Source: Myxococcota bacterium (GTDB lineage: Bacteria > Myxococcota > XYA12-FULL-58-9 > JALHOP01). From it: a stretch of DNA of 64,000 nucleotides. Location: NCBI GenBank assembly GCA_022842935.1, contig JALHOP010000011.1, positions 154,206 to 218,205 of the forward strand, written 5' to 3'. This document shows positions 1-64,000 of the stretch, one piece after another. Position 1 is the stretch's first letter. Each line of letters begins with the position of its first letter. Both the position numbers and the translations under genes were made by a program. The notes beneath the pieces are model-generated. The model was not told the origin of the DNA. It did no database searches and saw only the letters and a program-made list of their open reading frames with translations.

Positions 1-1192
1 CGTTGGGGTACTCGACCTTGCCGCTCTCCAGCGTGCACTGGCAGCCTTTGCAGCTGCCCGAGCGACACATCGAGTTCAGCGCAATGCCTTCGGCAAGCCC
101 TGCTTCGAGGAGCGAGCCCTTGCCGGGGTCCCACGCGAGCGTCTTGCCGGCGCCTACGAAGTGAACTTCGACGGCGATATCCTCGACACCGCGCGCGCGC
201 TCGGCCGGCGAGGTGCCCGCTCCCTTGGTTGGCGCCACGCCGAACGACTCAGTGTGGATGTTGCGGTGACTCACGCCCGCGGAGATGAGCTGCTCGGTAA
301 GTGCGGCCATCATCGGCGTTGGTCCGCACATGAAAAAGTCGTAGTTGCCCTTTGGGAGCGTCTCGACGAGCGTTCCGATTCCGATGCGGCCAACCTTGTC
401 GAAACGGGCGCCCGGCTGCTCGTTGGGCGCTGGATTCGAGACGACGAACGTCACCTTGATGTTGGGGTGTCTCGCAGCGAGCTCGCGGAGCTCGCGGCCG
501 CGCATCAGCTCGCTCGTCTTGTTCACCGCGTAGTAGAGGTGAACCTCACGCTGGCTGCCCATATCGGCGATCATGTTGAGCATCGCCAAGAACGGTGTCA
601 CACCAACCCCACCCGCGAGAAAAACCGCCGCTGTCGTCTTCGCCATATCGAGCACGAACTCGCCTGCGGGTGTCTTGACGTCGATCGTGGTGCCGACGCC
701 AAGCTGGTCGTGGATGAAGTTCGAGACCTTACCAGCTGGCACACCGTCCGCTTGCGAGAGCACCCGCTTGATGGTGATGCGGTAGACGTCGGCTTGCGGC
801 GAATCGGAGAGGCTGTAGCAGCGTTCTTCGCGCTCACCTTGGATGTCGAGGGCGACGGTGAGGAACTGGCCCGGCTTGTAGCCAGGGATCGGCTGACCGT
901 CCGAGGCTCGGAGCTCGAACGTGACCTGATGGTCGGCCTCTTCGATGCGGTTGACGACCTCGAATTGCCGCCAGCCAGTCCACGGCTCGCCTTCGGGCGC
1001 CATCGCTTCGAGAGAAGCAATGCGGGTGGCCGCGAGCTTGAGCGTTTCGTCGATAACGCCCGCGCAGGCCGCGCCACCGCAACCCGGGTCAACCACGGTC
1101 GGGGCCGTCTTGGGGGCTGCTTGGGTGGCTTGCTGGGCGTCTAATTGCCCGCTGCGACTAGGAAAAATGGATCTTAGGGCTCGGAGGTCCAT
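1..1192 (-). CDS. Ferredoxin-type NAD(P)H oxidoreductase (FAD + 2Fe-2S), C-terminus off the window
   Basis: Iron-sulfur flavoprotein reductase that would move electrons from NAD(P)H through FAD to a 2Fe-2S centre and on to an unknown partner. Translated from ATG at 1192, which has a GGTGG ribosome site upstream, the 397 visible residues show the FAD motif RCYS at 124-127, the NAD-binding loop GGVGVTP at 194-200, CGPTPM at 289-294, and a C-terminal plant-type 2Fe-2S motif C-x4-C-x2-C at C376, C381 and C384. The fourth cysteine lies beyond the left edge. The first ~70 residues include a short Cys-containing stretch (C38, C43) not typical of the core fold. It is divergent from the next gene. Fold and cofactors are clear; the partner is unknown. 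Confidence 0.85.
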   Translation of the reverse strand, partial: MDLRALRSIFPSRSGQLDAQQATQAAPKTAPTVVDPGCGGAACAGVIDETLKLAATRIASLEAMAPEGEPWTGWRQFEVVNRIEEADHQVTFELRASDGQPIPGYKPGQFLTVALDIQGEREERCYSLSDSPQADVYRITIKRVLSQADGVPAGKVSNFIHDQLGVGTTIDVKTPAGEFVLDMAKTTAAVFLAGGVGVTPFLAMLNMIADMGSQREVHLYYAVNKTSELMRGRELRELAARHPNIKVTFVVSNPAPNEQPGARFDKVGRIGIGTLVETLPKGNYDFFMCGPTPMMAALTEQLISAGVSHRNIHTESFGVAPTKGAGTSPAERARGVEDIAVEVHFVGAGKTLAWDPGKGSLLEAGLAEGIALNSMCRSGSCKGCQCTLESGKVEYPN

Positions 1193-1339
1193 GAGGCCAC
1201 CCAAATTCTGTGTCACTGTGCTGACGTGTTTTCGGTTGGGTGACCTGGGTGTTGCGGACTTCGTGCTGCGCGGTTTGCAGCCGGAGAGAGAGCAACGTCA
1301 CAGGTCGCGTTGCCGATTCTGTCCATCGCCAAGCACAGG

Positions 1340-3256
1340 ATGGTGGACGTGACCTCTATTTCTCCGGCTCCCCGCGGCGTCGAACAGCAGCAACAAGCAC
1401 CCCAAGCGCGTGTCGACGCGCCGGCAACGCGCCCCATCATCACGATCGCCGAAGTCACACCGTCCCTTCCGGCGGTGCGTCCTGCCTCCGTCCCCGCCAG
1501 GGCGCCGACCGCGCCTGAGCCAGCCGCTCCAAGTGCAGGTGGTTCGCGTTGGTACTCGCCGTTCTCGCGTGTCGGCGGCTGGAGCCGTGCAAACTACGGT
1601 GTCGTTCGCGACATGTGGGCGCTCGGCGGTCCGGCGTACCGCACCGGCGCGCTCGCGACGGGCATCGTTGGCGGTGCCGCAGCGCTTTGGGCGGATGCCG
1701 TGGGCTTCCTCTTCGCAGCCCCTGCTTGGGTGCCCGAGCCTGCCCCCAGCGCCAAGGGTGAGCTCTTGGGGATGTTGCGCGAGCGTGCGCTCCACCCGCC
1801 GCCGGGCTTTACGGATTTCTCGACCGCGATGCGTCTCGACACCTCACGCTACAACGACACGCTCAGCTATCCCGAGATGTTCCGCCGGGCACAGCAAGAC
1901 CCAGAGCTCCAGCGCGGGCTCACCCAGCTCGTGCGTCAGCAGGTTGGCGCGCTACCGGAGAGCATCGCGCAAGCTTTGGTGCGCAGCTTGCTCAATCGCC
2001 CCGAGCTTTTCATGCGCGTTTTCGCGTGGGGGCCGGACGAGGTTCGCACGGGCTTCCAGCATCTGAATCGCGCCTACCAGGCCGGTCAGGTCGGCGGCAC
2101 CCAGCGTGACCATCAGCTCGAGCGCCACGTCGATCTCAACACGTTCGACCTGTCGACCATCCGCACGAACCGCGTGAATCCGCGCCAGGTCGCTGGCCCT
2201 CTCTATTATGGCGAGCTGCCCGCGACGGGTGATCTCACCGCCGAGCGCCAGAATCGGCTGTGGTCCGAGGTGCTCGATCGCTTGGCGTCGAACGAGCATA
2301 TCGCCAATCCGAGCGAGCGCTTCAGCGTCCGCTTTGGCGACAAGACGTACACCACGCTCGCCTCGTTCCTCACCGATCTCGAGGCCAGCGGTCATCAGCT
2401 CGAGGTGCGCCTGCGCATGCAGGGGGCCGACTTGCCCGACCTCTCGGTCCGCAATGCCGACGGTTCGTTCACCAAGCTCGCGGTCCCGACGTTCTCGACC
2501 ATCGGTATTACTGGCAGCGACGGCCGTCAGGCGCTGGTCCCGTGGGTGCACTTCGAGCTCAACGTCAGCGTGCGTCCGCCCGCAGATCCGGCGGCACCGG
2601 GCCCGCGCGTCACCGGCGGAGCGGCCTGGTTCCAGGGCATCAACAACATCGGCTTCTTCCCGGGCAGCGTCGAGCGCGACTCGGCGTGGACCAACGGTCG
2701 CGACTACGTGACCGTGCGGGGCGCGTCCGCCTTGCGCACCATCATCGACGCTGGTCTCTATGCCGACACCATTTCGACGACCGCCACGGCGCAGCGCCTG
2801 CGGGCTGACGGCTACGGCGTGTTCGGTCACTGCGGCGACTCCATCCTCATCGGGCTCTACGCCGCGATGCAGGAGGCCGATCGCAACGGCGAGATCACCA
2901 TGGATCCGGAGTTCCGCCGCCGCGTCTTCGCCGACCCCGCGCGTACCTTCGCCTTCCCGTACATGATCAACCCCGCCGCCTTCCGCGGCGAGCTCGAACG
3001 CCGCGCCGCTGAGACCTCGCGACCCGAGGCAGAGCGCGCCACCTACCGTCGCTTGTTGCAAACCGCTGACGCTGTTCAGGACGACGCCGCGCCAGGGGTG
3101 CTGCCGAACCCCGACGCCGCCCGGCGCGCCCTCGACGTACTCGAGCTGGTCTGGCCGCAGGGCCAAGAGCCGTTCGAGGCCGTCACGCACGCCAAGCAGT
3201 CGATTCGCGAGTATCTCGTGCGTCAGCCTGCTCCGGCGGCGCTCCCGGCTCCGTAA
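1340..3256 (+). CDS. Orphan 638-residue protein with Pro/Ala/Gln-rich N-terminus
   Basis: I do not recognise the family. ATG at 1340 is preferred over an in-frame TTG at 1310. Residues 1-70 are low complexity (Pro, Ala, Gln). A hydrophobic Gly/Ala stretch at about 103-130 could touch or cross a membrane. The rest reads as a globular alpha/beta protein. I count a single cysteine, C498, directly after H497 in a GHCGDS motif, so it could be a catalytic or metal site; that is only inference. There is no signal peptide or lipobox. It stands alone between a divergent reductase and the folding operon 60 bp downstream. Confidence 0.7.
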   Translation: MVDVTSISPAPRGVEQQQQAPQARVDAPATRPIITIAEVTPSLPAVRPASVPARAPTAPEPAAPSAGGSRWYSPFSRVGGWSRANYGVVRDMWALGGPAYRTGALATGIVGGAAALWADAVGFLFAAPAWVPEPAPSAKGELLGMLRERALHPPPGFTDFSTAMRLDTSRYNDTLSYPEMFRRAQQDPELQRGLTQLVRQQVGALPESIAQALVRSLLNRPELFMRVFAWGPDEVRTGFQHLNRAYQAGQVGGTQRDHQLERHVDLNTFDLSTIRTNRVNPRQVAGPLYYGELPATGDLTAERQNRLWSEVLDRLASNEHIANPSERFSVRFGDKTYTTLASFLTDLEASGHQLEVRLRMQGADLPDLSVRNADGSFTKLAVPTFSTIGITGSDGRQALVPWVHFELNVSVRPPADPAAPGPRVTGGAAWFQGINNIGFFPGSVERDSAWTNGRDYVTVRGASALRTIIDAGLYADTISTTATAQRLRADGYGVFGHCGDSILIGLYAAMQEADRNGEITMDPEFRRRVFADPARTFAFPYMINPAAFRGELERRAAETSRPEAERATYRRLLQTADAVQDDAAPGVLPNPDAARRALDVLELVWPQGQEPFEAVTHAKQSIREYLVRQPAPAALPAP

Positions 3257-3316
3257 AGCGCGGCACGGCCCGGTTGGTTGCCCTGTTGGGTCCCGGGTGC
3301 TACCCACCTGGCACCG

Positions 3317-4288
3317 ATGCACGACGGCCGCGTCTTTGCCTCACTTCTATGCCTTGCGGTGGTGGCCTGCACGCCGCCAGAAGGTCGCTCAGGCAGCAGC
3401 GGTCGCTGCCTGCAGCCCGCCGTGCATGACGGTCCAGCCGTTGCCAAGGTCGGCATCACGCCGATCACCCGCGATCAAATCATCGAAGCCATCCGCGCCC
3501 AGGGTCAGGCTGCGCCACGTCGCTACAAAGACGTGGGCGAGGTGAAGCAGTTCGTCGAAGACCAGGTGCGCCTCGAGCTTCTCGCTCAGGCTGCTCTCGA
3601 GCGTGGCCTCGACCACGACCCGGAAGTCATCGCCGCCGCGCGCAAGGTCATGGTGCGCAAGCTTCTCGAGCGCGACCTTGGTGAGGCCACCTTCAACGAA
3701 GAGGGCGTCGTGGTCTCCGAGAAGGAGATGCAAGCGTACTACGATCGCAATCGCGACCAATACATGCAGCCGGAGATGCGACGCATCGCGCACATCCAGC
3801 TGTCGCCCGACGACAAGGGCCAGGCGACCGCCGCGGCGCTCATTACCGAGCTTGCCGCCAAAACCGACAACCGCGCGCTCTTCAAGACGATGGCGCAGCG
3901 CTTTTCTACCGCCTCCGAATCGAGGGACCGCGGCGGCGAGCTTCTCTTCAAGACCAAGCAAGAGCTGGCGAGCGAGCTCGGCGTTTCCTTCGCGAACGAC
4001 GTCTTTGGCCTAGGCACCAACGAGATGGCGGCCCATCCTGTTCAGAGCACCAAGGGATGGCACGTCGTGCGGGTGGTTGCGGTGCGCGAAGCCCTCGCGC
4101 GCCCCATCGACGAAGTACGTGACGAAATTCGCGAGAAGCTCCTCAAGAATCAGCGGTCACTTGCCTTCGACAAGTATCTCGTCGAGCTTCGCGCTCGTTA
4201 TCCCATCGCCATTTACGACGACAAGCTCGCCCTCGTGGTCGAGGGGTTGCAGCGCAGCATCGAGGCAGCGCAGGAGCCAACTCCATGA
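3317..4288 (+). CDS. Parvulin-type peptidyl-prolyl isomerase lipoprotein
   Basis: Predicted to isomerise prolyl bonds of exported proteins at the periplasmic face. ATG at 3317 is chosen because it opens directly on a lipoprotein signal ending in AVVAC; an upstream in-frame start at 3278 would bury it. The 323-residue product has a SurA-like helical N-terminal half (EVKQFVEDQVRLELLAQAAL region) and a rotamase core in the second half, including RRIAHIQL and the late GWHVVRV strand. It is the first gene of a tight operon and overlaps the next gene by 4 bases (ATGA), which implies translational coupling. The isomerase family is clear; substrates are unknown. Confidence 0.85.
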   Translation: MHDGRVFASLLCLAVVACTPPEGRSGSSGRCLQPAVHDGPAVAKVGITPITRDQIIEAIRAQGQAAPRRYKDVGEVKQFVEDQVRLELLAQAALERGLDHDPEVIAAARKVMVRKLLERDLGEATFNEEGVVVSEKEMQAYYDRNRDQYMQPEMRRIAHIQLSPDDKGQATAAALITELAAKTDNRALFKTMAQRFSTASESRDRGGELLFKTKQELASELGVSFANDVFGLGTNEMAAHPVQSTKGWHVVRVVAVREALARPIDEVRDEIREKLLKNQRSLAFDKYLVELRARYPIAIYDDKLALVVEGLQRSIEAAQEPTP

Positions 4289-5223
4289 AACGTTTCGTGC
4301 TCGTGGCCCTGCTCGCGGCCTCGGCGTGCAAAAACGAAAACACGGAAGAGCGACGTGAGGTCCTCGCCACCGTTTCGGGCTCGCCCATCTACGTCGACGA
4401 GCTCGAGCGCGAGCTCAAGCGATTCCACGGCGGTAGCGACGACGACGAGGCGGGTCTGCCATCGCAGACGTCCGACGATGCGCAGAAGCGAGCCATCCTC
4501 GATATGCTCATCGATCGGCGCTTGTTGATGCGCGCCGCCGAGGCCGAAAATGTCATCGTCGGCACCGACGAAGTCGAGCGTGCCTACGAGAACCTGCGCC
4601 AGGGCTGGCGGGACGACGAGTTCGACCAGATGCTCACGAAAAAAGATATGACGCCGGCCGAGCTCAAGGCCGAGGTTCGCGAGCTGTTGGTCATTCGCAA
4701 ATACTTCCATGACCACGTGTATTCGCGCGTCGCCGTGACCGACGCCGAGATTGAAGGCTATCTGTCGAAGCATCCCGCCTTGAATGTGGCCCCCGAGCAG
4801 GTGCGTGCCCGGCAGATCATCGTGAAGACCGAAGAAGACGGAAAACGCGTCCTCCAAGAACTGCGCGCTGGCAAGGCGTTCGAAGAGATCGCGATGCGCG
4901 AGTCGATAAGCCCCGAGGCCAAAAACGGTGGCGATCTGGGTTTCTTTGCCCGTGGCGAGATGCCCAAGGTCATCGACGAAGCGTGTTTCAACTTGCCCGT
5001 GAACCAGGTGAGCGCCGTGATCCCTAGCGAATATGGCTTTCACGTGTTCAAAGTGCTTGAACATCGCCTGGCGTCGCCGCGTCCCATCGAGGTGGTACGT
5101 GATGACGTCGAAGCGCGGCTCCGCAAGGACAAGGAACGCGAGTCACAAGCGGCCAAGGTCGCGGAGCTGCGAAGCAAGTCGCAGATCGTCGTGCGTGAGG
5201 AGCAGCTGTCCCGTGTCATTTAA
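4285..5223 (+). CDS. Parvulin-type peptidyl-prolyl isomerase lipoprotein (second copy)
   Basis: Second envelope foldase in tandem. The 312-residue product begins with a short lipoprotein signal ending LLAASAC. It then has a SurA-type N-terminal helical domain and a full PpiC rotamase core, with ARQIIVKTEEDG, the GGDLGFFARGEM loop and a closing YGFHVFKVLEHR strand. The start overlaps the previous stop as ATGA, and its own stop overlaps the GTG start of the next gene. It retains more of the canonical parvulin motifs than the upstream paralogue, so it may be the more active enzyme. It is probably coordinately expressed with its two neighbours. Confidence 0.88.
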   Translation: MKRFVLVALLAASACKNENTEERREVLATVSGSPIYVDELERELKRFHGGSDDDEAGLPSQTSDDAQKRAILDMLIDRRLLMRAAEAENVIVGTDEVERAYENLRQGWRDDEFDQMLTKKDMTPAELKAEVRELLVIRKYFHDHVYSRVAVTDAEIEGYLSKHPALNVAPEQVRARQIIVKTEEDGKRVLQELRAGKAFEEIAMRESISPEAKNGGDLGFFARGEMPKVIDEACFNLPVNQVSAVIPSEYGFHVFKVLEHRLASPRPIEVVRDDVEARLRKDKERESQAAKVAELRSKSQIVVREEQLSRVI

Positions 5224-6352
5224 GACGTTTATCTTCACGGCGCTCGCCGTACTCGCTATCGCGGACAATGCTCATGCCCAATATGGTGGCGGCATGGGTG
5301 GAATGGGCGGCCGAGGTGGTTTCGGCGGCATGGGTGGTCGCAACAACAACACCTTCCCCAACCAAGACAAAGACGACAAGCGTCGCAAGCCGCCGCCAAA
5401 GCTCGCTCCCATGCAGCGGACGACCCCCAAGGGCCCCCGTACAGGCGTTGATCGCATCGCCTGCGTCATCGAAGACGAGGTCATCACCATCCGGGAGCTC
5501 GAGAAGAAGGCGCAGCCATACATGAGCCAGCTCGAGGCTGTCGCTGACCCCGGCGAGCGCGACAAGAAGCGTCTGGCGATCTTGAAGCAGGTGCTCAACC
5601 TCGAGATCGATGAGCGCATCGTCTCGCACGAGCTCGGCACCAACAAAGAGCGGCTCGGTGTCACCGAGCAAGACGTTGACCGCGCGGTACAAGAAGTCTT
5701 GCGCATGAACAACATCACCGAAGACCAGCTCCAGGCGGCCCTCTATAGCCAGGGCATGACATGGTCCGAATACCGCAAGAAGCTGCGTGACCAGATCGAG
5801 CGCGCGCGTCTGGTCCAGTTCAAGGTGCAGGGTCGCGTCCAAGTGAAAGAGGCCGAGGTCGTGCGACGCTGCGAAGAGCGGGGGCGCATCGGCGACGACA
5901 AGAAGATCTGCGCGATGCACGTGCTCCTGCGCATCCCCGACGGCGCTGGTGCCGCCGAGACCGAGCGCTTGTACGCAAAGGCCATGCAGCTCCAAGCCGA
6001 GCTTTCCCATGGCGCGGACTTCAAAGCCTACGCCGCGAAGTATTCCGACGACAAAGCGTCTCCCGACGGACGCATCTGCTTTGCTCGCGGCGAAATGGTC
6101 GAGGAATTCGAGAAGGCGACGTTCGCGCTCAAGTCCAACGAAGTCTCGAGCGTCGTAAAGACGCCGTTCGGGTTTCACGTCATCAAGCTCGCCGGCAAAG
6201 AGACCAACGTCGCCGAAGAGGCGCCCGTCGACTGCAGTGGTGATGCGCTCAATCCGTTCCGCAACGAGATCTACCAGGAAGAGATGGAGCGCCAGATGGG
6301 AGCCTGGATGCAAGAGCTGCGCGCCAAGGCCTTCATCGACGTCCGTATTTAG
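5213..6352 (+). CDS. surA: SurA-like periplasmic chaperone / peptidyl-prolyl isomerase
   Basis: Periplasmic chaperone for outer-membrane proteins. GTG at 5213 is chosen: it follows a GAGGAG ribosome site, overlaps the upstream stop, and opens on a signal peptide with likely cleavage after AHA. Starts further upstream lie inside the previous gene. The mature N-terminus is a Gly/Met/Arg-rich linker (GGMGGMGG repeats), unusual for SurA. A SurA N-terminal domain follows (IACVIEDEVITIRELEKKA and the helical part after it), then one rotamase domain with ICAMHVLLRIP and FGFHVIKLAG. E. coli SurA has two rotamase domains; this protein has one. The pdxA gene follows 17 bp later, as it does near surA in enterobacteria. 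Confidence 0.82.
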   Translation: MSFKTFIFTALAVLAIADNAHAQYGGGMGGMGGRGGFGGMGGRNNNTFPNQDKDDKRRKPPPKLAPMQRTTPKGPRTGVDRIACVIEDEVITIRELEKKAQPYMSQLEAVADPGERDKKRLAILKQVLNLEIDERIVSHELGTNKERLGVTEQDVDRAVQEVLRMNNITEDQLQAALYSQGMTWSEYRKKLRDQIERARLVQFKVQGRVQVKEAEVVRRCEERGRIGDDKKICAMHVLLRIPDGAGAAETERLYAKAMQLQAELSHGADFKAYAAKYSDDKASPDGRICFARGEMVEEFEKATFALKSNEVSSVVKTPFGFHVIKLAGKETNVAEEAPVDCSGDALNPFRNEIYQEEMERQMGAWMQELRAKAFIDVRI

Positions 6353-6369
6353 AGTCGGGTGGGCAACAG

Positions 6370-7308
6370 ATGACTGTTTTAGCGGTCACGATCGGCGACC
6401 CTGCGGGCATCGGACCCGAGGTGACCGAAAAAGCCATCGCTAGCCTTCCTCCCGGGGTAGGCATCGTCATCGTTGGCCCCGAGAACATCGTGAGCCCCAT
6501 GGCGACGCGCCTGCGCAAGCGCGCGCACGTGACCCCCGCGTTCGAGGGCGTCGTTGGAAAGGCGAGCGCCGCAAGCGGCCGCTCCGCGCTCGATACGCTC
6601 GCGGCTGGTATCGCGCTGTGCAAGAGCGGGCAGGCCGACGCGCTGGTTACGGCGCCCATCTCGAAGCACGCGCTGGCGCTGGCTGGCAGCGCCGATCGTG
6701 GCCACACCGAAATTCTGACGCGTGAGATGGGAACCGGGCCGACCGCCATGGCGTTCTTCTCGCCGCAACTGCGGACCGTGCTCGCGACCGTTCATGTGCC
6801 GCTCGCGCAGGCGATTCGACAGCTTACCAGCGCTCGGATCGTCGAGGTCGCCCGTCTCTTCTCTGCGTCCTTGCGCGTCCAGCTCGGTATCGTGAGGCCG
6901 AACCTCGCGCTCGCTGCCTTGAACCCTCATGCAGGCGAAGACGGTCTTCTCGGCGATGACGAGCAGCGCATCCTCGCGCCTGCGGTCGTCGATGCCCAGG
7001 CCGTAGGTGTTCGCTTGAGCGGACCGTATCCCGCCGACACTCTTTTTCGCCGAGCCGTGGACGGCGAGTTCGACGGCGTGGTCGCGCTCTATCACGACCA
7101 AGCGCTCATTCCGGTGAAGCTGCTGGGCTTCGGCGATGCCGTCAACGTGACGCTGGGCCTTACGCATCCGCGCACGTCTCCCGACCATGGCACCGCGTAC
7201 GACATCGCCGGCCAGGATACGGCGCGGCCGACGGGCATGCTCTCGGCCCTTCGACTCGCGGCGGAGCTCTGCGCAAAGCGCCCCAGCACAGCGCGCGACC
7301 CAGCCTGA
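6370..7308 (+). CDS. pdxA: 4-hydroxythreonine-4-phosphate dehydrogenase
   Basis: PdxA oxidises 4-phosphohydroxy-L-threonine in the DXP-dependent pathway to pyridoxal phosphate. The 312-residue length is normal for the family. The N-terminal GDPAGIGPE signature, the metal-ligand regions around GHTEIL, ALNPHAGE and YHDQALIP, and the C-terminal TSPDHGTAYDIAG segment are all present. ATG at 6370 lies 17 bp after surA, so it is probably co-transcribed with the folding genes. A strong hairpin follows 25 bp after the stop. The assignment is secure. Confidence 0.95.
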   Translation: MTVLAVTIGDPAGIGPEVTEKAIASLPPGVGIVIVGPENIVSPMATRLRKRAHVTPAFEGVVGKASAASGRSALDTLAAGIALCKSGQADALVTAPISKHALALAGSADRGHTEILTREMGTGPTAMAFFSPQLRTVLATVHVPLAQAIRQLTSARIVEVARLFSASLRVQLGIVRPNLALAALNPHAGEDGLLGDDEQRILAPAVVDAQAVGVRLSGPYPADTLFRRAVDGEFDGVVALYHDQALIPVKLLGFGDAVNVTLGLTHPRTSPDHGTAYDIAGQDTARPTGMLSALRLAAELCAKRPSTARDPA

Positions 7309-7661
7309 CCGAGCCCGAAGAAAAGGGGGAGGCGGCGCCCGGCTTTGGTTCCGGGCGCCGCTCATCAGGCAGAGGCAGGAGGGTGTCGGGTTGGCCCGAC
7401 GGAAACTTGGGAGTCGCGCGAGGCGACACATGCAGAGAAAAGAAGGGTCGAACCAGGGCGTTGCCGCCCTCGACTCCCATCTATTTCAAGGCCTGTGCCA
7501 CGCGGTCGGCTGCCGCTTGACCGCTCTAGAAACCCTCGCAGGACCAATACGGCGCTCCCTGGTGGAGGCGTCTGTGGTCACTGGTGCCGCCGGCCCAGGC
7601 GAAATTCGGCTGTTTCGCGCTGCCACCGACAATCTACGTCAGGCCCAGGCGCGCCTACATG
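7309..7661. other. 353-bp spacer without a supported gene
   Basis: This is the gap between convergent pdxA and the HD-like gene. It holds the hairpin at 7333-7360. The remaining reading frames are Arg/Pro-rich translations without a credible start or family, so I see no gene here. Confidence 0.5.
7333..7360 (+). terminator. GC-rich hairpin after pdxA
   Basis: A perfect 10-bp inverted repeat (7333-7342 with 7351-7360) encloses an 8-base loop, 25 bp past the pdxA stop. No T-run follows, so it is not a textbook intrinsic terminator. It could still end or stabilise the operon transcript. Confidence 0.5.
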
Positions 7662-9188
7662 TCAGGCCGCGCCACTGACGGCGGGTTCGGGCGGCATGAT
7701 GAACTCGAGCTCGAGGGCGCCGTAGCCGCTCACGGCAAACCGCACACGCTCACGAGCGGTCGCAAGGTCGACCCGTGTCGTGCGTGCGAGCCGGGCCAGC
7801 TGATCTTGCTGGTGGTCGAACAGCCCCTGATAGCGGTGCGAAAACGCGTCGTAGGTGACCTGCGCATGCACTCGTCCGGCCATGCCGTTCGCGCGTGGCT
7901 CGATACTGATCCCGCTGACCTCGCCTGCCATCGGGCCGATCTCGATGAAGTCCGCGCCACGGTCGATGGGTCGGAAGTCCGCGATGATGTCATCGCGCAG
8001 GGCCTCCGGGAGCTCGGTGTGCTCGGCGAGATAGCGACGCAGTGACGAACGAATCGCCGCGTAGCGGGTACCGTCGCCGGCGCGCGCACGGGCGAGCATG
8101 TCGTCGAGGTAGTCGGTGACTCCGGCGATGCCCTCGAGGTGCTTGTACACACGGTGGGGCGCGAACGGCGCCAAGTGATCGGCGACGCGAACCAGCGCGA
8201 GCACCATCTCTTGCGCGAACGGCAGCTCTTCGGACGAGTGAGTCGCCACCGCGGAGCGTACCAAGTCGAGCTCGGCGGGCGTGAGAAGTGGGCGTAGTCT
8301 GTTGGTCTCGTCGGTGAAGATACGCGCGCCGTAAGCACGATGCAGGCGGCCACCGCGGAAACTGACGCGGGCGGCGTAGGCGGTGTGCCCGAGGTCTTGG
8401 TGCACATGGATGATGCGCATCATGACGCGATGGCGGACCGTGGCGAGTCCCTGAGGGATGAGCTGGGAGTAGAGTGACTCGCCGAGCTGAATGTTGGCGA
8501 TGATGCGCCGGATGCCGCGATCGCCCATCCCACGACGTCGCGATACGAGCTCCTGATAGACGAGCTTGCGCACGAGGTCGCGCAGCAGCTCGTAGGAGAA
8601 GACCGCGTCGACGCCCATCACGGCTTGTTGGCGCATGGCGGTGTCGAGCACGGCGCGCGTCTCGTCGACGAACCGCAATAGAAGACTATAGCTGTCGGGA
8701 GCCAGGATATCCGAGAAGGTCGCCACCAACGCAGCGACGTTCTCGGCGCTGCGGCTCAGGTTGCGTGCGTCGAGGCGGCCACCGATACGGTGTGGCTCCT
8801 TGTACTCCTTACCAGCGCGCCTGAGCACCGAGTCCAGCTCGAGGCGGAAGCGCTCGGTGGCGCCGGCGCGGACCTTCTCGGCCTCGGCGAGCTCATCCCA
8901 GATCTTGTCGAGGTCCTGGCCGGGGCGGAAGGCGGCCTGCTCGGCGAGCGGCTGCATGGCGTCGCCCTCGAGCTTGTATTGCGGGTCGATGAGACCAATG
9001 GTGCGCGCTTGCCAGGCGCGTTCTTCGGTCGACGCATCGAGGGACGGCCGCGTGACCCGCTGCGCTCCGTCGTAGGTGCGGACGCGCTTGCCCTTCTTTT
9101 CGGCGTCTTCGGCCTCCCGGAGCTTCTGCTCGAGCCCCGGGTGGATCCGGGGCAGGCCGCGACCAATGACGGTCTTCTTGATGGTCAC
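7662..9188 (-). CDS. HD-domain-like protein of unknown role
   Basis: GTG at 9188 gives 508 residues and the N-terminus VTIKKTVIGRG; longer starts read into the divergent neighbour. The central region has a pattern reminiscent of HD metal-dependent phosphohydrolases: HVHQDLGHT at 261-269, a following region with LHRAYGARIF, and a later ATHSS. The canonical adjacent His-Asp pair is not seen, so catalysis is uncertain. The N-terminal third is charged and helical (KLREAEDAEKKGKR). The C-terminal part ends in a beta-rich segment. There are no membrane segments. It is divergent from the lipoprotein at 9265 with 76 bp between. The HD assignment is tentative. Confidence 0.55.
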   Translation of the reverse strand: MTIKKTVIGRGLPRIHPGLEQKLREAEDAEKKGKRVRTYDGAQRVTRPSLDASTEERAWQARTIGLIDPQYKLEGDAMQPLAEQAAFRPGQDLDKIWDELAEAEKVRAGATERFRLELDSVLRRAGKEYKEPHRIGGRLDARNLSRSAENVAALVATFSDILAPDSYSLLLRFVDETRAVLDTAMRQQAVMGVDAVFSYELLRDLVRKLVYQELVSRRRGMGDRGIRRIIANIQLGESLYSQLIPQGLATVRHRVMMRIIHVHQDLGHTAYAARVSFRGGRLHRAYGARIFTDETNRLRPLLTPAELDLVRSAVATHSSEELPFAQEMVLALVRVADHLAPFAPHRVYKHLEGIAGVTDYLDDMLARARAGDGTRYAAIRSSLRRYLAEHTELPEALRDDIIADFRPIDRGADFIEIGPMAGEVSGISIEPRANGMAGRVHAQVTYDAFSHRYQGLFDHQQDQLARLARTTRVDLATARERVRFAVSGYGALELEFIMPPEPAVSGAA

Positions 9189-9264
9189 GCGAAAGACTCT
9201 AGCACGCGCGCAAGGCTCCGCTAACACTCGCCTGCGAGTCGGCGAACGCCTATGGTAAGCCGCC

Positions 9265-11211
9265 ATGGCGCGCCACCGCCTAGCCCTCTTTCTCGCCGCG
9301 TCGGCTGCCACCGGATGCTGGCCTTCGCCTGCCGAGCGGGAGGCTCGGCTGGCTAAAGAGGTCGCTCCTGCCACCATGGAGGGGACAGCTCCGACGGCCG
9401 CGGTGCGTCAGATCTTGAAGCTCCGCGTTTATGCCGACGCGAGCCATCGTACCCGTGACCCGTCGTGGGACCTCCACGTGCGCGAGCTGGTCGAGCAGGT
9501 GAACCGTCTTCTTGCTCCCAAGTTCGCCGTTCGCCTCGAGGTGAGTAACACCCGCGTCTGGGAACGCAGCGCTGGAGACGATCTGCAAGCGGCGCTCGCC
9601 GAGCTGCAGACCGTCGATGCGGGTGAAGACACCGGTTGGATCGTTGGCTTGGTGGGCGCCTCCCGCGAGGTAACGAGCGACATGCACGCCATGGGTGCGT
9701 CGATGACCCTCGGCCGCCATATCGTCCTGCGCGGCATCAATGACCCGGCGGAGTTCGCCGCCATGGGCTCACAGCTCGAGGGCATCGCGGAGTTCGAGCG
9801 GGGCGACATGTACCGACAACGACGCGCGCACAAAGAGCTGGTGATGTTTTTGCATCACTTAGGCCACACCCTCGGAGCCCCGCACACGCGCGACCCCTTG
9901 TCCGTCATGGCTGTCACCTACGATCGCGAGACACGCGACCTTGGTGCCCTCGCGACGCGCATCTTCGCGCTCGGCTTGTCCTATCGCGACCAGCTGTTCG
10001 ACAGCGGCGCAGTCGCGGGCTGGCACGGCAAGCTAAACGTGCTGCTCATTCATGACGCAGCGGCAGCAGACGCGGCCGACTTCGTGCGTGTTCGCGACGC
10101 TATCGAGCACCCATGGAAGAGCAAACAAGCGGGAGTCGCCAAGAGCAGGAAGCGCGAGTTCGACAACCTCACGAAGGAGACGTTCACCCACGCCGAGACC
10201 TATGCGAACTCGGGCCGTCTGAAAGAAGCATGGACGCTAGCGAACGTCATGATCGAGAAGCATCCGGACAACGACCGCTTGCTCGACTTCGGCTGTAACG
10301 TGCGCGCATCGCTTGCGATCGGGGCTCCAGCGGAGCACCCGAGCCGCGCCAAGGGATTCGCCGAGGAGCGTGAGCTCTGCGCTCGGGCCGCCGACGCGAG
10401 CGACCTCGTGACGAGTGAGGTGTTTCTCGCGCGCCTCGATGCTCTGGCAGGCAACACGGCGTCGGCGCTGCAGCAGGCGCGCGTTGTCGACAAGAAGCTC
10501 TCCGCAGAGGCGTCGTCATCGGTGACTTCACCATCTCCTGCGGTCGTGAAGGGCGGGCCGCCCGCTCAACCGGTCGACCCCAAGGTCGCCGAAGACGCGC
10601 GTACCGCTTGGACCAACATCGCCTCCATCTATGCCCAGCTGGGTTGCGTGGTCTCCGCAGAGAGAGCAGGCAAGCTCGCTGGCGGCGAGGGCGCCTCCGC
10701 GATCGCGACGTGGAGCCTCGCGGCGCGACGGCAACAGGGGCTCCCACCAAACCAAGACGTCGGCGTCAGCGTCAGCAACGATTGCGAATATGCCGCGCTC
10801 CTGCGCGATGCACGCGAAGGCCTCGCGGTCGGCCACTTGCGCGAAGTCCGCGCCCTCCTGAGCCGCAACCTCTCCAAGTTCCCGAACGCGCCTGGCCTTC
10901 TAGTCATCGGCTGCGAGCTCGAGGCTCGACAAGGCCACCAGAAGGAGGCGCGCGAGCAATGCACCCGCGCTCTTGCGACCTTCGACGAGCTCGTTCGCGC
11001 GCACCAGCTCCTCGGCTTCATGGACGCTCGCGCCGGCAACACCAACGCCGCCGTCCAACACCTTCTCCGCGCCGTCGAGCTCGACCCCGACCTCGAGACC
11101 GCTTGGACCGACCTCGCCAAGCTCTACATGTACGACAAGAACGGCAACGCCCTGACGGCCCTGCGCGAGGCGTACAAGAGTCGGTTCGGGCGGGACATGG
11201 CCGTGCGGTAG
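9265..11211 (+). CDS. TPR lipoprotein with altered metzincin motif
   Basis: Probable outer-membrane or periplasmic lipoprotein of 648 residues with a lipobox-like AATGC near residue 18. The first 220 residues resemble a metzincin-type zinc protease domain: HHLGHTLGAPH at 197-207 followed by a Met-turn at M215 (PLSVM). The family motif is HExxHxxGxxH. Here the catalytic Glu position is His198, so ordinary peptidase activity is doubtful while zinc binding could survive. The C-terminal half is helical with tetratricopeptide-like repeats (for example AHQLLGFMDARAGNTNAAVQ and the final ETAWTDLAKLY region), suggesting protein binding. It stands alone, divergent from the HD-like gene and convergent with the following minus gene. 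Confidence 0.7.
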   Translation: MARHRLALFLAASAATGCWPSPAEREARLAKEVAPATMEGTAPTAAVRQILKLRVYADASHRTRDPSWDLHVRELVEQVNRLLAPKFAVRLEVSNTRVWERSAGDDLQAALAELQTVDAGEDTGWIVGLVGASREVTSDMHAMGASMTLGRHIVLRGINDPAEFAAMGSQLEGIAEFERGDMYRQRRAHKELVMFLHHLGHTLGAPHTRDPLSVMAVTYDRETRDLGALATRIFALGLSYRDQLFDSGAVAGWHGKLNVLLIHDAAAADAADFVRVRDAIEHPWKSKQAGVAKSRKREFDNLTKETFTHAETYANSGRLKEAWTLANVMIEKHPDNDRLLDFGCNVRASLAIGAPAEHPSRAKGFAEERELCARAADASDLVTSEVFLARLDALAGNTASALQQARVVDKKLSAEASSSVTSPSPAVVKGGPPAQPVDPKVAEDARTAWTNIASIYAQLGCVVSAERAGKLAGGEGASAIATWSLAARRQQGLPPNQDVGVSVSNDCEYAALLRDAREGLAVGHLREVRALLSRNLSKFPNAPGLLVIGCELEARQGHQKEAREQCTRALATFDELVRAHQLLGFMDARAGNTNAAVQHLLRAVELDPDLETAWTDLAKLYMYDKNGNALTALREAYKSRFGRDMAVR

Positions 11212-11255
11212 GACAGCCAGCACCGTGCAACGCGTGAGCGTCCTTGGCTGCGGAG

Positions 11256-12185
11256 CTACGCCTTCACGTTCTGGATGATCCCCTTCAGGTTGTCGTCGTA
11301 AGCCTTCATGACGTTACTGAGCGTCGTCATCGCCTGCTGATAGTCCTGAACCTGGACCTGCAGCATCTGCATCTCGATGGCGCTCATGCTGTTCAAACCC
11401 TTCGAATCGGCGTTGAGCTTGTTCTTGAGGTCTTCGGCCTGCTCTTTCGAAAGCGTGCCGCTCTTTTCGACGATGCTGTAGTTGCCGTTTTCGTCTTTGA
11501 CCGCTTCGTGCCAGGTGAAGAACTGCGAGCCGCCCTCGGGCCAGTCGGCGAGCATGTCGGCGAGCTCGGCGGCATCGGTGTCGATCGTCTCGGCCATCTG
11601 CGCCTTCTTGGCGAAGCGCTCCATCGTGGCGTTGAGATCGTTCTCGACACCCGCCATGCCGTTCGTCATCGCGTCGGTCATCGCGTCGTTGAACTGCCCC
11701 TGCGATAACGCGCTCGGAGGCTTGTAGTAGATTTCGTTGGAGACCGCGGCGAGGTTTGCCTGCGCGGCGCTGTAGAGAGCGGAGGTCGCGGCTTCGAGCT
11801 GGGCGCGGCCGGTCGGCTCGCCCTTGGCCATCGCGCGATTGGCTGCGACGTACGCGAATGCTGCACGGCCGACCTCGAGGCCAACCATATGCAGGCGCTG
11901 GCGGCCAGCCTCGCTGACCTTGGCGTTGAGTGCGTTCACCTTGGCGCGCGTCTCGGCGTCGAGGGTCGGAATCTCGATTTCGTTGCCGTCACGCGTTTGC
12001 AGGATGCGGCCTTCTTGGGTGTTGTTGACCGCGTCGACCGGATTTTTGATGGCGGTAAGGTCGATTCCCGACGTGCCCTTCGCGAAGCTGCTCGACTCGT
12101 GCAGAGTCAAGCGCTTCTTGGCCTGCTCCGTGGTTTGGTGGGTCTGACCGTAGCTCTGAACCGAATCGATACGAGAGACGTCCAT
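11256..12185 (-). CDS. Helical protein with type III secretion filament/tip-like C-terminus
   Basis: A 309-residue protein without signal peptide, cysteine or membrane segment. ATG at 12185 is preceded by GAGGG at good spacing. The N-terminus is Ser/Thr/Gln-rich and probably disordered. The middle is Ala-rich helix. The last 42 residues (268-309) form an amphipathic helix with Met/Gln/Leu pattern ending in KGIIQNVKA. That layout recalls the C-terminal helices of EspA/SseB-type type III filament proteins, which also end with an Ile-Ile-x-Asn-type tail. This is similarity by eye only. No secretion apparatus genes are nearby. It could equally be another secreted coiled-coil protein. Confidence 0.6.
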   Translation of the reverse strand: MDVSRIDSVQSYGQTHQTTEQAKKRLTLHESSSFAKGTSGIDLTAIKNPVDAVNNTQEGRILQTRDGNEIEIPTLDAETRAKVNALNAKVSEAGRQRLHMVGLEVGRAAFAYVAANRAMAKGEPTGRAQLEAATSALYSAAQANLAAVSNEIYYKPPSALSQGQFNDAMTDAMTNGMAGVENDLNATMERFAKKAQMAETIDTDAAELADMLADWPEGGSQFFTWHEAVKDENGNYSIVEKSGTLSKEQAEDLKNKLNADSKGLNSMSAIEMQMLQVQVQDYQQAMTTLSNVMKAYDDNLKGIIQNVKA

Positions 12186-12231
12186 CAGCTCAACCCTCGA
12201 GGTTCGAGCGATCTTCAGGGCAGAAGAGCGC

Positions 12232-12260
12232 TTGACGCGTTTATCGTCTCTCGGGTTATC
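12232..12260 (+). promoter_or_regulatory. Candidate promoter for htrA
   Basis: TTGACG at 12232-12237 is followed, after a 17-base spacer, by GTTATC at 12255-12260. It lies 82 bp before the htrA start in the divergent gap. The -35 match is good and the -10 match is weak. Confidence 0.25.
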
Positions 12261-12341
12261 GGCAGTCGGCGGGTCTTGGTGCTGAAAAGCGGCGACTTAT
12301 CTTGTCTCGCGGCATTCAGCCCGTCTACGAGAGCCAAAGTC

Positions 12342-13877
<1,536 letters not shown>

Positions 13878-13915
13878 AACCCGTGGCATGCTCGCCTCTG
13901 CAACCCGGAGGCGCC

Positions 13916-15508
13916 ATGTCGTCGAGAGTCGTCAGTGTCGCACTGATGTTCGCTTTGGTGGTCGCGTGCGGAGGCGAAGACGGTACTGACGGCGAAGACG
14001 GCGTCAGCTGGCTCACTGCCGCTGTGCCCGCGGCGTCAGCCGATTGTCCGAGCGGTGGCACCACTGTCCAGGTCGGTCCCGACAGCAACCGCAACGGTAC
14101 GCTCGACGCGAGCGAGGTCGCCTCGAGCTCCGACGTCTGCGACGGCGCTGACGGTGACCCAAGCGATCTCTGGCTCGTCGCGACCCAAGAGGCCGACACC
14201 GATCGCTGCGCTTGGGGCGGCACCATCTTGCACGTTGGCAAAGACACCGACGGCAGCGAGGTGCTCGAGCCGGCCGAGTTCCTATCGACACAGCCCATCT
14301 GCAAATCGCCGGTCGTGGGCTTCGGCCGAAACGTGTTGTTCACCGGCCGCGGTGCCAACAACAGGTTGTCCAACCCCGACAACTGGGACGATGGCACGGT
14401 TCCACTCGAGGGCGACGGGCTCATCTTCCCTCAGAACGCGGCGCAGCAGCGGCTCGAGAACGACTTCCCGCTGGTCAGCACGTTCGCGCTGCTCACCCTC
14501 CAGCCGGGCATCGAGCTGTTTGGCAAGAAGATGGCCCTGCTCGACGCCGTGCTCGCGAACAGCCAGGACGCGACGGTGACGCGCATCGAGCTCCCCTTGG
14601 TGCTCCAATCTCGCCCCGTGACCTTCACGGTTGCGCACGCGGGCACGGGCGTTGGTGGGTTGACCGTCTCCGGCGCCATCGAGGGCTTCGGCAGCATCAC
14701 CAAGGCCGGAAACGGCACCCTTATTCTCTCGGGAGTCAACACGTACCGCGGGGACACGCACGTCGCGGCGGGGACACTTTCGCTGGTTGGCGGCGCTGCG
14801 GTGCCCGACAGCAGCCTCTTCACGTGTAACGCGAGCGATGTGCTGGTTGACGCCGCTGGAGAGACCCTCGCGTCGCTCGACGGCGACTGCGACGTCGATC
14901 TTGCGGGCCCGCTCACCGTCGGCGCGGACGCTATCGACTCGACGCACGAGGGTGCGATGTCCGGACCTGGGACGATCACCAAGCGAGGCTCGGGTGTTGT
15001 CGCCTTCACTGGCAACGGTGTCGCGCACACCGGCCCGCTGCTTATCGAGCAGGGCAGTGTCCTCATCAACGGCAGCTATGGTGCGACGGCGGTGGCCGTT
15101 TCTGCGGGCGCGACGCTCGCCGGCAGCGGAAACCCGGGCCCCATCACGGTGGCGCCGGGTGGCCGGGTCGTGCCGGGAGTGCCAAGCACCGCGATCTTGA
15201 CGGCATCCGGAAATATCACGCTCGCGTCCGGCTCGACCCTTGCCATCAAGATCAACGGAGTCGTTTCCAGTACCGGTTACGACCGGCTCGCTGCCAACGG
15301 CGACATCGTTCTTGGGGGTGCGACCCTCACCGTCGACATGGGCTTCACCGCCGCGCTCGGCAACACGTTCACGATCGTGCAGTGCACCGGCGCGCTCACC
15401 GGGACGTTCGATGGTCTCGCCGACGGCGCCGCGGTGGTCTTCGAGGGTCAGCGCTTCGTCATCGACTACACCAGCAATGGGGTCGTGCTCACCCGGGCCG
15501 ACCCGTGA
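13916..15508 (+). CDS. Surface lipoprotein with autotransporter-type beta-strand repeats
   Basis: ATG at 13916 follows a CGGAG ribosome site and opens on a lipoprotein signal ending VVAC (530 residues). A short collagen-like GEDGTDGEDG stretch follows. Next come two copies of a Cys-containing module with Asp/Asn-rich turns (DSNRNGTLDASE, DTDGSEVLEPAE), like the DUF7151-type module found in myxobacterial lipoproteins. The rest is beta-rich with the autotransporter-associated strand repeat signature (SITKAGNGTLILSGVNTYRG, then GTITKRGSGVVAFTGN). There is no C-terminal outer-membrane barrel, so this is a lipid-anchored passenger-like protein rather than an autotransporter. Its function, perhaps adhesion, is unknown. 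Confidence 0.75.
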   Translation: MSSRVVSVALMFALVVACGGEDGTDGEDGVSWLTAAVPAASADCPSGGTTVQVGPDSNRNGTLDASEVASSSDVCDGADGDPSDLWLVATQEADTDRCAWGGTILHVGKDTDGSEVLEPAEFLSTQPICKSPVVGFGRNVLFTGRGANNRLSNPDNWDDGTVPLEGDGLIFPQNAAQQRLENDFPLVSTFALLTLQPGIELFGKKMALLDAVLANSQDATVTRIELPLVLQSRPVTFTVAHAGTGVGGLTVSGAIEGFGSITKAGNGTLILSGVNTYRGDTHVAAGTLSLVGGAAVPDSSLFTCNASDVLVDAAGETLASLDGDCDVDLAGPLTVGADAIDSTHEGAMSGPGTITKRGSGVVAFTGNGVAHTGPLLIEQGSVLINGSYGATAVAVSAGATLAGSGNPGPITVAPGGRVVPGVPSTAILTASGNITLASGSTLAIKINGVVSSTGYDRLAANGDIVLGGATLTVDMGFTAALGNTFTIVQCTGALTGTFDGLADGAAVVFEGQRFVIDYTSNGVVLTRADP

Positions 15509-15564
15509 CGGGCCCCTGAGCAGGGCTGGCCAACGGCGACGCTTTTTGTTGTAAGATCGCGTCC

Positions 15565-16707
15565 ATGACTCCTCCAATTGCCAAGCGCTGCGCTACTCTC
15601 AACAAGAGCCTCATTCGCCAGGTTGCCGACGCGGCCGCCAAGGGCACCATCAACCTTGGCCTCGGCCAACCGGCCATCGACCCGCACCCCTCGGTCATGG
15701 AGCGTCTTGCCAAGGCCGCCAAGGACAACAAGGCGGCCTACACCCCGAACGCCGGTGACGCCGAGCTGCGCTCCCGCATTGGCGCCGAGCTCTTCAACGG
15801 CGCACCGATGGAGTCGGTGCTCATCACGATCGGCAGCGAAGAGGCCATGTTCACCGCGCTGATGGCGTTGTGCGATCCGGGCGACGAGCTCCTCGGTCCC
15901 GAGCCAGGCTACCCGGCGTACCGCAGCATCAGCACCCTGCTCGGCGTCCAGCACAAGCCGTACATGTTGACCCCCGACTTCCGTATCGACGTCGACGCAC
16001 TGCTTGCGCAGATCACCGATAAGACCCGGGTCGTCATCGTCACCTCGCCTTCGAACCCGACCGGCCGGTTCGCTGGAGCGGACAAAGACATGCAGCGCCT
16101 CGTCGAGGGCGCAGCCAAGAAGAACGTCTGGGTGATCGACGATTGCCTCTATCGCGACATCGCGTTCGTCGAGCACCACCGACCGCTCTACACCATGGGC
16201 GACAACGTCATGACCATCGACGCCATCTCGAAGAGCTATGCCTGCACCGGATTGCGCGTCGGCTGGCTCCAGGCCCCGGTCGAGCTCGAGGGCAAGCTCA
16301 TCGCCATCCATCAAGCGGTGTGCACGACCGCGCCGACACCGTCGCAAGAGGCTACCAAGGCTTGTCTCGATCTGCGCAAGACCAACTACGCCAAGGAGAT
16401 CAACGCCCTTTACATGGAGCGCGCCCGCGCGGCCGAGACCGCGCTTGCCAAGGAGCCGAAGCTCAAGTTCCACCCGAGCGAAGGCGCCTTCTATGTCTTC
16501 GCCGACGCCCGCGCCTTTGGTGTCGACACCAAAGAGCTGGCCTTCGACCTCGCCAAGAATGGCAAGGTGATCATCGTACCCGGCGAAGCGTTCGGCCCGT
16601 CCGCTAAAGGCTACATCCGCGTTACCTTCGCGCCAACGCCCGACAAGATCGCCGCTGGCATCGAGCAGCTCATCGAAGGGCTGCGCAACGCGAAGCGCGC
16701 CGCCTGA
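15565..16707 (+). CDS. PLP-dependent aminotransferase, class I/II
   Basis: Fold-type I aminotransferase of 380 residues. The PLP lysine is K223 in the ISKSYACTGLRVGW motif. Other hallmarks are the GLGQPAID N-terminal segment, PGYPAY, the SPSNPTG loop and a late YIRVTFA segment. This subfamily transfers amino groups between an amino acid (often aspartate, alanine or aromatic) and a keto acid; the substrate cannot be told from sequence alone. Its stop overlaps the start of the next gene (TGATG), so the HExxH protein downstream is translationally coupled, an unusual pairing. Confidence 0.9.
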   Translation: MTPPIAKRCATLNKSLIRQVADAAAKGTINLGLGQPAIDPHPSVMERLAKAAKDNKAAYTPNAGDAELRSRIGAELFNGAPMESVLITIGSEEAMFTALMALCDPGDELLGPEPGYPAYRSISTLLGVQHKPYMLTPDFRIDVDALLAQITDKTRVVIVTSPSNPTGRFAGADKDMQRLVEGAAKKNVWVIDDCLYRDIAFVEHHRPLYTMGDNVMTIDAISKSYACTGLRVGWLQAPVELEGKLIAIHQAVCTTAPTPSQEATKACLDLRKTNYAKEINALYMERARAAETALAKEPKLKFHPSEGAFYVFADARAFGVDTKELAFDLAKNGKVIIVPGEAFGPSAKGYIRVTFAPTPDKIAAGIEQLIEGLRNAKRAA

Positions 16708-17876
16708 TGGTCAATCTGATTGCGCTGCTAGCCCTCGGCGCAACCTTTGGGCCCGTCTTTACCAACGCGGAGATGCGTGGCAAGGGCGCCGCCATCCTTT
16801 CGCGTGACGTCGAGAATGTGAAGACCATGCGCGCGCGCGTGGTCGGCGTTTTGCCCGAAACCGTAGTGCGTGACTCTGTGGTGCTGGGCCTCGACGAGAA
16901 CCTCCCGTCCATTCCGCTACGGCGGACGGCGCGTGATGTGCCCATCATGCTGCAGCACGCGCAGCTCGCGGGTCGCGGCACCGACACCACGGTGTTCATG
17001 GGCTATGGGCCCCAGGACGACGACGATTACGATGCCACGGCCGCTGGCGCCAAGCTCTACTACGAGGCGGGTAACAACCCCTCCGGTATCAAGCTGAACC
17101 TCACGCGCAAGTTCGCGCAGCTCTGCGACCTCGTCGTGACCCTCGAGACCACCAAGCGTGGCGGCCAGCCGCTCTACCACGGCGTCCAGGTGTCACGGCT
17201 CCTGCCGGGGCTCTTGGGCATCGTGGCCATGACCATTGGCCACGAAGCCATCCATGCCGCGCAGTACCAGTCACACCCCGCGCTCGACCCGGGCAACCAC
17301 CGCACCAAGATCAAAGATGGCCAGGTCTCTGCCGACGCCCTCGAGGCACTGCATTGGCGGCGCGCTTACGAACAAGAAGCCTACACCTGGGAGTACAGCC
17401 TCGCGGTCGCCTGGAAGAGCGAGATCACCAACGCAGCCGAGGCCATGGTCGAGCTACGGCAACGCGCCCCCCAAGAGTTCGCGCGCGGCGCCCGCTACGA
17501 GTTTCTCGCCGATGGGCGTCGCAACGAGCTCGTGCAGCACTACATGCGCGACGCGTTGGCCTCAGCCGAGGCGACCATGAAGAAGTCGCAGTTCGCCTTC
17601 GCCGGCAGCTTGCATATCCTGGTGGACGGCATGCTCCAGGTGCCCGCCGCGACCAACGCCCTGATCGCCGCCAACGACGAAGCCGTCGTGGTCCGCGGCC
17701 CCAAGATCCAAGCCCTGCGGGAGGCCGCCGCCAAGGGCCAGAAGGTGTTCCAGGAGTACTTCGAAGCCGGCGAGCTCTCCGCCCTCCTGCTCGAGACGCA
17801 CCCCTTCTTGAAAGACGTGAAGCCACGCCTCGAGCGCGAGATTGAGCGCGCCCGCGGGCGCCTCATGGGCGGCTAA
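16707..17876 (+). CDS. Putative zincin-like protein with HExxH motif
   Basis: I do not recognise the family. The 389-residue protein contains HEAIH at 179-183 within a hydrophobic helix (GIVAMTIGHEAIHAAQYQ), the expected zinc-protease layout, followed about 45 residues on by the acidic YEQEAYTWEYS, where a third zinc-binding Glu could lie. The N-terminus has a weak hydrophobic start (VNLIALLALGATFG) that could be a signal or simply a buried helix. The C-terminus is helical. It is coupled to the aminotransferase by overlapping TGATG and converges on the next gene, sharing the CTAA sequence as both stop codons. Peptidase activity is inferred from the motif only. Confidence 0.65.
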   Translation: MVNLIALLALGATFGPVFTNAEMRGKGAAILSRDVENVKTMRARVVGVLPETVVRDSVVLGLDENLPSIPLRRTARDVPIMLQHAQLAGRGTDTTVFMGYGPQDDDDYDATAAGAKLYYEAGNNPSGIKLNLTRKFAQLCDLVVTLETTKRGGQPLYHGVQVSRLLPGLLGIVAMTIGHEAIHAAQYQSHPALDPGNHRTKIKDGQVSADALEALHWRRAYEQEAYTWEYSLAVAWKSEITNAAEAMVELRQRAPQEFARGARYEFLADGRRNELVQHYMRDALASAEATMKKSQFAFAGSLHILVDGMLQVPAATNALIAANDEAVVVRGPKIQALREAAAKGQKVFQEYFEAGELSALLLETHPFLKDVKPRLEREIERARGRLMGG

Positions 17877-19255
17877 TGCCCGACGGGCTTGGGCACGGAC
17901 GGTGACGCGAGACACCGTCGCACGAGCGCGACGAACGCGTGCGAGAGTGCTCCCATTGGCGAGCCTTGAGCGACGTAAGGCGTCTTGTCGGTGGCCGAGC
18001 TTGTTCGTAGTAGCGGGCAGCCAACATTGCTTGCGCGCAGGTGCTGGTAGTTCATCACCATTTCCCCTCGCGCGCGGCGCATGAGCGTCACCAAGCTCGG
18101 TGCGAGCTGCAGTCGACCGTCGGCGCCTAGGCATACGGTCTCCTTGGGAACGATCCCAAACGTGTTCATGGGGCCAACGAAAGCCAGTGGCCCCGCGGAA
18201 AGCTTGCCGATGAGCTCCTCCTTGTCGATCGCCGCGAGCAGAGCGTCAGAGTCGAGTCCGGTGGTATGACGCGCAGTGAGCACCGCAACGGAGGCTTCCA
18301 GCGCCTGGACGCCTTCGAGCAACGTGTTGGCGACCCCTTCGTGGATCGTGAAGTCGCGCAGGAGCTGGGCGTGCTCATCGGTCAGCGCGTTGGCGCGAGG
18401 GAGTAGCTCGTCGAGCACGAGCCCACGCATGATCTGCCCCGCGCTCACGATGGCCGCCGCCAATGAGACGCCTCCGTCTCCGATGACGACGCCGAGGTCG
18501 AGAGGATTGACCCCCGTGTGCAGGACTTCATCGAAGGATCGATTGAACTGGCGGAATTGAGTCGCACCCCCGACGATCGCGACATCGGGATGGGGGGCCT
18601 GCCTTACGATGAGCTGCTGGGTAAGGCGATCATGAAGTCGCGGATCGTAGCGTAAGCGCTGCGTAAACCGGACCATGCGCGGCGCCCCAAAGCCACAAAC
18701 GCTCGGCTGTGCTCCTCTCCCCTGCAGCTCTGCCATAGCGGGCGACGCCAGCAGTTGCTCGACCCGGCTCGCGATATTGACGGCAAGCGGGGCGAAGACA
18801 TCGGCCAGCTCGTTGCGTAAGCGCAGCGCCTCGGCTCGCTTGGCGTCGCCGGTCGAACGCGCAAACCGAACGCGTCGATCGTTCTCATCTGCGCGGGCGA
18901 GCTGCCACCCGGCTCGGGCGTGCGCGAGTTGGTGCGCCGGCAAGGTTGCGATCATCACGAATCGATCCGTGACGTCTCCGAGCGCTGCCATCACCCCTTG
19001 CCACAGAGCCGCGAGCTGGCGCGTTGCTCGCGTGAAAGGGCATGCTGAGGGGGGAAGCAGGAGCGAGGCCGGGACGATGCGCGCTTGGCAGGCGGTCCCA
19101 ACGACGTCGGTCACCACCGGGTTTGGCGGCGTGGGCGTCGACATGTGCGCCGTAGCGCGCGCGTGGAGCGCACCTTGCTCGCGCGGACGCGGGGCCGAGT
19201 CGGACGTACGCCCTTCCCAACTCGGAGCGAGTCGGCCAGCTTTCAGCAGTGGCAT
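17873..19255 (-). CDS. Uncharacterised 460-residue protein
   Basis: I do not recognise the family. ATG at 19255 is the longest start; ATG at 19144 (423 residues, beginning MSTPTPPNP) is an equally plausible start, since neither has a strong ribosome site. The N-terminus is Pro/Ala/Arg-rich, and the body is a mix of helices with a Gly/Ala-rich stretch (VVIGDGGVSLAAAIVSAG). There is no lipobox or clear membrane segment. It converges exactly onto the HExxH gene. Like the proteins at 1340 and 24950 it has a Pro-rich N-terminal tail and no known family. Confidence 0.6.
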   Translation of the reverse strand: MPLLKAGRLAPSWEGRTSDSAPRPREQGALHARATAHMSTPTPPNPVVTDVVGTACQARIVPASLLLPPSACPFTRATRQLAALWQGVMAALGDVTDRFVMIATLPAHQLAHARAGWQLARADENDRRVRFARSTGDAKRAEALRLRNELADVFAPLAVNIASRVEQLLASPAMAELQGRGAQPSVCGFGAPRMVRFTQRLRYDPRLHDRLTQQLIVRQAPHPDVAIVGGATQFRQFNRSFDEVLHTGVNPLDLGVVIGDGGVSLAAAIVSAGQIMRGLVLDELLPRANALTDEHAQLLRDFTIHEGVANTLLEGVQALEASVAVLTARHTTGLDSDALLAAIDKEELIGKLSAGPLAFVGPMNTFGIVPKETVCLGADGRLQLAPSLVTLMRRARGEMVMNYQHLRASNVGCPLLRTSSATDKTPYVAQGSPMGALSHAFVALVRRCLASPSVPKPVGH

Positions 19256-19444
19256 TCGCAGCTCACGTCGTTGACCAGTCTTGGCCCTTTGTCGTTGCGC
19301 TTGTTCCCATCGGAGTATCGTCAGTCAGTCGTCGACCGTTCACTTGGGCTTGGGTGAAGCCCTGACACTGGCTGACGCATCCTCAGGCTGACACGACGAC
19401 CGAGCAGTGAACCCGGGCACCGACCGTGCCGATACCCGCAGCCT

Positions 19445-19924
19445 ATGGAAACAGTCGTCCGCCAGCCCGTCGCCTTGCCCGCCCTCGCCACGCCGGAGGC
19501 CTACGCAATCGTCCCGTGCAGGGAGGCACCGCCCGCGACCAACGCTCTCGCCATCAAGCTCGTCGATGACTACGTCGAAGCGAACCCCAAGGTCGCGCTG
19601 GCGCGCGCGCGTTTCGAGGCGATCGACGCCGTTCACGACCGCATGGTGGCCATCGGCGTCATGCCCGCCACTTTCGGGGTCATTACTGGCCTAGTTGCCG
19701 CAAGTAGCGGACCGCACTGGTGGGTCATCGGTGGCTGCGCTGCCGTCATCGCGGCCGGCAGCTACATCACGTCCTTGAGCGGTCGCATCTGGAAGAGCGC
19801 GCGCGAGCCCGCCAAAGCGGAGCTTGAGCAGGCCCGCCTCGAGGTTCGTGCCGAGCTCCAGGGGCCAGACGACCTGAAGTCGGTGGCGGAACGCCTTGCA
19901 GGCTCGCGTTCCGAAGCTGCCTGA
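19445..19924 (+). CDS. Small membrane protein with two hydrophobic segments
   Basis: A 159-residue protein of unknown function. Two hydrophobic stretches at about 73-85 (VMPATFGVITGLV) and 94-110 (VIGGCAAVIAAGSYI) are separated by a short turn, suggesting a helical hairpin in the membrane. A charged helix follows (KSAREPAKAELEQARLEVRAEL). The N-terminal 30 residues are Pro/Ala-rich. It sits alone between two minus-strand genes. Confidence 0.55.
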   Translation: METVVRQPVALPALATPEAYAIVPCREAPPATNALAIKLVDDYVEANPKVALARARFEAIDAVHDRMVAIGVMPATFGVITGLVAASSGPHWWVIGGCAAVIAAGSYITSLSGRIWKSAREPAKAELEQARLEVRAELQGPDDLKSVAERLAGSRSEAA

Positions 19925-19991
19925 GTTAACCCACCGTCGCGCTCGCCATGTTGGTTTCTCCGCGACGCGGCCGTTCAGTCGCGCACGCTGG

Positions 19992-20633
19992 TCATTGGTC
20001 GAAGACGTTAACGATGTCGTCGTTCGATGCGACCCTGCCGGTCTCGATGAGGAACTTCTTCACGATGAGTTGCTGACCGGTGAATGTTTCACCCGGAAAG
20101 CTCTCGTTCGAAAACCCCTCTAAATAGTATTCGGTCTTCATGGGGAGGGTGCTTTCAACGAGCGTCAGGTCCGCTGCGCCCTTTTCCTTGATTTTGTAGA
20201 CCTTGGTTGCCGTCGCGATCAGATCGCCTGCGCCGAGCGACTTGATCGCCTGCTGTTTCTCCCAGTTGCTGCGACTCACGAACGACGTAGGACGGCCCAG
20301 GTTGTCGCGTACCTCCAGATAGAATCCCAGGGGCACCGCGGTAAACACGACTGCTGCGATGATCCCGAACGCCCAGTAGCCCCACGTCGGCGCCTTGTGC
20401 TCGCGTTTGAGCTGCTCAGCGGCTTTTCGCGTTGGTTCGTCCCAGGCCCGCTCCTTGATGGTCTTGCCGGAGTCCGCGCAGACCAAGCTCACAATCTTGC
20501 GCGGAAACAAAAAGACGGACACGCGAACGTCGCGCCTCCAGAGCTGGAGCGCCGCTTGGCCCGATTTACAGCTTGCGGAGTCGACTAGGGTCTTTCGTTC
20601 TTCGACGAGGTACTCTTCGACGGAAAACCACAT
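19992..20633 (-). CDS. Single-pass membrane protein of unknown function
   Basis: A 213-residue protein. ATG at 20633 is chosen; a GTG two codons upstream is also possible. The N-terminal ~75 residues look cytoplasmic and contain two cysteines (SASCKSG, SLVCADSG). One transmembrane helix follows at about 84-105 (YWAFGIIAAVVFTAVPLGFYL). The C-terminal half is a polar, beta-rich domain, presumably on the other side of the membrane. Base composition looks slightly less GC-rich than its neighbours. I recognise no family. Confidence 0.55.
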   Translation of the reverse strand: MWFSVEEYLVEERKTLVDSASCKSGQAALQLWRRDVRVSVFLFPRKIVSLVCADSGKTIKERAWDEPTRKAAEQLKREHKAPTWGYWAFGIIAAVVFTAVPLGFYLEVRDNLGRPTSFVSRSNWEKQQAIKSLGAGDLIATATKVYKIKEKGAADLTLVESTLPMKTEYYLEGFSNESFPGETFTGQQLIVKKFLIETGRVASNDDIVNVFDQ

Positions 20634-20751
20634 GGTCACGTCCTGGTCCGAGAGAGTGAGGCCATATGTGAATGGCGCGGCTCACTTCCCTGTCAACGGA
20701 ACGGCGATGCCCTTCTGGCACAAGGTGCCGCCCGTACGAGACGCTTTGGCG

Positions 20752-21840
20752 TCAGACCACCACGTCACGCCCATCGGCAATGATCACCGCGCGATCGCGT
20801 CCACCGTGTTTGGCGCGATAAAGCGCCTTGTCGGCACGCTGGATCCACGTCGATGCCTGGTCGCCCTCTTCGAGCATGGTGGCGCCAATCGAGACCGTGA
20901 CGTCGATGGGCTCGCCGGTGAGGCTCGCGGTCGCGATGTCACGCACCGCGGCGAGCAAGCGACCGGCAACCTTCGGCAGGTGCGATGCGTCGATGTCGTG
21001 TGCAACGATGACGAGCTCTTCGCCGCCATAGCGTGCAACGAAGTCGCGCTGGCGAGGGAAGGCGCGCACGCAAGCATCGGCCACCTGGCGCAACACGAGG
21101 TCGCCGCTTTGGTGGCCGTGTTTGTCGTTGACCTGCTTGAAGTGATCGATGTCGACGAGCAGCAACGCTGTCGGTTCGGCGACGAGCGACGACAGCTGCG
21201 TGACCCTCACGATATGCCCGTCAAAGGCGCCGCGGTTGTAGAGCTTGGTGAGCCCGTCGGTCTGCGCGGCGTTGCGCGCTTGGTCGAGCTCGGTGCGCAT
21301 GGTCGCGATGTGCGTGCGCAGCGAGGCAAGCTGCTCGTCGGTGCGCGACCGGCGGTCGGCGAGCGATGATGAGATGACCTCGACTGTCGCACGCGCCGCG
21401 ACCTTGAGCTCCTCGACCGAGCCCTTGGCGAGCGCAGCCTTGAGCACGGCGAGCTGAGCCTCCGCTTTAGCGTCTTCGGCACTGCCCGCCGCCAAAGACG
21501 AGCTCACCTGTGAGACGAGATGCCACAAGGCATCACGCAGCGCCGTTCCGACTTTGCCGTGAAACTGCATCTCGTCTTCACGGTATTGAATCGCGAAGCG
21601 ACGCGCGCCGACCACATCGCGGCCAACGAACCGCGCGCTCGTTGGGTGCGGCGCGCCGACCAGCAGGTGCCGGCGCCACGCATCGAAGGTTTGCCGGATC
21701 TGCTCTTGGGTGAGGTCCGGCAGCGCTAGCGCATGGTCGCCTAAGGCACCCAAAATCGCCCCGAGCGCGTCGATGACCGCGTCCGAGGGCGGGGTGCCAG
21801 GCACCTCCTTCACGGGCTGTGCGTGCTTGAACATCGCCAT
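20752..21840 (-). CDS. Diguanylate cyclase (GGDEF domain)
   Basis: Predicted to make the second messenger c-di-GMP from two GTP. The C-terminal ~165 residues are a GGDEF domain with the active-site variant GGEEL at 272-276, the upstream metal/substrate motif [15 protein letters not shown], and a product-inhibition I-site RxxD (RQRD) five residues before the active site. The N-terminal ~190 residues are helical, without membrane segments, and end in a coiled coil leading to [13 protein letters not shown]. The input signal is unknown. ATG at 21840 or 21834 could serve. It is divergent from uvrA, 74 bp apart. Confidence 0.93.
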
Positions 21841-21914
21841 CTCGGCTTAGCGGCACATTCGCCCGTGACCCGTAGACCTGAACAGATGTCCCGGTGTAAG
21901 AGCCAAGGCCTCTC

Positions 21915-24767
<2,853 letters not shown>

Positions 24768-24949
24768 TGCTTGGGGGCTCGCGCCGACGATTAATGAGGT
24801 TGCCACCGCTGCGGACGCGACCCGACCGTGGGCCCCATCGTAAGGGATTGAGTCGGCTCGATGTGAGCGAGCGACTTTGGCCCCGGGTGTCATGACGGCG
24901 TATTCCGCTAGGCAACAGCGCCTGTCGAAAGCCCGATAAAGTTGAGGCA

Positions 24950-26011
24950 ATGAGGACGATGCCTCCGACCGTGCGAGGTCTAGACCTCGCGCAGCCACTC
25001 GTTTCGCCAGGTCCCGCGATCGGCGACCACGCGACCACCACGGCCATCCAGCCCACGAGCGACATGGTTCCGGCCATCGTGACGCCCCCGGTCCAGCGAG
25101 CATTGGTAGAAGCGGCATCGAGCCAAGTCGTGGTCGCCAACCGTCCGAGCACAATGGCCGGAGCGCTGCCACAGGTTGGCGTCTCGATGGCTGGACTCAC
25201 GACGATCGCTGCCCTGCTGAGCTTCGGCATGAATGGCCCGGCGCTCGTCGCCGCCGGCGTGACGGCGCTTGTCCAGGGCGTGACCCTACTCGCGCAGCGC
25301 TCCAAGACGACGCGCGACGTCGCGAAGCTGGACGACGACTCCGACGAGGCGAACCCAGACGACGACGTTGACACCATTTGTGCTCGGTTCGAGGCAGCTG
25401 CTCGGGAACCCCACGCGATCGGTACTGAAGGGGCGGAAGTTAGTACGACGACAGCGCCGGAGACCATCGAGCAGTTGCGGAAGCTACGACCGTTCTTCGA
25501 TCAGCAGGTTGTGGAAGCGAGTCGTTGGGACAGCTGGGACGCAGAGGCGAGCTCTCTGCAGCGCTGCTTCTCCTTCCTGGCCGACCGCGTGAAGCCGCTC
25601 GACAGTCGGTTCGCTGCGGTCATCGCGAACTCCATCGCCGAGGCGTGCGCGGCGCCAAAAGACCGCGAGAAAGTCGAAGACATTCTTCGACCTGCGGCTG
25701 CCTACATCAGCAATAGACTCCAAGCGGGACCGGTCGAGGCGAAGAGCGATCTGCACCAGATCGGGGTCATGTTCGATACGAAGATTCGCGAAGCGATGCG
25801 CTGGGATAACTGGAGAGTGGAGGCGAAAGGGCTCCGCCGCGCCTTCTGCTACACCATTCCGCTGGTCGCCCAGCACGACCCGGCGCTCGGCGCCTTCATG
25901 CGAAAGTCGCTCGACGAGGCTGATGCCACGAACCGCTGGCAGGAAAAAGCCGAGGACGTCCTGCGACCCGCCGCTGTCTACGTGAGCGGTGCGCTCAAGG
26001 TCAGCGACTGA
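24950..26011 (+). CDS. Orphan protein with two tandem ~85-residue repeats
   Basis: A 353-residue protein of no family I know. ATG at 24950 or 24959 could start it. Residues 1-75 are Pro/Ala/Thr-rich. A hydrophobic stretch at about 79-107 (VSMAGLTTIAALLSFGMNGP onward) may insert in a membrane. An acidic linker follows (DDDSDEANPDDDVD). The C-terminal half is a tandem duplication: repeat 1 at about 172-260 and repeat 2 at about 264-351, sharing FD, EA, RWD-x-W, EA and the closing EK-x-ED-[IV]-LRPAA-x-Y-[IV]-S pattern. Each repeat is probably a helical bundle. It lies inside the segment between the direct repeats. Confidence 0.65.
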   Translation: MRTMPPTVRGLDLAQPLVSPGPAIGDHATTTAIQPTSDMVPAIVTPPVQRALVEAASSQVVVANRPSTMAGALPQVGVSMAGLTTIAALLSFGMNGPALVAAGVTALVQGVTLLAQRSKTTRDVAKLDDDSDEANPDDDVDTICARFEAAAREPHAIGTEGAEVSTTTAPETIEQLRKLRPFFDQQVVEASRWDSWDAEASSLQRCFSFLADRVKPLDSRFAAVIANSIAEACAAPKDREKVEDILRPAAAYISNRLQAGPVEAKSDLHQIGVMFDTKIREAMRWDNWRVEAKGLRRAFCYTIPLVAQHDPALGAFMRKSLDEADATNRWQEKAEDVLRPAAVYVSGALKVSD

Positions 26012-26068
26012 AATCATCATCCGCGACGATCGCCCGAGTGCTCTCTTGGGGCAGGTCGCGCTTCGCGG

Positions 26069-29000
26069 TCACGGCACGACTTGCACGTGCGTCGAGCTCG
26101 TTCCGCACACGAGCAACATGGCCCAGCCGATCTGCGTTGGGATCATAGTCCCGGCGGCGGGTCCAGGAATGCGGTTGATCGTGTCGGTGGAGAACTCCCT
26201 GCCTTCGCAGCTCGTGACATTGGTCGCCGCGTATTGCACGGGCTGACCGCTCGTTTGGCTCGCCGAAAGAATGAAGGCGGTCGAGGGGCCGTAGTGGGTG
26301 CCGGCGTCAGGGAGGCCGGTATCGAGGACGCCGTCCGAGCGTGTCGTCTTGTCGGTCCAGATGACCGACGCCGCGTTGTCGAGGTCTGCGCTTCCGACGT
26401 CGACACAGGGACTGGGGGGCGAAGCCACGAGGAAGAGATCGCTGCTGGCAATGAGCGGCGCTTCGAAAGGACTCGAGCCGAGGAGTGTGGCCCCGGCGAA
26501 GACCTGAGCCATGCAGGAGCTCGCTATAGCGACCGCTCCGGCGACGTCGGAGGTGGTGTCGGTACCGTCATGGACGACGTTGCCGAAGAGAGCGCTATTG
26601 CCGAAGCTCGCGAGGCCCGGCCCCGCGGTGCCGTTCAAACCTCCGCCAGCTGCCGTCGGAATGGCGCCGTTGGGGGCGCTACCGCCGTTCGGTGAGCCGA
26701 CGCCGGGCGAGCCCGCGCTCGCGGCCGCTACGCCGGTGCGCGCGCTGTTGCCGAGCAGCGAGACGTGGAGGGCGGCGATGTTGCCCGCGTTGGTGAGAGT
26801 CGCAAGATCGGCGGCGCCGCCCCGCGCAAGACCCGCGTCGCCACCCGCGCCGGCATCACCGCCCAAGGCGCTGCTGGGTCCACCGTTGCCGCCGATGCCG
26901 CCAAGTGGCGCGCGGGCCGTGTTCTGCGCGAACTGGACATTCACGATGCGCAACGGGCCAGCGGCCGAGACGTGCAACGCGCCCCCGGCCACGGTCCCAC
27001 CGTGTCCGCCGTTGCCGCCAGCGCCACCCCCGTCTTCGCCGTCACCTCCCGTGCCCCCGGCGCCCGCCCGGAAGTTCTCGTCCGCTCCAACCATGAATCC
27101 GGCGATGTTGCCGCGAAAGACGCTGTCCGAGATGACACCTTGAGCGACCAAGCCTTCGATCGCGAGCGCCCCGCCGAACGCGCTGCCGCTGTCGCCGCCG
27201 TGTCCACCACGAGGGGCCACGCCTCCCCCAGCCGGCAGGGCGAGCCCTACGCCTCCCGCGCCTCCCGCTCCGATCCACGCCACGTTTTCGATGAAGCGGG
27301 TGTTGGTGATGACGAGCTGCTCTACACCGGTGAAGACAGCGCCTCCCCAGGCGTCGCCGCCGCGGCCACCATCGCCGCCCGGTCCGGTGAGAGAAAAACC
27401 TCCCGCGCCTCCCGTGCCGCCGTACGCTTCGTTGAAGAGAAAGGTCGTGGTGTCGATGAAGAGGCTGCCGTTCTGGTTGTAGATCGCCGCCCCCCTCGCC
27501 GTTCCACCGTCGCCGCCAGCCTCGCCAGGGTCGCCATCCAGCCCGGTGCGGCCTTCGACCGAATTCGAAACGAAGACGCTGCGGGCGATCGTCACCGACG
27601 CAAAGTCGAGCATCGCGAGGGCGCCGCCGTTTGCCGTGTCACCGAGGGATGAAACGGTGACGAAGTTGAAGGCGAAGTCGCAATGGTCGATGGTCGCCAA
27701 ACCGCCTTCTACCGCGAGACCTCCGCCGTAGCCCGCCGCCGCGCCGAGTGCCCGGGTGGAGTTGACCAGGAACCCCACGTCGGTCAGCGTAAGCTCACTG
27801 CCAAAAGCGTAGATGCCGCCGCCGGGCTCCGTCGCCTCGGCGTTCTCGATGAGAAAGCCATTGATGTCCGCTATAGCAAACCTAGTCCGCAAGACGCGAT
27901 GCGCGTTCGAGCCGTTCAGGCGGGTCCATTGCGTCGGTGCGCCGCGCTCCGAGAGCACGGATTCGGTGCCGGCAAAGCTCCCGACCACGTGAAAGGCCGG
28001 CGGTGACACCGGCGGAGGCGCAGGTTGCACCAAGGTGAGCTCAGCGGCTGGCGCGAAGACGCCGCGTTTTACCCAGACTGCTTTGCCGGCTGGGCGCGCG
28101 GCGTCGAAGGCCGCTTGCAGGTCGCCCAACGCTTCGACCCAGTTTCCACCGTCACCGGTGCCTCCCGGCGCGACGAAGATGGTGTTGGCGGTGAGCATTA
28201 GGTCGACGGTGGCGCTCGCGATACCGTCGCTCACACTGAACGTCGCAAGGCAGTCGGCCCCGACCGCCGGGCACTCGCCCGCGATGCTTCCTTGGCTCGT
28301 GGTGCCGAGCGTTGCCGGGCAGGAGCCGCCGGCGCGAGTATAGACGAGAGTCTGTCCTGCGTCAGCGTCGCCGCCGTCGAGCTGGAGCGTCGGTAGCGAG
28401 AGGTGAGGCTGGCACGTGATCGTCGATTGCGCTGGTGGGGTGATCGTAGGCGCGTCGTTGCGGCCCGCGACCTGGACCCGAACGGTTGCGATAGCGGACG
28501 CTCCGGTCGCGTTGCCGACCGTGTACTGAAAGGTGTCATCGCGTGTCGCGCCCGGCGCCAGCGCATTGAACTGCGCGGCCGGGGTGTATGTAATGGTCCC
28601 ATCGCTGCCGAGCACGAGGCTTGCACCCTCGGCCGAGAGGGCGTCGACAGCAGTAATCGTGAGCGGCGCCGTCTGGTCGGCATCGGAGTCGTTGGCGAGC
28701 AGGGTGGTGAACGTGGCGGGGTCGTCTTCGTCGGCCGTGACATCGTCGTCGACAGCGAGCAACGGATCATCGACAGCGATGACGGTGATGGGCACGACGA
28801 TGGGTGTGGAGCTCGCGCCGCGCGCGTCAGTGGCGAGGAGCGTCACCGCGTCCGAGCCGTTGTAGTTGGGGGCGGGAGTGTAAGTCACCGTGACGCTGCC
28901 ACCCTCGATCGTCGCAGCGATCTCCCCATGTTCCGCCTGCGCGACCACGGTCAGGGTGACAGCATCGCCCTCGGCGTCGTTGCTGCTGCCGGTGATGTTG

Positions 29001-29167
29001 CCTGATTGATCTTCGCTGGTTTGCAGGGACGGGGAGGAGAGCTGCAGCGTCGGCGCGGTGTTCGTTATGCCGTTGTCTGGCGTGTCGTCGTCGGGGCCGC
29101 CGCCGACCTTGCCCGTGCAGGCCGCGACACAGCCAACCAAGAGCGCGAAACCGATTCTATGCGTCAT
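26069..29167 (-). CDS. Large beta-helix surface lipoprotein with cadherin-like repeats
   Basis: A 1032-residue secreted lipoprotein (signal ending CVAAC). Residues ~35-240 hold tandem Ig/cadherin-like modules of the kind annotated as tandem-95 or Ig-like repeats (SVTVTYTPAPNYNGSDAVTL, GTITYTPAAQFN). From about 335 (IFVAPGGTGDGGNWVEALGD) the protein becomes a right-handed beta-helix of the Pmp/pectate-lyase type, with runs of Gly-Gly-x-Gly and GGALxx turns. There is no barrel or sortase motif; the last 40 residues contain two cysteines. Likely a displayed adhesin or polysaccharide-binding protein, though enzymatic activity is possible. It ends 58 bp from the convergent orphan gene. Confidence 0.8.
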   Translation of the reverse strand: MTHRIGFALLVGCVAACTGKVGGGPDDDTPDNGITNTAPTLQLSSPSLQTSEDQSGNITGSSNDAEGDAVTLTVVAQAEHGEIAATIEGGSVTVTYTPAPNYNGSDAVTLLATDARGASSTPIVVPITVIAVDDPLLAVDDDVTADEDDPATFTTLLANDSDADQTAPLTITAVDALSAEGASLVLGSDGTITYTPAAQFNALAPGATRDDTFQYTVGNATGASAIATVRVQVAGRNDAPTITPPAQSTITCQPHLSLPTLQLDGGDADAGQTLVYTRAGGSCPATLGTTSQGSIAGECPAVGADCLATFSVSDGIASATVDLMLTANTIFVAPGGTGDGGNWVEALGDLQAAFDAARPAGKAVWVKRGVFAPAAELTLVQPAPPPVSPPAFHVVGSFAGTESVLSERGAPTQWTRLNGSNAHRVLRTRFAIADINGFLIENAEATEPGGGIYAFGSELTLTDVGFLVNSTRALGAAAGYGGGLAVEGGLATIDHCDFAFNFVTVSSLGDTANGGALAMLDFASVTIARSVFVSNSVEGRTGLDGDPGEAGGDGGTARGAAIYNQNGSLFIDTTTFLFNEAYGGTGGAGGFSLTGPGGDGGRGGDAWGGAVFTGVEQLVITNTRFIENVAWIGAGGAGGVGLALPAGGGVAPRGGHGGDSGSAFGGALAIEGLVAQGVISDSVFRGNIAGFMVGADENFRAGAGGTGGDGEDGGGAGGNGGHGGTVAGGALHVSAAGPLRIVNVQFAQNTARAPLGGIGGNGGPSSALGGDAGAGGDAGLARGGAADLATLTNAGNIAALHVSLLGNSARTGVAAASAGSPGVGSPNGGSAPNGAIPTAAGGGLNGTAGPGLASFGNSALFGNVVHDGTDTTSDVAGAVAIASSCMAQVFAGATLLGSSPFEAPLIASSDLFLVASPPSPCVDVGSADLDNAASVIWTDKTTRSDGVLDTGLPDAGTHYGPSTAFILSASQTSGQPVQYAATNVTSCEGREFSTDTINRIPGPAAGTMIPTQIGWAMLLVCGTSSTHVQVVP

Positions 29168-29250
29168 TCTATCCAGACTCCGCTAGGCGATGAGGTTGCC
29201 ACACGTTCTCGGTTGCTACGAATTTTCCAAATACGGCGGACGTCGACTAT

Positions 29251-29335
29251 CCGCGATCGCATACAGGGAAATTCCTGAAGCGCGTCCTTACTCCCAGCGC
29301 AGCTTCCGTACGATCTGCGAAGTCGGCAGCCCGCT
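29251..29335 (+). repeat. Direct repeat copy B, at the 3' end of the 29288 gene
   Basis: Second copy of the uvrA 3'-end sequence, 4570 bp from copy A with one mismatch. The uvrA frame (PRSHTGKFLKRVL and on) is open through it and still ends in a stop (TGA at 29335-29337), although no uvrA lies upstream. On the minus strand it supplies the last ~13 codons and stop of the gene at 29288. Confidence 0.95.
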
Positions 29336-29869
29336 GATGGTTGGACCCGGGGTCGGCGCGAGGCACTGCGCGGAAACATTCTTTCCGCCCGAACCCGCGA
29401 TCGCGCGTTCGATGAAAATCGACGTGACGCTGACGTAGGTCGCCGCTGCCTCGGCTGGGACGCCCATGATTGTCACATCGTACGCTTTCGGTCCCACACG
29501 GGCGGTTTGGAGCTTCACGAAGTCGAAGTAGCGGGTCGTCGCGAGGGGCAACGCCTTGACCATGAGATCTGGCGTCGCGAACTTGAGAATCGCGCGGTAG
29601 ATGCCGCTCATGTCGCGCTCATAAATGAAGGTACCGATGCTACGGCACAGCAAGGCGTGAAGCTGGCCGGTGAGCCTCGCGACCGTCTGCGTAATTTCCG
29701 TGACCGGCCGCACGTCGTACCAGATGCTGGCAATGAAGTTTTGGTCGAAGAACGCCCGAGTTTCGGGCTTGAGACACTCCATCGCCCGCTCTAAGCCTAT
29801 TTCCCGCGCTACGTACTCTTTGACGCCACGCCAGGCATTGCCTTTCATATTGAAACCGGCTGTTGCCAT
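29288..29869 (-). CDS. Uncharacterised protein, possibly DUF2378/TIGR02265-like
   Basis: ATG at 29869 gives 193 residues; an upstream TTG at 29890 is less likely. The pattern (REIGLERAMECLKPETRAFF, WYDVRPVTEI, GIYRAILKFATP, a YFDF motif and a C-terminus ending in a basic-aromatic strand RKLRWE) resembles small myxobacterial proteins of the DUF2378 type, but I hold this weakly. No signal peptide or membrane segment is seen. Its 3' end lies in repeat copy B, which also encodes the uvrA tail on the other strand, so this gene was probably once convergent and overlapping with uvrA. Confidence 0.55.
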   Translation of the reverse strand: MATAGFNMKGNAWRGVKEYVAREIGLERAMECLKPETRAFFDQNFIASIWYDVRPVTEITQTVARLTGQLHALLCRSIGTFIYERDMSGIYRAILKFATPDLMVKALPLATTRYFDFVKLQTARVGPKAYDVTIMGVPAEAAATYVSVTSIFIERAIAGSGGKNVSAQCLAPTPGPTISGLPTSQIVRKLRWE

Positions 29870-29974
29870 TAGGTTCCATGATAGTCGCAAGATCCCGATA
29901 CGTCGCGGAAACCTTGGCGAAATCGTTGAGCCCGCCTTAGCTTAAACCTGACTTCGTTGAACGAGGGCGTGACG

Positions 29975-30352
29975 ATGCAGCACAAGCTCAGGGCAGCCGG
30001 GGTCGGTTCTTCCCCGACAGGCACATCAGCCGTCGAACAGGTGATTGCGATCGTCGGTGGTTGGTCCGGCATTCAGGTCGGAGAACACCGCTTTGGCGGA
30101 CTCGGCTTCAAGTATCGGGGCGGCGAGCTCGGCCATTTCCACAACGAAACGATCCTCGACTTGGCGTTCCCCGCCCACATCGCCGATCGCTTGGTGGCCA
30201 AAGGTTGGGCCGATCTCAACCATCTCTTCCCCGTGAGCGGGTGGGTGACGTTTCGCCTCGAAAGCGAGGCCGATGTCGCGCACGCCGTGCGCTTGCTGCG
30301 CGTTGCCTATCGCTACCGGCGTTTGCACGTCGCGAGTTTCAAGGTGCAATGA
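29975..30352 (+). CDS. Luciferase-like domain (DUF5519-type) protein
   Basis: A small 125-residue protein starting at ATG 29975 after GAGGG (a GTG six bases earlier is possible). It shows the pattern of the short luciferase/DUF5519 family: RFGGLGFKYRGGELGHFH, an LDLAFP strand, ADRLVAKGWADLNHLFP and SGWVTFRL, ending in a basic strand. Members are found alone or near redox genes and have no settled function despite the name. It precedes the ferredoxin gene by 49 bp and may be co-transcribed with it. Confidence 0.6.
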   Translation: MQHKLRAAGVGSSPTGTSAVEQVIAIVGGWSGIQVGEHRFGGLGFKYRGGELGHFHNETILDLAFPAHIADRLVAKGWADLNHLFPVSGWVTFRLESEADVAHAVRLLRVAYRYRRLHVASFKVQ

Positions 30353-30401
30353 CCGCAAAAGCGGTTCTCCATTGCGCCTCGAGCTGCTAGAATGACGCTT
30401 C

Positions 30402-30638
30402 ATGCCCAGCGTCGTGCTCGATACGACCGCCTGTATCGGCGACCGAAAGTGCCTGAAGGTTTGCCCGACGAGCGTATTCGGACTGGTCGAGCCAGCAGAG
30501 CCCATGCCCGTCCTGCAACAGCTCAAGATCACGGCGCATGGCGGAAGCCAGGCGTACGTCAAGAACGAGCTCGCGTGCATCGCTTGCATGGAGTGCGTGG
30601 TTGCTTGTCCCCAAGACGCCATCACCGTGACCCCGTAG
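30402..30638 (+). CDS. Dicluster ferredoxin with Asp in place of one cluster cysteine
   Basis: A 78-residue electron carrier. The C-terminal motif is complete (C59, C62, C65, C69-Pro). The N-terminal motif is C11-x2-D14-x2-C17-x3-C21-Pro, with Asp where the second Cys is usual. The same CIGD-x2-C-x3-CP pattern occurs in Pyrococcus furiosus ferredoxin, where Asp14 can ligate the cluster. This protein therefore probably carries one normal 4Fe-4S cluster and one Asp-ligated 4Fe or 3Fe-4S cluster. It converges on the stress-membrane-protein gene. Confidence 0.9.
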   Translation: MPSVVLDTTACIGDRKCLKVCPTSVFGLVEPAEPMPVLQQLKITAHGGSQAYVKNELACIACMECVVACPQDAITVTP

Positions 30639-30641
30639 CGC

Positions 30642-30914
30642 TCAGGTCCGACGGGGCATAACGCCCGACCGGCGGCCAATCGCCACACGGTAGACGAACA
30701 AGAGAATCATCGCGCCGAGGATCGAGGCGATGATGCCGGGACCTTCATCGATGCGATACCAACCCAAACTTCGGCCCAAGAGGCCGGCGATCAGCGCACC
30801 GGCGATGCCAACAAGCGCTGTGATGACGACACCACCCGGGTCACGACCCGGCATGAAGAGCTTTGCGACAGCGCCAACCACGAGGCCGACGATCAGCATC
30901 CAAAGAATTTCCAT
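30642..30914 (-). CDS. GlsB/YeaQ/YmgE-family stress response membrane protein
   Basis: A 90-residue protein with three hydrophobic helices rich in Gly. ATG at 30914 follows a strong GGAGG ribosome site, which settles the start against longer frames. The opening (ILWMLIVGLVVGAVAKLFMP), the central GRDPGG loop and the last helix fit the family of small transglycosylase-associated membrane proteins induced by stress. It lies 44 bp after the debranching-enzyme stop and may be the last gene of that operon. Confidence 0.85.
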   Translation of the reverse strand: MEILWMLIVGLVVGAVAKLFMPGRDPGGVVITALVGIAGALIAGLLGRSLGWYRIDEGPGIIASILGAMILLFVYRVAIGRRSGVMPRRT

Positions 30915-30958
30915 GATATTCCCTCCTGGCCTTGAGGGAAGCACGCAGCGTGCCAGCT

Positions 30959-32986
30959 CTACGCGGTCTTGACCCAGGCGCGTAGGACCTCGGCGACGCT
31001 CCAAGCTTGAGCGATGCAGCCGCGCTGCGTGAAGGGGGCTTGCGCGTCGAAGACCTCGCTGATCGAGCCGATGCAGCCCTCGAGCATGTGCGCGTCGAAG
31101 CCGGTAAGGAGCGCGTGTGCGCCGGCGCGGTCGTCCGGGCGAACCTTGAGCCAGGCGTCCACGAAATGGCCGATGAGGAAGGCCCAGACCGTCCCCTGGT
31201 GGTACGCGGCGTCGCGCGAGCGGAGGTCGCCGAAGTACTGCGCACGATAGTCAGGCTCACCCGGCGCGAGGGACCGCAGTCCGAGAGGGGTCAACAAGGA
31301 CTCGCGAACGATCGCGAGCACGGGCGCCCAGCGCTCAGCGACGAGCACAGGATGGGAAAGCGAGACGGCGAAGATCTGGTTGGGGCGCAACGCCGCGTCG
31401 TCACCGCGCTCGCCGTCCACCACGTCGAAGAGACACTGGCGATGCGCGTTCCAGAAGCGTTCGTTGAATGACGAGCGTGCTCGCTCGGCATGCGCGTGAT
31501 ACGTCTGTGCCCGTGCCGTGTCGCCTTCTTCGCCGAGCCAGCGCGACAACAAGATGAGGGCATTGAACCAGAGAGCGTTGATCTCGACGGCCTTGCCGCG
31601 GCGCGGAGTGACGACCCAGTCGTCCACTTTAGCGTCCATCCAGGTGAGCTGATAGCCAGCCTCGCCTTGTACGAGGAGCCCGTCGTTGGGGTCGACATGG
31701 ATGCCGAAGCGTGTGCCGCGCAGATGTGAGTCGGCGATCTCGAGCAATTTGGGCAATACGTAGCGCAATGTGCCGCGATCCTGGGTTGCGCCCACGTAAC
31801 GTTCGACGGCGTGGAAGAACCACAAGCTCGCATCAGCGGTATGGTAGAGGCCGCTCTGCTCACCCTCGGGGAACATGTTCGGAATGAGGCCGTCGCGCAC
31901 GGCGTTGGCGAACATCTTCAAGATCCAGCGCGCTTCGGTGTGGCGCCCGGTCACCAGGGTCAGGCCCTCGAGGCCGATCATCGTGTCCCGGCCCCAGTCA
32001 GTGAACCAGTGATAGCCAGCGATCACCGTGCGCATCTCGTCGCCGCCGGCTCGTGCGCGGGCCGCGTCCTCACTGCGCCCGACAGGAGCGATGATGAACT
32101 GGTCAGCGGCGAGGACGAGCTCCGCGGCTAGCCCCTCGCGTGCTTGAGGCTGCGCGGAGGCGATCATCTGATCGCGGCGCTCGCGCTCGAGGTGCAGCGC
32201 TTGCTCACCCGAGAGAGCCTGCATGGTCGCCCACTCTTCCGTGGACGCGACGAGGCAAGCCGGCCGGTCCGCCCTAAGCTCCAGCGTGAAGTAGCCTGGC
32301 GACCACAAGACACCGACACAGCCGTACCCACGGTCAGCTTCGGCGCGATAGAAGATCTCGCGGGTCGAGCCCCCATCGAGCGTGAGTGTGCCGGCGGGCG
32401 ACTCGGGACGAAGCCGAAGCGGCGGCAAGTGCTGTGGACCACGAATCTCACAGCGATGGTCGGCGTAGGTGACGACGTATTGAGCGCCGAGCGGCGCCCC
32501 GAGCGCCTCGTCATGTCCGCGGAAATGGACTGATGGCCTCACGCTCAGGAGCACAGGCGCATCGCCTTCGACGAGACGGTACATGACATAGACCGTGTTC
32601 TGCTTGTGCGGCAGGACGATACTTCGCTCGATGACCCATTGATCGAACCGCGCCCGCCAGACGGGCAGGCCTTGGTCGAGACGGAACTCCTGCAAATACT
32701 CGAGACCGTGCGCGTCGACCTCGGAACGGCGGCGCTCTTCACCTCCAAAACGTACGCGCTTACCGCCGGGCAGCGCGATGCTCTCGGTCAAGTGGTCGAG
32801 CATCATCGTCCGCCCGAGCGGAGCCGCCATCGCCGCGACGAGCCAGCCGTGGTAACGCCGCGTCGGCACACCGGGTACGCTCCCCGATGCGTAGCCACCA
32901 AGGCCGTTCGTCACCAACCATTCGCGGTCGAGCAGGTCTTCTGCCTTCTTCTCGGGCAGCTCGGCCCACGGCATGCGACGCGTCAT
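30959..32986 (-). CDS. Amylo-alpha-1,6-glucosidase (glycogen debranching enzyme)
   Basis: Predicted to hydrolyse alpha-1,6 branch residues of glycogen or maltodextrin. The 675-residue product opens with REWLVTNGLGGYASG, the hallmark of the family's N-terminal beta domain, followed by TRRYHGWLVA. The C-terminal half is the helical (alpha/alpha)6 catalytic domain with YHWFTDWGRDTMI, GLIPNMFPEG and YHQGTVWAFLIG. ATG at 32986 overlaps the treZ stop (ATGA), so the two are co-translated. It probably trims branched glucans to feed the trehalose pathway of its neighbour. Confidence 0.9.
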   Translation of the reverse strand: MTRRMPWAELPEKKAEDLLDREWLVTNGLGGYASGSVPGVPTRRYHGWLVAAMAAPLGRTMMLDHLTESIALPGGKRVRFGGEERRRSEVDAHGLEYLQEFRLDQGLPVWRARFDQWVIERSIVLPHKQNTVYVMYRLVEGDAPVLLSVRPSVHFRGHDEALGAPLGAQYVVTYADHRCEIRGPQHLPPLRLRPESPAGTLTLDGGSTREIFYRAEADRGYGCVGVLWSPGYFTLELRADRPACLVASTEEWATMQALSGEQALHLERERRDQMIASAQPQAREGLAAELVLAADQFIIAPVGRSEDAARARAGGDEMRTVIAGYHWFTDWGRDTMIGLEGLTLVTGRHTEARWILKMFANAVRDGLIPNMFPEGEQSGLYHTADASLWFFHAVERYVGATQDRGTLRYVLPKLLEIADSHLRGTRFGIHVDPNDGLLVQGEAGYQLTWMDAKVDDWVVTPRRGKAVEINALWFNALILLSRWLGEEGDTARAQTYHAHAERARSSFNERFWNAHRQCLFDVVDGERGDDAALRPNQIFAVSLSHPVLVAERWAPVLAIVRESLLTPLGLRSLAPGEPDYRAQYFGDLRSRDAAYHQGTVWAFLIGHFVDAWLKVRPDDRAGAHALLTGFDAHMLEGCIGSISEVFDAQAPFTQRGCIAQAWSVAEVLRAWVKTA

Positions 32987-34851
32987 GTGGTTTTCCTGGG
33001 CTTTGCCGCCAGGACGACGGCTGACTGGCAAGGTATGCGGATGCCGCGCGCGTCGTCGTCGATGACAGGGGTCCCGAATCCGCCATACTGGACACTCTCG
33101 CTCGACCACAGCGTCTCCCAGCAGAGGTCCTGGTCGATACTGAGGAGCGGCTCCGGCGCCGGCGTTACGTCGAGATCCGCGTCGAGATTGACCACGAGCA
33201 GACGGTCGTCCTCGCGTTGGTCTGCGAAGAACCGCAAGACGAAGCAGTGCGGTGACAAGGGCGCGCCATCGACTTTGCGCGGCTCCTGCGCCCTGAAGAC
33301 GGGCTCGTCACGGCGCAGCCTCAAGAGGTCGCGATGCAGCGCGAGCGTCGTGATGTGCGTCTCGCGCTCTGCCCAATCGATGATCGCGGTTTCATAGGTC
33401 GCCCGCGCGGTCGGGTCGGGCAGATACGCCTGAATCTCAGCGGTCGCAGAGCTCGGGAACTGCGCGTGAAACCGAGCCCGTCCGCGGCGCACAGCCTCGC
33501 GGAGCTCCCCTGTGTGACCTGCGAAGAACGGGAAGCGCGCGGACGCGCCGAACTCTTGGCCCTGAAACAACATGGGCGTGCCGGGCCCGAGCAACAAGTA
33601 CGCAGTCAGAGCTCGCAATCTGCCGGGGCTCGTCAGCTCCGCGAGTCGCTTGCCGAAGGCGAGGTTTGCGACCTGATCGTGATTCTCCAGAAATGTAACG
33701 AAGCGCGCGGGCTCGAGATCGAGGCCAAAGACTCCACGCCGCTTCTTCTGCCAAGCGTAGCGCTGTCCTTGGTACAAATATCCCCACTTCACAGCGGCGA
33801 CGAGCTCCGAAGCGTGGCCCCTGTAGTCGGTGAAATAGGCCTCACGGCGTCCGGTGGCAGCGACGAGCGCGCTGTGATGCATGTCGTCGTTCCAGACGGC
33901 GTCGAGCCCGTGCCCCCCCTGCGCGATCGGCCGGATCAGCGCGGTGTCCTGAGGCTCGTTTTCGGCGACGAGGATGATCGTGCGCGTCCCTGCCGCGTCA
34001 CGCGCCTCCTTGGAGATCACGGTGATGATGTGCTCGTCAGACCGGTCGTGGATGTCTTGCGTCGCGTCGATGCGCAGACCGTCGAGGTGATATTCCTCGA
34101 TCCAGTGGCGAACGTTCGCGCGGACGAGCTCGCGAACCGGGCCGCTGTTTTCCCCGTCATAGTTGATGCTCTGGCCCCAGTCGGTGGCGTGATTGCGCGC
34201 GAGGTAGTCGCGCGAAAAGATCGGCATGTAGTTCCCGTCGGGGCCGAGGTGGTTGTAGACCACGTCGAGAATGACGCCGATCTTGTGCGCATGCGCCGCA
34301 TCGACGAAGCCGCGCAGGTCGTCGGGCTTACCGTAGAGGTGTGTCGGCGCAAACCAGTTGACCCCGTCGTAACCCCAACCATAGTCCCCCGCGAAATCAT
34401 TGAGCGGCATGACTTCGATGCAGGTGACGCCGAGGTCTGCGAGCTCGGGCAGCTTCCGGCGCGCCGAAGCGAAGGACCCCTCGGGCGTGAACGTGCCCAT
34501 GTGCAGCTCGTAGATGACCTGACCCTTCAGCGTGAGCCCCGGCCAGGTTGCGTCGCTCCACGCGAAGCCGCGCCAGTCGATGACGCAGGACGTACCGTGT
34601 GGGCCTTCTGGTTGAAAGCGCGATGCGGGGTCCGGGTAGAGCTTGGTTTCGCCACCCAGCCGATAAGCGTAACGCGTGCCCGCCCCGACGCCACGGACCC
34701 ATGTACTGAAGTAGCCGCCCTCGTCGCGCGTCAAGACCTCGCTTTGCTCGCCATCGATGACCACGGCGACGCGCGCGTGTTCTGGGGCCCAGACGCGAAA
34801 GTGTACGCCGTCACCTACGACCTCGGCACCAACCGGCAAGCGTCTTTGCAT
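32983..34851 (-). CDS. treZ: Malto-oligosyltrehalose trehalohydrolase
   Basis: TreZ releases trehalose from the maltooligosyl-trehalose made by TreY. ATG at 34851 is used; an upstream ATG would overlap the divergent thioesterase start. The 622 residues include an N-terminal carbohydrate-binding/early-set domain (GVHFRVWAPEHARVAVVIDG) and a GH13 barrel with GYDGVNWFAPTHLYG, DVVYNHLGPDGNY, GLRIDATQDIHD, the acid AENEPQD and FLENHDQVANLA. TreY is not in this window. It is the first gene of a two- or three-gene operon with the debranching enzyme. Confidence 0.9.
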   Translation of the reverse strand: MQRRLPVGAEVVGDGVHFRVWAPEHARVAVVIDGEQSEVLTRDEGGYFSTWVRGVGAGTRYAYRLGGETKLYPDPASRFQPEGPHGTSCVIDWRGFAWSDATWPGLTLKGQVIYELHMGTFTPEGSFASARRKLPELADLGVTCIEVMPLNDFAGDYGWGYDGVNWFAPTHLYGKPDDLRGFVDAAHAHKIGVILDVVYNHLGPDGNYMPIFSRDYLARNHATDWGQSINYDGENSGPVRELVRANVRHWIEEYHLDGLRIDATQDIHDRSDEHIITVISKEARDAAGTRTIILVAENEPQDTALIRPIAQGGHGLDAVWNDDMHHSALVAATGRREAYFTDYRGHASELVAAVKWGYLYQGQRYAWQKKRRGVFGLDLEPARFVTFLENHDQVANLAFGKRLAELTSPGRLRALTAYLLLGPGTPMLFQGQEFGASARFPFFAGHTGELREAVRRGRARFHAQFPSSATAEIQAYLPDPTARATYETAIIDWAERETHITTLALHRDLLRLRRDEPVFRAQEPRKVDGAPLSPHCFVLRFFADQREDDRLLVVNLDADLDVTPAPEPLLSIDQDLCWETLWSSESVQYGGFGTPVIDDDARGIRIPCQSAVVLAAKPRKTT

Positions 34852-34879
34852 GAGGCAGCGAATGTAATCATATGGCGCC

Positions 34880-35740
34880 ATGTCGAAAGTGCTGGATGAC
34901 CTGGTGAAGCTGTTGGCGCTCGAGCGCATCGAAGAAAATCTCTACCGAGGCCAGAGCCAGGACCTCGGCTGGGGCACCGTCTTCGGCGGGCAGGTTCTCG
35001 GCCAAGCCTTGTCGGCGGCGGTGCACACGACACCATCGGACCGCCACGTCCACTCGCTGCACGCGTACTTTCTGCGTCCCGGCAATGTGTCGATGCCGAT
35101 CGTTTACGATGTCGACCGCATTCGTGACGGGAGCTCGTTCACCACGCGCCGTGTCGTGGCCATTCAAGCGGGGCGGCCGATCTTCAATCTCTCGGCGTCG
35201 TTCCAGCTCGACGAACCCGGTCTCGAACATCAGGACGAGATGCCCGAAGCCCCTCCACCAGAGTCGTGTCCGACCGAACAGGAGCGCTACGCGAAGTTCG
35301 CGCATCGGCTACCGCCGCCTCTGAGAGAGCGGGCAGTCGCCGAACGTCCCTTCGAGCTACGCACGACCGACCCCGAGGACGATCCGTTTTCACCCGCGCC
35401 CCGTCCGCCAAAGCGTATGATTTGGCTCAAGGCGACGGCGCGCCTTCCCGATGATCCAGCACTGCATCGCTATCTCTTGGCCTACGTCTCGGACTTCTCG
35501 TTCGTGACCGCGTCACTCATCCCGCACGGCATCACGTGGATCTCACCGGGCTTTCAGCTCGCGTCCATCGACCACGTCATGTGGTTCCATCGACCTTTCC
35601 GGGTCGACGAGTGGCTACTGCATGTCGTCGAGAGCCCCTCGGCCTCTGGGTCGCGTGGCCTCGTGCGCGGGCGCGTCTTTTCACGCGATGGAACTCTCGT
35701 GGCCTCGACGGCGCAGGAGGGTTTGGTTCGTCGACGTTAG
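34880..35740 (+). CDS. tesB: Acyl-CoA thioesterase II (TesB family)
   Basis: Hydrolyses medium/long-chain acyl-CoA to free acid and CoA. The 286 residues match TesB length and show two hot-dog halves: RGQSQDLGWGTVFGGQVLGQAL and VHSLHAYFLRPG in the first, then the second-half FVTASLIPHG and ASIDHVMWFHRPFRVDEWLL. ATG at 34880 is 28 bp from the divergent treZ start, so promoters overlap. It converges with creD. Confidence 0.93.
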   Translation: MSKVLDDLVKLLALERIEENLYRGQSQDLGWGTVFGGQVLGQALSAAVHTTPSDRHVHSLHAYFLRPGNVSMPIVYDVDRIRDGSSFTTRRVVAIQAGRPIFNLSASFQLDEPGLEHQDEMPEAPPPESCPTEQERYAKFAHRLPPPLRERAVAERPFELRTTDPEDDPFSPAPRPPKRMIWLKATARLPDDPALHRYLLAYVSDFSFVTASLIPHGITWISPGFQLASIDHVMWFHRPFRVDEWLLHVVESPSASGSRGLVRGRVFSRDGTLVASTAQEGLVRRR

Positions 35741-35779
35741 GTTGCCGAACGTATCCTGTCCCCTTGCGCCGCCCGTGCG

Positions 35780-37105
35780 TCACTGGCTGACCGGTGTGGC
35801 CGTCGCCGGTGTTGCCACGGGCTTGGCGCTCAATGCGTACCAGTCGATCTTGCGCGTCACGAACATGATCGTCGCGAGCACCACGAAGAGCATGGTTGCG
35901 CCCGCGAGCAGCGCGAACGACTCGGCGCTCATGATGACATAGAGGATGCCGTAAGTGGCCGCGAGCTCGACGCTGACCAGCGCCGCGCGCTTCTTCGCGT
36001 GCAGTACCGCGCTGGTGTAGGCACCGACCAACGCCGTCGTCGCCGTTGCCGCTATTGCGTACGCAACGGTGAATCCGGTGTGTTCGCTTGTCGAGAGAAG
36101 TAGCAGATAGAAGAGCACCAGCGCACAGCCGACGAAGACGTATTGCACGGGGTGAACGCGTAGCTTCGCCGTAAGCTCGAACAGGATGAACACGGCGAAG
36201 GTGAGCAAGATGACGAGCGACGCGTATTTCACGCTCCGCTCGACTTGGGTGTAGTGGTCCACGGGGTCGACCAAGCGCACCCCAGCGGTCGGGACCATGA
36301 GCACCGGCGTTGGCAAACTCGTGCCGATCGAGAGCTCTGGCAGCTTCGATCCAGCATTGTCCCAGGCGGCCTCGAAGCCCGCCGGCCCGACACTCCGGCG
36401 CGTCGGTAGAACGTCACCAACGAAGCTCGGACCCGGCCACGGTGAGTGCATGGTGATCTTTCCCTTGGGTGCGGTCGGCGCCACCTCGAGGCGGCTTATC
36501 CCTTGCGCCGCGAGCTTCCAGTTCAGCTCGATGCGCTTGCCTGCGGTGAGGCCGCTGGCGTCGACGCGAGCGACCACCGCGCTGCTTTTCTCACGGACGA
36601 CGTCGTCGACGCTGGCGGTGAGGGCTACCCCGTTCCAGATGAGACCGTTGCTCGAGGGCGCCGAGCCAAGCGTGAAGAGCATCACGAGCTCGCCGCGCGC
36701 GAGGTCGAGCTCGCTTTGCTCGCCAAGCGCCGCGAGCCGTGCACCGTCGAACACCGACTGAACGACAAGCTCTCCGCGATAGGTGGGGACCGTGAAGATG
36801 CCGCGATGCCGACTCTCGACCGGAAGGTTCACATCGATGCGCGTCTCGGCCGGGAGAATGTAGGCGAGCTGATTCGAATTGATGCGCGGCACCACGAGGT
36901 ACGGCCCGCGTGCCTCCACTTCGGGTCCCCATTGCGTCCCCATCTCGGCGGTGACGCTGGCTGAGCGCTCCATGCGCTCCTCGACCAGGTCACGGATGCT
37001 CTCCACCGGCCACAGGAGCAACATGCCGATGATGGCGATGCCGATGAGCTTGGCGAAGAACCCTGCGCCCTTGATGTGTGCTGCGACGTTCACGATGGCC
37101 TCCAT
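35780..37105 (-). CDS. creD: Inner membrane protein CreD family
   Basis: Cell-envelope integrity protein of the CreD family. ATG at 37105 gives 441 residues; the longer frame runs into unrelated upstream sequence. There is one N-terminal transmembrane helix (FAKLIGIAIIGMLLLWPV), a large periplasmic beta domain (RGPYLVVPRI, then PSFVGDVLPTRRSVGPAGFE, typical CreD text), and about five C-terminal membrane helices starting near YASLVILLTFAVFILFEL. In E. coli creD is under CreBC; no such regulator is adjacent here. It is divergent from the amine oxidase. Confidence 0.9.
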   Translation of the reverse strand: MEAIVNVAAHIKGAGFFAKLIGIAIIGMLLLWPVESIRDLVEERMERSASVTAEMGTQWGPEVEARGPYLVVPRINSNQLAYILPAETRIDVNLPVESRHRGIFTVPTYRGELVVQSVFDGARLAALGEQSELDLARGELVMLFTLGSAPSSNGLIWNGVALTASVDDVVREKSSAVVARVDASGLTAGKRIELNWKLAAQGISRLEVAPTAPKGKITMHSPWPGPSFVGDVLPTRRSVGPAGFEAAWDNAGSKLPELSIGTSLPTPVLMVPTAGVRLVDPVDHYTQVERSVKYASLVILLTFAVFILFELTAKLRVHPVQYVFVGCALVLFYLLLLSTSEHTGFTVAYAIAATATTALVGAYTSAVLHAKKRAALVSVELAATYGILYVIMSAESFALLAGATMLFVVLATIMFVTRKIDWYALSAKPVATPATATPVSQ

Positions 37106-37277
37106 GTGAAGGACTTTCGCATCGCGTCGTGCAACCCCGATTGCCGAGGCGTGGAGGGGCTGCGGAAAGATCGTGCAAAACCCGCGCAGCCGGTAGTCCT
37201 GCGCCATGGGACGACGCATCAAAGTGCCAGACCGGCACACAACCGTGCGCGGTCGCGACCGATATCGACTCGCCCTC

Positions 37278-38711
37278 ATGCAGGTCTCCAGGCGACAGCT
37301 TCTCAACGGCGCGGCATGCGTCGCTATTTCTGCGTCGCCCAAGGTCGCGCTCGCCTTGCAGCCCGACCGCGTCGTCGCGGCCCCGGCTCGCGTGCCGGCC
37401 CGCGGCGCGGCGAAGCGCCATGCCGATGTCATCGTCATCGGCGCTGGGGTCTCTGGCCTCAAAACAGCGCGCGAGCTCATGGCACGCGGGCATAGCGTCA
37501 TCGTTCTCGAGGCTCGCGATCGCACGGGCGGTCGGCTTCACACTGTCCGCTTAGGCGGTCGCAGCGTCGAGCGAGGCGCCGGCTGGATCCACGGGATCAC
37601 CGGCAACCCTGTCGCCGTTTTCGCGCGCAGCAAGGGCCAGCCAACGATCGTGACCGATTGGGATGACGTCGCACTCCACGGCCCTGACGGCAGCGTCTAC
37701 GCGAAAGCGGACTATCGTATCGCGTCCGAGCGTGTCGACGCGCACATCGACGCAATCCTGGCGACGCCGAGCGCTCCTGACGCCACTCTTGGACCCGTCT
37801 TGAGCGCCGCTCTCGACGCCGACGTCCGCGCGGGCAAACTCACGACGCGGCAGCGCCAGGTCGCCGACTGGTACATCGAGGCCTCCCTCAAGAGCGACTT
37901 CGCCGAAGAGCTCGACCGTATCGGCATTCGCTCGTACGGCAGCTACAAGTCGCTGCCTGGCGATGACGTCACCTTGCCGCGCGGCTATTCGGCGATCGTC
38001 GATGAGCTCGGCAAGGGGGTCGACGTGCGGTTGTTGCAGCGTGTGCGTGCCGTGGACTATCGCGGCAGCGATGTGGTGGTCACCACGGACAACGGCAAGC
38101 TCACCGCAGCAAGCGTCGTCGTCACGACACCTCTGGGTGTGCTCAAGCACGGCACGATAGCCTTCGAGCCGGCGCTCCCAGCGGCCAAGACCGCCGCCAT
38201 GCAGCGCCTCGGCGTTGGCTTACTCAATCGCGTGACCTTGTGTTTCGACCAGCCGTTCTGGCCCGACAAGGCCATCATCGGTGTGGAGCGTGACGACCAG
38301 CGCTGGTTCTTCGTCAACGCCACGAAGACGAGCGGTAAGCCGACCCTCGTCGCCCTCGTGGCCGGCGACCAGGCGCGTGCACTCGAGGAGCTTACCGACG
38401 AAGCTGCCGTCGAACGCGCCCTTGTTGCCCTGCGCGGCGCCTACGGTGAGCGCGTCACGGCGCCTCGTGCGACGCTCATCACCCGCTGGGGCAGCGACGA
38501 GTTTTCACGCGGTTCTTATTCGGCGGACACGGCGCACGTCCGCCCCGGCGACCGCAATGCGTTTGCCGCTCCCGTGTCTGAGCGCGTCTTCTTCGCGGGT
38601 GAGGCAACCCACGACGGCTTCCACGGTACCGTGCACGGCGCTTACGAATCCGGAGCACGAGTCGCGCGCGAGGTGTCGTGCGCGCTCGCCCGGACTCGGC
38701 GAGCGGTCTAG
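37278..38711 (+). CDS. FAD-dependent amine oxidase, probable Tat substrate
   Basis: Flavin monoamine oxidase family enzyme of 477 residues. ATG at 37278 opens on a twin-arginine signal (SRRQLLNGAACVAISA), suggesting export in folded, FAD-loaded form; an upstream ATG at 37206 would mask the signal. The Rossmann motif VIVIGAGVSGLKTARELMARG, the EARDRTGGR segment and the C-terminal FAD motif FFAGEATHDGFHGTVHGA are all present. The substrate (polyamine, aromatic amine or other) is not evident. Its stop is shared with the convergent gene through the palindrome CTAG. Confidence 0.9.
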   Translation: MQVSRRQLLNGAACVAISASPKVALALQPDRVVAAPARVPARGAAKRHADVIVIGAGVSGLKTARELMARGHSVIVLEARDRTGGRLHTVRLGGRSVERGAGWIHGITGNPVAVFARSKGQPTIVTDWDDVALHGPDGSVYAKADYRIASERVDAHIDAILATPSAPDATLGPVLSAALDADVRAGKLTTRQRQVADWYIEASLKSDFAEELDRIGIRSYGSYKSLPGDDVTLPRGYSAIVDELGKGVDVRLLQRVRAVDYRGSDVVVTTDNGKLTAASVVVTTPLGVLKHGTIAFEPALPAAKTAAMQRLGVGLLNRVTLCFDQPFWPDKAIIGVERDDQRWFFVNATKTSGKPTLVALVAGDQARALEELTDEAAVERALVALRGAYGERVTAPRATLITRWGSDEFSRGSYSADTAHVRPGDRNAFAAPVSERVFFAGEATHDGFHGTVHGAYESGARVAREVSCALARTRRAV

Positions 38712-39061
38712 TTGTCGCCCGAGATCTCGTTGAGCATCGGGGTCAACATCACGGGCTCACCGGCCTTGTCCATCTTCTCGGCGGTCGACTTGCGGGAGCG
38801 ATAGCGCCATTGCTGGTAGTGCGCGCTGCATAGCCCACGCGCCACGGCCGAGCGGCCACACACGGCGCAGGCACGCTTGGCGGGCGCTTGCTTGGGGCCC
38901 GAGCTTTCAGGCGAGAGCTGGTCGAGGCGGCGCTCGATGCGGCCAAGACGCTTCTCGAGCTCGGCTACGGACTGATCGAGCGCTGCTGCGATCTCGATAC
39001 GCAGATCGTCGACGAGCGATTCGAAGAGCGCACCGTAGTTCGTGGTCTTACGTGGTGGCAT
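38708..39061 (-). CDS. Small coiled-coil protein with Cys/His zinc-finger-like motif
   Basis: A 117-residue protein. Its N-terminal ~55 residues form a charged coiled coil (SLVDDLRIEIAAALDQSVAE). The central CAVCGRSAVARGLCSAHYQQW has Cys-x2-Cys and Cys-x2-His spacing suitable for zinc binding. The C-terminus is basic, then polar. Likely binds nucleic acid or protein; the function is unknown. It lies downstream of the atp operon on the same strand, after the putative terminator. Confidence 0.7.
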   Translation of the reverse strand: MPPRKTTNYGALFESLVDDLRIEIAAALDQSVAELEKRLGRIERRLDQLSPESSGPKQAPAKRACAVCGRSAVARGLCSAHYQQWRYRSRKSTAEKMDKAGEPVMLTPMLNEISGDN

Positions 39062-39138
39062 TGGGCTCGCTCCTAGGCGGTGAAGTGTGCCCGACTCGGC
39101 TTCGCAACCTCACGACCGAATGCCGCGAGCTTTGCGAA

Positions 39139-39170
39139 GGGGCTCAGAATCGCAAACGACTCCGAGCCCC
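39139..39170 (-). terminator. Hairpin after atpE
   Basis: An inverted repeat of 14 bp with two mismatches (39139-39152 with 39157-39170) and a CAAA loop begins 13 bases past the atpE stop on the minus strand. The outer 7 bp are perfect. The T-rich tail is short. Confidence 0.6.
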
Positions 39171-39182
39171 ATGCGCAAAATT

Positions 39183-39503
39183 CTAGAACTTCTGCAAGAG
39201 CAACAGCATGAGAACCCACGTAAAGAGTACGAGGGACTCGATGAACGCGAGACCAAGGATCATCGGCACGAAGACCTTGTCCGAGGCGTTCGGGTTACGC
39301 GAGATGCCTTCGAGAGCCGCCGACGAGGCGCGGCCCTGACCGAGCGCGCCGCCCAGCGCCGCAGCACCGATACCGAAGGCCACCGCGAGGGCCATGAAGC
39401 CGACGTTGTCGCCGTAAGCCTGCGCGCCCGTCTGAGCGAACGCCGAGACCGAAACCATCATCACCGCCGCGAAAGCCGCGAGCGCCGAAAACAACTTGTT
39501 CAT
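39183..39503 (-). CDS. atpE: ATP synthase F0 subunit c, with N-terminal signal-like extension
   Basis: Rotor-ring subunit of the F-type ATP synthase. ATG at 39503 gives 106 residues, about 25-30 longer than a typical subunit c. The extra N-terminus (KLFSALAAFAAVMMVSVSAF then AQ) looks like a cleavable signal peptide. The two membrane helices follow: helix 1 with the Gly-rich GIGAAALGGALGQG, the polar loop RNP, and helix 2 with the ion-binding carboxylate in GLAFIESLVLF. It is the last gene of a short operon; the remaining atp genes are not in the window. Confidence 0.93.
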   Translation of the reverse strand: MNKLFSALAAFAAVMMVSVSAFAQTGAQAYGDNVGFMALAVAFGIGAAALGGALGQGRASSAALEGISRNPNASDKVFVPMILGLAFIESLVLFTWVLMLLLLQKF

Positions 39504-39669
39504 TTTCTTTCTCAACCTTGATGCCCGCACCGTGTCCGCGTTTGGCGTTCTCTTCTCTCTCTCCCACCCATCGCCATTGCCGCGCGCAAACTGATGCGTG
39601 CCTTTGTGATCGCGCTCCCACATGGAACGCGAAACCTCGACTCTAGAAGCGACCAGGAACCCTCTCGGC

Positions 39670-40497
39670 TCAGACCGCCGGCGCTGCGCGACCCTCATTC
39701 TCGGGGTGATGCGCGTGCGCATGGTCGTCGCCGTGATGCGCTTCCTGCACCGCAAGGCCGATGTAGATCATCGACAGCAAGCAGAAGACGAGCGTCTGGA
39801 TGCTGCAGACCATGAGGCCCAGCACCATGAAGGGCAGCGGCACGAGGATCGGCACGAGCCCCAAGAACGCCGTCAAGACCGCGTGGTCACCCATCATGTT
39901 GGCGGCAAGACGAACACCGAGCGAGAAGGGGCGCGCCACATGTGAGACGAGCTCGATCGGGAACATGAGCGGCGCGAGAAACCACCCCCACCACATGCCG
40001 GTTGGGTTCGCCATGTGCGCGATGTGGGCCATGCCGTTCACGCGCAGGCCGTGGAAGTTGTAGTAGAGAAACACGAAGATCGAGCAAGCGAAGGTCGTGT
40101 TCCAGTTGTCCGTCGGAGACGACATACCCGGGAACAGACCAATCACGTTCGACGTGAAGATGAAGAGCGCGAGCATCGAGATGACCGGAAAGTAGCGGCG
40201 CGCCTCTTTGCCGATGATCGTCTGCATCTGGCCGTAGAGGGCCTCGAGCGCCATCTCGATGAGGTTGCGAATGCTGATGCGCGGTTCGGGGACGATACCG
40301 CCGTCTTTGGCCTTCTTGATGTCGCCCCGCGTCGTCATGCCGAGCCACAACACGATGATGGCGACCACCAGGGCCGCCGCGACATGCTGGAAGGCGGCGG
40401 CGTTGCCGAAGAGCACGCCCTTCTGCTGCGTCTGTAGGTAGTGCTGGATCTGCGCGAAGCCGGGGAGGAAATTGAGCCAGGTAGAGCCGTGTTCCAT
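39670..40497 (-). CDS. atpB: ATP synthase F0 subunit a
   Basis: Stator subunit that forms the proton half-channels beside the c-ring. The 275-residue protein has five or six membrane helices, the essential arginine in RPFSLGVRLAANM, and the conserved FTSNVIGLFPG and SNxxGLxP-type region. The C-terminal tail is His/Asp/Glu-rich (AHHGDDHAHAHHPENEG), an extension beyond the family core that might bind metal. The subunit c gene lies 166 bp downstream on the same strand. Confidence 0.95.
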   Translation of the reverse strand: MEHGSTWLNFLPGFAQIQHYLQTQQKGVLFGNAAAFQHVAAALVVAIIVLWLGMTTRGDIKKAKDGGIVPEPRISIRNLIEMALEALYGQMQTIIGKEARRYFPVISMLALFIFTSNVIGLFPGMSSPTDNWNTTFACSIFVFLYYNFHGLRVNGMAHIAHMANPTGMWWGWFLAPLMFPIELVSHVARPFSLGVRLAANMMGDHAVLTAFLGLVPILVPLPFMVLGLMVCSIQTLVFCLLSMIYIGLAVQEAHHGDDHAHAHHPENEGRAAPAV

Positions 40498-40503
40498 TGG
40501 AGC

Positions 40504-40893
40504 TTAGGTTCCTGTGTTCGCTTTAGCGGTCGAAGGTTTGACGAGCAGGGCTTGATGGGTCATCGCCATCATGGTGCCGCTGAGCAGTGAGCCGAGGCCG
40601 ATGGCGAAGCCGACGGGGTCGAGCTTCAAGCCGAGCAGCAGGGCCGCCATGACGCCCATGACCAAGAAGAACTTGAACATGAGGCCGACCGCGTAGAGGG
40701 CGCGCATGCCACCAGGCTGCAGCGTGCGCGAGACGAGCAAGCGAATGGCGTAGAAGTTCGCAGCCATCACCGAGCCGCCCAGAAAGACGGCGAGCGCCAA
40801 ATGCGGCGCGACGAACACCATGACGACAGCGAGCACGCCCGCGGAGACGAGCTGGTAGAGGTTGGCCAAGCGCAACAAGCGCGGGTCGTTCAT
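40504..40893 (-). CDS. ATP synthase subunit I-like membrane protein
   Basis: A 129-residue protein with four hydrophobic helices placed just ahead of atpB, the usual position of atpI, whose product assists c-ring assembly. Sequence similarity to AtpI is loose, so the call leans on position and topology. The start overlaps the upstream gene by ATGA, and the stop is 6 bp from atpB. Confidence 0.75.
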   Translation of the reverse strand: MNDPRLLRLANLYQLVSAGVLAVVMVFVAPHLALAVFLGGSVMAANFYAIRLLVSRTLQPGGMRALYAVGLMFKFFLVMGVMAALLLGLKLDPVGFAIGLGSLLSGTMMAMTHQALLVKPSTAKANTGT

Positions 40894-41195
40894 GGCGCGC
40901 GGGAGCTACCCCAAAGGAATCGCCTTGTAAAGGTGAGGTAAGCGAGCACGCCAATGGAGCCGCAGGTCGCCGAGAGGGCGACGAAGGGCCACGGATTGAC
41001 CCCGCGTTTGCGCGCATCGCCAACCAGCCAAACGCACGCAGCCGTGAGCGCCAGGGCGAGGTCGATGAGCATCTGCATGGCCCACGGCTCCCGCATGGCC
41101 ACGGTCAAGAAGCCCAGGAGGCCGTGGCTCACGACGACGCTCAGGGTGTACACGGTAAAGGCAACGAAAACGGTAAGGTACACGAAGAATCGCAT
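40890..41195 (-). CDS. DUF2834-type small membrane protein
   Basis: A 101-residue protein with three hydrophobic helices. ATG at 41195 (MRFFVYLTVFVAFTVYTLSV) is preferred to a longer frame that would cross the palindrome at 41229. The pattern fits DUF2834, small three-helix membrane proteins of unknown function. It is the first gene of the atp operon here, overlapping the AtpI-like gene by ATGA, so it may aid F0 assembly. Confidence 0.7.
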   Translation of the reverse strand: MRFFVYLTVFVAFTVYTLSVVVSHGLLGFLTVAMREPWAMQMLIDLALALTAACVWLVGDARKRGVNPWPFVALSATCGSIGVLAYLTFTRRFLWGSSRAP

Positions 41196-41228
41196 GCTCG
41201 GAGCTTGCCTGTCGAAGGTGCGGTTGCC

Positions 41229-41247
41229 CATGACCTCCGAGGTCATG
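41229..41247. promoter_or_regulatory. Perfect 19-bp palindrome, candidate XRE operator
   Basis: CATGACCTC and GAGGTCATG flank a single central C. The palindrome lies in the 86-bp gap between the divergent atp operon and the XRE regulator, centred 44 bp before the regulator start. The position suggests autoregulation and possibly control of the first atp-operon gene. Confidence 0.6.
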
Positions 41248-41281
41248 TTCTCGCGGCGAGGCTCGGGCTAGGGTCGCCATC

Positions 41282-42088
41282 ATGGCATTTGGCGCGATGC
41301 TTCGGGGCTGGCGGTCGGCGCGCCGCTTTACACAGGAAGACCTCGCCGACGCCGCCGAGATCTCGACCCGTCACTTGTCGTGCCTCGAGAGCGGCAAGGC
41401 CAAGCCCAGCCGCGACATGGTCCTCATCCTCGCGAGCGCCCTCGACTTGCCCTTCCGCGACCGCAACCTGTTGCTCAACGCTGCGGGCTTTGTCGCTGCG
41501 TATTCGTCGCTAGCGCTCGATGCGGAACCGATGCGACCCGTGCGCGCGGCACTCGCCACGATGCTCGCGCATCACGAGCCCAATCCGACCTTCGTCTTCG
41601 ACAGCGGCTGGAATGTGCTCATGGCGAGCTCCGGTGCGGTTTCGGTGATGAGCCTTTTCCTCGGTGCGTCCATCGACCCCAAGGTGGCCGCAAACCTCGT
41701 GCATGCGCTCTTTCATCCGACAGGACTCCGAGGCAGCTTGGTCAATTGGCCAGCGGTTGCTGGGCATGCTCTGGCGCGATTGCGACGTGACGTCGCCGGC
41801 CGGCCGCACGATCAATCGGCTCGCGCAGCGCTCGATGCGGCGTTGTCCTACGGCACCGACGGGGTCGCGCCTGTCGAAGACGGTGACCCGCTCTTGCCGT
41901 TCTTACCCATCCACTTGCGGCGCGGTGAGCACGAGGCGCGCTTCTTCACCTTGCTCGCGAGCCTCGGTGCCCCCCTCGACGTGACCGCTCAAGAGCTCTT
42001 CATCGAGACCTACTACCCGGTCGACGCGGCTACTGAGCGCCTGATGCTGGAGCTTCGGGCTCGCTCCGATAGCGACGCTGCCAGCTGA
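41282..42088 (+). CDS. XRE-family regulator with MmyB-like ligand domain
   Basis: A 268-residue transcription regulator. The N-terminal helix-turn-helix (SARRFTQEDLADAAEISTRH onwards) is followed by the MmyB-like sensor domain typical of this subfamily (HHEPNPTFVFDSGWNVLMAS, then the ELFIETYYPVD end). Such proteins often bind a small hydrophobic ligand and repress neighbouring genes. A perfect palindrome sits 35 bp upstream of its start. Its 3' end overlaps the convergent gene by 59 bp. Confidence 0.9.
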   Translation: MAFGAMLRGWRSARRFTQEDLADAAEISTRHLSCLESGKAKPSRDMVLILASALDLPFRDRNLLLNAAGFVAAYSSLALDAEPMRPVRAALATMLAHHEPNPTFVFDSGWNVLMASSGAVSVMSLFLGASIDPKVAANLVHALFHPTGLRGSLVNWPAVAGHALARLRRDVAGRPHDQSARAALDAALSYGTDGVAPVEDGDPLLPFLPIHLRRGEHEARFFTLLASLGAPLDVTAQELFIETYYPVDAATERLMLELRARSDSDAAS

Positions 42089-42674
42089 ACGGCTCGATGA
42101 AGATGCGTTCGTCGATGTTGCCGGTGAAGGTGACTGGCACGCCGTGCCGGCGCAGGGCTTCGCACGCTTCGGCGGCGATCGCGAGAGACGCTTGCTCGTG
42201 CCCATCGCCCTCGACGTAAGCGCCATAGGCAAGCCACAATCCCTCGCCCTTCACACCACGCTCGAGGTCCTGCCAATGGTAGAACACGGCGCCGCGCGGT
42301 GGATTCGCCAGCTGGGCGGCGATGTCGTTTGCCTCGTCCCAGCCGTCACTCATGGTGTAGCCGGCGCCCTGCAGGGCGATGATGCCCGCCTCGCCCAGCT
42401 CTTTGAAGGCGGCGTCGATCTTGTCGTTGATGGTGACCGAAGGCCAGCTGGCCTCGAGCTTTTCGCGTGCATCGACCGCCGCGCGGGCCCGATCGGCGAA
42501 CTTCTGCATGGTCGGCTCGTCGACACCGCCGAGCTCGTCGTCGGTGCGGTCGTGGATCTGTTCGATGAGGTCGCCGTAGCTGACCATGCCGCTGCGGGCG
42601 GTGAGGTCGATCCACTCCGCAATGGCGTCCAGGATGTCTTTGACGTCGTCTTGTTCGTGCATGTGCCTGCTCAT
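42030..42674 (-). CDS. DUF6891-like uncharacterised protein
   Basis: A 214-residue cytoplasmic protein. ATG at 42674 is chosen; ATG at 42662 (MHEQDD) is equally possible. It has an acidic helical N-terminal half and a compact second half with SDGWDEANDIAAQL, GAVFYHWQDLERGV and PVTFTGNIDERIFIEPFSWQ, a layout like the DUF6891 family (tentative). The last 59 bp overlap the 3' end of the XRE gene in antisense. Confidence 0.65.
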   Translation of the reverse strand: MSRHMHEQDDVKDILDAIAEWIDLTARSGMVSYGDLIEQIHDRTDDELGGVDEPTMQKFADRARAAVDAREKLEASWPSVTINDKIDAAFKELGEAGIIALQGAGYTMSDGWDEANDIAAQLANPPRGAVFYHWQDLERGVKGEGLWLAYGAYVEGDGHEQASLAIAAEACEALRRHGVPVTFTGNIDERIFIEPFSWQRRYRSEPEAPASGAQ

Positions 42675-42720
42675 GGTCGTCAGGGGTAGGCCACGAGTCA
42701 ACAGGCAGCCCTAGGAAAGA

Positions 42721-42820
42721 AGCAACGGCGGGGTGCGCGCCCCGCCGTCGCTTAGTCAACCCCGGAAGTCGGAGGGGCGCCCCCGGTCGTTGACTTGCTT
42801 GACGCCTTTCGGCGTGAAGC
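42721..42820 (+). other. Hairpin cluster in divergent spacer
   Basis: Three inverted repeats lie in series. Hairpin 1 is 42725-42733 with 42740-42748, 9 bp perfect. Hairpin 2 has an outer stem AGTCAAC at 42754-42760 with GTTGACT at 42789-42795. Hairpin 3 is ACGCC/GGCGT at 42802-42815 with a TTTC loop. A further direct AGTCAAC is at 42696. This could be an RNA leader of the M16 operon, a small RNA or a regulator-binding region. Confidence 0.4.
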
Positions 42821-42940
42821 ACATTCCTTAGCCTAGCACATCGAATCAAAGCGTCTTGCCGAAGCCCGTCCGATGTGCGTCGATGCAGTCAATTGTAGGC
42901 CACACCTGCAAGCGGTCAATTTTTGAGGACGTTTTTTTCG

Positions 42941-44296
42941 ATGAGCCAAACCGACGACGAAAAAGCCATGGAGCGCGTCGCCGCCGACGCAGCCAGAGCA
43001 GCGGGTCACTCCGTGAAGCTAACGGGGTTCGCCCGCTATAACGCACAGCTGGCCGCGTCGCGCTTCCAGCTCGACAACGGGCTCGTCATCGTCCTGCTCC
43101 CCGACGAGCGCGCGCCGGTCTTTGCCTACCAAACGTGGTACCGGGTCGGCAGCAAAGACGAAAACCCCGACCGCACCGGCCTTGCGCACCTGTTCGAGCA
43201 CCTGATGTTCAAGGGCACCACCAAACATCCGGTCGGCGAGCTCGATCGCGAGCTCGAGTCGCGCGGCTCGCAAACCAACGCCGCCACCTGGGTCGACTGG
43301 ACGTATTATACGTGCGCTTTAGCGGTCAGGCCTGGCAACTTGGCGACCGTCGTCGACTTCGAGTCCGACCGCATGCGGGGGCTCGCGCTCACCCAAGACG
43401 TCTTCGCGAGCGAGCTCGACGTGGTGAAAAACGAACGCCGCATGAGCGTCGACGATTCGGTCATGGGTCGCATCAGCGAGACGTTGTTCGCGACGAGCTT
43501 CACCCGTCACGCCTATCGCTGGCCCACCATCGGTCACCTTGAACACCTCGAGACCATGCAGCTCGAGCACGCGCGTCGCTTTTACGACACGTATTACGCC
43601 CCCAATAACGCGACCGTCGTGGTGGTTGGCGCTCTCGACCCCGTCGAAGCAATCACCACGCTCGCCAAGGCATATGGGGCCATCCCAGCCTCGAAGCTCC
43701 CCGAGCGTCGTAGGAGTCCCGAGCCCGAGCAGACCGAGGCCCGCGAGGCACGTTTGAAGCTACCGGCGGTGAGCGCTCACGTCGCGATGGGCTATCGCGC
43801 GCCGGGTCAGAGCGACCCCATGCACGCGGCCCTCGAGATCGCGAGCGAAGCGTTGCTGACGGGCGACAACGCGCGCCTCTACAAGCGCCTCGTCACCGAC
43901 GAAGAGTTGGCGACGGAGGTCGACGGGTTTCTTTCCCCGTTTGCAGAGCCTGGCATTTACGAAGTGCTGCTCACGTTGCGACCCGGTGCAGATGCGCAGC
44001 GCGCGATCGACATCGTGCAAGAAGAGCTGTCGCGGGTCGGCGATGGCCTCACGGACGGTGAGTGGCGTAAAGCCCAAAACGGCCTGACACTCTCGGCCCT
44101 CGATAGCCTCAAGGACGCCGAGGGGCTCGCCGAGCAGCTCGGTCACCACGAGACCAACTCCCGCGCTTTCGAGAAGACCTTCGAGGCCATCCGCCGCTGG
44201 GAGAACGTGCAGCGCGGCGACGTTGCCCAAGCCGCCAAGACCTTCTTCGACCCCCGACGCCGAACCGTCGTCGTCAATCAGCCGGAGTCCACTTGA
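42941..44296 (+). CDS. M16 zinc peptidase, catalytic subunit
   Basis: Insulinase-type peptidase of 451 residues. ATG at 42941 follows GAGGAC at good distance. The inverted zinc motif HxxEH is intact as HLFEH at 83-87, and the typical upstream strand (FQLDNGLVIVLLPDERAPVF) and DVVKNERR segment are present. It has no signal peptide, so it acts in the cytoplasm or leaves by another route. It is followed without gap by a second M16 protein lacking the zinc motif, the classical two-subunit arrangement. First gene of a four-gene operon. Confidence 0.93.
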   Translation: MSQTDDEKAMERVAADAARAAGHSVKLTGFARYNAQLAASRFQLDNGLVIVLLPDERAPVFAYQTWYRVGSKDENPDRTGLAHLFEHLMFKGTTKHPVGELDRELESRGSQTNAATWVDWTYYTCALAVRPGNLATVVDFESDRMRGLALTQDVFASELDVVKNERRMSVDDSVMGRISETLFATSFTRHAYRWPTIGHLEHLETMQLEHARRFYDTYYAPNNATVVVVGALDPVEAITTLAKAYGAIPASKLPERRRSPEPEQTEAREARLKLPAVSAHVAMGYRAPGQSDPMHAALEIASEALLTGDNARLYKRLVTDEELATEVDGFLSPFAEPGIYEVLLTLRPGADAQRAIDIVQEELSRVGDGLTDGEWRKAQNGLTLSALDSLKDAEGLAEQLGHHETNSRAFEKTFEAIRRWENVQRGDVAQAAKTFFDPRRRTVVVNQPEST

Positions 44297-45627
44297 ACGC
44301 CCCCAAAGTGTCGCGCGCTACTCTGCGCGGCGCCGTTGTCCTGACCGTCGAAGAGCACAGCTTGCCGGTCGTTCGCTTCGTCATCGCGTTGCGTCGTGGC
44401 AGCGCGGTCGACCCCGAGGGCCAGTCGGGCGCGCTGCGCGCCATGATGGAGCTCATGTTGCGCGGCACCGACAGCAAGAGCCGCGAACGCTTCAATGCCG
44501 AGCTCGAGGAGCTGGGTTCGAGCTTCAATGCCGTCCCGGGTAGCGAGGCTGCTTACTTTCGCGGCGTTGCTCTCAAGCGCAACCTCGGTGCGACGGTCAA
44601 CCTCATCGCCGAGGCTTTGAGCGCGCCAGCCTTCGACGCCGAGGAGCACGCGGCGCTGATCGACGAAATGGTGCAAGCGCTTGCCTCCGATCGCGATGAC
44701 GACGACACGGTCGCCGAGCTGTTTCTGCGCCGCGCCTTCTACAAAGGACATCCGCTTCAGCGGAGTCCACTAGGCGAGGCTCCCCAGGTCGCCAAGCTCG
44801 ATATGGAGGCGCTGCGACGCCTGCACGCGAATCGCGTGGTCGCAAGCGACATCATCGTCGCCTTCGCTGGTGACATCACGCCCGACGAGTCCCTGCAGGC
44901 CGCCAACGTCATCGTCGAGAAGCTCCCGGCTGGCACGGCACCTTCGCCGCTCGGCGCGTCTTTGCCGGCCTTGCCTGAGCCGAAGGGCCTGCGCATCGTT
45001 GTCGCCGACAAGCCAGATCGCGCTCAGGTTCAGCTCCGCGTTGCAAACCCGGGGCTTGCCGGCGTTCACCCCGACACGCTCGCGTTGTGGCTCGGCATCG
45101 TCGCCTTCGGCGGCACGTTTACGTCACCCCTCACCCAAGAGGTGCGTGACGTGCGTGGCTGGTCGTACGTGGCACACGCCGACTTCTCACGCCGTCAGGT
45201 GCTGCCGTCGCCCATCGTGCTGCGCAGCGTGCCGCCAAAAGAGAACGCCGTCGACTGCTTGGCCCTCGAGATCGAGCTCATGGACAAGCTCGCCCAGGGA
45301 CAGCTGCCACAGGCGGTACTCGAGCGGTCGCGCTCGTACATGCTTGGCCGTTACCCCTTCGAGGTGGCCACCGCGGCCGACATGCTCAACCCGGTCTTGC
45401 GGTGCGAGTTGCTCGGGGAGCCGGCGACCGAGATCTTCGCGACGCCATCGCGCATCGAGGCGCTCAGTGACGCTCAGGTTCGCGCAGCGCTCATCAAGCA
45501 CCTGCAGCCGGCAAACCTCACCGTGGCGATGGTCTCGACCGCAGCCGACATCCGCGACGAGCTCGCCCGCAAGCTCCCGGCCGCCACCATAGAGGTCGTG
45601 GACTTTCGTACCGAGCTTGGCGGATAG
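44293..45627 (+). CDS. M16 peptidase-like protein, non-catalytic partner
   Basis: A 444-residue M16 fold protein starting at TTG 44293, which follows GGAG at a 5-base spacing and overlaps the preceding stop (TTGA). The zinc motif region reads ALRAMMELMLRGT, so HxxEH is lost and the subunit should be structural. The glycine-rich C-terminal half typical of the non-catalytic subunit is present (VRDVRGWSYVAHADFS). It probably forms a heterodimer with the catalytic subunit upstream, closing over substrates. Confidence 0.88.
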   Translation: MNAPKVSRATLRGAVVLTVEEHSLPVVRFVIALRRGSAVDPEGQSGALRAMMELMLRGTDSKSRERFNAELEELGSSFNAVPGSEAAYFRGVALKRNLGATVNLIAEALSAPAFDAEEHAALIDEMVQALASDRDDDDTVAELFLRRAFYKGHPLQRSPLGEAPQVAKLDMEALRRLHANRVVASDIIVAFAGDITPDESLQAANVIVEKLPAGTAPSPLGASLPALPEPKGLRIVVADKPDRAQVQLRVANPGLAGVHPDTLALWLGIVAFGGTFTSPLTQEVRDVRGWSYVAHADFSRRQVLPSPIVLRSVPPKENAVDCLALEIELMDKLAQGQLPQAVLERSRSYMLGRYPFEVATAADMLNPVLRCELLGEPATEIFATPSRIEALSDAQVRAALIKHLQPANLTVAMVSTAADIRDELARKLPAATIEVVDFRTELGG

Positions 45628-45638
45628 TCGGAGGCGCG

Positions 45639-46142
45639 ATGAAATTCGAAGCCTCCCACACCTTTCGCGGCATTTCTCTCGCAGACTACGAGAAGCTGTA
45701 CTTCGACGAAGCCTTCAACATCGCCCTGTGCAAGGCGGTGAACCTCGATCGCACCCTGATCAAGCGCGACGAGAAGGGCAATCACCTGTCCCGCTCGGTC
45801 AAGGTCTCGCCACGCGACCGCGAGATTCCGGGCCCACTGGTGAAAGTACTCGGCTCGTCCCGCATCGAGTACACCGAACAGGTCGAATACGACTTCGGCA
45901 GCTACAAGGGCACCTGGAAGTCCATCTCGTCCGTGATGACGGACAAGGTCGAGTCATCGGGCATCTTCCGCCTCGAGAACGCGGGTGATGGCGTCAAGCG
46001 CGTCATCGAGGGCGACATCAAGGTGAAGGTGTTTGGCGTCGGCGGTGTCATCGAGCGCTTCATCGTCGCCGACATCGAGAAGAGCTACGAACAGGCTGCT
46101 GACTTCACGCGCCGATGGATCGCCTCGGGCGGCAAGGTTTGA
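45639..46142 (+). CDS. DUF2505-family protein
   Basis: A 167-residue protein with the DUF2505 pattern of mixed beta strands and a long C-terminal helix, resembling START/SRPBCC-like hydrophobic-ligand folds (ASHTFRGISLADYEKLYFDE, then KVFGVGGVIERFIVADIEKS). Lipid binding is inferred only from the fold resemblance. It lies 11 bp after the M16 partner and overlaps the next gene, so it belongs to the M16 operon. Confidence 0.75.
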   Translation: MKFEASHTFRGISLADYEKLYFDEAFNIALCKAVNLDRTLIKRDEKGNHLSRSVKVSPRDREIPGPLVKVLGSSRIEYTEQVEYDFGSYKGTWKSISSVMTDKVESSGIFRLENAGDGVKRVIEGDIKVKVFGVGGVIERFIVADIEKSYEQAADFTRRWIASGGKV

Positions 46143-46603
46143 GCGAAGCGCCCCCACAAGGCGGCGATGATCCGCTCGCGACGGTACGCGCGCGCATCGA
46201 CGAGCTGTTGAACATCGACATTCCGCTCATGGTGAGCCGCGGTCAACTCAATGACCAGCAGCTCTTCGAGACCATTGGTGTCTTGAGTCTGTGGATGCGC
46301 GCGGTCATGGGCGAGGTCGACGGTCAGACCACCGAGATCATCGGCCAGTTCGTCCAGGCGATCGAGCTCGCCTACGCCGACGACCCGCGAACGCTCGCTC
46401 AGAAACTTCACGGCCATCTGGAAGTCGCGCTACGCGAAAACCCGGCGCTGGTGCGCATGCGCGCGCATCTCGAAGACGCTCTCGCGGCGGTTCCGGACGA
46501 CCCCCAGGTGGGAGCGAGTCGCGCGTTCATCGTGTATGCGACGCGCGCGGAGTCCAATGAAGAGGTCGTGGCGTACTTCGAGATCTTGCTGGGGGTGAGG
46601 TAG
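46139..46603 (+). CDS. Uncharacterised acidic helical protein
   Basis: A 154-residue protein, last of the M16 operon. TTG at 46139 overlaps the DUF2505 stop as TTGA, the same junction type as at 44293; ATG at 46115 inside the DUF2505 gene is an alternative. It is mostly helical and acidic (ARIDELLNIDIPLMVSRGQL, then HGHLEVALRENPALVRMRAH). No family is recognised. Confidence 0.55.
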   Translation: MSEAPPQGGDDPLATVRARIDELLNIDIPLMVSRGQLNDQQLFETIGVLSLWMRAVMGEVDGQTTEIIGQFVQAIELAYADDPRTLAQKLHGHLEVALRENPALVRMRAHLEDALAAVPDDPQVGASRAFIVYATRAESNEEVVAYFEILLGVR

Positions 46604-46788
46604 GGCGCGGGGAGTTGCTAGCGCCGGACAACGCGCATGCCGCCGAAGCGGACGATCCGCCGTAGCGGTGCGGGTACAGCGAGCCGAGGATGCGGCTCGA
46701 CGCGGATCTATGCGGCCACGATCAGGCGGAGCATGCCTTACGCTTTCCATGTTGAGCGGGCACCTCGCAAGTGGCGTCACCGGCGAGC

Positions 46789-49185
46789 TTAACGCCACCC
46801 GCCCAAGGCAGGAGCTGAGCGCGGGTCGACCAAACACTCCGCAAGCGACCCGACAACCGGCATCGCCGACAGCGCGTGGACGACTTCGGCTCCAGCGCCC
46901 GTGAGGCCCTCGCCGAAACCAATCTCCAGAAAATCCAAAATGTTCAGGTAACAAGGCGACAGTGGCCGCACGTCGGCTTTCGCCTCGTCGCGGAACCAGT
47001 AGTACAGACTACGCGCCGTCCATAGGTAGCCGAAGCGGTACGCCGTCGGGTTCATGCCCCAGCTCGCGATGCGCTCGGGGTCGGCGCGGTAGACATACGC
47101 ACCTGCCATCGCCAGGGCTTCGTCGAGCACGCGCCTCGCGTTCGCGAGGTGGACGTCGCCGCGACCGTCCGCAAACGCGTATAGTGAATGGACCTGCTCG
47201 GCACGAAGCGCGGTCATGCGCATGGCCCGCGCAAGCTCTGCGGCATACGGGCGCGTCGCAGCGATATCTTCGAGGTCAGCGGCGTCACGCGCGAAGGTCC
47301 GTTCCATCGCTCGCAGGAGATCGTCGATCTCGTCGACTCTTGGCGCCGCATGAAAAGGGTTCTGCATCTCGACGAGGCCAAGCTTGTCGGGCTGCGTGCG
47401 TAGGCGACTCGCGATGCCGCTGTCATCAGCGAGATCGGCCACATCATCGAACGCCTCGAATCCCTGCAGGTATGCCTGCCCGTTTCGGCGGACGACGCTC
47501 TCCGGTGCCGCGATACCGTGACGGCCCAAAATGAGAAGCTCGTGCTGGTGCTGAGCGATGCCGACGAGTGCATCGGTCAGTGGCCGATCGTCGCCAGGGA
47601 AGATGTCCCCTAAGATCCGTGCAAAGGCGTCAGCGTCGCTCAGAGCTTCGTGATGTGCGTTCCAGGCGGCGCGCGCGGCGACTACGTCGTTGAGCCAGTA
47701 GCCCCACTCCCAGCCGCTCGAGAAAATCATCTGTCCGTCGAGGTCGACGCCTGAGGCGTTCATGAGCCGCAAGTCGTGGACGCGTCGCTCGGCGTAAATG
47801 GGCAGGAAAAGCGGGACGTCGATGTCGAAGCTCACCCAGTAGGCCGTTTCCGGGTACCAGATGACCTCCCGCTGTGCGCTCGCGCGCTCGGCGAAGCGAA
47901 AGATGCCCGAGAAGTCGGTGTTCCCGTAGGTTGGCGCCGGGTCGTCGAGGCCATAATGTTGCACCGTGTGCGGCATGACCGTGAGCCGCGCATCGGCGTA
48001 GTAGGGCAAGAAGTTGATGTTGAGGTCGCCGCCGGTCACCGGGTCCACGTACCCCGGCACGTTCTGACCAGTCGAAGCGTGCACCTTGATGGACACGGGC
48101 AAACCATGCACGTCGTTCGCGTAACGCGTCAGCTCGTTCATGGTCCCGAGCATCAGCTCCGCCGCCTCGTGGGTGAACTCGCTCGTGCCGGCCTCGGTGC
48201 TGATGGCGTCGAATCCCGCGCGTGCGAGCCAGTCGACCGTCGCGCGGAGCTCGGCATATTGCGCTTCGACATCGCCGCCGCTCGGGATGAGCCGGAATGC
48301 GTGTTGCTGACGCAAGCGCAGAGCGGCGCTTGCCACCGTCGTGACGCCGTGAGCGTCCGCCATGGCGTTCAGCGAGGCGAGTCGTGTCAGGCGCTCGTCG
48401 CTACGGGAGAAGCCACGCCAGGCGTCGGCTTCGAGCAGCACCCATTCGACGGTGTTCTGACGATTCGCGAGCAACCATTCGAGATATAGCGCCCACTCGT
48501 CAGTGAGCTGGCGAAAGCCCGCGTCGTCTTGCGGCCCATCGGGTCCCCAACCGTTGAGCACGTGCGTGAGCTCGATCGGATGCATGGTGTGCAAGTGGAT
48601 GCCGCGGGTCGCGAGTTGGGGCGTTTCGGTAGCAGTGAAGGCGCCGGTGTCCACGAGCTCCCGCGGAGTTTCGGGATCGAGCGGATGCAGGAAGCGGAAT
48701 CCCAAGCGTTCGAGTAGGGCGTAGGCGGCGAACCCGTTGCCTAGGTTTGGACCCGCTTGGCCGCTGCGCGCGTTGCCCCAGCCTGCGAGGTAGCGCGTCC
48801 CGTCTGCGTCGTCAGCTGCGATGACGAAGCCCTCGGAGCCGAGCGCACGAACCTGCGCTTGGCGAATCAAGAGGCGGGTCGCGGCTGTGTCCCCGATCCC
48901 AATGACGATGCGCTTCCCAGTGCGTCGTGGGTCCGCATCGGGGGCGCTAAGCGTCACCGCGAGCGTCGGCACCTGGCCGAGTAGCGTCGTGATGCGTTCC
49001 CGCGTCGCTGGCGCAACATCGTTGCCAATCTGCAAGGCCACGCTGACGTCGCGCGAGGGTTCGGCGAGCGGCGCCGCGCCTGTCTGCTCGAGCGGTTCTG
49101 GAGGCTGCGCGCTACACGACGCTATTGCGAACACGAGTGTCGCAAACACAGCACTGGCGCGGCTCGGATGGATGGTGGTGGCCAT
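46789..49185 (-). CDS. Large lipoprotein with glycosidase-like architecture
   Basis: A 798-residue lipoprotein (signal ending AIASC). The first ~170 residues, ending in a segment YALLERLGFRFLHPLDPETP, resemble the beta-N-acetylhexosaminidase/alpha-glucuronidase N-terminal domain that precedes a TIM barrel. The central region reads as a barrel with aromatic and acidic residues (GRQNT-type VEWVLLEADAWRGF, DAISTEAGTSEFTHEAAELM, EVIWYPETAYWVSFD). The C-terminal ~250 residues are helical. An enzyme acting on surface or environmental glycans is likely; the family number (GH20-like or GH67-like) is not certain. Confidence 0.6.
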   Translation of the reverse strand: MATTIHPSRASAVFATLVFAIASCSAQPPEPLEQTGAAPLAEPSRDVSVALQIGNDVAPATRERITTLLGQVPTLAVTLSAPDADPRRTGKRIVIGIGDTAATRLLIRQAQVRALGSEGFVIAADDADGTRYLAGWGNARSGQAGPNLGNGFAAYALLERLGFRFLHPLDPETPRELVDTGAFTATETPQLATRGIHLHTMHPIELTHVLNGWGPDGPQDDAGFRQLTDEWALYLEWLLANRQNTVEWVLLEADAWRGFSRSDERLTRLASLNAMADAHGVTTVASAALRLRQQHAFRLIPSGGDVEAQYAELRATVDWLARAGFDAISTEAGTSEFTHEAAELMLGTMNELTRYANDVHGLPVSIKVHASTGQNVPGYVDPVTGGDLNINFLPYYADARLTVMPHTVQHYGLDDPAPTYGNTDFSGIFRFAERASAQREVIWYPETAYWVSFDIDVPLFLPIYAERRVHDLRLMNASGVDLDGQMIFSSGWEWGYWLNDVVAARAAWNAHHEALSDADAFARILGDIFPGDDRPLTDALVGIAQHQHELLILGRHGIAAPESVVRRNGQAYLQGFEAFDDVADLADDSGIASRLRTQPDKLGLVEMQNPFHAAPRVDEIDDLLRAMERTFARDAADLEDIAATRPYAAELARAMRMTALRAEQVHSLYAFADGRGDVHLANARRVLDEALAMAGAYVYRADPERIASWGMNPTAYRFGYLWTARSLYYWFRDEAKADVRPLSPCYLNILDFLEIGFGEGLTGAGAEVVHALSAMPVVGSLAECLVDPRSAPALGGWR

Positions 49186-49248
49186 CGAACGGCGCGCACT
49201 TGATCACCGTTTTTCGCATCCGTCCACACGATCATGTGACGCGTCGCA

Positions 49249-49605
49249 TTACTGGGTGTTCTTGGCGCCTTGGGCCTGGGCGATCACCGAGGGCAGCATG
49301 CAAAGCGTGGTGCAAAGCGCCGCAACCGATGGCCCAGTGAGTAGCACGGGAACCTCGATGTTCACGGTCTCGCCTTTGACCTTCGCTGTGTAGCGAGCGA
49401 CGAGCTCAAACTTGTCGTCGGTTGGCTCGTGCGCGCTGTAGCTATGGAGCGCGATGTCGGTCGCGCCAGGGGCCGCTTGCGCGACCGCCTCTCTGCACGG
49501 CCCGTCGAAGCTCTCGAGCGCCTTCGTGAGCACCGCGCCAACGACCTCACCGTGTTGCTGCATCACTTCCAGCACCCGCCGCCCATCCACCTTTTGCGTC
49601 GTCAT
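49249..49605 (-). CDS. Small uncharacterised protein
   Basis: A 118-residue protein with an acidic N-terminal helix, a central beta region (KFELVARYTAKVKGETVNIE) and a hydrophobic C-terminal segment (PVLLTGPSVAALCTTLCMLP) that might be a membrane helix or buried. I recognise no family. It lies 63 bp upstream of the lipoprotein gene on the same strand and could share its transcript. Confidence 0.5.
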   Translation of the reverse strand: MTTQKVDGRRVLEVMQQHGEVVGAVLTKALESFDGPCREAVAQAAPGATDIALHSYSAHEPTDDKFELVARYTAKVKGETVNIEVPVLLTGPSVAALCTTLCMLPSVIAQAQGAKNTQ

Positions 49606-49683
49606 GCCGCGGTGTATCGGCGGTCGAGCGCGGTGGTTGTGTCAGAATGTCACCCTCCGCTTCAGCCCGCACCCGCTTCGATT

Positions 49684-50472
49684 TCAGCGCGCCCAACCGT
49701 CGTGGTCCCAACGACGCGACTTGATCTCCTTCACCCTTGCCGCCGCTTCCCGAGCTCTCCTTCGCGCATCCATCGCTTCTCTCTCGGCCACGTCCGCCTC
49801 GGCAGACAGTCGCGCCGCTTCCTGCTCGGCCGCGGCGACCTCACGTTCGAAGCGCTCGGCCCGCTCGCGCGCGAGCTTCTCCTGCGCCGCCTTCTCGCGC
49901 TCGGCGTCTTGTTTCTCTTTCTCACGCGCAGCCCGAGCCCGCGTGAGCTCCGTGCGGTCGATCGCGGGAAGCGGGGCTTCGCGCTCGGTCTTCTTCACCT
50001 TGCTCTTGGCGGGCGTGACTCGCTCGTCCCCCTGCGGGGCCGCGCCGAAGAATCCGACCTGCACCTCGGGGACCTTCGAGAATCTCCCCGCCCGCACCTG
50101 CTTGGCGAGCGCCTCATCGACCATCGCCCCCCGAACCACACTCACGACCGTGTTCGCCTCCGCCGGGTGGACCTTCGCCCGCACGGCCTCGAGCGCCGCG
50201 CGTTGGCGCTCGAGTGCGTTCTTGAAATCTTTGCCCGACGCAAGCTCGCGACTCGCCTCGAACAGCTCGCAGAGCTCGGGTCCGGCGTCGCGCGCGAGGC
50301 GGTTCAAGGCGTGCGCCGCGACCGTCGGCTTGTGCTGGCCTTTCACAGTCGCCGCCGCCTCTTTGTGCCCGGCGGTACGTAGCTCTTTCGCGAGCGTCTC
50401 GCGGGTCGCCATGAACTCGCCAAGTGGTGCCGCAAAGAGCTTGTCGAGCGCGTCATCGAGCGGCGTTGTCAT
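49684..50472 (-). CDS. Coiled-coil protein of unknown function
   Basis: A 262-residue protein starting at ATG 50472. The N-terminal ~90 residues (LDDALDKLFAAPLGEFMATR, then KGQHKPTVAAHALNRLARD) match a recurrent bacterial hypothetical family also seen in actinobacteria. The C-terminal ~120 residues are a highly charged Ala/Glu/Arg/Lys coiled coil. A cytoplasmic role is likely because there is no signal. The function is unknown. Confidence 0.65.
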   Translation of the reverse strand: MTTPLDDALDKLFAAPLGEFMATRETLAKELRTAGHKEAAATVKGQHKPTVAAHALNRLARDAGPELCELFEASRELASGKDFKNALERQRAALEAVRAKVHPAEANTVVSVVRGAMVDEALAKQVRAGRFSKVPEVQVGFFGAAPQGDERVTPAKSKVKKTEREAPLPAIDRTELTRARAAREKEKQDAEREKAAQEKLARERAERFEREVAAAEQEAARLSAEADVAEREAMDARRRAREAAARVKEIKSRRWDHDGWAR

Positions 50473-50544
50473 GCCTGAGCCCCATTGCGACCACCGCACT
50501 CCGCAAGCGCCAAAAAACGAGCTCGGGTCGTCAAGCGCACCGTT

Positions 50545-51021
50545 CTAGATGACCTTACGCGCGCGTCGATCGAGGCGCACCTGCCGCCGCGCGAGGGCGT
50601 CCTGGAAACGCCGCTTGTCCACCTCGCTCTCGGGCTCGATGGGCGGTACCGCAACGGGCTTTCCGTCCGTGCCTACCGCGACGAAGGTGAAATAGCCGGT
50701 CAGGCAGTGCTCACGCACGCCGCTCTTGCGTTCTTCGCGCTCGACGCGCACGCCGATCTCCATGCTGGTCTTGCCGGCGAAATTCACGCGCGCGCGGACG
50801 ACGACGATGTCGCCCAGGCGTATGGGGCGCTCGAACGTTAGGTCGTCGACGTTGGCGGTGACGGTGGCCTGTCTGCAATGGCGGCCCGCGGCGATCGACG
50901 CGGTGATGTCCATCCACTCCATGATGCGACCACCGAACGCGGTGCCGTGCGCGTTGGTGTCGGGCGGTAAGACCAGATGGGTGGTTTCGACAGCCGAGGC
51001 TTCGGGGGTGCGACGTTCCAT
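50545..51021 (-). CDS. Acyl-CoA thioesterase (YciA-type hot-dog)
   Basis: A 158-residue single hot-dog domain protein. The signature segment NAHGTAFGGRIMEWMDITAS is typical of the YciA/BACH acyl-CoA hydrolases, followed by VDDLTFERPIRLGDIVVVRA. These act as hexamers on short- to long-chain acyl-CoA. It is one of two thioesterase families in the window (the other is tesB). It probably shares a transcript with the small genes downstream. Confidence 0.92.
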   Translation of the reverse strand: MERRTPEASAVETTHLVLPPDTNAHGTAFGGRIMEWMDITASIAAGRHCRQATVTANVDDLTFERPIRLGDIVVVRARVNFAGKTSMEIGVRVEREERKSGVREHCLTGYFTFVAVGTDGKPVAVPPIEPESEVDKRRFQDALARRQVRLDRRARKVI

Positions 51022-51056
51022 GCGCTATTCAAGCGCAACGGGGCGTCGCGACGCAA

Positions 51057-51266
51057 TCACTGCGGGTTGCGATAGCGGTAGAAGACCGTGATGGTCAGGC
51101 AGTGATATTCGTTGTCGGAGCTCTGCGTGACCGTCTTGTCCACGATCTCGACGCGACCCTTGTTCTCGTTGAGCCACCGTGTCGCCGTCTCACCGAGCTC
51201 GTCGCGATCCTTCTGCTTGGTCGCACTGAAAACTTTCACGCCGTCGAATAGTGCCTGCCCACTCAT
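51057..51266 (-). CDS. Small conserved protein
   Basis: A 69-residue protein (VKVFSATKQKDRDELGETAT, then VDKTVTQSSDNEYHCLTITV). Homologues of this pattern are recurrent in myxobacteria as far as I recall, with unknown function; the compact alpha/beta text ends in a YRYRNPQ strand. It sits 7 bp after the DsbA-like gene on the minus strand path and is probably translated from a shared transcript. Confidence 0.7.
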   Translation of the reverse strand: MSGQALFDGVKVFSATKQKDRDELGETATRWLNENKGRVEIVDKTVTQSSDNEYHCLTITVFYRYRNPQ

Positions 51267-51273
51267 GTCCCAA

Positions 51274-52380
51274 CTACCTTCCGAGCTCGTGATCGATCAG
51301 TGACTGCATGAGAGGCAGCGGCAACAAGCCGATGAGCTTGATGCCGTTGACGAACATCGCTGGTGTCCCTTGGACACCGAGACGTCGCGCGGCCTCCTCG
51401 TCCTCTTTCACGAAACGTTCGGCGCGCCCGTCAGCAAGACACGCCTGAAACTGATCGACCTTCAAACCCACTTCTTGTGCGTACCGATTGAAATCCGAAG
51501 CTTGTAGAGCACTTTGATCTTGGAACAGCTTGTCGTGATAGGCCCAAAACTTGTCCTGCTCGTTGGCGCACTCGGCTGCGAGCGCTGCCGGTCGCGCCTG
51601 CGGGTGCTGGGGGAGCGGAAAGTCGCGATATGCGACGCGCACGTCGTCCGGGTACATCTTCTGGAGCTCACCGATGACGCGATGTGCTTCGCGGCAATAC
51701 GGGCACTGGAAGTCGCTGAACTCGACGATCGTGACCTTGGCGTCCGTCTTGCCAGCGACGGGAGCTTTCCCGAGGTCGATGTCATAGCGCGGCAGCGAGG
51801 GTACCGGAATCGTGGTGGTCACCTTGGCGGCGACACGCAGCTTCTCGACGTAGGCCCGTTCGGTCTCCTCACGCGCCTGAGCCAACATCTGACGCGAGAT
51901 GATCGGCGCGGCTTGCTCGTAAGGCACTTCGATCTCGGCGGCGTTGCGATCGTAGATGGCGCGAACCTCGGCCTCGGCGGGCGCCTGGGCTTTGTCGTCG
52001 ATCTCTTCCTTGCGCAACGCCTCGACGCTCGTGTTGCGACGCTTGGCCTCGGCCGCGATCAATCGATTCGACAGCTCTTCTTCGAACGATAGCCAGAGCT
52101 GATGCATGTGCCGCTGCTGCATCTCGTTTTCGGCTTCGATGAGGCGCCGACGGGTCGAATTCGACAGGTCGCTTTGGCGGACGGGTTGGCCATCCACGGT
52201 GCCGAGCACCGGATCGCTCGCGGCTGTCTGCGGTCCGGCGGCGACAATGGTCGTCCCCTGATGACTCGACGACGCGCACGCCGAAGCGAGCACCGACGCG
52301 ACGATCAGTGAGAGACCAAGACGAAAACCGCCGGTTCGATCGCGGCGATCAGTGAAGCGTAATTCAGGCACGCGCGGCAT
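51274..52380 (-). CDS. DsbA-like thioredoxin-fold lipoprotein with helical N-terminal domain
   Basis: A 368-residue periplasmic lipoprotein (signal ending ASAC); ATG at 52380 opens the signal, whereas the longer frame starts inside upstream sequence. The C-terminal ~180 residues are a DsbA/Thioredoxin_4 domain with redox motif CPYC (EFSDFQCPYCREAH). The N-terminal part resembles a SurA/PpiC-type helical domain (TRRRLIEAENEMQQRHMHQL), an unusual fusion. It may act as a disulfide oxidant or isomerase with its own substrate-binding arm. Confidence 0.87.
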   Translation of the reverse strand: MPRVPELRFTDRRDRTGGFRLGLSLIVASVLASACASSSHQGTTIVAAGPQTAASDPVLGTVDGQPVRQSDLSNSTRRRLIEAENEMQQRHMHQLWLSFEEELSNRLIAAEAKRRNTSVEALRKEEIDDKAQAPAEAEVRAIYDRNAAEIEVPYEQAAPIISRQMLAQAREETERAYVEKLRVAAKVTTTIPVPSLPRYDIDLGKAPVAGKTDAKVTIVEFSDFQCPYCREAHRVIGELQKMYPDDVRVAYRDFPLPQHPQARPAALAAECANEQDKFWAYHDKLFQDQSALQASDFNRYAQEVGLKVDQFQACLADGRAERFVKEDEEAARRLGVQGTPAMFVNGIKLIGLLPLPLMQSLIDHELGR

Positions 52381-52466
52381 CCTAGCCCCACCGAGCTGAG
52401 AAGGGAAGAACCTCGAATGAAAATCGTTAGTTTCGGCCCTATCAACGGACCACTTCAGGGCGCTCG

Positions 52467-53786
52467 TCACTTCTTGTCTCCCTGCACGAAGGTCTTGAGC
52501 TCGCTCAGCATCGTCTGAGCTTTCGGCGGCATTGCCCCGCCGAGGTTGTTCTTTTCCTGCGGATCGCTTCCGAGGTCGAAGGCATGGACGACGTCTTTGT
52601 CGAACGACACCGAGGGGAAAAACGCCTTGTTCTTAACCTCGCGCATGAACACCTCTTCGTCGGCCGGCCGCTGCCAGATGACCTTTGTCTTGTCCGCGAT
52701 GATGGCCTGTCTGTGAATGCCGAACTCGTTGTACTCGCTGATGACGCGTGCAACACCGGTCGGGGCGAGCAGCGACACTCCGGGCAGGTCCGCCTTCACC
52801 CCCGCGATGTCGAGGATGGTCGCCGAGACGTCGATCGACTGCGTCAATCGGTCGCTCACGCCTGGCGAAAAGCGCGACCCGTGCGCGATGAGCGGCACCT
52901 TGATGATCTCGTCGTAGAAGTGGTGCGCGTGCAAGAACACACCGTGTTCACCAAAGGCCTCGCCATGGTCCGCTGAAATGAACAGCGTCGTGTCGCTCCA
53001 GCGGCCCTGGGCTTTCAGCCCGTCGACGATCTGACCAATGGCGAGGTCCGCGTTCTTGATGCCGGCATCGTAGATGGCCTGCATGGAGAAGAGCTCGTCG
53101 GGCGGGTACGTGTTGTTGGTCTCCCAGAGCGCCTTGCGGCGGATCGTCCCCTTGAAGTCCTTGCCGAGGAACTGCTGTTCGAGCTCGGGCGGCGCGCCGT
53201 ACGGGTCGTGTGGGTCGACCAAGAACACGAACACGAACTGCTTCTGCGCTTTGCTGCTGGCGAGATATCCGAGCACCTTGTCGGCCATGAACTGGCCATG
53301 TGGCAGACCGTTGTAGGTCGTTCCGCGCACGGCCTTGGTGTACGTGTTGGTCGGATCTTCGAAGCGCTGGAACCCCTTCTCGAGCCCCGCGAGCGAGCCG
53401 CCGTTGCCGTTGGCGGTGAAGCCAGCGGTCGCCCAGCCGGCCTTGGCGAGGCGCTGCGCGATGGTCGTCACGTCGTCGGGTAGCTTGCTCTTGGCGGTCT
53501 CGGTGCGGTGGCGTGACGCATTCAAGCCGGTCAGGAAACAGGTCGTCGACGGGCGCGTCCAAGGAGCGTTCACATAGGCGCGCGTAAAGCGCTGGCCCTC
53601 GGCCGCGAGGCCGTCCATCACCGGACTCGTCGGCTTCGTGTAGCCATAGGCGCCGAGGTGATCGGGCCGCATGGCGTCGACGAGTAGCAAGATGACGAGC
53701 TCGCGTTTGCTCTCGGCATGCGCCGGTCGGGCGGCGGCCAGAATCAGGAGCGCGAGTACACTAAAGCGGACGGTCATGCGGGTCAT
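52467..53786 (-). CDS. Sulfatase-fold hydrolase with Thr nucleophile
   Basis: A secreted enzyme of the alkaline phosphatase/sulfatase superfamily (439 residues, signal peptide ending PAHA). Metal-site segments are present: LLLVDAMRPDHLGAYGY and TTLFISADHGEAFGEHG. At the nucleophile position the motif is W76-T77-R78-P79-S80, with Thr77 where activated sulfatases have Cys or Ser converted to formylglycine. Thr at this position is usual in phosphodiesterase/phosphoglycerol-transferase relatives, so it may hydrolyse a phosphate ester rather than a sulfate. Confidence 0.85.
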   Translation of the reverse strand: MTRMTVRFSVLALLILAAARPAHAESKRELVILLLVDAMRPDHLGAYGYTKPTSPVMDGLAAEGQRFTRAYVNAPWTRPSTTCFLTGLNASRHRTETAKSKLPDDVTTIAQRLAKAGWATAGFTANGNGGSLAGLEKGFQRFEDPTNTYTKAVRGTTYNGLPHGQFMADKVLGYLASSKAQKQFVFVFLVDPHDPYGAPPELEQQFLGKDFKGTIRRKALWETNNTYPPDELFSMQAIYDAGIKNADLAIGQIVDGLKAQGRWSDTTLFISADHGEAFGEHGVFLHAHHFYDEIIKVPLIAHGSRFSPGVSDRLTQSIDVSATILDIAGVKADLPGVSLLAPTGVARVISEYNEFGIHRQAIIADKTKVIWQRPADEEVFMREVKNKAFFPSVSFDKDVVHAFDLGSDPQEKNNLGGAMPPKAQTMLSELKTFVQGDKK

Positions 53787-53842
53787 ACCGCATCACTGCG
53801 CAAGCCAGGGGCAAAGGTCAAGAAGCTCAACGAACCAAGCGC

Positions 53843-55642
53843 CTATTCGTCCGCGACGCTCAGGCGAATGGCCGCGTCCATGACCTGGGTGTCGGTCATT
53901 TCTTCGTCGTAGGCCGCGGCGTACCAGAGGGTACCGGCGAACGCACCCGAGCCCGCCACATGATCGTTTCCAATGCAGAGCACATCGGTGTCGACGAGGG
54001 TCATCGAGGCGGGCACGCTTCCCGACGTCTCACGCGTCACCTCGAGGCCGTCGACGAACAAGCGCAGCGCCTCGCCCTCGCCAGCGCGACGGGCGTCGAT
54101 GACTAAATGCACCACGGCGCGCGGGCCGATCGTCGTGCGCCAGGTGTCGGTCGCGGTGGGAAGACCAAACGTCCCCGTGAAGGTCACCACACCGCTTGGA
54201 TCGGCCGGGTTGCGCCGCACGCCGAGCTTCGCACGCGCGAACATTGACCCAACCTCAGTGGGGCCCATGAAGATGATCGTCGAATCCGGCATGTTCGCCG
54301 CATCCGCGATGCTTACGACGACCTCGAAGGCGAGTCGTCTCTGCACCTGCGCAAAGTCCGCTATTCCGAGCGGTGCACAATAGATTGAGTCGCTCGCGGG
54401 TCCGGACCAGGCAATGCCATCGCCCACCGCACCGGTGACGCGCGCGATGCCGGTTGTTCCCGTTAGATCGAGGGGTAAGCCCACGAAGTAGTCTTCCCGG
54501 TCGGCCGCAGTCGTCGCTTCCTCGAGGAAGTAGCGGGCGCCGAGCGGCATGACGGGCAGCTTGTAGCAGGGCGCGCTTTCTCCGTTGCAGCGTCCCTCGT
54601 CTTCGCCTGCCGGCGGGGATGGGTTACACACCGCGCCGCCGTCGAGAAACGCGTCCGTCGGGCATACGCCCGCGCTGCATTTCTCTGGCTGATCACAAGC
54701 AAGCAGCGCCTCGCGGCAGACGGTCGCGTTGCTCGCGTTCACGAAGAGCGCGCAATCGGCGGAGTTAGCCGCGACACACGCTCCGAACGACGCGCAACGC
54801 TCGCCAGTCGTATCGTCATAGTCGCGATAGTCGCGGCAGATCGTGTCCAGCGCGTCGCAATCGATGTTGCCGCAGCGCGAATCGTCGACGGGGGTGTCGT
54901 CGCACAGTCCGTCGGCACCGCAGGCGATGCAGGTGCCGTTGCATCGGGATGCGCAGCAGTACCCGCTGGTGCACCAGCCGCTACGGCATTGATCGTCTTG
55001 ATCGCAGGTGGAGCCGAGCGGCGCGAGATTGCAGGATGTCACCTCGGTGAACGTGCAGGCGCGATTCACGCAAGCGGCGGTGGTGCAAAGGTCGTAGCCA
55101 TAGTCGCGTGGGTCGCAGTCACTTGCGTCCACGCAGTCGACGCAGCTGCCGCTATTGCAGACGCCACCCGTGCCTTCTCGGTCGCAGGGTGTCCCGTTGG
55201 GCAAAGGGTCGTAAACGCAACCGGTGTTGACGCAGCGCGCAGTCGCCGCATCTTGGCACACGCCCGCGCCGTCGCAGGTCGTCCCCGACAGGCATTCTTC
55301 CCGACATTCGGGTGCGGTCGAGCGACTGTATTCGCAGCGGCCCGTGATGCAGCGCGCACCGACCGCCGTGCGACAGGCATCCGGTGGTGTCCGGCAGTCG
55401 GCGGGTTGGCCACAGGTGCCCGTGGTAAGTGGCACGCAGAGCCCAGCCGAGCAACCGGTCCCCGCCGAGCAGTCGGTGCTGAGGTTACATGGCGATCGGC
55501 AAGCGCCGGCAAAGCAGGTGAGGCCCACCGCGCACGCGTCACTGTCGTCACAAGGCGCACCGGGCTCCTGGTTGTTCGCGCTGCACGCGAGCGTGAGCCC
55601 GAGTAACAGGGTGGCCGCTAGCCGTAGGTGGTGGGGCGTCAT
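53843..55642 (-). CDS. Cys-rich lipoprotein with LamG-like C-terminal domain
   Basis: A 599-residue lipoprotein starting at ATG 55642 (signal ending LTLAC). Residues ~20-350 are a chain of small Cys-rich modules with 6-8 Cys each (GLTCFAGACRSPCNLSTDC, then ADCRTPPDACRTAVG), the style of myxobacterial surface proteins. The last ~200 residues are beta-rich and read as a concanavalin/LamG-like sandwich (RLAFEVVVSIADAANMPDST onward, LRLFVDGLEVTRE). Probably displayed on the surface and binding glycans. The gene is divergent from the ferredoxin. Confidence 0.8.
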   Translation of the reverse strand: MTPHHLRLAATLLLGLTLACSANNQEPGAPCDDSDACAVGLTCFAGACRSPCNLSTDCSAGTGCSAGLCVPLTTGTCGQPADCRTPPDACRTAVGARCITGRCEYSRSTAPECREECLSGTTCDGAGVCQDAATARCVNTGCVYDPLPNGTPCDREGTGGVCNSGSCVDCVDASDCDPRDYGYDLCTTAACVNRACTFTEVTSCNLAPLGSTCDQDDQCRSGWCTSGYCCASRCNGTCIACGADGLCDDTPVDDSRCGNIDCDALDTICRDYRDYDDTTGERCASFGACVAANSADCALFVNASNATVCREALLACDQPEKCSAGVCPTDAFLDGGAVCNPSPPAGEDEGRCNGESAPCYKLPVMPLGARYFLEEATTAADREDYFVGLPLDLTGTTGIARVTGAVGDGIAWSGPASDSIYCAPLGIADFAQVQRRLAFEVVVSIADAANMPDSTIIFMGPTEVGSMFARAKLGVRRNPADPSGVVTFTGTFGLPTATDTWRTTIGPRAVVHLVIDARRAGEGEALRLFVDGLEVTRETSGSVPASMTLVDTDVLCIGNDHVAGSGAFAGTLWYAAAYDEEMTDTQVMDAAIRLSVADE

Positions 55643-55778
55643 GAGCGTCGGATGAAGGATACCGCGTACGCGCGCAGGCGGCCTGATTTCTCGTTTCGCC
55701 GCTGTTTTCGCCCGGCTAACCCCAGTGCTCGAGGGGGGGCGGGTCGAAAGCCTTGCGTCCGGTCGCATCCCACGCAAG

Positions 55779-56087
55779 ATGCCCCGTGTGAGTGACGAGG
55801 TGGTCATCGAGGTCGACGGACGTCCGGTCCGATGCGCCAAGGGCTCGAGCCTGTTGAATGCGCTCGTGAATGGCGGTGTGCTCATTGGCACCGCGTGCGG
55901 CGGTCGCGGCATTTGCCACTTCTGCCGCGTCACCGTGACCGGCGCGACGACGCCGGTTTCGCCTGAGGAGCAGCGCGCGCTCGGGAACCTCCTCGTAGCA
56001 CGTGGGATGCGTCTTGCGTGTCGCGTGGTGGTCGAGGCGCCACTCGTCGTGAGCGTACCGCCGATTCGCGGCAAGGGAGAGGGTTGA
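55779..56087 (+). CDS. 2Fe-2S ferredoxin
   Basis: A 102-residue plant/adrenodoxin-type ferredoxin. Cluster ligands are in C-x5-C-x2-C (ACGGRGICHFC) and a later C in RLACRV. ATG at 55779 is used; GTG at 55788 is an alternative. Its stop overlaps the start of the lytic transglycosylase gene (TGATG), so the two are coupled, a pairing without obvious functional logic. Confidence 0.88.
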   Translation: MPRVSDEVVIEVDGRPVRCAKGSSLLNALVNGGVLIGTACGGRGICHFCRVTVTGATTPVSPEEQRALGNLLVARGMRLACRVVVEAPLVVSVPPIRGKGEG

Positions 56088-58408
56088 TGCGAGCGTTGTT
56101 GATGGTCACGTCGTTGTTGCTTCAACCCGCGCCCAAGCCACCGGCCACCATCGAGATCGCCAAGCTCCCGATGCGGCCCGAGGCGCCGGTCGTCGAAGAG
56201 GCGCGCGCCAAGCTCCGCCAGCTCGATGAGGCGGGAGCCCTCGCCAAGGCTTCGAGCAGCGACACCGCAGCTGCTCAGCTCATCCGCGCCCGCGTCCTGC
56301 GTACGGGTAAGGCGTACGACCTAACCAAGCCCGAAGTGGCGGCTCAGCTCGAAGAGGCGCTCGCCAAAGCGGACAAAGACCCGGTGGTTGCGCCCTGGTC
56401 GGCCATCGAGCGCGCGCACTGGATGCGCTCGCGCAATGACGAGGCCGCAGTCGTCGCGGCGCTTACGCCTCTCATCGATGGCGGAGCGAGCAAGGCGGTC
56501 TCGAGTCGTGCGGTGGTGCTCTACGTGCGCAGTCTTGCCGTGGCGCAGCCGCAAACGCTCATCGACAAGCGTGCGACCTACGAGGCGCTCTTGCCGGCCG
56601 ACGATCCCGACGCGCGTAGCTTCTTTCTCGAAGCGGTCGCTTTCGCCTACGACGCGCAGAAGCAACCTGGCGAGGCGACGAGCTGGCGCCTCAAGCGTTA
56701 CCTTGAAGAGCCCGTCTCCCTGCAGACCCCCGAGACGCCGCCGCCGGGCGCTACTCTCACGAGTGAGCAGGTCATCGCGCGCGCCGAAAAGCTCGCCGAA
56801 GCGCATCGCAGCGAGCGGGTGCTCGAGGCTTTACGGCCGCTCGTTGACAAGACCATCGGTCCGGTACTTGCGTGTCGAAGAGCCTTCGCCATGGGTCTCG
56901 CGGCGCGCAAGCTCCGCGCGTACGCTGAAGCGGAGACGAACCTCACGCGCGCGGTCACCATCTGCAAAGACGAAGAGCTCAAGCGCCGCGCTCACTACTT
57001 GAACGCCAAGGTCATCTCGGTGCGTGACGGACTGCGCTCTGTCCCCGTCATCGACGCCTTCGCCAAAGCCTACGGTAATCACTCGATGGTCGACGACGTG
57101 CTCTTCTGGGCGGGCGACATCTATCAGCGTCGCGATCGCATCAAAGAAGCCAAGAGCTACTACACGCGCATCGAGAAGATGACCGAAAAAGGTGACCACT
57201 GCGCCGAGGCGCGCTGGCGTCTTGCCTGGATGGACTACCGCGCCGACAAGGGCGAAGCGGCACGCGATGGGCTCAAGCGCCTCCTCGAGACAGACGGCTG
57301 TGTGCAAGAAGTCTTCGACAAGGCGCGGGCGCTCTACTGGCTTGCGCGCGAGGCGGAGAAGCGCGGCGAACAGGCCGAAGCTCTCAACCGCTATAGCGAA
57401 GTATTGGCTGTCGACCCGTTGGAGTTTTACGCGCAGGTGTCGCTAGCGCGGATGATGGCGCTCGATGCGGCGCGCGGCAAAGCGGCGGCCGCGAGCTTCA
57501 CGTTGCCCGAGGGCTCCGTGCCTCCGCTACGTTTGGGTGAGCTCGAGAATGACGCGGCGTACAAGCGGGGCCTTGCGCTGCTATCCCGGGGGTTGGGGGA
57601 CGAGGCCGCTGCCGAGCTGATGACCGTTGGAGTCCCGGCACGTCAGGTCCTCGGCTCCGCGCACGCTCAATCGCTGGGCGAGGCGGCGCGCAACGTCGCG
57701 GTCGGCGGCTCCGGCGCGGCTCTCCCTGAGAGCATTCATCCGCGGCTCGTCATCGCGCTGCTGCTCGACCGTGCGGGCGCCAAAGCCAAGGCCGAAGCCC
57801 AGTGGCGCTTACGCACCGAGTTCGCCGATGTCTTGTCGGCCGCGCCCACGAAAGACACCGCACCTATCTGGCGGGCCGCCTACCCCTTGGCCATGCGCGA
57901 GCACATCGAGCCAGCCGAAAAAGAAGCGAAGCTGCCGCCGTTCTTCTTGCAAGCGCTTGCCCGGGAAGAGAGCGCCTTCAACGAACAGGTCGTGAGCTGG
58001 GCTGGAGCCTACGGACTCACGCAGCTTCTCTTGTCGAGCGGTCGCGGCGCCGCGCAACTCCTCAAGCCGTCCCCCAAGGTGAGTCGGGCCGAAGATCTGC
58101 TCGACCCCCATCTCAACGCCCGCTTGGGCGGAGCACTCCTCGCTCAGCTCATGCGTAAGCTCGGTGGCAGCCCGGCCCTCGCACTCGCCGGCTACAACGC
58201 CGGTGAAGAGGTGGCCTCCACCTGGTGGTCGCGTTTTCAAGGCGGCGACTTCGATGTCTTCGCCGAGGAAATGACCATCAAGGAGACGCGCGGCTACGTG
58301 AAGCGGGTGCTGCGCACGTACGGCGTCTACCGCTGGATGTACACGGGCGCCCCCCCGACCATTCCCGTGGAGCTGACCCTGCCCGCGCGGAGCGCCGCGA
58401 CCCCGTAG
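56087..58408 (+). CDS. Soluble-lytic-transglycosylase-like protein
   Basis: A 773-residue enzyme that would cleave the glycan strand of peptidoglycan to 1,6-anhydro ends. The first ~20 residues are a weak signal peptide. A long helical superhelix (about 25-590) resembles the Slt70 U-domain. The C-terminal lysozyme-like domain has the catalytic Glu628 (REESAF), AYGLTQL and LAGYNAGEEVASTWW. The GLMQ motif is altered to GLTQ. It may serve cell division or envelope remodelling. Confidence 0.9.
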   Translation: MRALLMVTSLLLQPAPKPPATIEIAKLPMRPEAPVVEEARAKLRQLDEAGALAKASSSDTAAAQLIRARVLRTGKAYDLTKPEVAAQLEEALAKADKDPVVAPWSAIERAHWMRSRNDEAAVVAALTPLIDGGASKAVSSRAVVLYVRSLAVAQPQTLIDKRATYEALLPADDPDARSFFLEAVAFAYDAQKQPGEATSWRLKRYLEEPVSLQTPETPPPGATLTSEQVIARAEKLAEAHRSERVLEALRPLVDKTIGPVLACRRAFAMGLAARKLRAYAEAETNLTRAVTICKDEELKRRAHYLNAKVISVRDGLRSVPVIDAFAKAYGNHSMVDDVLFWAGDIYQRRDRIKEAKSYYTRIEKMTEKGDHCAEARWRLAWMDYRADKGEAARDGLKRLLETDGCVQEVFDKARALYWLAREAEKRGEQAEALNRYSEVLAVDPLEFYAQVSLARMMALDAARGKAAAASFTLPEGSVPPLRLGELENDAAYKRGLALLSRGLGDEAAAELMTVGVPARQVLGSAHAQSLGEAARNVAVGGSGAALPESIHPRLVIALLLDRAGAKAKAEAQWRLRTEFADVLSAAPTKDTAPIWRAAYPLAMREHIEPAEKEAKLPPFFLQALAREESAFNEQVVSWAGAYGLTQLLLSSGRGAAQLLKPSPKVSRAEDLLDPHLNARLGGALLAQLMRKLGGSPALALAGYNAGEEVASTWWSRFQGGDFDVFAEEMTIKETRGYVKRVLRTYGVYRWMYTGAPPTIPVELTLPARSAATP

Positions 58409-58432
58409 AAAGGGGTCGAAACCACCCTGAAT

Positions 58433-58463
58433 TGTCCCATGTGTGCATTTCTGTCACACATGG
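58433..58463 (+). promoter_or_regulatory. Inverted repeat immediately before the sensor kinase start
   Basis: CCATGTGTG at 58437-58445 and CACACATGG at 58455-58463 form a perfect 9-bp inverted repeat with 9 bases between. It overlaps the heptamers TGTCCCA (58433) and GTGTGCA (58441), which also occur, as a reverse complement, before the RND operon. Candidate binding site for the response regulator, or an RNA hairpin covering part of the ribosome site. Confidence 0.45.
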
Positions 58464-58467
58464 AGGG

Positions 58468-59949
58468 ATGCGAATCTCGACGACCCTGACCCTCGCCGTC
58501 GCGGGGGCGAGCAGCCTCGTCGTTGCCGCCTACGGCGCTTGGCAAATGCGGGATGAGGCGCTCGAGCTGAGCGAGTCGGCGCTTCATGACACGCGGCTGT
58601 TGGCGGTGGTAGTCGAAGTGGCCGTCGAGAACGCGCTACGTGACGGTCAGCGTGCCGACGTCGACGAGATCTTGAGCTCGCTCGAGGTCCGCGACGCGAA
58701 CATGGACGTGCTCATCTTCGACACCGAGCGGCGACTCCTCTCGAGCTCCGAGGGAGTCGCCGGCAGCGAAGCTTTCGTTCGCAACGCTTTTGCGGACACC
58801 ATCGGCAGCGAGACGACCGGCGAGCGTATCCTCGACCGTGGCGCGGGTGACCGCATCGTTGCCTGGGTGCCGTTACGCAACGAGAAAGGCTCTCGCACCG
58901 GTACGGTGGTCGTCACCAAACCCTTCGAAGAATTGCGTCGCGACCTCATCGAGACCGCGTGGTCGTCCCTGCTGTCCCTCCTCGTGTTGGTCGCTTCGAT
59001 CTCGATTGTCACCTGGCTTCTCGTCGAGGCCTACGTCCGTCGTCCCGCGCGGATCTTGCAGGAGAGCATGCAGGGCATCCGAGCGGGTGACCTGCGCGGC
59101 ATCGTCCGTCACAAGCGCGTCGATGAGCTCAGCTCGCTCGTCGACGAATTCAACGCTCTGCTCGTCGAGCTCGCGGCGACGCGCGAGCGTCTCGACAGCG
59201 AAGCGCGTTCTCGGCGCGCCCTCGAAGACGGGCTGCGGGGTATCGATAAGCTGGTGACGGTTGGCCAGCTCTCCGCAGGCCTCGCCCACGAAATAGGCTC
59301 ACCGCTACAGATCCTCGAAGGCCGCGCGCGAGCGCTGGCCAAGCGCTCCGATGTCTCCGATGAGGTTCGCCGGGTCGCGGAGATTCTCGTGACGCAAGCC
59401 GAACGCGTCACGCGCATCGTTGACCAGCTGCTCAGCTTCTCGCGCCGAAAGCCCATCAACTTGAGCGCGATCGATCTGCCACAGGTCGCCGGCATCGTCG
59501 TCGAGTTCATGCGCAGCGAAGCGGACCGCCGGGGTGTACGTATGCAGCTCATCCCAGCACGCGACTTGCCGCCTGCGAAAGCGGACGTCGACCAAATGCA
59601 GCAAGTCGTCTTGAACCTGCTGACCAACGCTCTGCGCGCGAGTCGTCGCGGTGGGGCCGTTACGGTGCGCATCGACAGGTCGGTGCTTCGCGATCCGGCG
59701 ACCGCCGATGAACGTGACGCATTGCTCCTCGAGGTCGCCGACCAAGGGCACGGCATGAGCGAAGATCAGCTCGCTCGCAGCTTCGAGCCCTTCTTCACTA
59801 CATGGACCACGAGCGGTGGGTCGGGGCTTGGTCTCGCGGTGGTCAAGTCCATCGTCAACGCGCACGGCGGACAGATCGATCTCACGTCCACTCCCGACGT
59901 CGGCACGACAGTCACTGTGCGCGTCCCCGCGGCGGAGCTAAATCAATGA
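58468..59949 (+). CDS. NtrB-type sensor histidine kinase
   Basis: A 493-residue membrane sensor. ATG at 58468 opens on a transmembrane helix (LTLAVAGASSLVVAAYGAW); a GTG at 58441 is a possible alternative. A periplasmic sensor region (about 30-155) and a second helix (SLLSLLVLVASISIVTWLLV) are followed by HAMP, then HisKA with phospho-acceptor H274 (LAHEIGSPL) and an ATPase domain (NLLTNALRAS, GSGLGLAVV). It overlaps the response regulator by ATGA. The signal is unknown, but the RND pump downstream suggests an envelope or toxic compound. Confidence 0.93.
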   Translation: MRISTTLTLAVAGASSLVVAAYGAWQMRDEALELSESALHDTRLLAVVVEVAVENALRDGQRADVDEILSSLEVRDANMDVLIFDTERRLLSSSEGVAGSEAFVRNAFADTIGSETTGERILDRGAGDRIVAWVPLRNEKGSRTGTVVVTKPFEELRRDLIETAWSSLLSLLVLVASISIVTWLLVEAYVRRPARILQESMQGIRAGDLRGIVRHKRVDELSSLVDEFNALLVELAATRERLDSEARSRRALEDGLRGIDKLVTVGQLSAGLAHEIGSPLQILEGRARALAKRSDVSDEVRRVAEILVTQAERVTRIVDQLLSFSRRKPINLSAIDLPQVAGIVVEFMRSEADRRGVRMQLIPARDLPPAKADVDQMQQVVLNLLTNALRASRRGGAVTVRIDRSVLRDPATADERDALLLEVADQGHGMSEDQLARSFEPFFTTWTTSGGSGLGLAVVKSIVNAHGGQIDLTSTPDVGTTVTVRVPAAELNQ

Positions 59950-61274
59950 CCCGTATTCTCGTGCTCGACGACGACAAAGGAGTTGTAGACTACCTCTCAG
60001 AGAGCCTGACCGAGCTCGGCTACGATGTCGTTGGTATGACTTCTCCAGCGGACGCCATCGCTCGTGTGAGCGCTGAATCGTTCGACCTTCTGTTGACCGA
60101 CATCGAGATGCCGCAGATGCGTGGTCTCGACCTCTTGCGCGCCGTGCACCAAGCAAAGCCTCGCCAGCTCGTCATGTTGATGACCGCGTTCGGCAGCATC
60201 GAGCTCGCCGTGCAGGCCGTGCGTGCCGGGGCCTGTGACTTCATCGCTAAGCCGTTCCGCATCGAGGTGCTCCACCAGAGCATCGAGCGTGCTCTGCGTG
60301 AGCGCAACATGATGCGCGAGATTGTGCGGCTGCGGGCATCGGCGACGGTTGATTCGCCGGAGGGATTGGTGGCGCGCAGCACCGCCATGCAAAAGGTGCT
60401 CGACACGGCACGGCGCGCGGCTCTCGTCGACGCCACCGTGCTCATCACGGGCGAAACCGGGACCGGCAAGACCGCACTCGCGCGCTTCATCCACGCGAGC
60501 AGCGAACGTCGCGAGGCGCCGTTCGTCGACGTCAACTGTAGCGCTCTGCCCGAGACCCTCATCGAGGCGGAGCTCTTCGGTGCGAAGCGCGGTGCCTTCA
60601 CCGATGCGCGTGAGAGTCGACCTGGTCTCTTCTTGAAGGCGGGTGGAGGGACCATCCTGCTCGATGAAGTGGGCGAGCTGCCGCTCGCTCTCCAGCCGAA
60701 GCTCCTTCACGTCCTCGAGTCGTCAACGCTGCGTCCCGTTGGTAGCGACGATTCCGAGCCGTTTCGCGCTCGCGTCCTGGCCGCCACCAATCGCTCGCTC
60801 GAAGGCAGTCTGCGCGATGGTCGCTTTCGGCCCGACCTCTACTACCGGCTCAATGTCTTGCGCATCGAGGTGCCGCCACTACGGGCGCGTCGCGACGATA
60901 TCGTCGCTTTGGTCGATCACTTCCTTTCGCGCGCCAGCAGCCGCTTCGGGCGCGAGGTCATTGGTGTGTCCGCTTCGGCGATGCGACGATTGATGGCGCA
61001 CGACTGGCCAGGCAATATCCGCGAGCTCGCCAACACCATCGAGCGCGCTGTCGCCCTCACCGCGAACGACACCATCACGGCTGACGACGTGACCTTCGAG
61101 GGAGACAGCAGCGCGGCTACGACTGGCAATCCACTCGAGCAGCCGCTCGAGGAGATCGAGCGCACCCACATCAAGCGTGTGGTCGACGCCCACCAGGGCA
61201 ATAAGGCAGCGGCTGCGCGTATCCTGGGCATCAACCGCCGTACTCTCTACCGCAAGCTACGCGGACGGGACTGA
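59946..61274 (+). CDS. Sigma-54-dependent NtrC-type response regulator
   Basis: A 442-residue regulator: receiver domain (phospho-acceptor D52 in LLLTDIEMPQ), AAA+ domain with Walker A GETGTGKT, and a C-terminal Fis-type helix-turn-helix (KAAAARILGINRRTLYRKLR). The sigma-54 contact loop is GAFTDA rather than the common GAFTGA. It should activate sigma-54 promoters when phosphorylated by the coupled kinase. The likely targets are its own operon and the RND genes that follow 117 bp later. Confidence 0.94.
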   Translation: MTRILVLDDDKGVVDYLSESLTELGYDVVGMTSPADAIARVSAESFDLLLTDIEMPQMRGLDLLRAVHQAKPRQLVMLMTAFGSIELAVQAVRAGACDFIAKPFRIEVLHQSIERALRERNMMREIVRLRASATVDSPEGLVARSTAMQKVLDTARRAALVDATVLITGETGTGKTALARFIHASSERREAPFVDVNCSALPETLIEAELFGAKRGAFTDARESRPGLFLKAGGGTILLDEVGELPLALQPKLLHVLESSTLRPVGSDDSEPFRARVLAATNRSLEGSLRDGRFRPDLYYRLNVLRIEVPPLRARRDDIVALVDHFLSRASSRFGREVIGVSASAMRRLMAHDWPGNIRELANTIERAVALTANDTITADDVTFEGDSSAATTGNPLEQPLEEIERTHIKRVVDAHQGNKAAAARILGINRRTLYRKLRGRD

Positions 61275-61282
61275 GACAAAAG

Positions 61283-61300
61283 TGCACACCGGGTGGGACA
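61283..61300 (-). promoter_or_regulatory. Shared heptamer pair before the RND operon
   Basis: TGCACAC at 61283-61289 and TGGGACA at 61294-61300 are the reverse complement of the GTGTGCA and TGTCCCA heptamers before the sensor kinase gene (spacing 4 here versus 1 there). A candidate site for the NtrC-type regulator; short and eyeballed only. Confidence 0.3.
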
Positions 61301-61391
61301 TTTCGTAGCGGCGCCTGCGGGCGACCCGGGCGCCTTGCGCGAATCCAGCCTCAACACGAGGTGGCGCAAACCGTGCATCCCTCCGGGGCTT

Positions 61392-62495
61392 ATGACCCAT
61401 CTTCTACGAGCTCGGCTGTTCGCGCTCTGCTCGATGACCTTCGCGTGTGCTGGTGCCGCCCCGCAACGTGTCACCGAAGAGTTCTTGGTCGCCACTCCAG
61501 AGGTCACTACCGCCACCGTCGAGCGCAAGCTCGTCGGCGAGATTCACGCTGTACGCCGCGTCGAGCTACGCGCGCGCGTCAAAGGCTACCTCGAAGCTGT
61601 CAAGGTCGACGAAGGGCAGGCCGTCAAGGCCGGTGAGCTGCTGTTCACCATCGGCGCCCGCGAGTTGCAGCACGATCTCGCCAAGGCTAAGGCCGCGGCA
61701 CAGAGCGCCGCCGCCGAGCTCAAGGCGGCTGCGCTCGAGCAATCGAACACGCGCGTTCTCTTCGACAAGAAGATCGTCTCCGACGTCGAGCTGGCGATGG
61801 CCGACGCCCGCGTCGCAACCCTTCAGGCCCGGCTCGAAGAGGCAAAAGCGCACGAAGCCCAGGCGGCGACCAACTACGCGTACGCGAGCGTTCGCGCCCC
61901 GTTCGACGGTGTGGTCAACCGCATCCCGCGCAAGGTGGGAAGCCTGGTCGGCGAAGACGACCTCCTCACCACGCTCACCGACACCACCGACGTGTTCGTG
62001 TACTTCCGTCTCTCCGAAGCGGAGTACCTGCAGTTCACGGCGACTCACCCACGCGAGCGTCCGCGCACCGCGAGTCTACTTCTTGCCAACGGTGAACGGT
62101 TTCCGAACGATGGCACCATTGACGCGGTCGAGAGTGAGTTCGACGCTGGTACCGGCAACATCGCGTTCCGAGCCCGCTTCCCCAACGCGCAAGGGCTGCT
62201 CAGACACGGTGGCACCGCCAACGTTGTGCTCAAGAACGAGCTTGGTAACGCGCTGCTCATCCCCCAAAAGGCGACCTTCGAGATCCAGGATCAACTGTAC
62301 GTTTTCACGGTCGATCAAGACAACACCGTGCACGCACGGCGCTTCGTGCCCAAGGCGCGCCTAAAAGACGCGTTCGTCGTCGACTCCGGGCTCGCCGCCG
62401 ACGACCGCTTCATCGTCGACGGCATTCAGAGGGTTCGCGACGGCGTCCGCGTCGCCGTACGCGAGAGCCCGTTGGTCCGTCAGTCGGCTCTCTGA
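61392..62495 (+). CDS. RND efflux periplasmic adaptor (AcrA-type) lipoprotein
   Basis: A 367-residue membrane fusion protein (lipobox-like MTFAC). ATG at 61392 opens the signal. The lipoyl/barrel-sandwich half is present (VRRVELRARVKGYLEAVKVD), the helical hairpin (about 85-140), and the beta-barrel and membrane-proximal domain. It links an inner-membrane RND pump to an outer-membrane channel. It overlaps the pump gene by one base (TGATG). The outer-membrane factor is not in the window. Confidence 0.92.
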   Translation: MTHLLRARLFALCSMTFACAGAAPQRVTEEFLVATPEVTTATVERKLVGEIHAVRRVELRARVKGYLEAVKVDEGQAVKAGELLFTIGARELQHDLAKAKAAAQSAAAELKAAALEQSNTRVLFDKKIVSDVELAMADARVATLQARLEEAKAHEAQAATNYAYASVRAPFDGVVNRIPRKVGSLVGEDDLLTTLTDTTDVFVYFRLSEAEYLQFTATHPRERPRTASLLLANGERFPNDGTIDAVESEFDAGTGNIAFRARFPNAQGLLRHGGTANVVLKNELGNALLIPQKATFEIQDQLYVFTVDQDNTVHARRFVPKARLKDAFVVDSGLAADDRFIVDGIQRVRDGVRVAVRESPLVRQSAL

Positions 62496-64000
62496 TGCAC
62501 ACGCTGTTCACGCGGCGTCCGATTCTGGCGCTGGTCATCTCGATCCTGCTTGCTCTGCTCGGCGGCATCGCCCTCAAGCGCATGCCGATGGCGCTCTTCC
62601 CGAGCGTTGCGCCCCCGGAGGTGAACGTCACCGTCGAGTATACAGGCGCCAACGCCGAGACCGTCGCCAAGGCCGCCATTGTTCCGCTCGAGCGGGCAAT
62701 CAACGGCGTCCCGGGCATGAAGTACATGTCGAGCGACATGGGTAACGACGGTGTCGGAGTCGTTCAGGTGCTTTTCGAGACGGGCACCGACCCAGATGTC
62801 GCCGCCATCAACGTGCAGAACCGCGTCAACGCGGTGATGGCAGAGCTACCGTCCGAGGTCATCCGTAACGGCGTGAAGATCGCGAAGGAAGAAAACGCGA
62901 TGCTCATGTACTTGAGCATCTACAGCAGCGACCCCGCGCACGACGAGAAGTTCCTCTACAACTTCGCCGACATCAACGTGCTCGCCGACTTGAAGCGCGT
63001 CAAAGGCGTTGGCTACGCCGACATTCTCGGCGCCAAAGAGTACGCGATGCGCGTCTGGCTCAAGCCCGACAAGATGCTCGCCTATCAGGTGTCCGCGGCC
63101 GACGTCATCGCGGCGCTCCAGGCGCACAACCTCGAAGCCGCTCCCGGCAAGATCGGCGAGAACAGCGACCGCGCCGACGCCCCGTTGCAATACACGGTGA
63201 AGTACACCGGCAAGTTGAGTCGCCCCGAAGAGTACGCCGAGATTCCTCTGCGCGCGACGCCGCGTGGCGAGCTCCTCAAAATCAAGGACGTTGCGACGGT
63301 CGAGTTCGGCACTACGTATTTCGACGTCGAAGCCCGCTTCAACGGACAACCCGCCGCATCGATCCTCTTGAAGCAACTCCCCGGCTCCAATGCGAGCGAG
63401 GTCATTGCGGCCGTGAAGGAGCGTCTTGCAGCCCTCGAGAGCGAGGTGTTCTTGCCCGGCATGAAGTACGCCGTCAGCTTCGACGTCAGCCGCTTCCTCG
63501 ATGCTGCCGTGCATGAGGTCGTCAAGACCGCCATCGAGGCCTTCTTGCTCGTCGCGCTGGTGGTCTTCCTCTTCTTGCAAGACTGGCGCTCGACGCTCAT
63601 CCCCGCGATCGCGGTACCGGTCTCGTTGATCAGCACGTTCTTCTTCACGCAGTTTCTCGGCTTCTCGTTGAACCTCATCACGCTGTTCGCGCTGGTGCTC
63701 GCCATCGGCATCGTCGTCGATGACGCCATCGTCGTGGTCGAAGCGGTGCACGAGAAGATGGAACGCCATCACTTATCGCCACGCCAGGCGACAGAAGCAG
63801 CGATGGCCGACATCAGCGGAGCCATCATCGCGATCACGCTGGTCATGGCGTCGGTGTTCGTGCCCGTCGCCTTCATCAGCGGTCCATCTGGCGTTTTCTA
63901 TCGCCAGTTCGCCCTCACCATGGCGTTTGCGATTTGCCTGTCAGGCGTGGTCGCGCTCACCCTCACACCAGCGCTTTGCGCGAACCTCTTACGATTGCAC
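62495..64000 (+). CDS. RND efflux transporter (AcrB-type), C-terminus off the window
   Basis: Inner-membrane proton-driven efflux pump; the first 502 codons are visible and open to the right edge. The product starts MHTLFTRRPILALVISILLA, then shows the porter domain (PPEVNVTVEYTGANAETVAK) and TM4-type segments ALVLAIGIVVDDAIVVVEAV, with the Asp-Asp pair used in proton relay in AcrB-like proteins. A helix-rich loop follows. The rest of the pump lies outside. It forms an operon with the adaptor. Confidence 0.95.
   Translation, partial: MHTLFTRRPILALVISILLALLGGIALKRMPMALFPSVAPPEVNVTVEYTGANAETVAKAAIVPLERAINGVPGMKYMSSDMGNDGVGVVQVLFETGTDPDVAAINVQNRVNAVMAELPSEVIRNGVKIAKEENAMLMYLSIYSSDPAHDEKFLYNFADINVLADLKRVKGVGYADILGAKEYAMRVWLKPDKMLAYQVSAADVIAALQAHNLEAAPGKIGENSDRADAPLQYTVKYTGKLSRPEEYAEIPLRATPRGELLKIKDVATVEFGTTYFDVEARFNGQPAASILLKQLPGSNASEVIAAVKERLAALESEVFLPGMKYAVSFDVSRFLDAAVHEVVKTAIEAFLLVALVVFLFLQDWRSTLIPAIAVPVSLISTFFFTQFLGFSLNLITLFALVLAIGIVVDDAIVVVEAVHEKMERHHLSPRQATEAAMADISGAIIAITLVMASVFVPVAFISGPSGVFYRQFALTMAFAICLSGVVALTLTPALCANLLRLH

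Follow-up and report, generated by a model that had tools for sequence, protein, structure and literature searches.

Structure of the Spacer Between the DUF6891 Gene and the M16 Operon

In the window, by which the whole analysed stretch of 64,000 nucleotides is meant, a highly structured spacer separates a minus-strand gene encoding a DUF6891 protein (42030..42671; PF21831, E 2e-47; start codon approximate) from a divergent plus-strand operon whose first gene (42941..44296) encodes an M16 peptidase according to its domain match. This operon, consisting of two M16 peptidase genes and a subsequent DUF2505 gene (42941-46142), is conserved in the order. Within the spacer, three perfect or nearly perfect hairpins follow each other between positions 42720 and 42821 (42720-42753, 42754-42795, and 42796-42821), and the series of three described in an earlier note on this DNA is thus borne out by the sequence, a repeat scan and folds, while a fourth hairpin at 42836-42878 had been overlooked. 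The impression of a spacer with unusually much structure likewise holds when RNA folding statistics are applied, as region 42690-42830 gives z-scores of -3.66 (plus strand) and -3.88 (minus strand), a level reached by none of 200 shuffles. The predicted minus-strand RNA of about 172 nt gives a fold z-score of -5.83.

Read on the minus strand, the element starts with the 5' hairpin P1 (GCACAUCGGA.../...UUCGAUGUGC; 42836..42878), found by repeat scan and fold, and continues with P2 (UGCUUCACGCC-GAAA-GGCGUCAAGCA, on the plus strand TGCTTGACGCC-TTTC-GGCGTGAAGCA; 42796..42821), which is seen in the folds and is variable or missing in relatives. Hairpin P3 (42754..42795; folds and covariation) presents an anti-Shine-Dalgarno loop with the segment CCCCUCC (42771..42777), the mean probability of being unpaired amounting to 0.81 in the window RNA. 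The terminator-like hairpin P4 (42720..42753; repeat scan and covariation) consists of a 14-bp GC-rich stem (plus strand AAGCAACGGCGGGG-TGCGCG-CCCCGCCGTCGCTT) closing the loop CGCGCA (42734..42739), and is followed by a U-rich tail, CUUUCCU (42713..42719), which is weak here and replaced by a strong U-tract in several relatives.

The heptamer AGTCAAC does occur where the earlier note had placed it (42696, 42754, and, inverted, 42789), but its reading as a repeated motif did not survive. Two of the copies are simply the arms of the P3 stem (AGTCAAC...GTTGACT on the plus strand), the count in the window is at chance (4 matches versus 4.9 expected), and relatives show other letters at the aligned position, i.e., the heptamer is not conserved. 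It was consequently dismissed as a regulator site, and an AGTCAAC regulator array is unsupported.

Members of the Family and Search Scope

Blast searches with the spacer gave related loci in genomes G001, G004, and G006, to which G002 was added from the region upstream of its M16 gene. A covariance model of P3 plus P4 from these four sequences and the window (R1) finds the same core, once per genome, in seven of the order's eight genomes, of which G005 and G007 had not contributed to the model. When applied to 195 genomes of the phylum, R1 matched 19 at E ≤ 0.01, comprising the seven of the order, seven of a second family (f8) and five scattered weak matches (G070, G121, G137, G174, and G040) that were not accepted. 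Model R2, built from f8 sequences, retrieved 14 of the 195 genomes at E ≤ 0.001, namely six order members (that in the window's own genome was missed) and eight of f8, its one new f8 member being G024, as the other seven had first been found by R1. The accepted set comprises 15 members, seven from the order and eight from f8, where the element has a short version of about 85-126 nt. In the remaining 180 of the 195 genomes, neither model revealed a convincing member, and Citreicoccus inhibens gave no convincing R1 match. The locus is single-copy in its own genome, and a genome repeat family was discarded on these grounds.

Among the f8 genomes listed, eight of nine carry the element, and the R2 search gave no match in G033. 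The eighth genome of the order, G003, is devoid of the RNA; even a search with R1 and no filters yields no good match in it, and the M16 gene almost abuts an AtpB-like gene (named by eye). Judged from this arrangement, G003 appears to have lost the sRNA. A sequence-pattern scan of genome contigs, not exhaustive since the pattern is blind to the window's own member, gave 73 stretches, of which 10 were accepted by both R1 and R2. All 10 are from Deltaproteobacteria, Myxococcota or Myxococcales MAGs and match genomes already found, and the remaining 63 were discarded as chance matches. Also not accepted were L149 from Sumerlaeota, scoring 28.9 bits with R1 but not found by R2 and located inside an open frame, and the weak matches L204 and L205.

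Conserved Loops and Compensatory Changes

In the order, 17 of 27 base pairs change on both sides (7 sequences), and in f8 this applies to 15 of 22 pairs (8 sequences), none of 500 shuffles being as high in either case, with both alignments (A5, A6) having been fitted to the model's structure and therefore biased toward it. Slid structures used as control gave far fewer compensatory changes. A joint alignment of 14 sequences (A3) misaligned the P3 loop and was excluded from the counts. In the P4 helix, 100% of the cells are paired and 9 of 12 pairs show changes on both sides. Hence, compensatory changes in homologues, on whose presence the earlier note had made its proposal depend, do exist.

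While the stems vary, CCUCC in the P3 loop and CGCGCA in the P4 loop are invariant in all 15 members. CGCGCA is predicted to be unpaired in each of them, and at least one CCUCC copy per RNA is predicted to be open (P 0.81-1.00), the additional copies in G004, G007, and G009 being mostly paired by prediction. At the 3' end, a stem of 10-15 pairs is found in 15/15 members, and the 10 tail bases hold between three and eight T, with a clear U-tract in several. After P4, the window has 6 T per 10, whereas the tails of G002 (3) and G001 (4) are both poor. The f8 form is composed of a promoter, a hairpin with loop YCCCUCC, a terminator stem and, in most members, U-runs, seven members having a predicted length of 85-95 nt and G024 one of 126 nt; the spacing between promoter and hairpin has shrunk to a few tens of bases. 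The order form bears an extra variable 5' domain and has a predicted total length of 151-236 nt. G024 possesses two open CCUCC-loop hairpins in series ahead of the terminator (L085 1395-1620). In the terminator stem of the same genome, CACG/CGUG stands in place of GAG/CUC, with the CGCGCA loop left intact.

Promoter and Sense Strand

A scan of region 42500-43100 reported only one promoter-like site, the sigma70-type TTGACC-N16-TACAAT on the minus strand (42919-42892; 10/12 match). The -35 element TTGACC (42914..42919) is also present upstream of the other members, and the -10 element TACAAT (42892..42897) occurs in all seven order members. With a start 7 nt past the -10 element and an end past the U-rich tail, the predicted transcript of about 172 nt would span 42713..42885. 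A TTGAC-box promoter of at least 9/12 is found on the sense strand upstream of 15/15 members, the window included. In any single genome, however, the promoter is weak evidence, especially in G005 and G044, because the antisense direction likewise gives promoter-like scores (6-10) and 0-48 of 200 mononucleotide shuffles equal the score of the sense direction. The sense strand was also assessed independently of promoters by a wobble test, in which G-U pairs outnumber A-C cells by 21:5 (order) and 15:1 (f8) in the minus-strand reading. This balance favours the minus strand as sense. As a possible mark of a regulon, the promoter pattern TTGAC-N11-15-TCCTACAATGTA is present only at the sRNA locus, in 2/8 genomes, and is too strict for a wider conclusion.

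Genes Beside the Element

In six of the seven order members, the sRNA locus is divergent from M16, while in G006 a DUF2505 gene replaces the M16 pair. Downstream, the DUF6891 gene of the window, next on the same strand, is not conserved beside the element, its place being taken by an AtpI-like gene in G001 (below the Pfam cut-off) and by a PTS EIIA gene in G002. The nearest downstream gene was found on the opposite strand in G005 (YceG), G006 (thioesterase), G018, and G030. The f8 neighbours differ again, and in the stretches read the element is not located beside M16. As promoter and loops are kept while the downstream gene changes, a stand-alone sRNA is suggested rather than a leader.

Putative Mode of Action and Alternative Explanations

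Among the options offered by the earlier note, a leader RNA, an sRNA and a regulator array, the sRNA is the one that stands, as the promoter, the terminator-like end, the compensatory changes and the occurrence of a short form at a different location in a second family all agree with it. From these sequence features, the element is quite probably the gene of a trans-acting sRNA read from the minus strand, which would block Shine-Dalgarno sites independently of Hfq. The sigma70-type promoter would start the RNA of about 172 nt, ending at the GC-rich hairpin P4, and its working part would be the 3' half, with P3 presenting the CCCUCC loop and P4 supposedly combining termination with the invariant CGCGCA loop. 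CCUCC is the core of the anti-Shine-Dalgarno sequence of 16S rRNA. Hence, the P3 loop would most likely pair with mRNAs at ribosome-binding sites of the GGAGGG type and thereby block translation of these targets without Hfq. The predicted pairing energy of the window loop is -17.6 kcal/mol with AAGGAGGGGUC and -9.5 kcal/mol with AAGGAGGUGAU, i.e., it pairs well with a GGAGGGG site. With the Pfam model, Hfq was found in none of 58 relatives, the control being positive in 5 of 14 known genomes; the RNA would therefore act without this chaperone.

The target pattern TCGGAGGGG-N2-10-ATG has 33 sites in eight genomes, three of which are the sRNA locus itself, compared to 11 in the reversed control. 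Among the open frames of at least 40 aa at the 30 of 33 sites read, no two match each other, so that a shared target did not emerge. Since termination does not require an invariant loop, CGCGCA is a probable second contact site. Extending this, the RNAs could tentatively be regarded as an Hfq-independent sRNA family with two heads, restricted to two lineages of Myxococcota, although we rate this view as somewhat less likely than not. In it, the anti-Shine-Dalgarno loop would give broad translational repression, and CGCGCA as second head might form a kissing dimer, bind a second target or serve as docking site of an unknown chaperone.

The invariant loops might also be explained by a sponge or decoy, with the CCUCC loop binding Shine-Dalgarno-like RNA as a trap for ribosomes or another RNA without control of individual mRNAs, or with the CGCG core dimerising the RNA. 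This is rather unlikely. The conservation of CGCGCA in 15/15 members with a palindromic CGCG core in the P4 loop and the lack of a conserved target gene among the sites read would fit, but known CCUCC-loop sRNAs are, as far as the available text of their reports goes, described as antisense RNAs pairing at mRNA Shine-Dalgarno sites (PMC10746234, PMC5362039). A minus-strand leader or attenuator, with P4 terminating conditionally within the 5' UTR of whichever gene lies downstream, is improbable as well. It would account for the window, where DUF6891 begins on the same strand some 50 bases past P4, and for G001, where the AtpI-like gene follows in the same orientation. However, the identity of the downstream gene varies between DUF6891, AtpI-like and PTS EIIA, its orientation is opposite in G005, G006, G018, and G030, and the folds gave no sign of an alternative anti-terminator pairing.

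Two further explanations do not involve a minus-strand RNA. On the plus strand, which folds nearly as well (z -3.66), the loop AGUCGGAGGGG holds a GGA and could represent a CsrA/RsmA-type site or belong to a leader of the M16 operon. This is very unlikely considering the G-U/A-C balance of 21:5 and 15:1, the shared promoter pointing to the minus strand, and the f8 copy, which has no M16 neighbour within the stretches read, yet keeps the minus-strand-type promoter and U-tract. The M16 leader suggested by the earlier note is likewise contradicted, as the predicted RNA is on the opposite strand and points away from M16. The long perfect inverted repeats could, in principle, act at the DNA level as cruciform, REP-like repeat or protein-binding array. 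We regard this as extremely unlikely, as the element is single-copy per genome, G-U pairs are tolerated on one strand only, and the order of promoter and terminator is conserved.

Relation to Known sRNAs

The preferred reading, an sRNA with an anti-Shine-Dalgarno loop, has counterparts in other bacteria. According to the accessible parts of the literature, sRNAs of this type in Rhizobiales and Neisseria base-pair with the ribosome-binding sites of mRNAs (PMC10746234, PMC3927594, PMC5362039). Among them, the cuckoo/alpha-r14 sRNAs (NfeR1, RFMSmelA075; CcsR1 = RF02791) bear C-rich anti-Shine-Dalgarno hairpin loops on variable stems (PMC10746234, PMC3927594, PMC4504443), a combination also seen here, where the hairpin is even repeated in G024. 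In contrast to those RNAs, which in the available descriptions have CCUCCUCCC in each of two to four hairpins, the present family shows YCCCUCC, usually once, its last hairpin has the invariant CGCGCA loop, and the hosts are Myxococcota without detectable Hfq. Membership in the cuckoo/alpha-r14/CcsR group was rejected, as the multi-hairpin motif CCUCCUCCC is absent and RF02791 scores 13.3 bits compared to a gathering threshold of 65.3. No Rfam family reached its gathering threshold in the window or the related loci, and sub-threshold matches (CcsR1, SorY) were not taken as membership.

The NmsR siblings of Neisseria are portrayed, in the text available, as stem-loop RNAs with UC-rich anti-Shine-Dalgarno segments directed against target Shine-Dalgarno sequences and with a Rho-independent terminator (PMC5362039). 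By this description alone, they resemble our element as stem-loop sRNAs with an anti-Shine-Dalgarno segment, but differ in having two such segments (one between the stem-loops), twin genes and a host of a different phylum (PMC5362039). Closer in host, Pxr of Myxococcus is a predicted three-stem-loop sRNA of a bacterium without hfq, with a predicted sigma54 promoter and located next to pxrR/pxrK (PMC5684412, as far as its accessible text states). It shares the multi-stem-loop build of a myxobacterial-type sRNA and the host lacking hfq, and is set apart, going by that description, by the sigma70-type promoter and the other neighbours found here; identity with Pxr was ruled out on the sigma54 promoter and the pxrR neighbour (PMC5684412). 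All in all, the element would best be read as working like the cuckoo/alpha-r14 or NmsR RNAs without being a member of either.

Literature searches revealed no description of this sRNA family of uncultured Myxococcota-type bacteria. It appears well supported, by comparative analysis of a predicted transcript, as a new sRNA family of a known functional kind, and, without any Rfam match, anti-Shine-Dalgarno-loop sRNAs seem to have arisen independently in a further lineage. Little is known of regulatory RNAs in Myxococcota, and Pxr is the sole characterised example met in our literature searches. The present family, with its 15 members, offers predicted ends, a strand and invariant putative contact loops in bacteria in which no Hfq was found, and thereby makes testable both an anti-Shine-Dalgarno sRNA action without Hfq and the reason for the invariant terminator loop, its unusual feature.

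Further Observations in the Vicinity

In the window, positions 39183-41246 (minus strand) and 41282-42088 (plus strand) comprise ATP synthase subunit genes, recognised by eye, and, in front of them as seen from the sRNA locus, the gene for an XRE-type regulator carrying an MmyB-like domain. In G001, ATP synthase genes follow directly after the sRNA locus, and the regulator and DUF6891 genes therefore seem to have been inserted in the genome of the window. Adjoining the ATP synthase genes, a 117-aa protein (MPPRKTTNYGALFESLVDDLRIEIA...; 38708-39061, minus strand) is encoded. The window copy has a C-terminus resembling CxxC...CxxH, and similar N-termini are seen, by eye, at the equivalent position in G003 and G004. 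In f8, a beta-barrel-like secreted protein of about 217 aa is encoded upstream of the sRNA locus in G039, G044, and G009 (L063, L067, and L068), and in G039 a subtilase gene comes after it.
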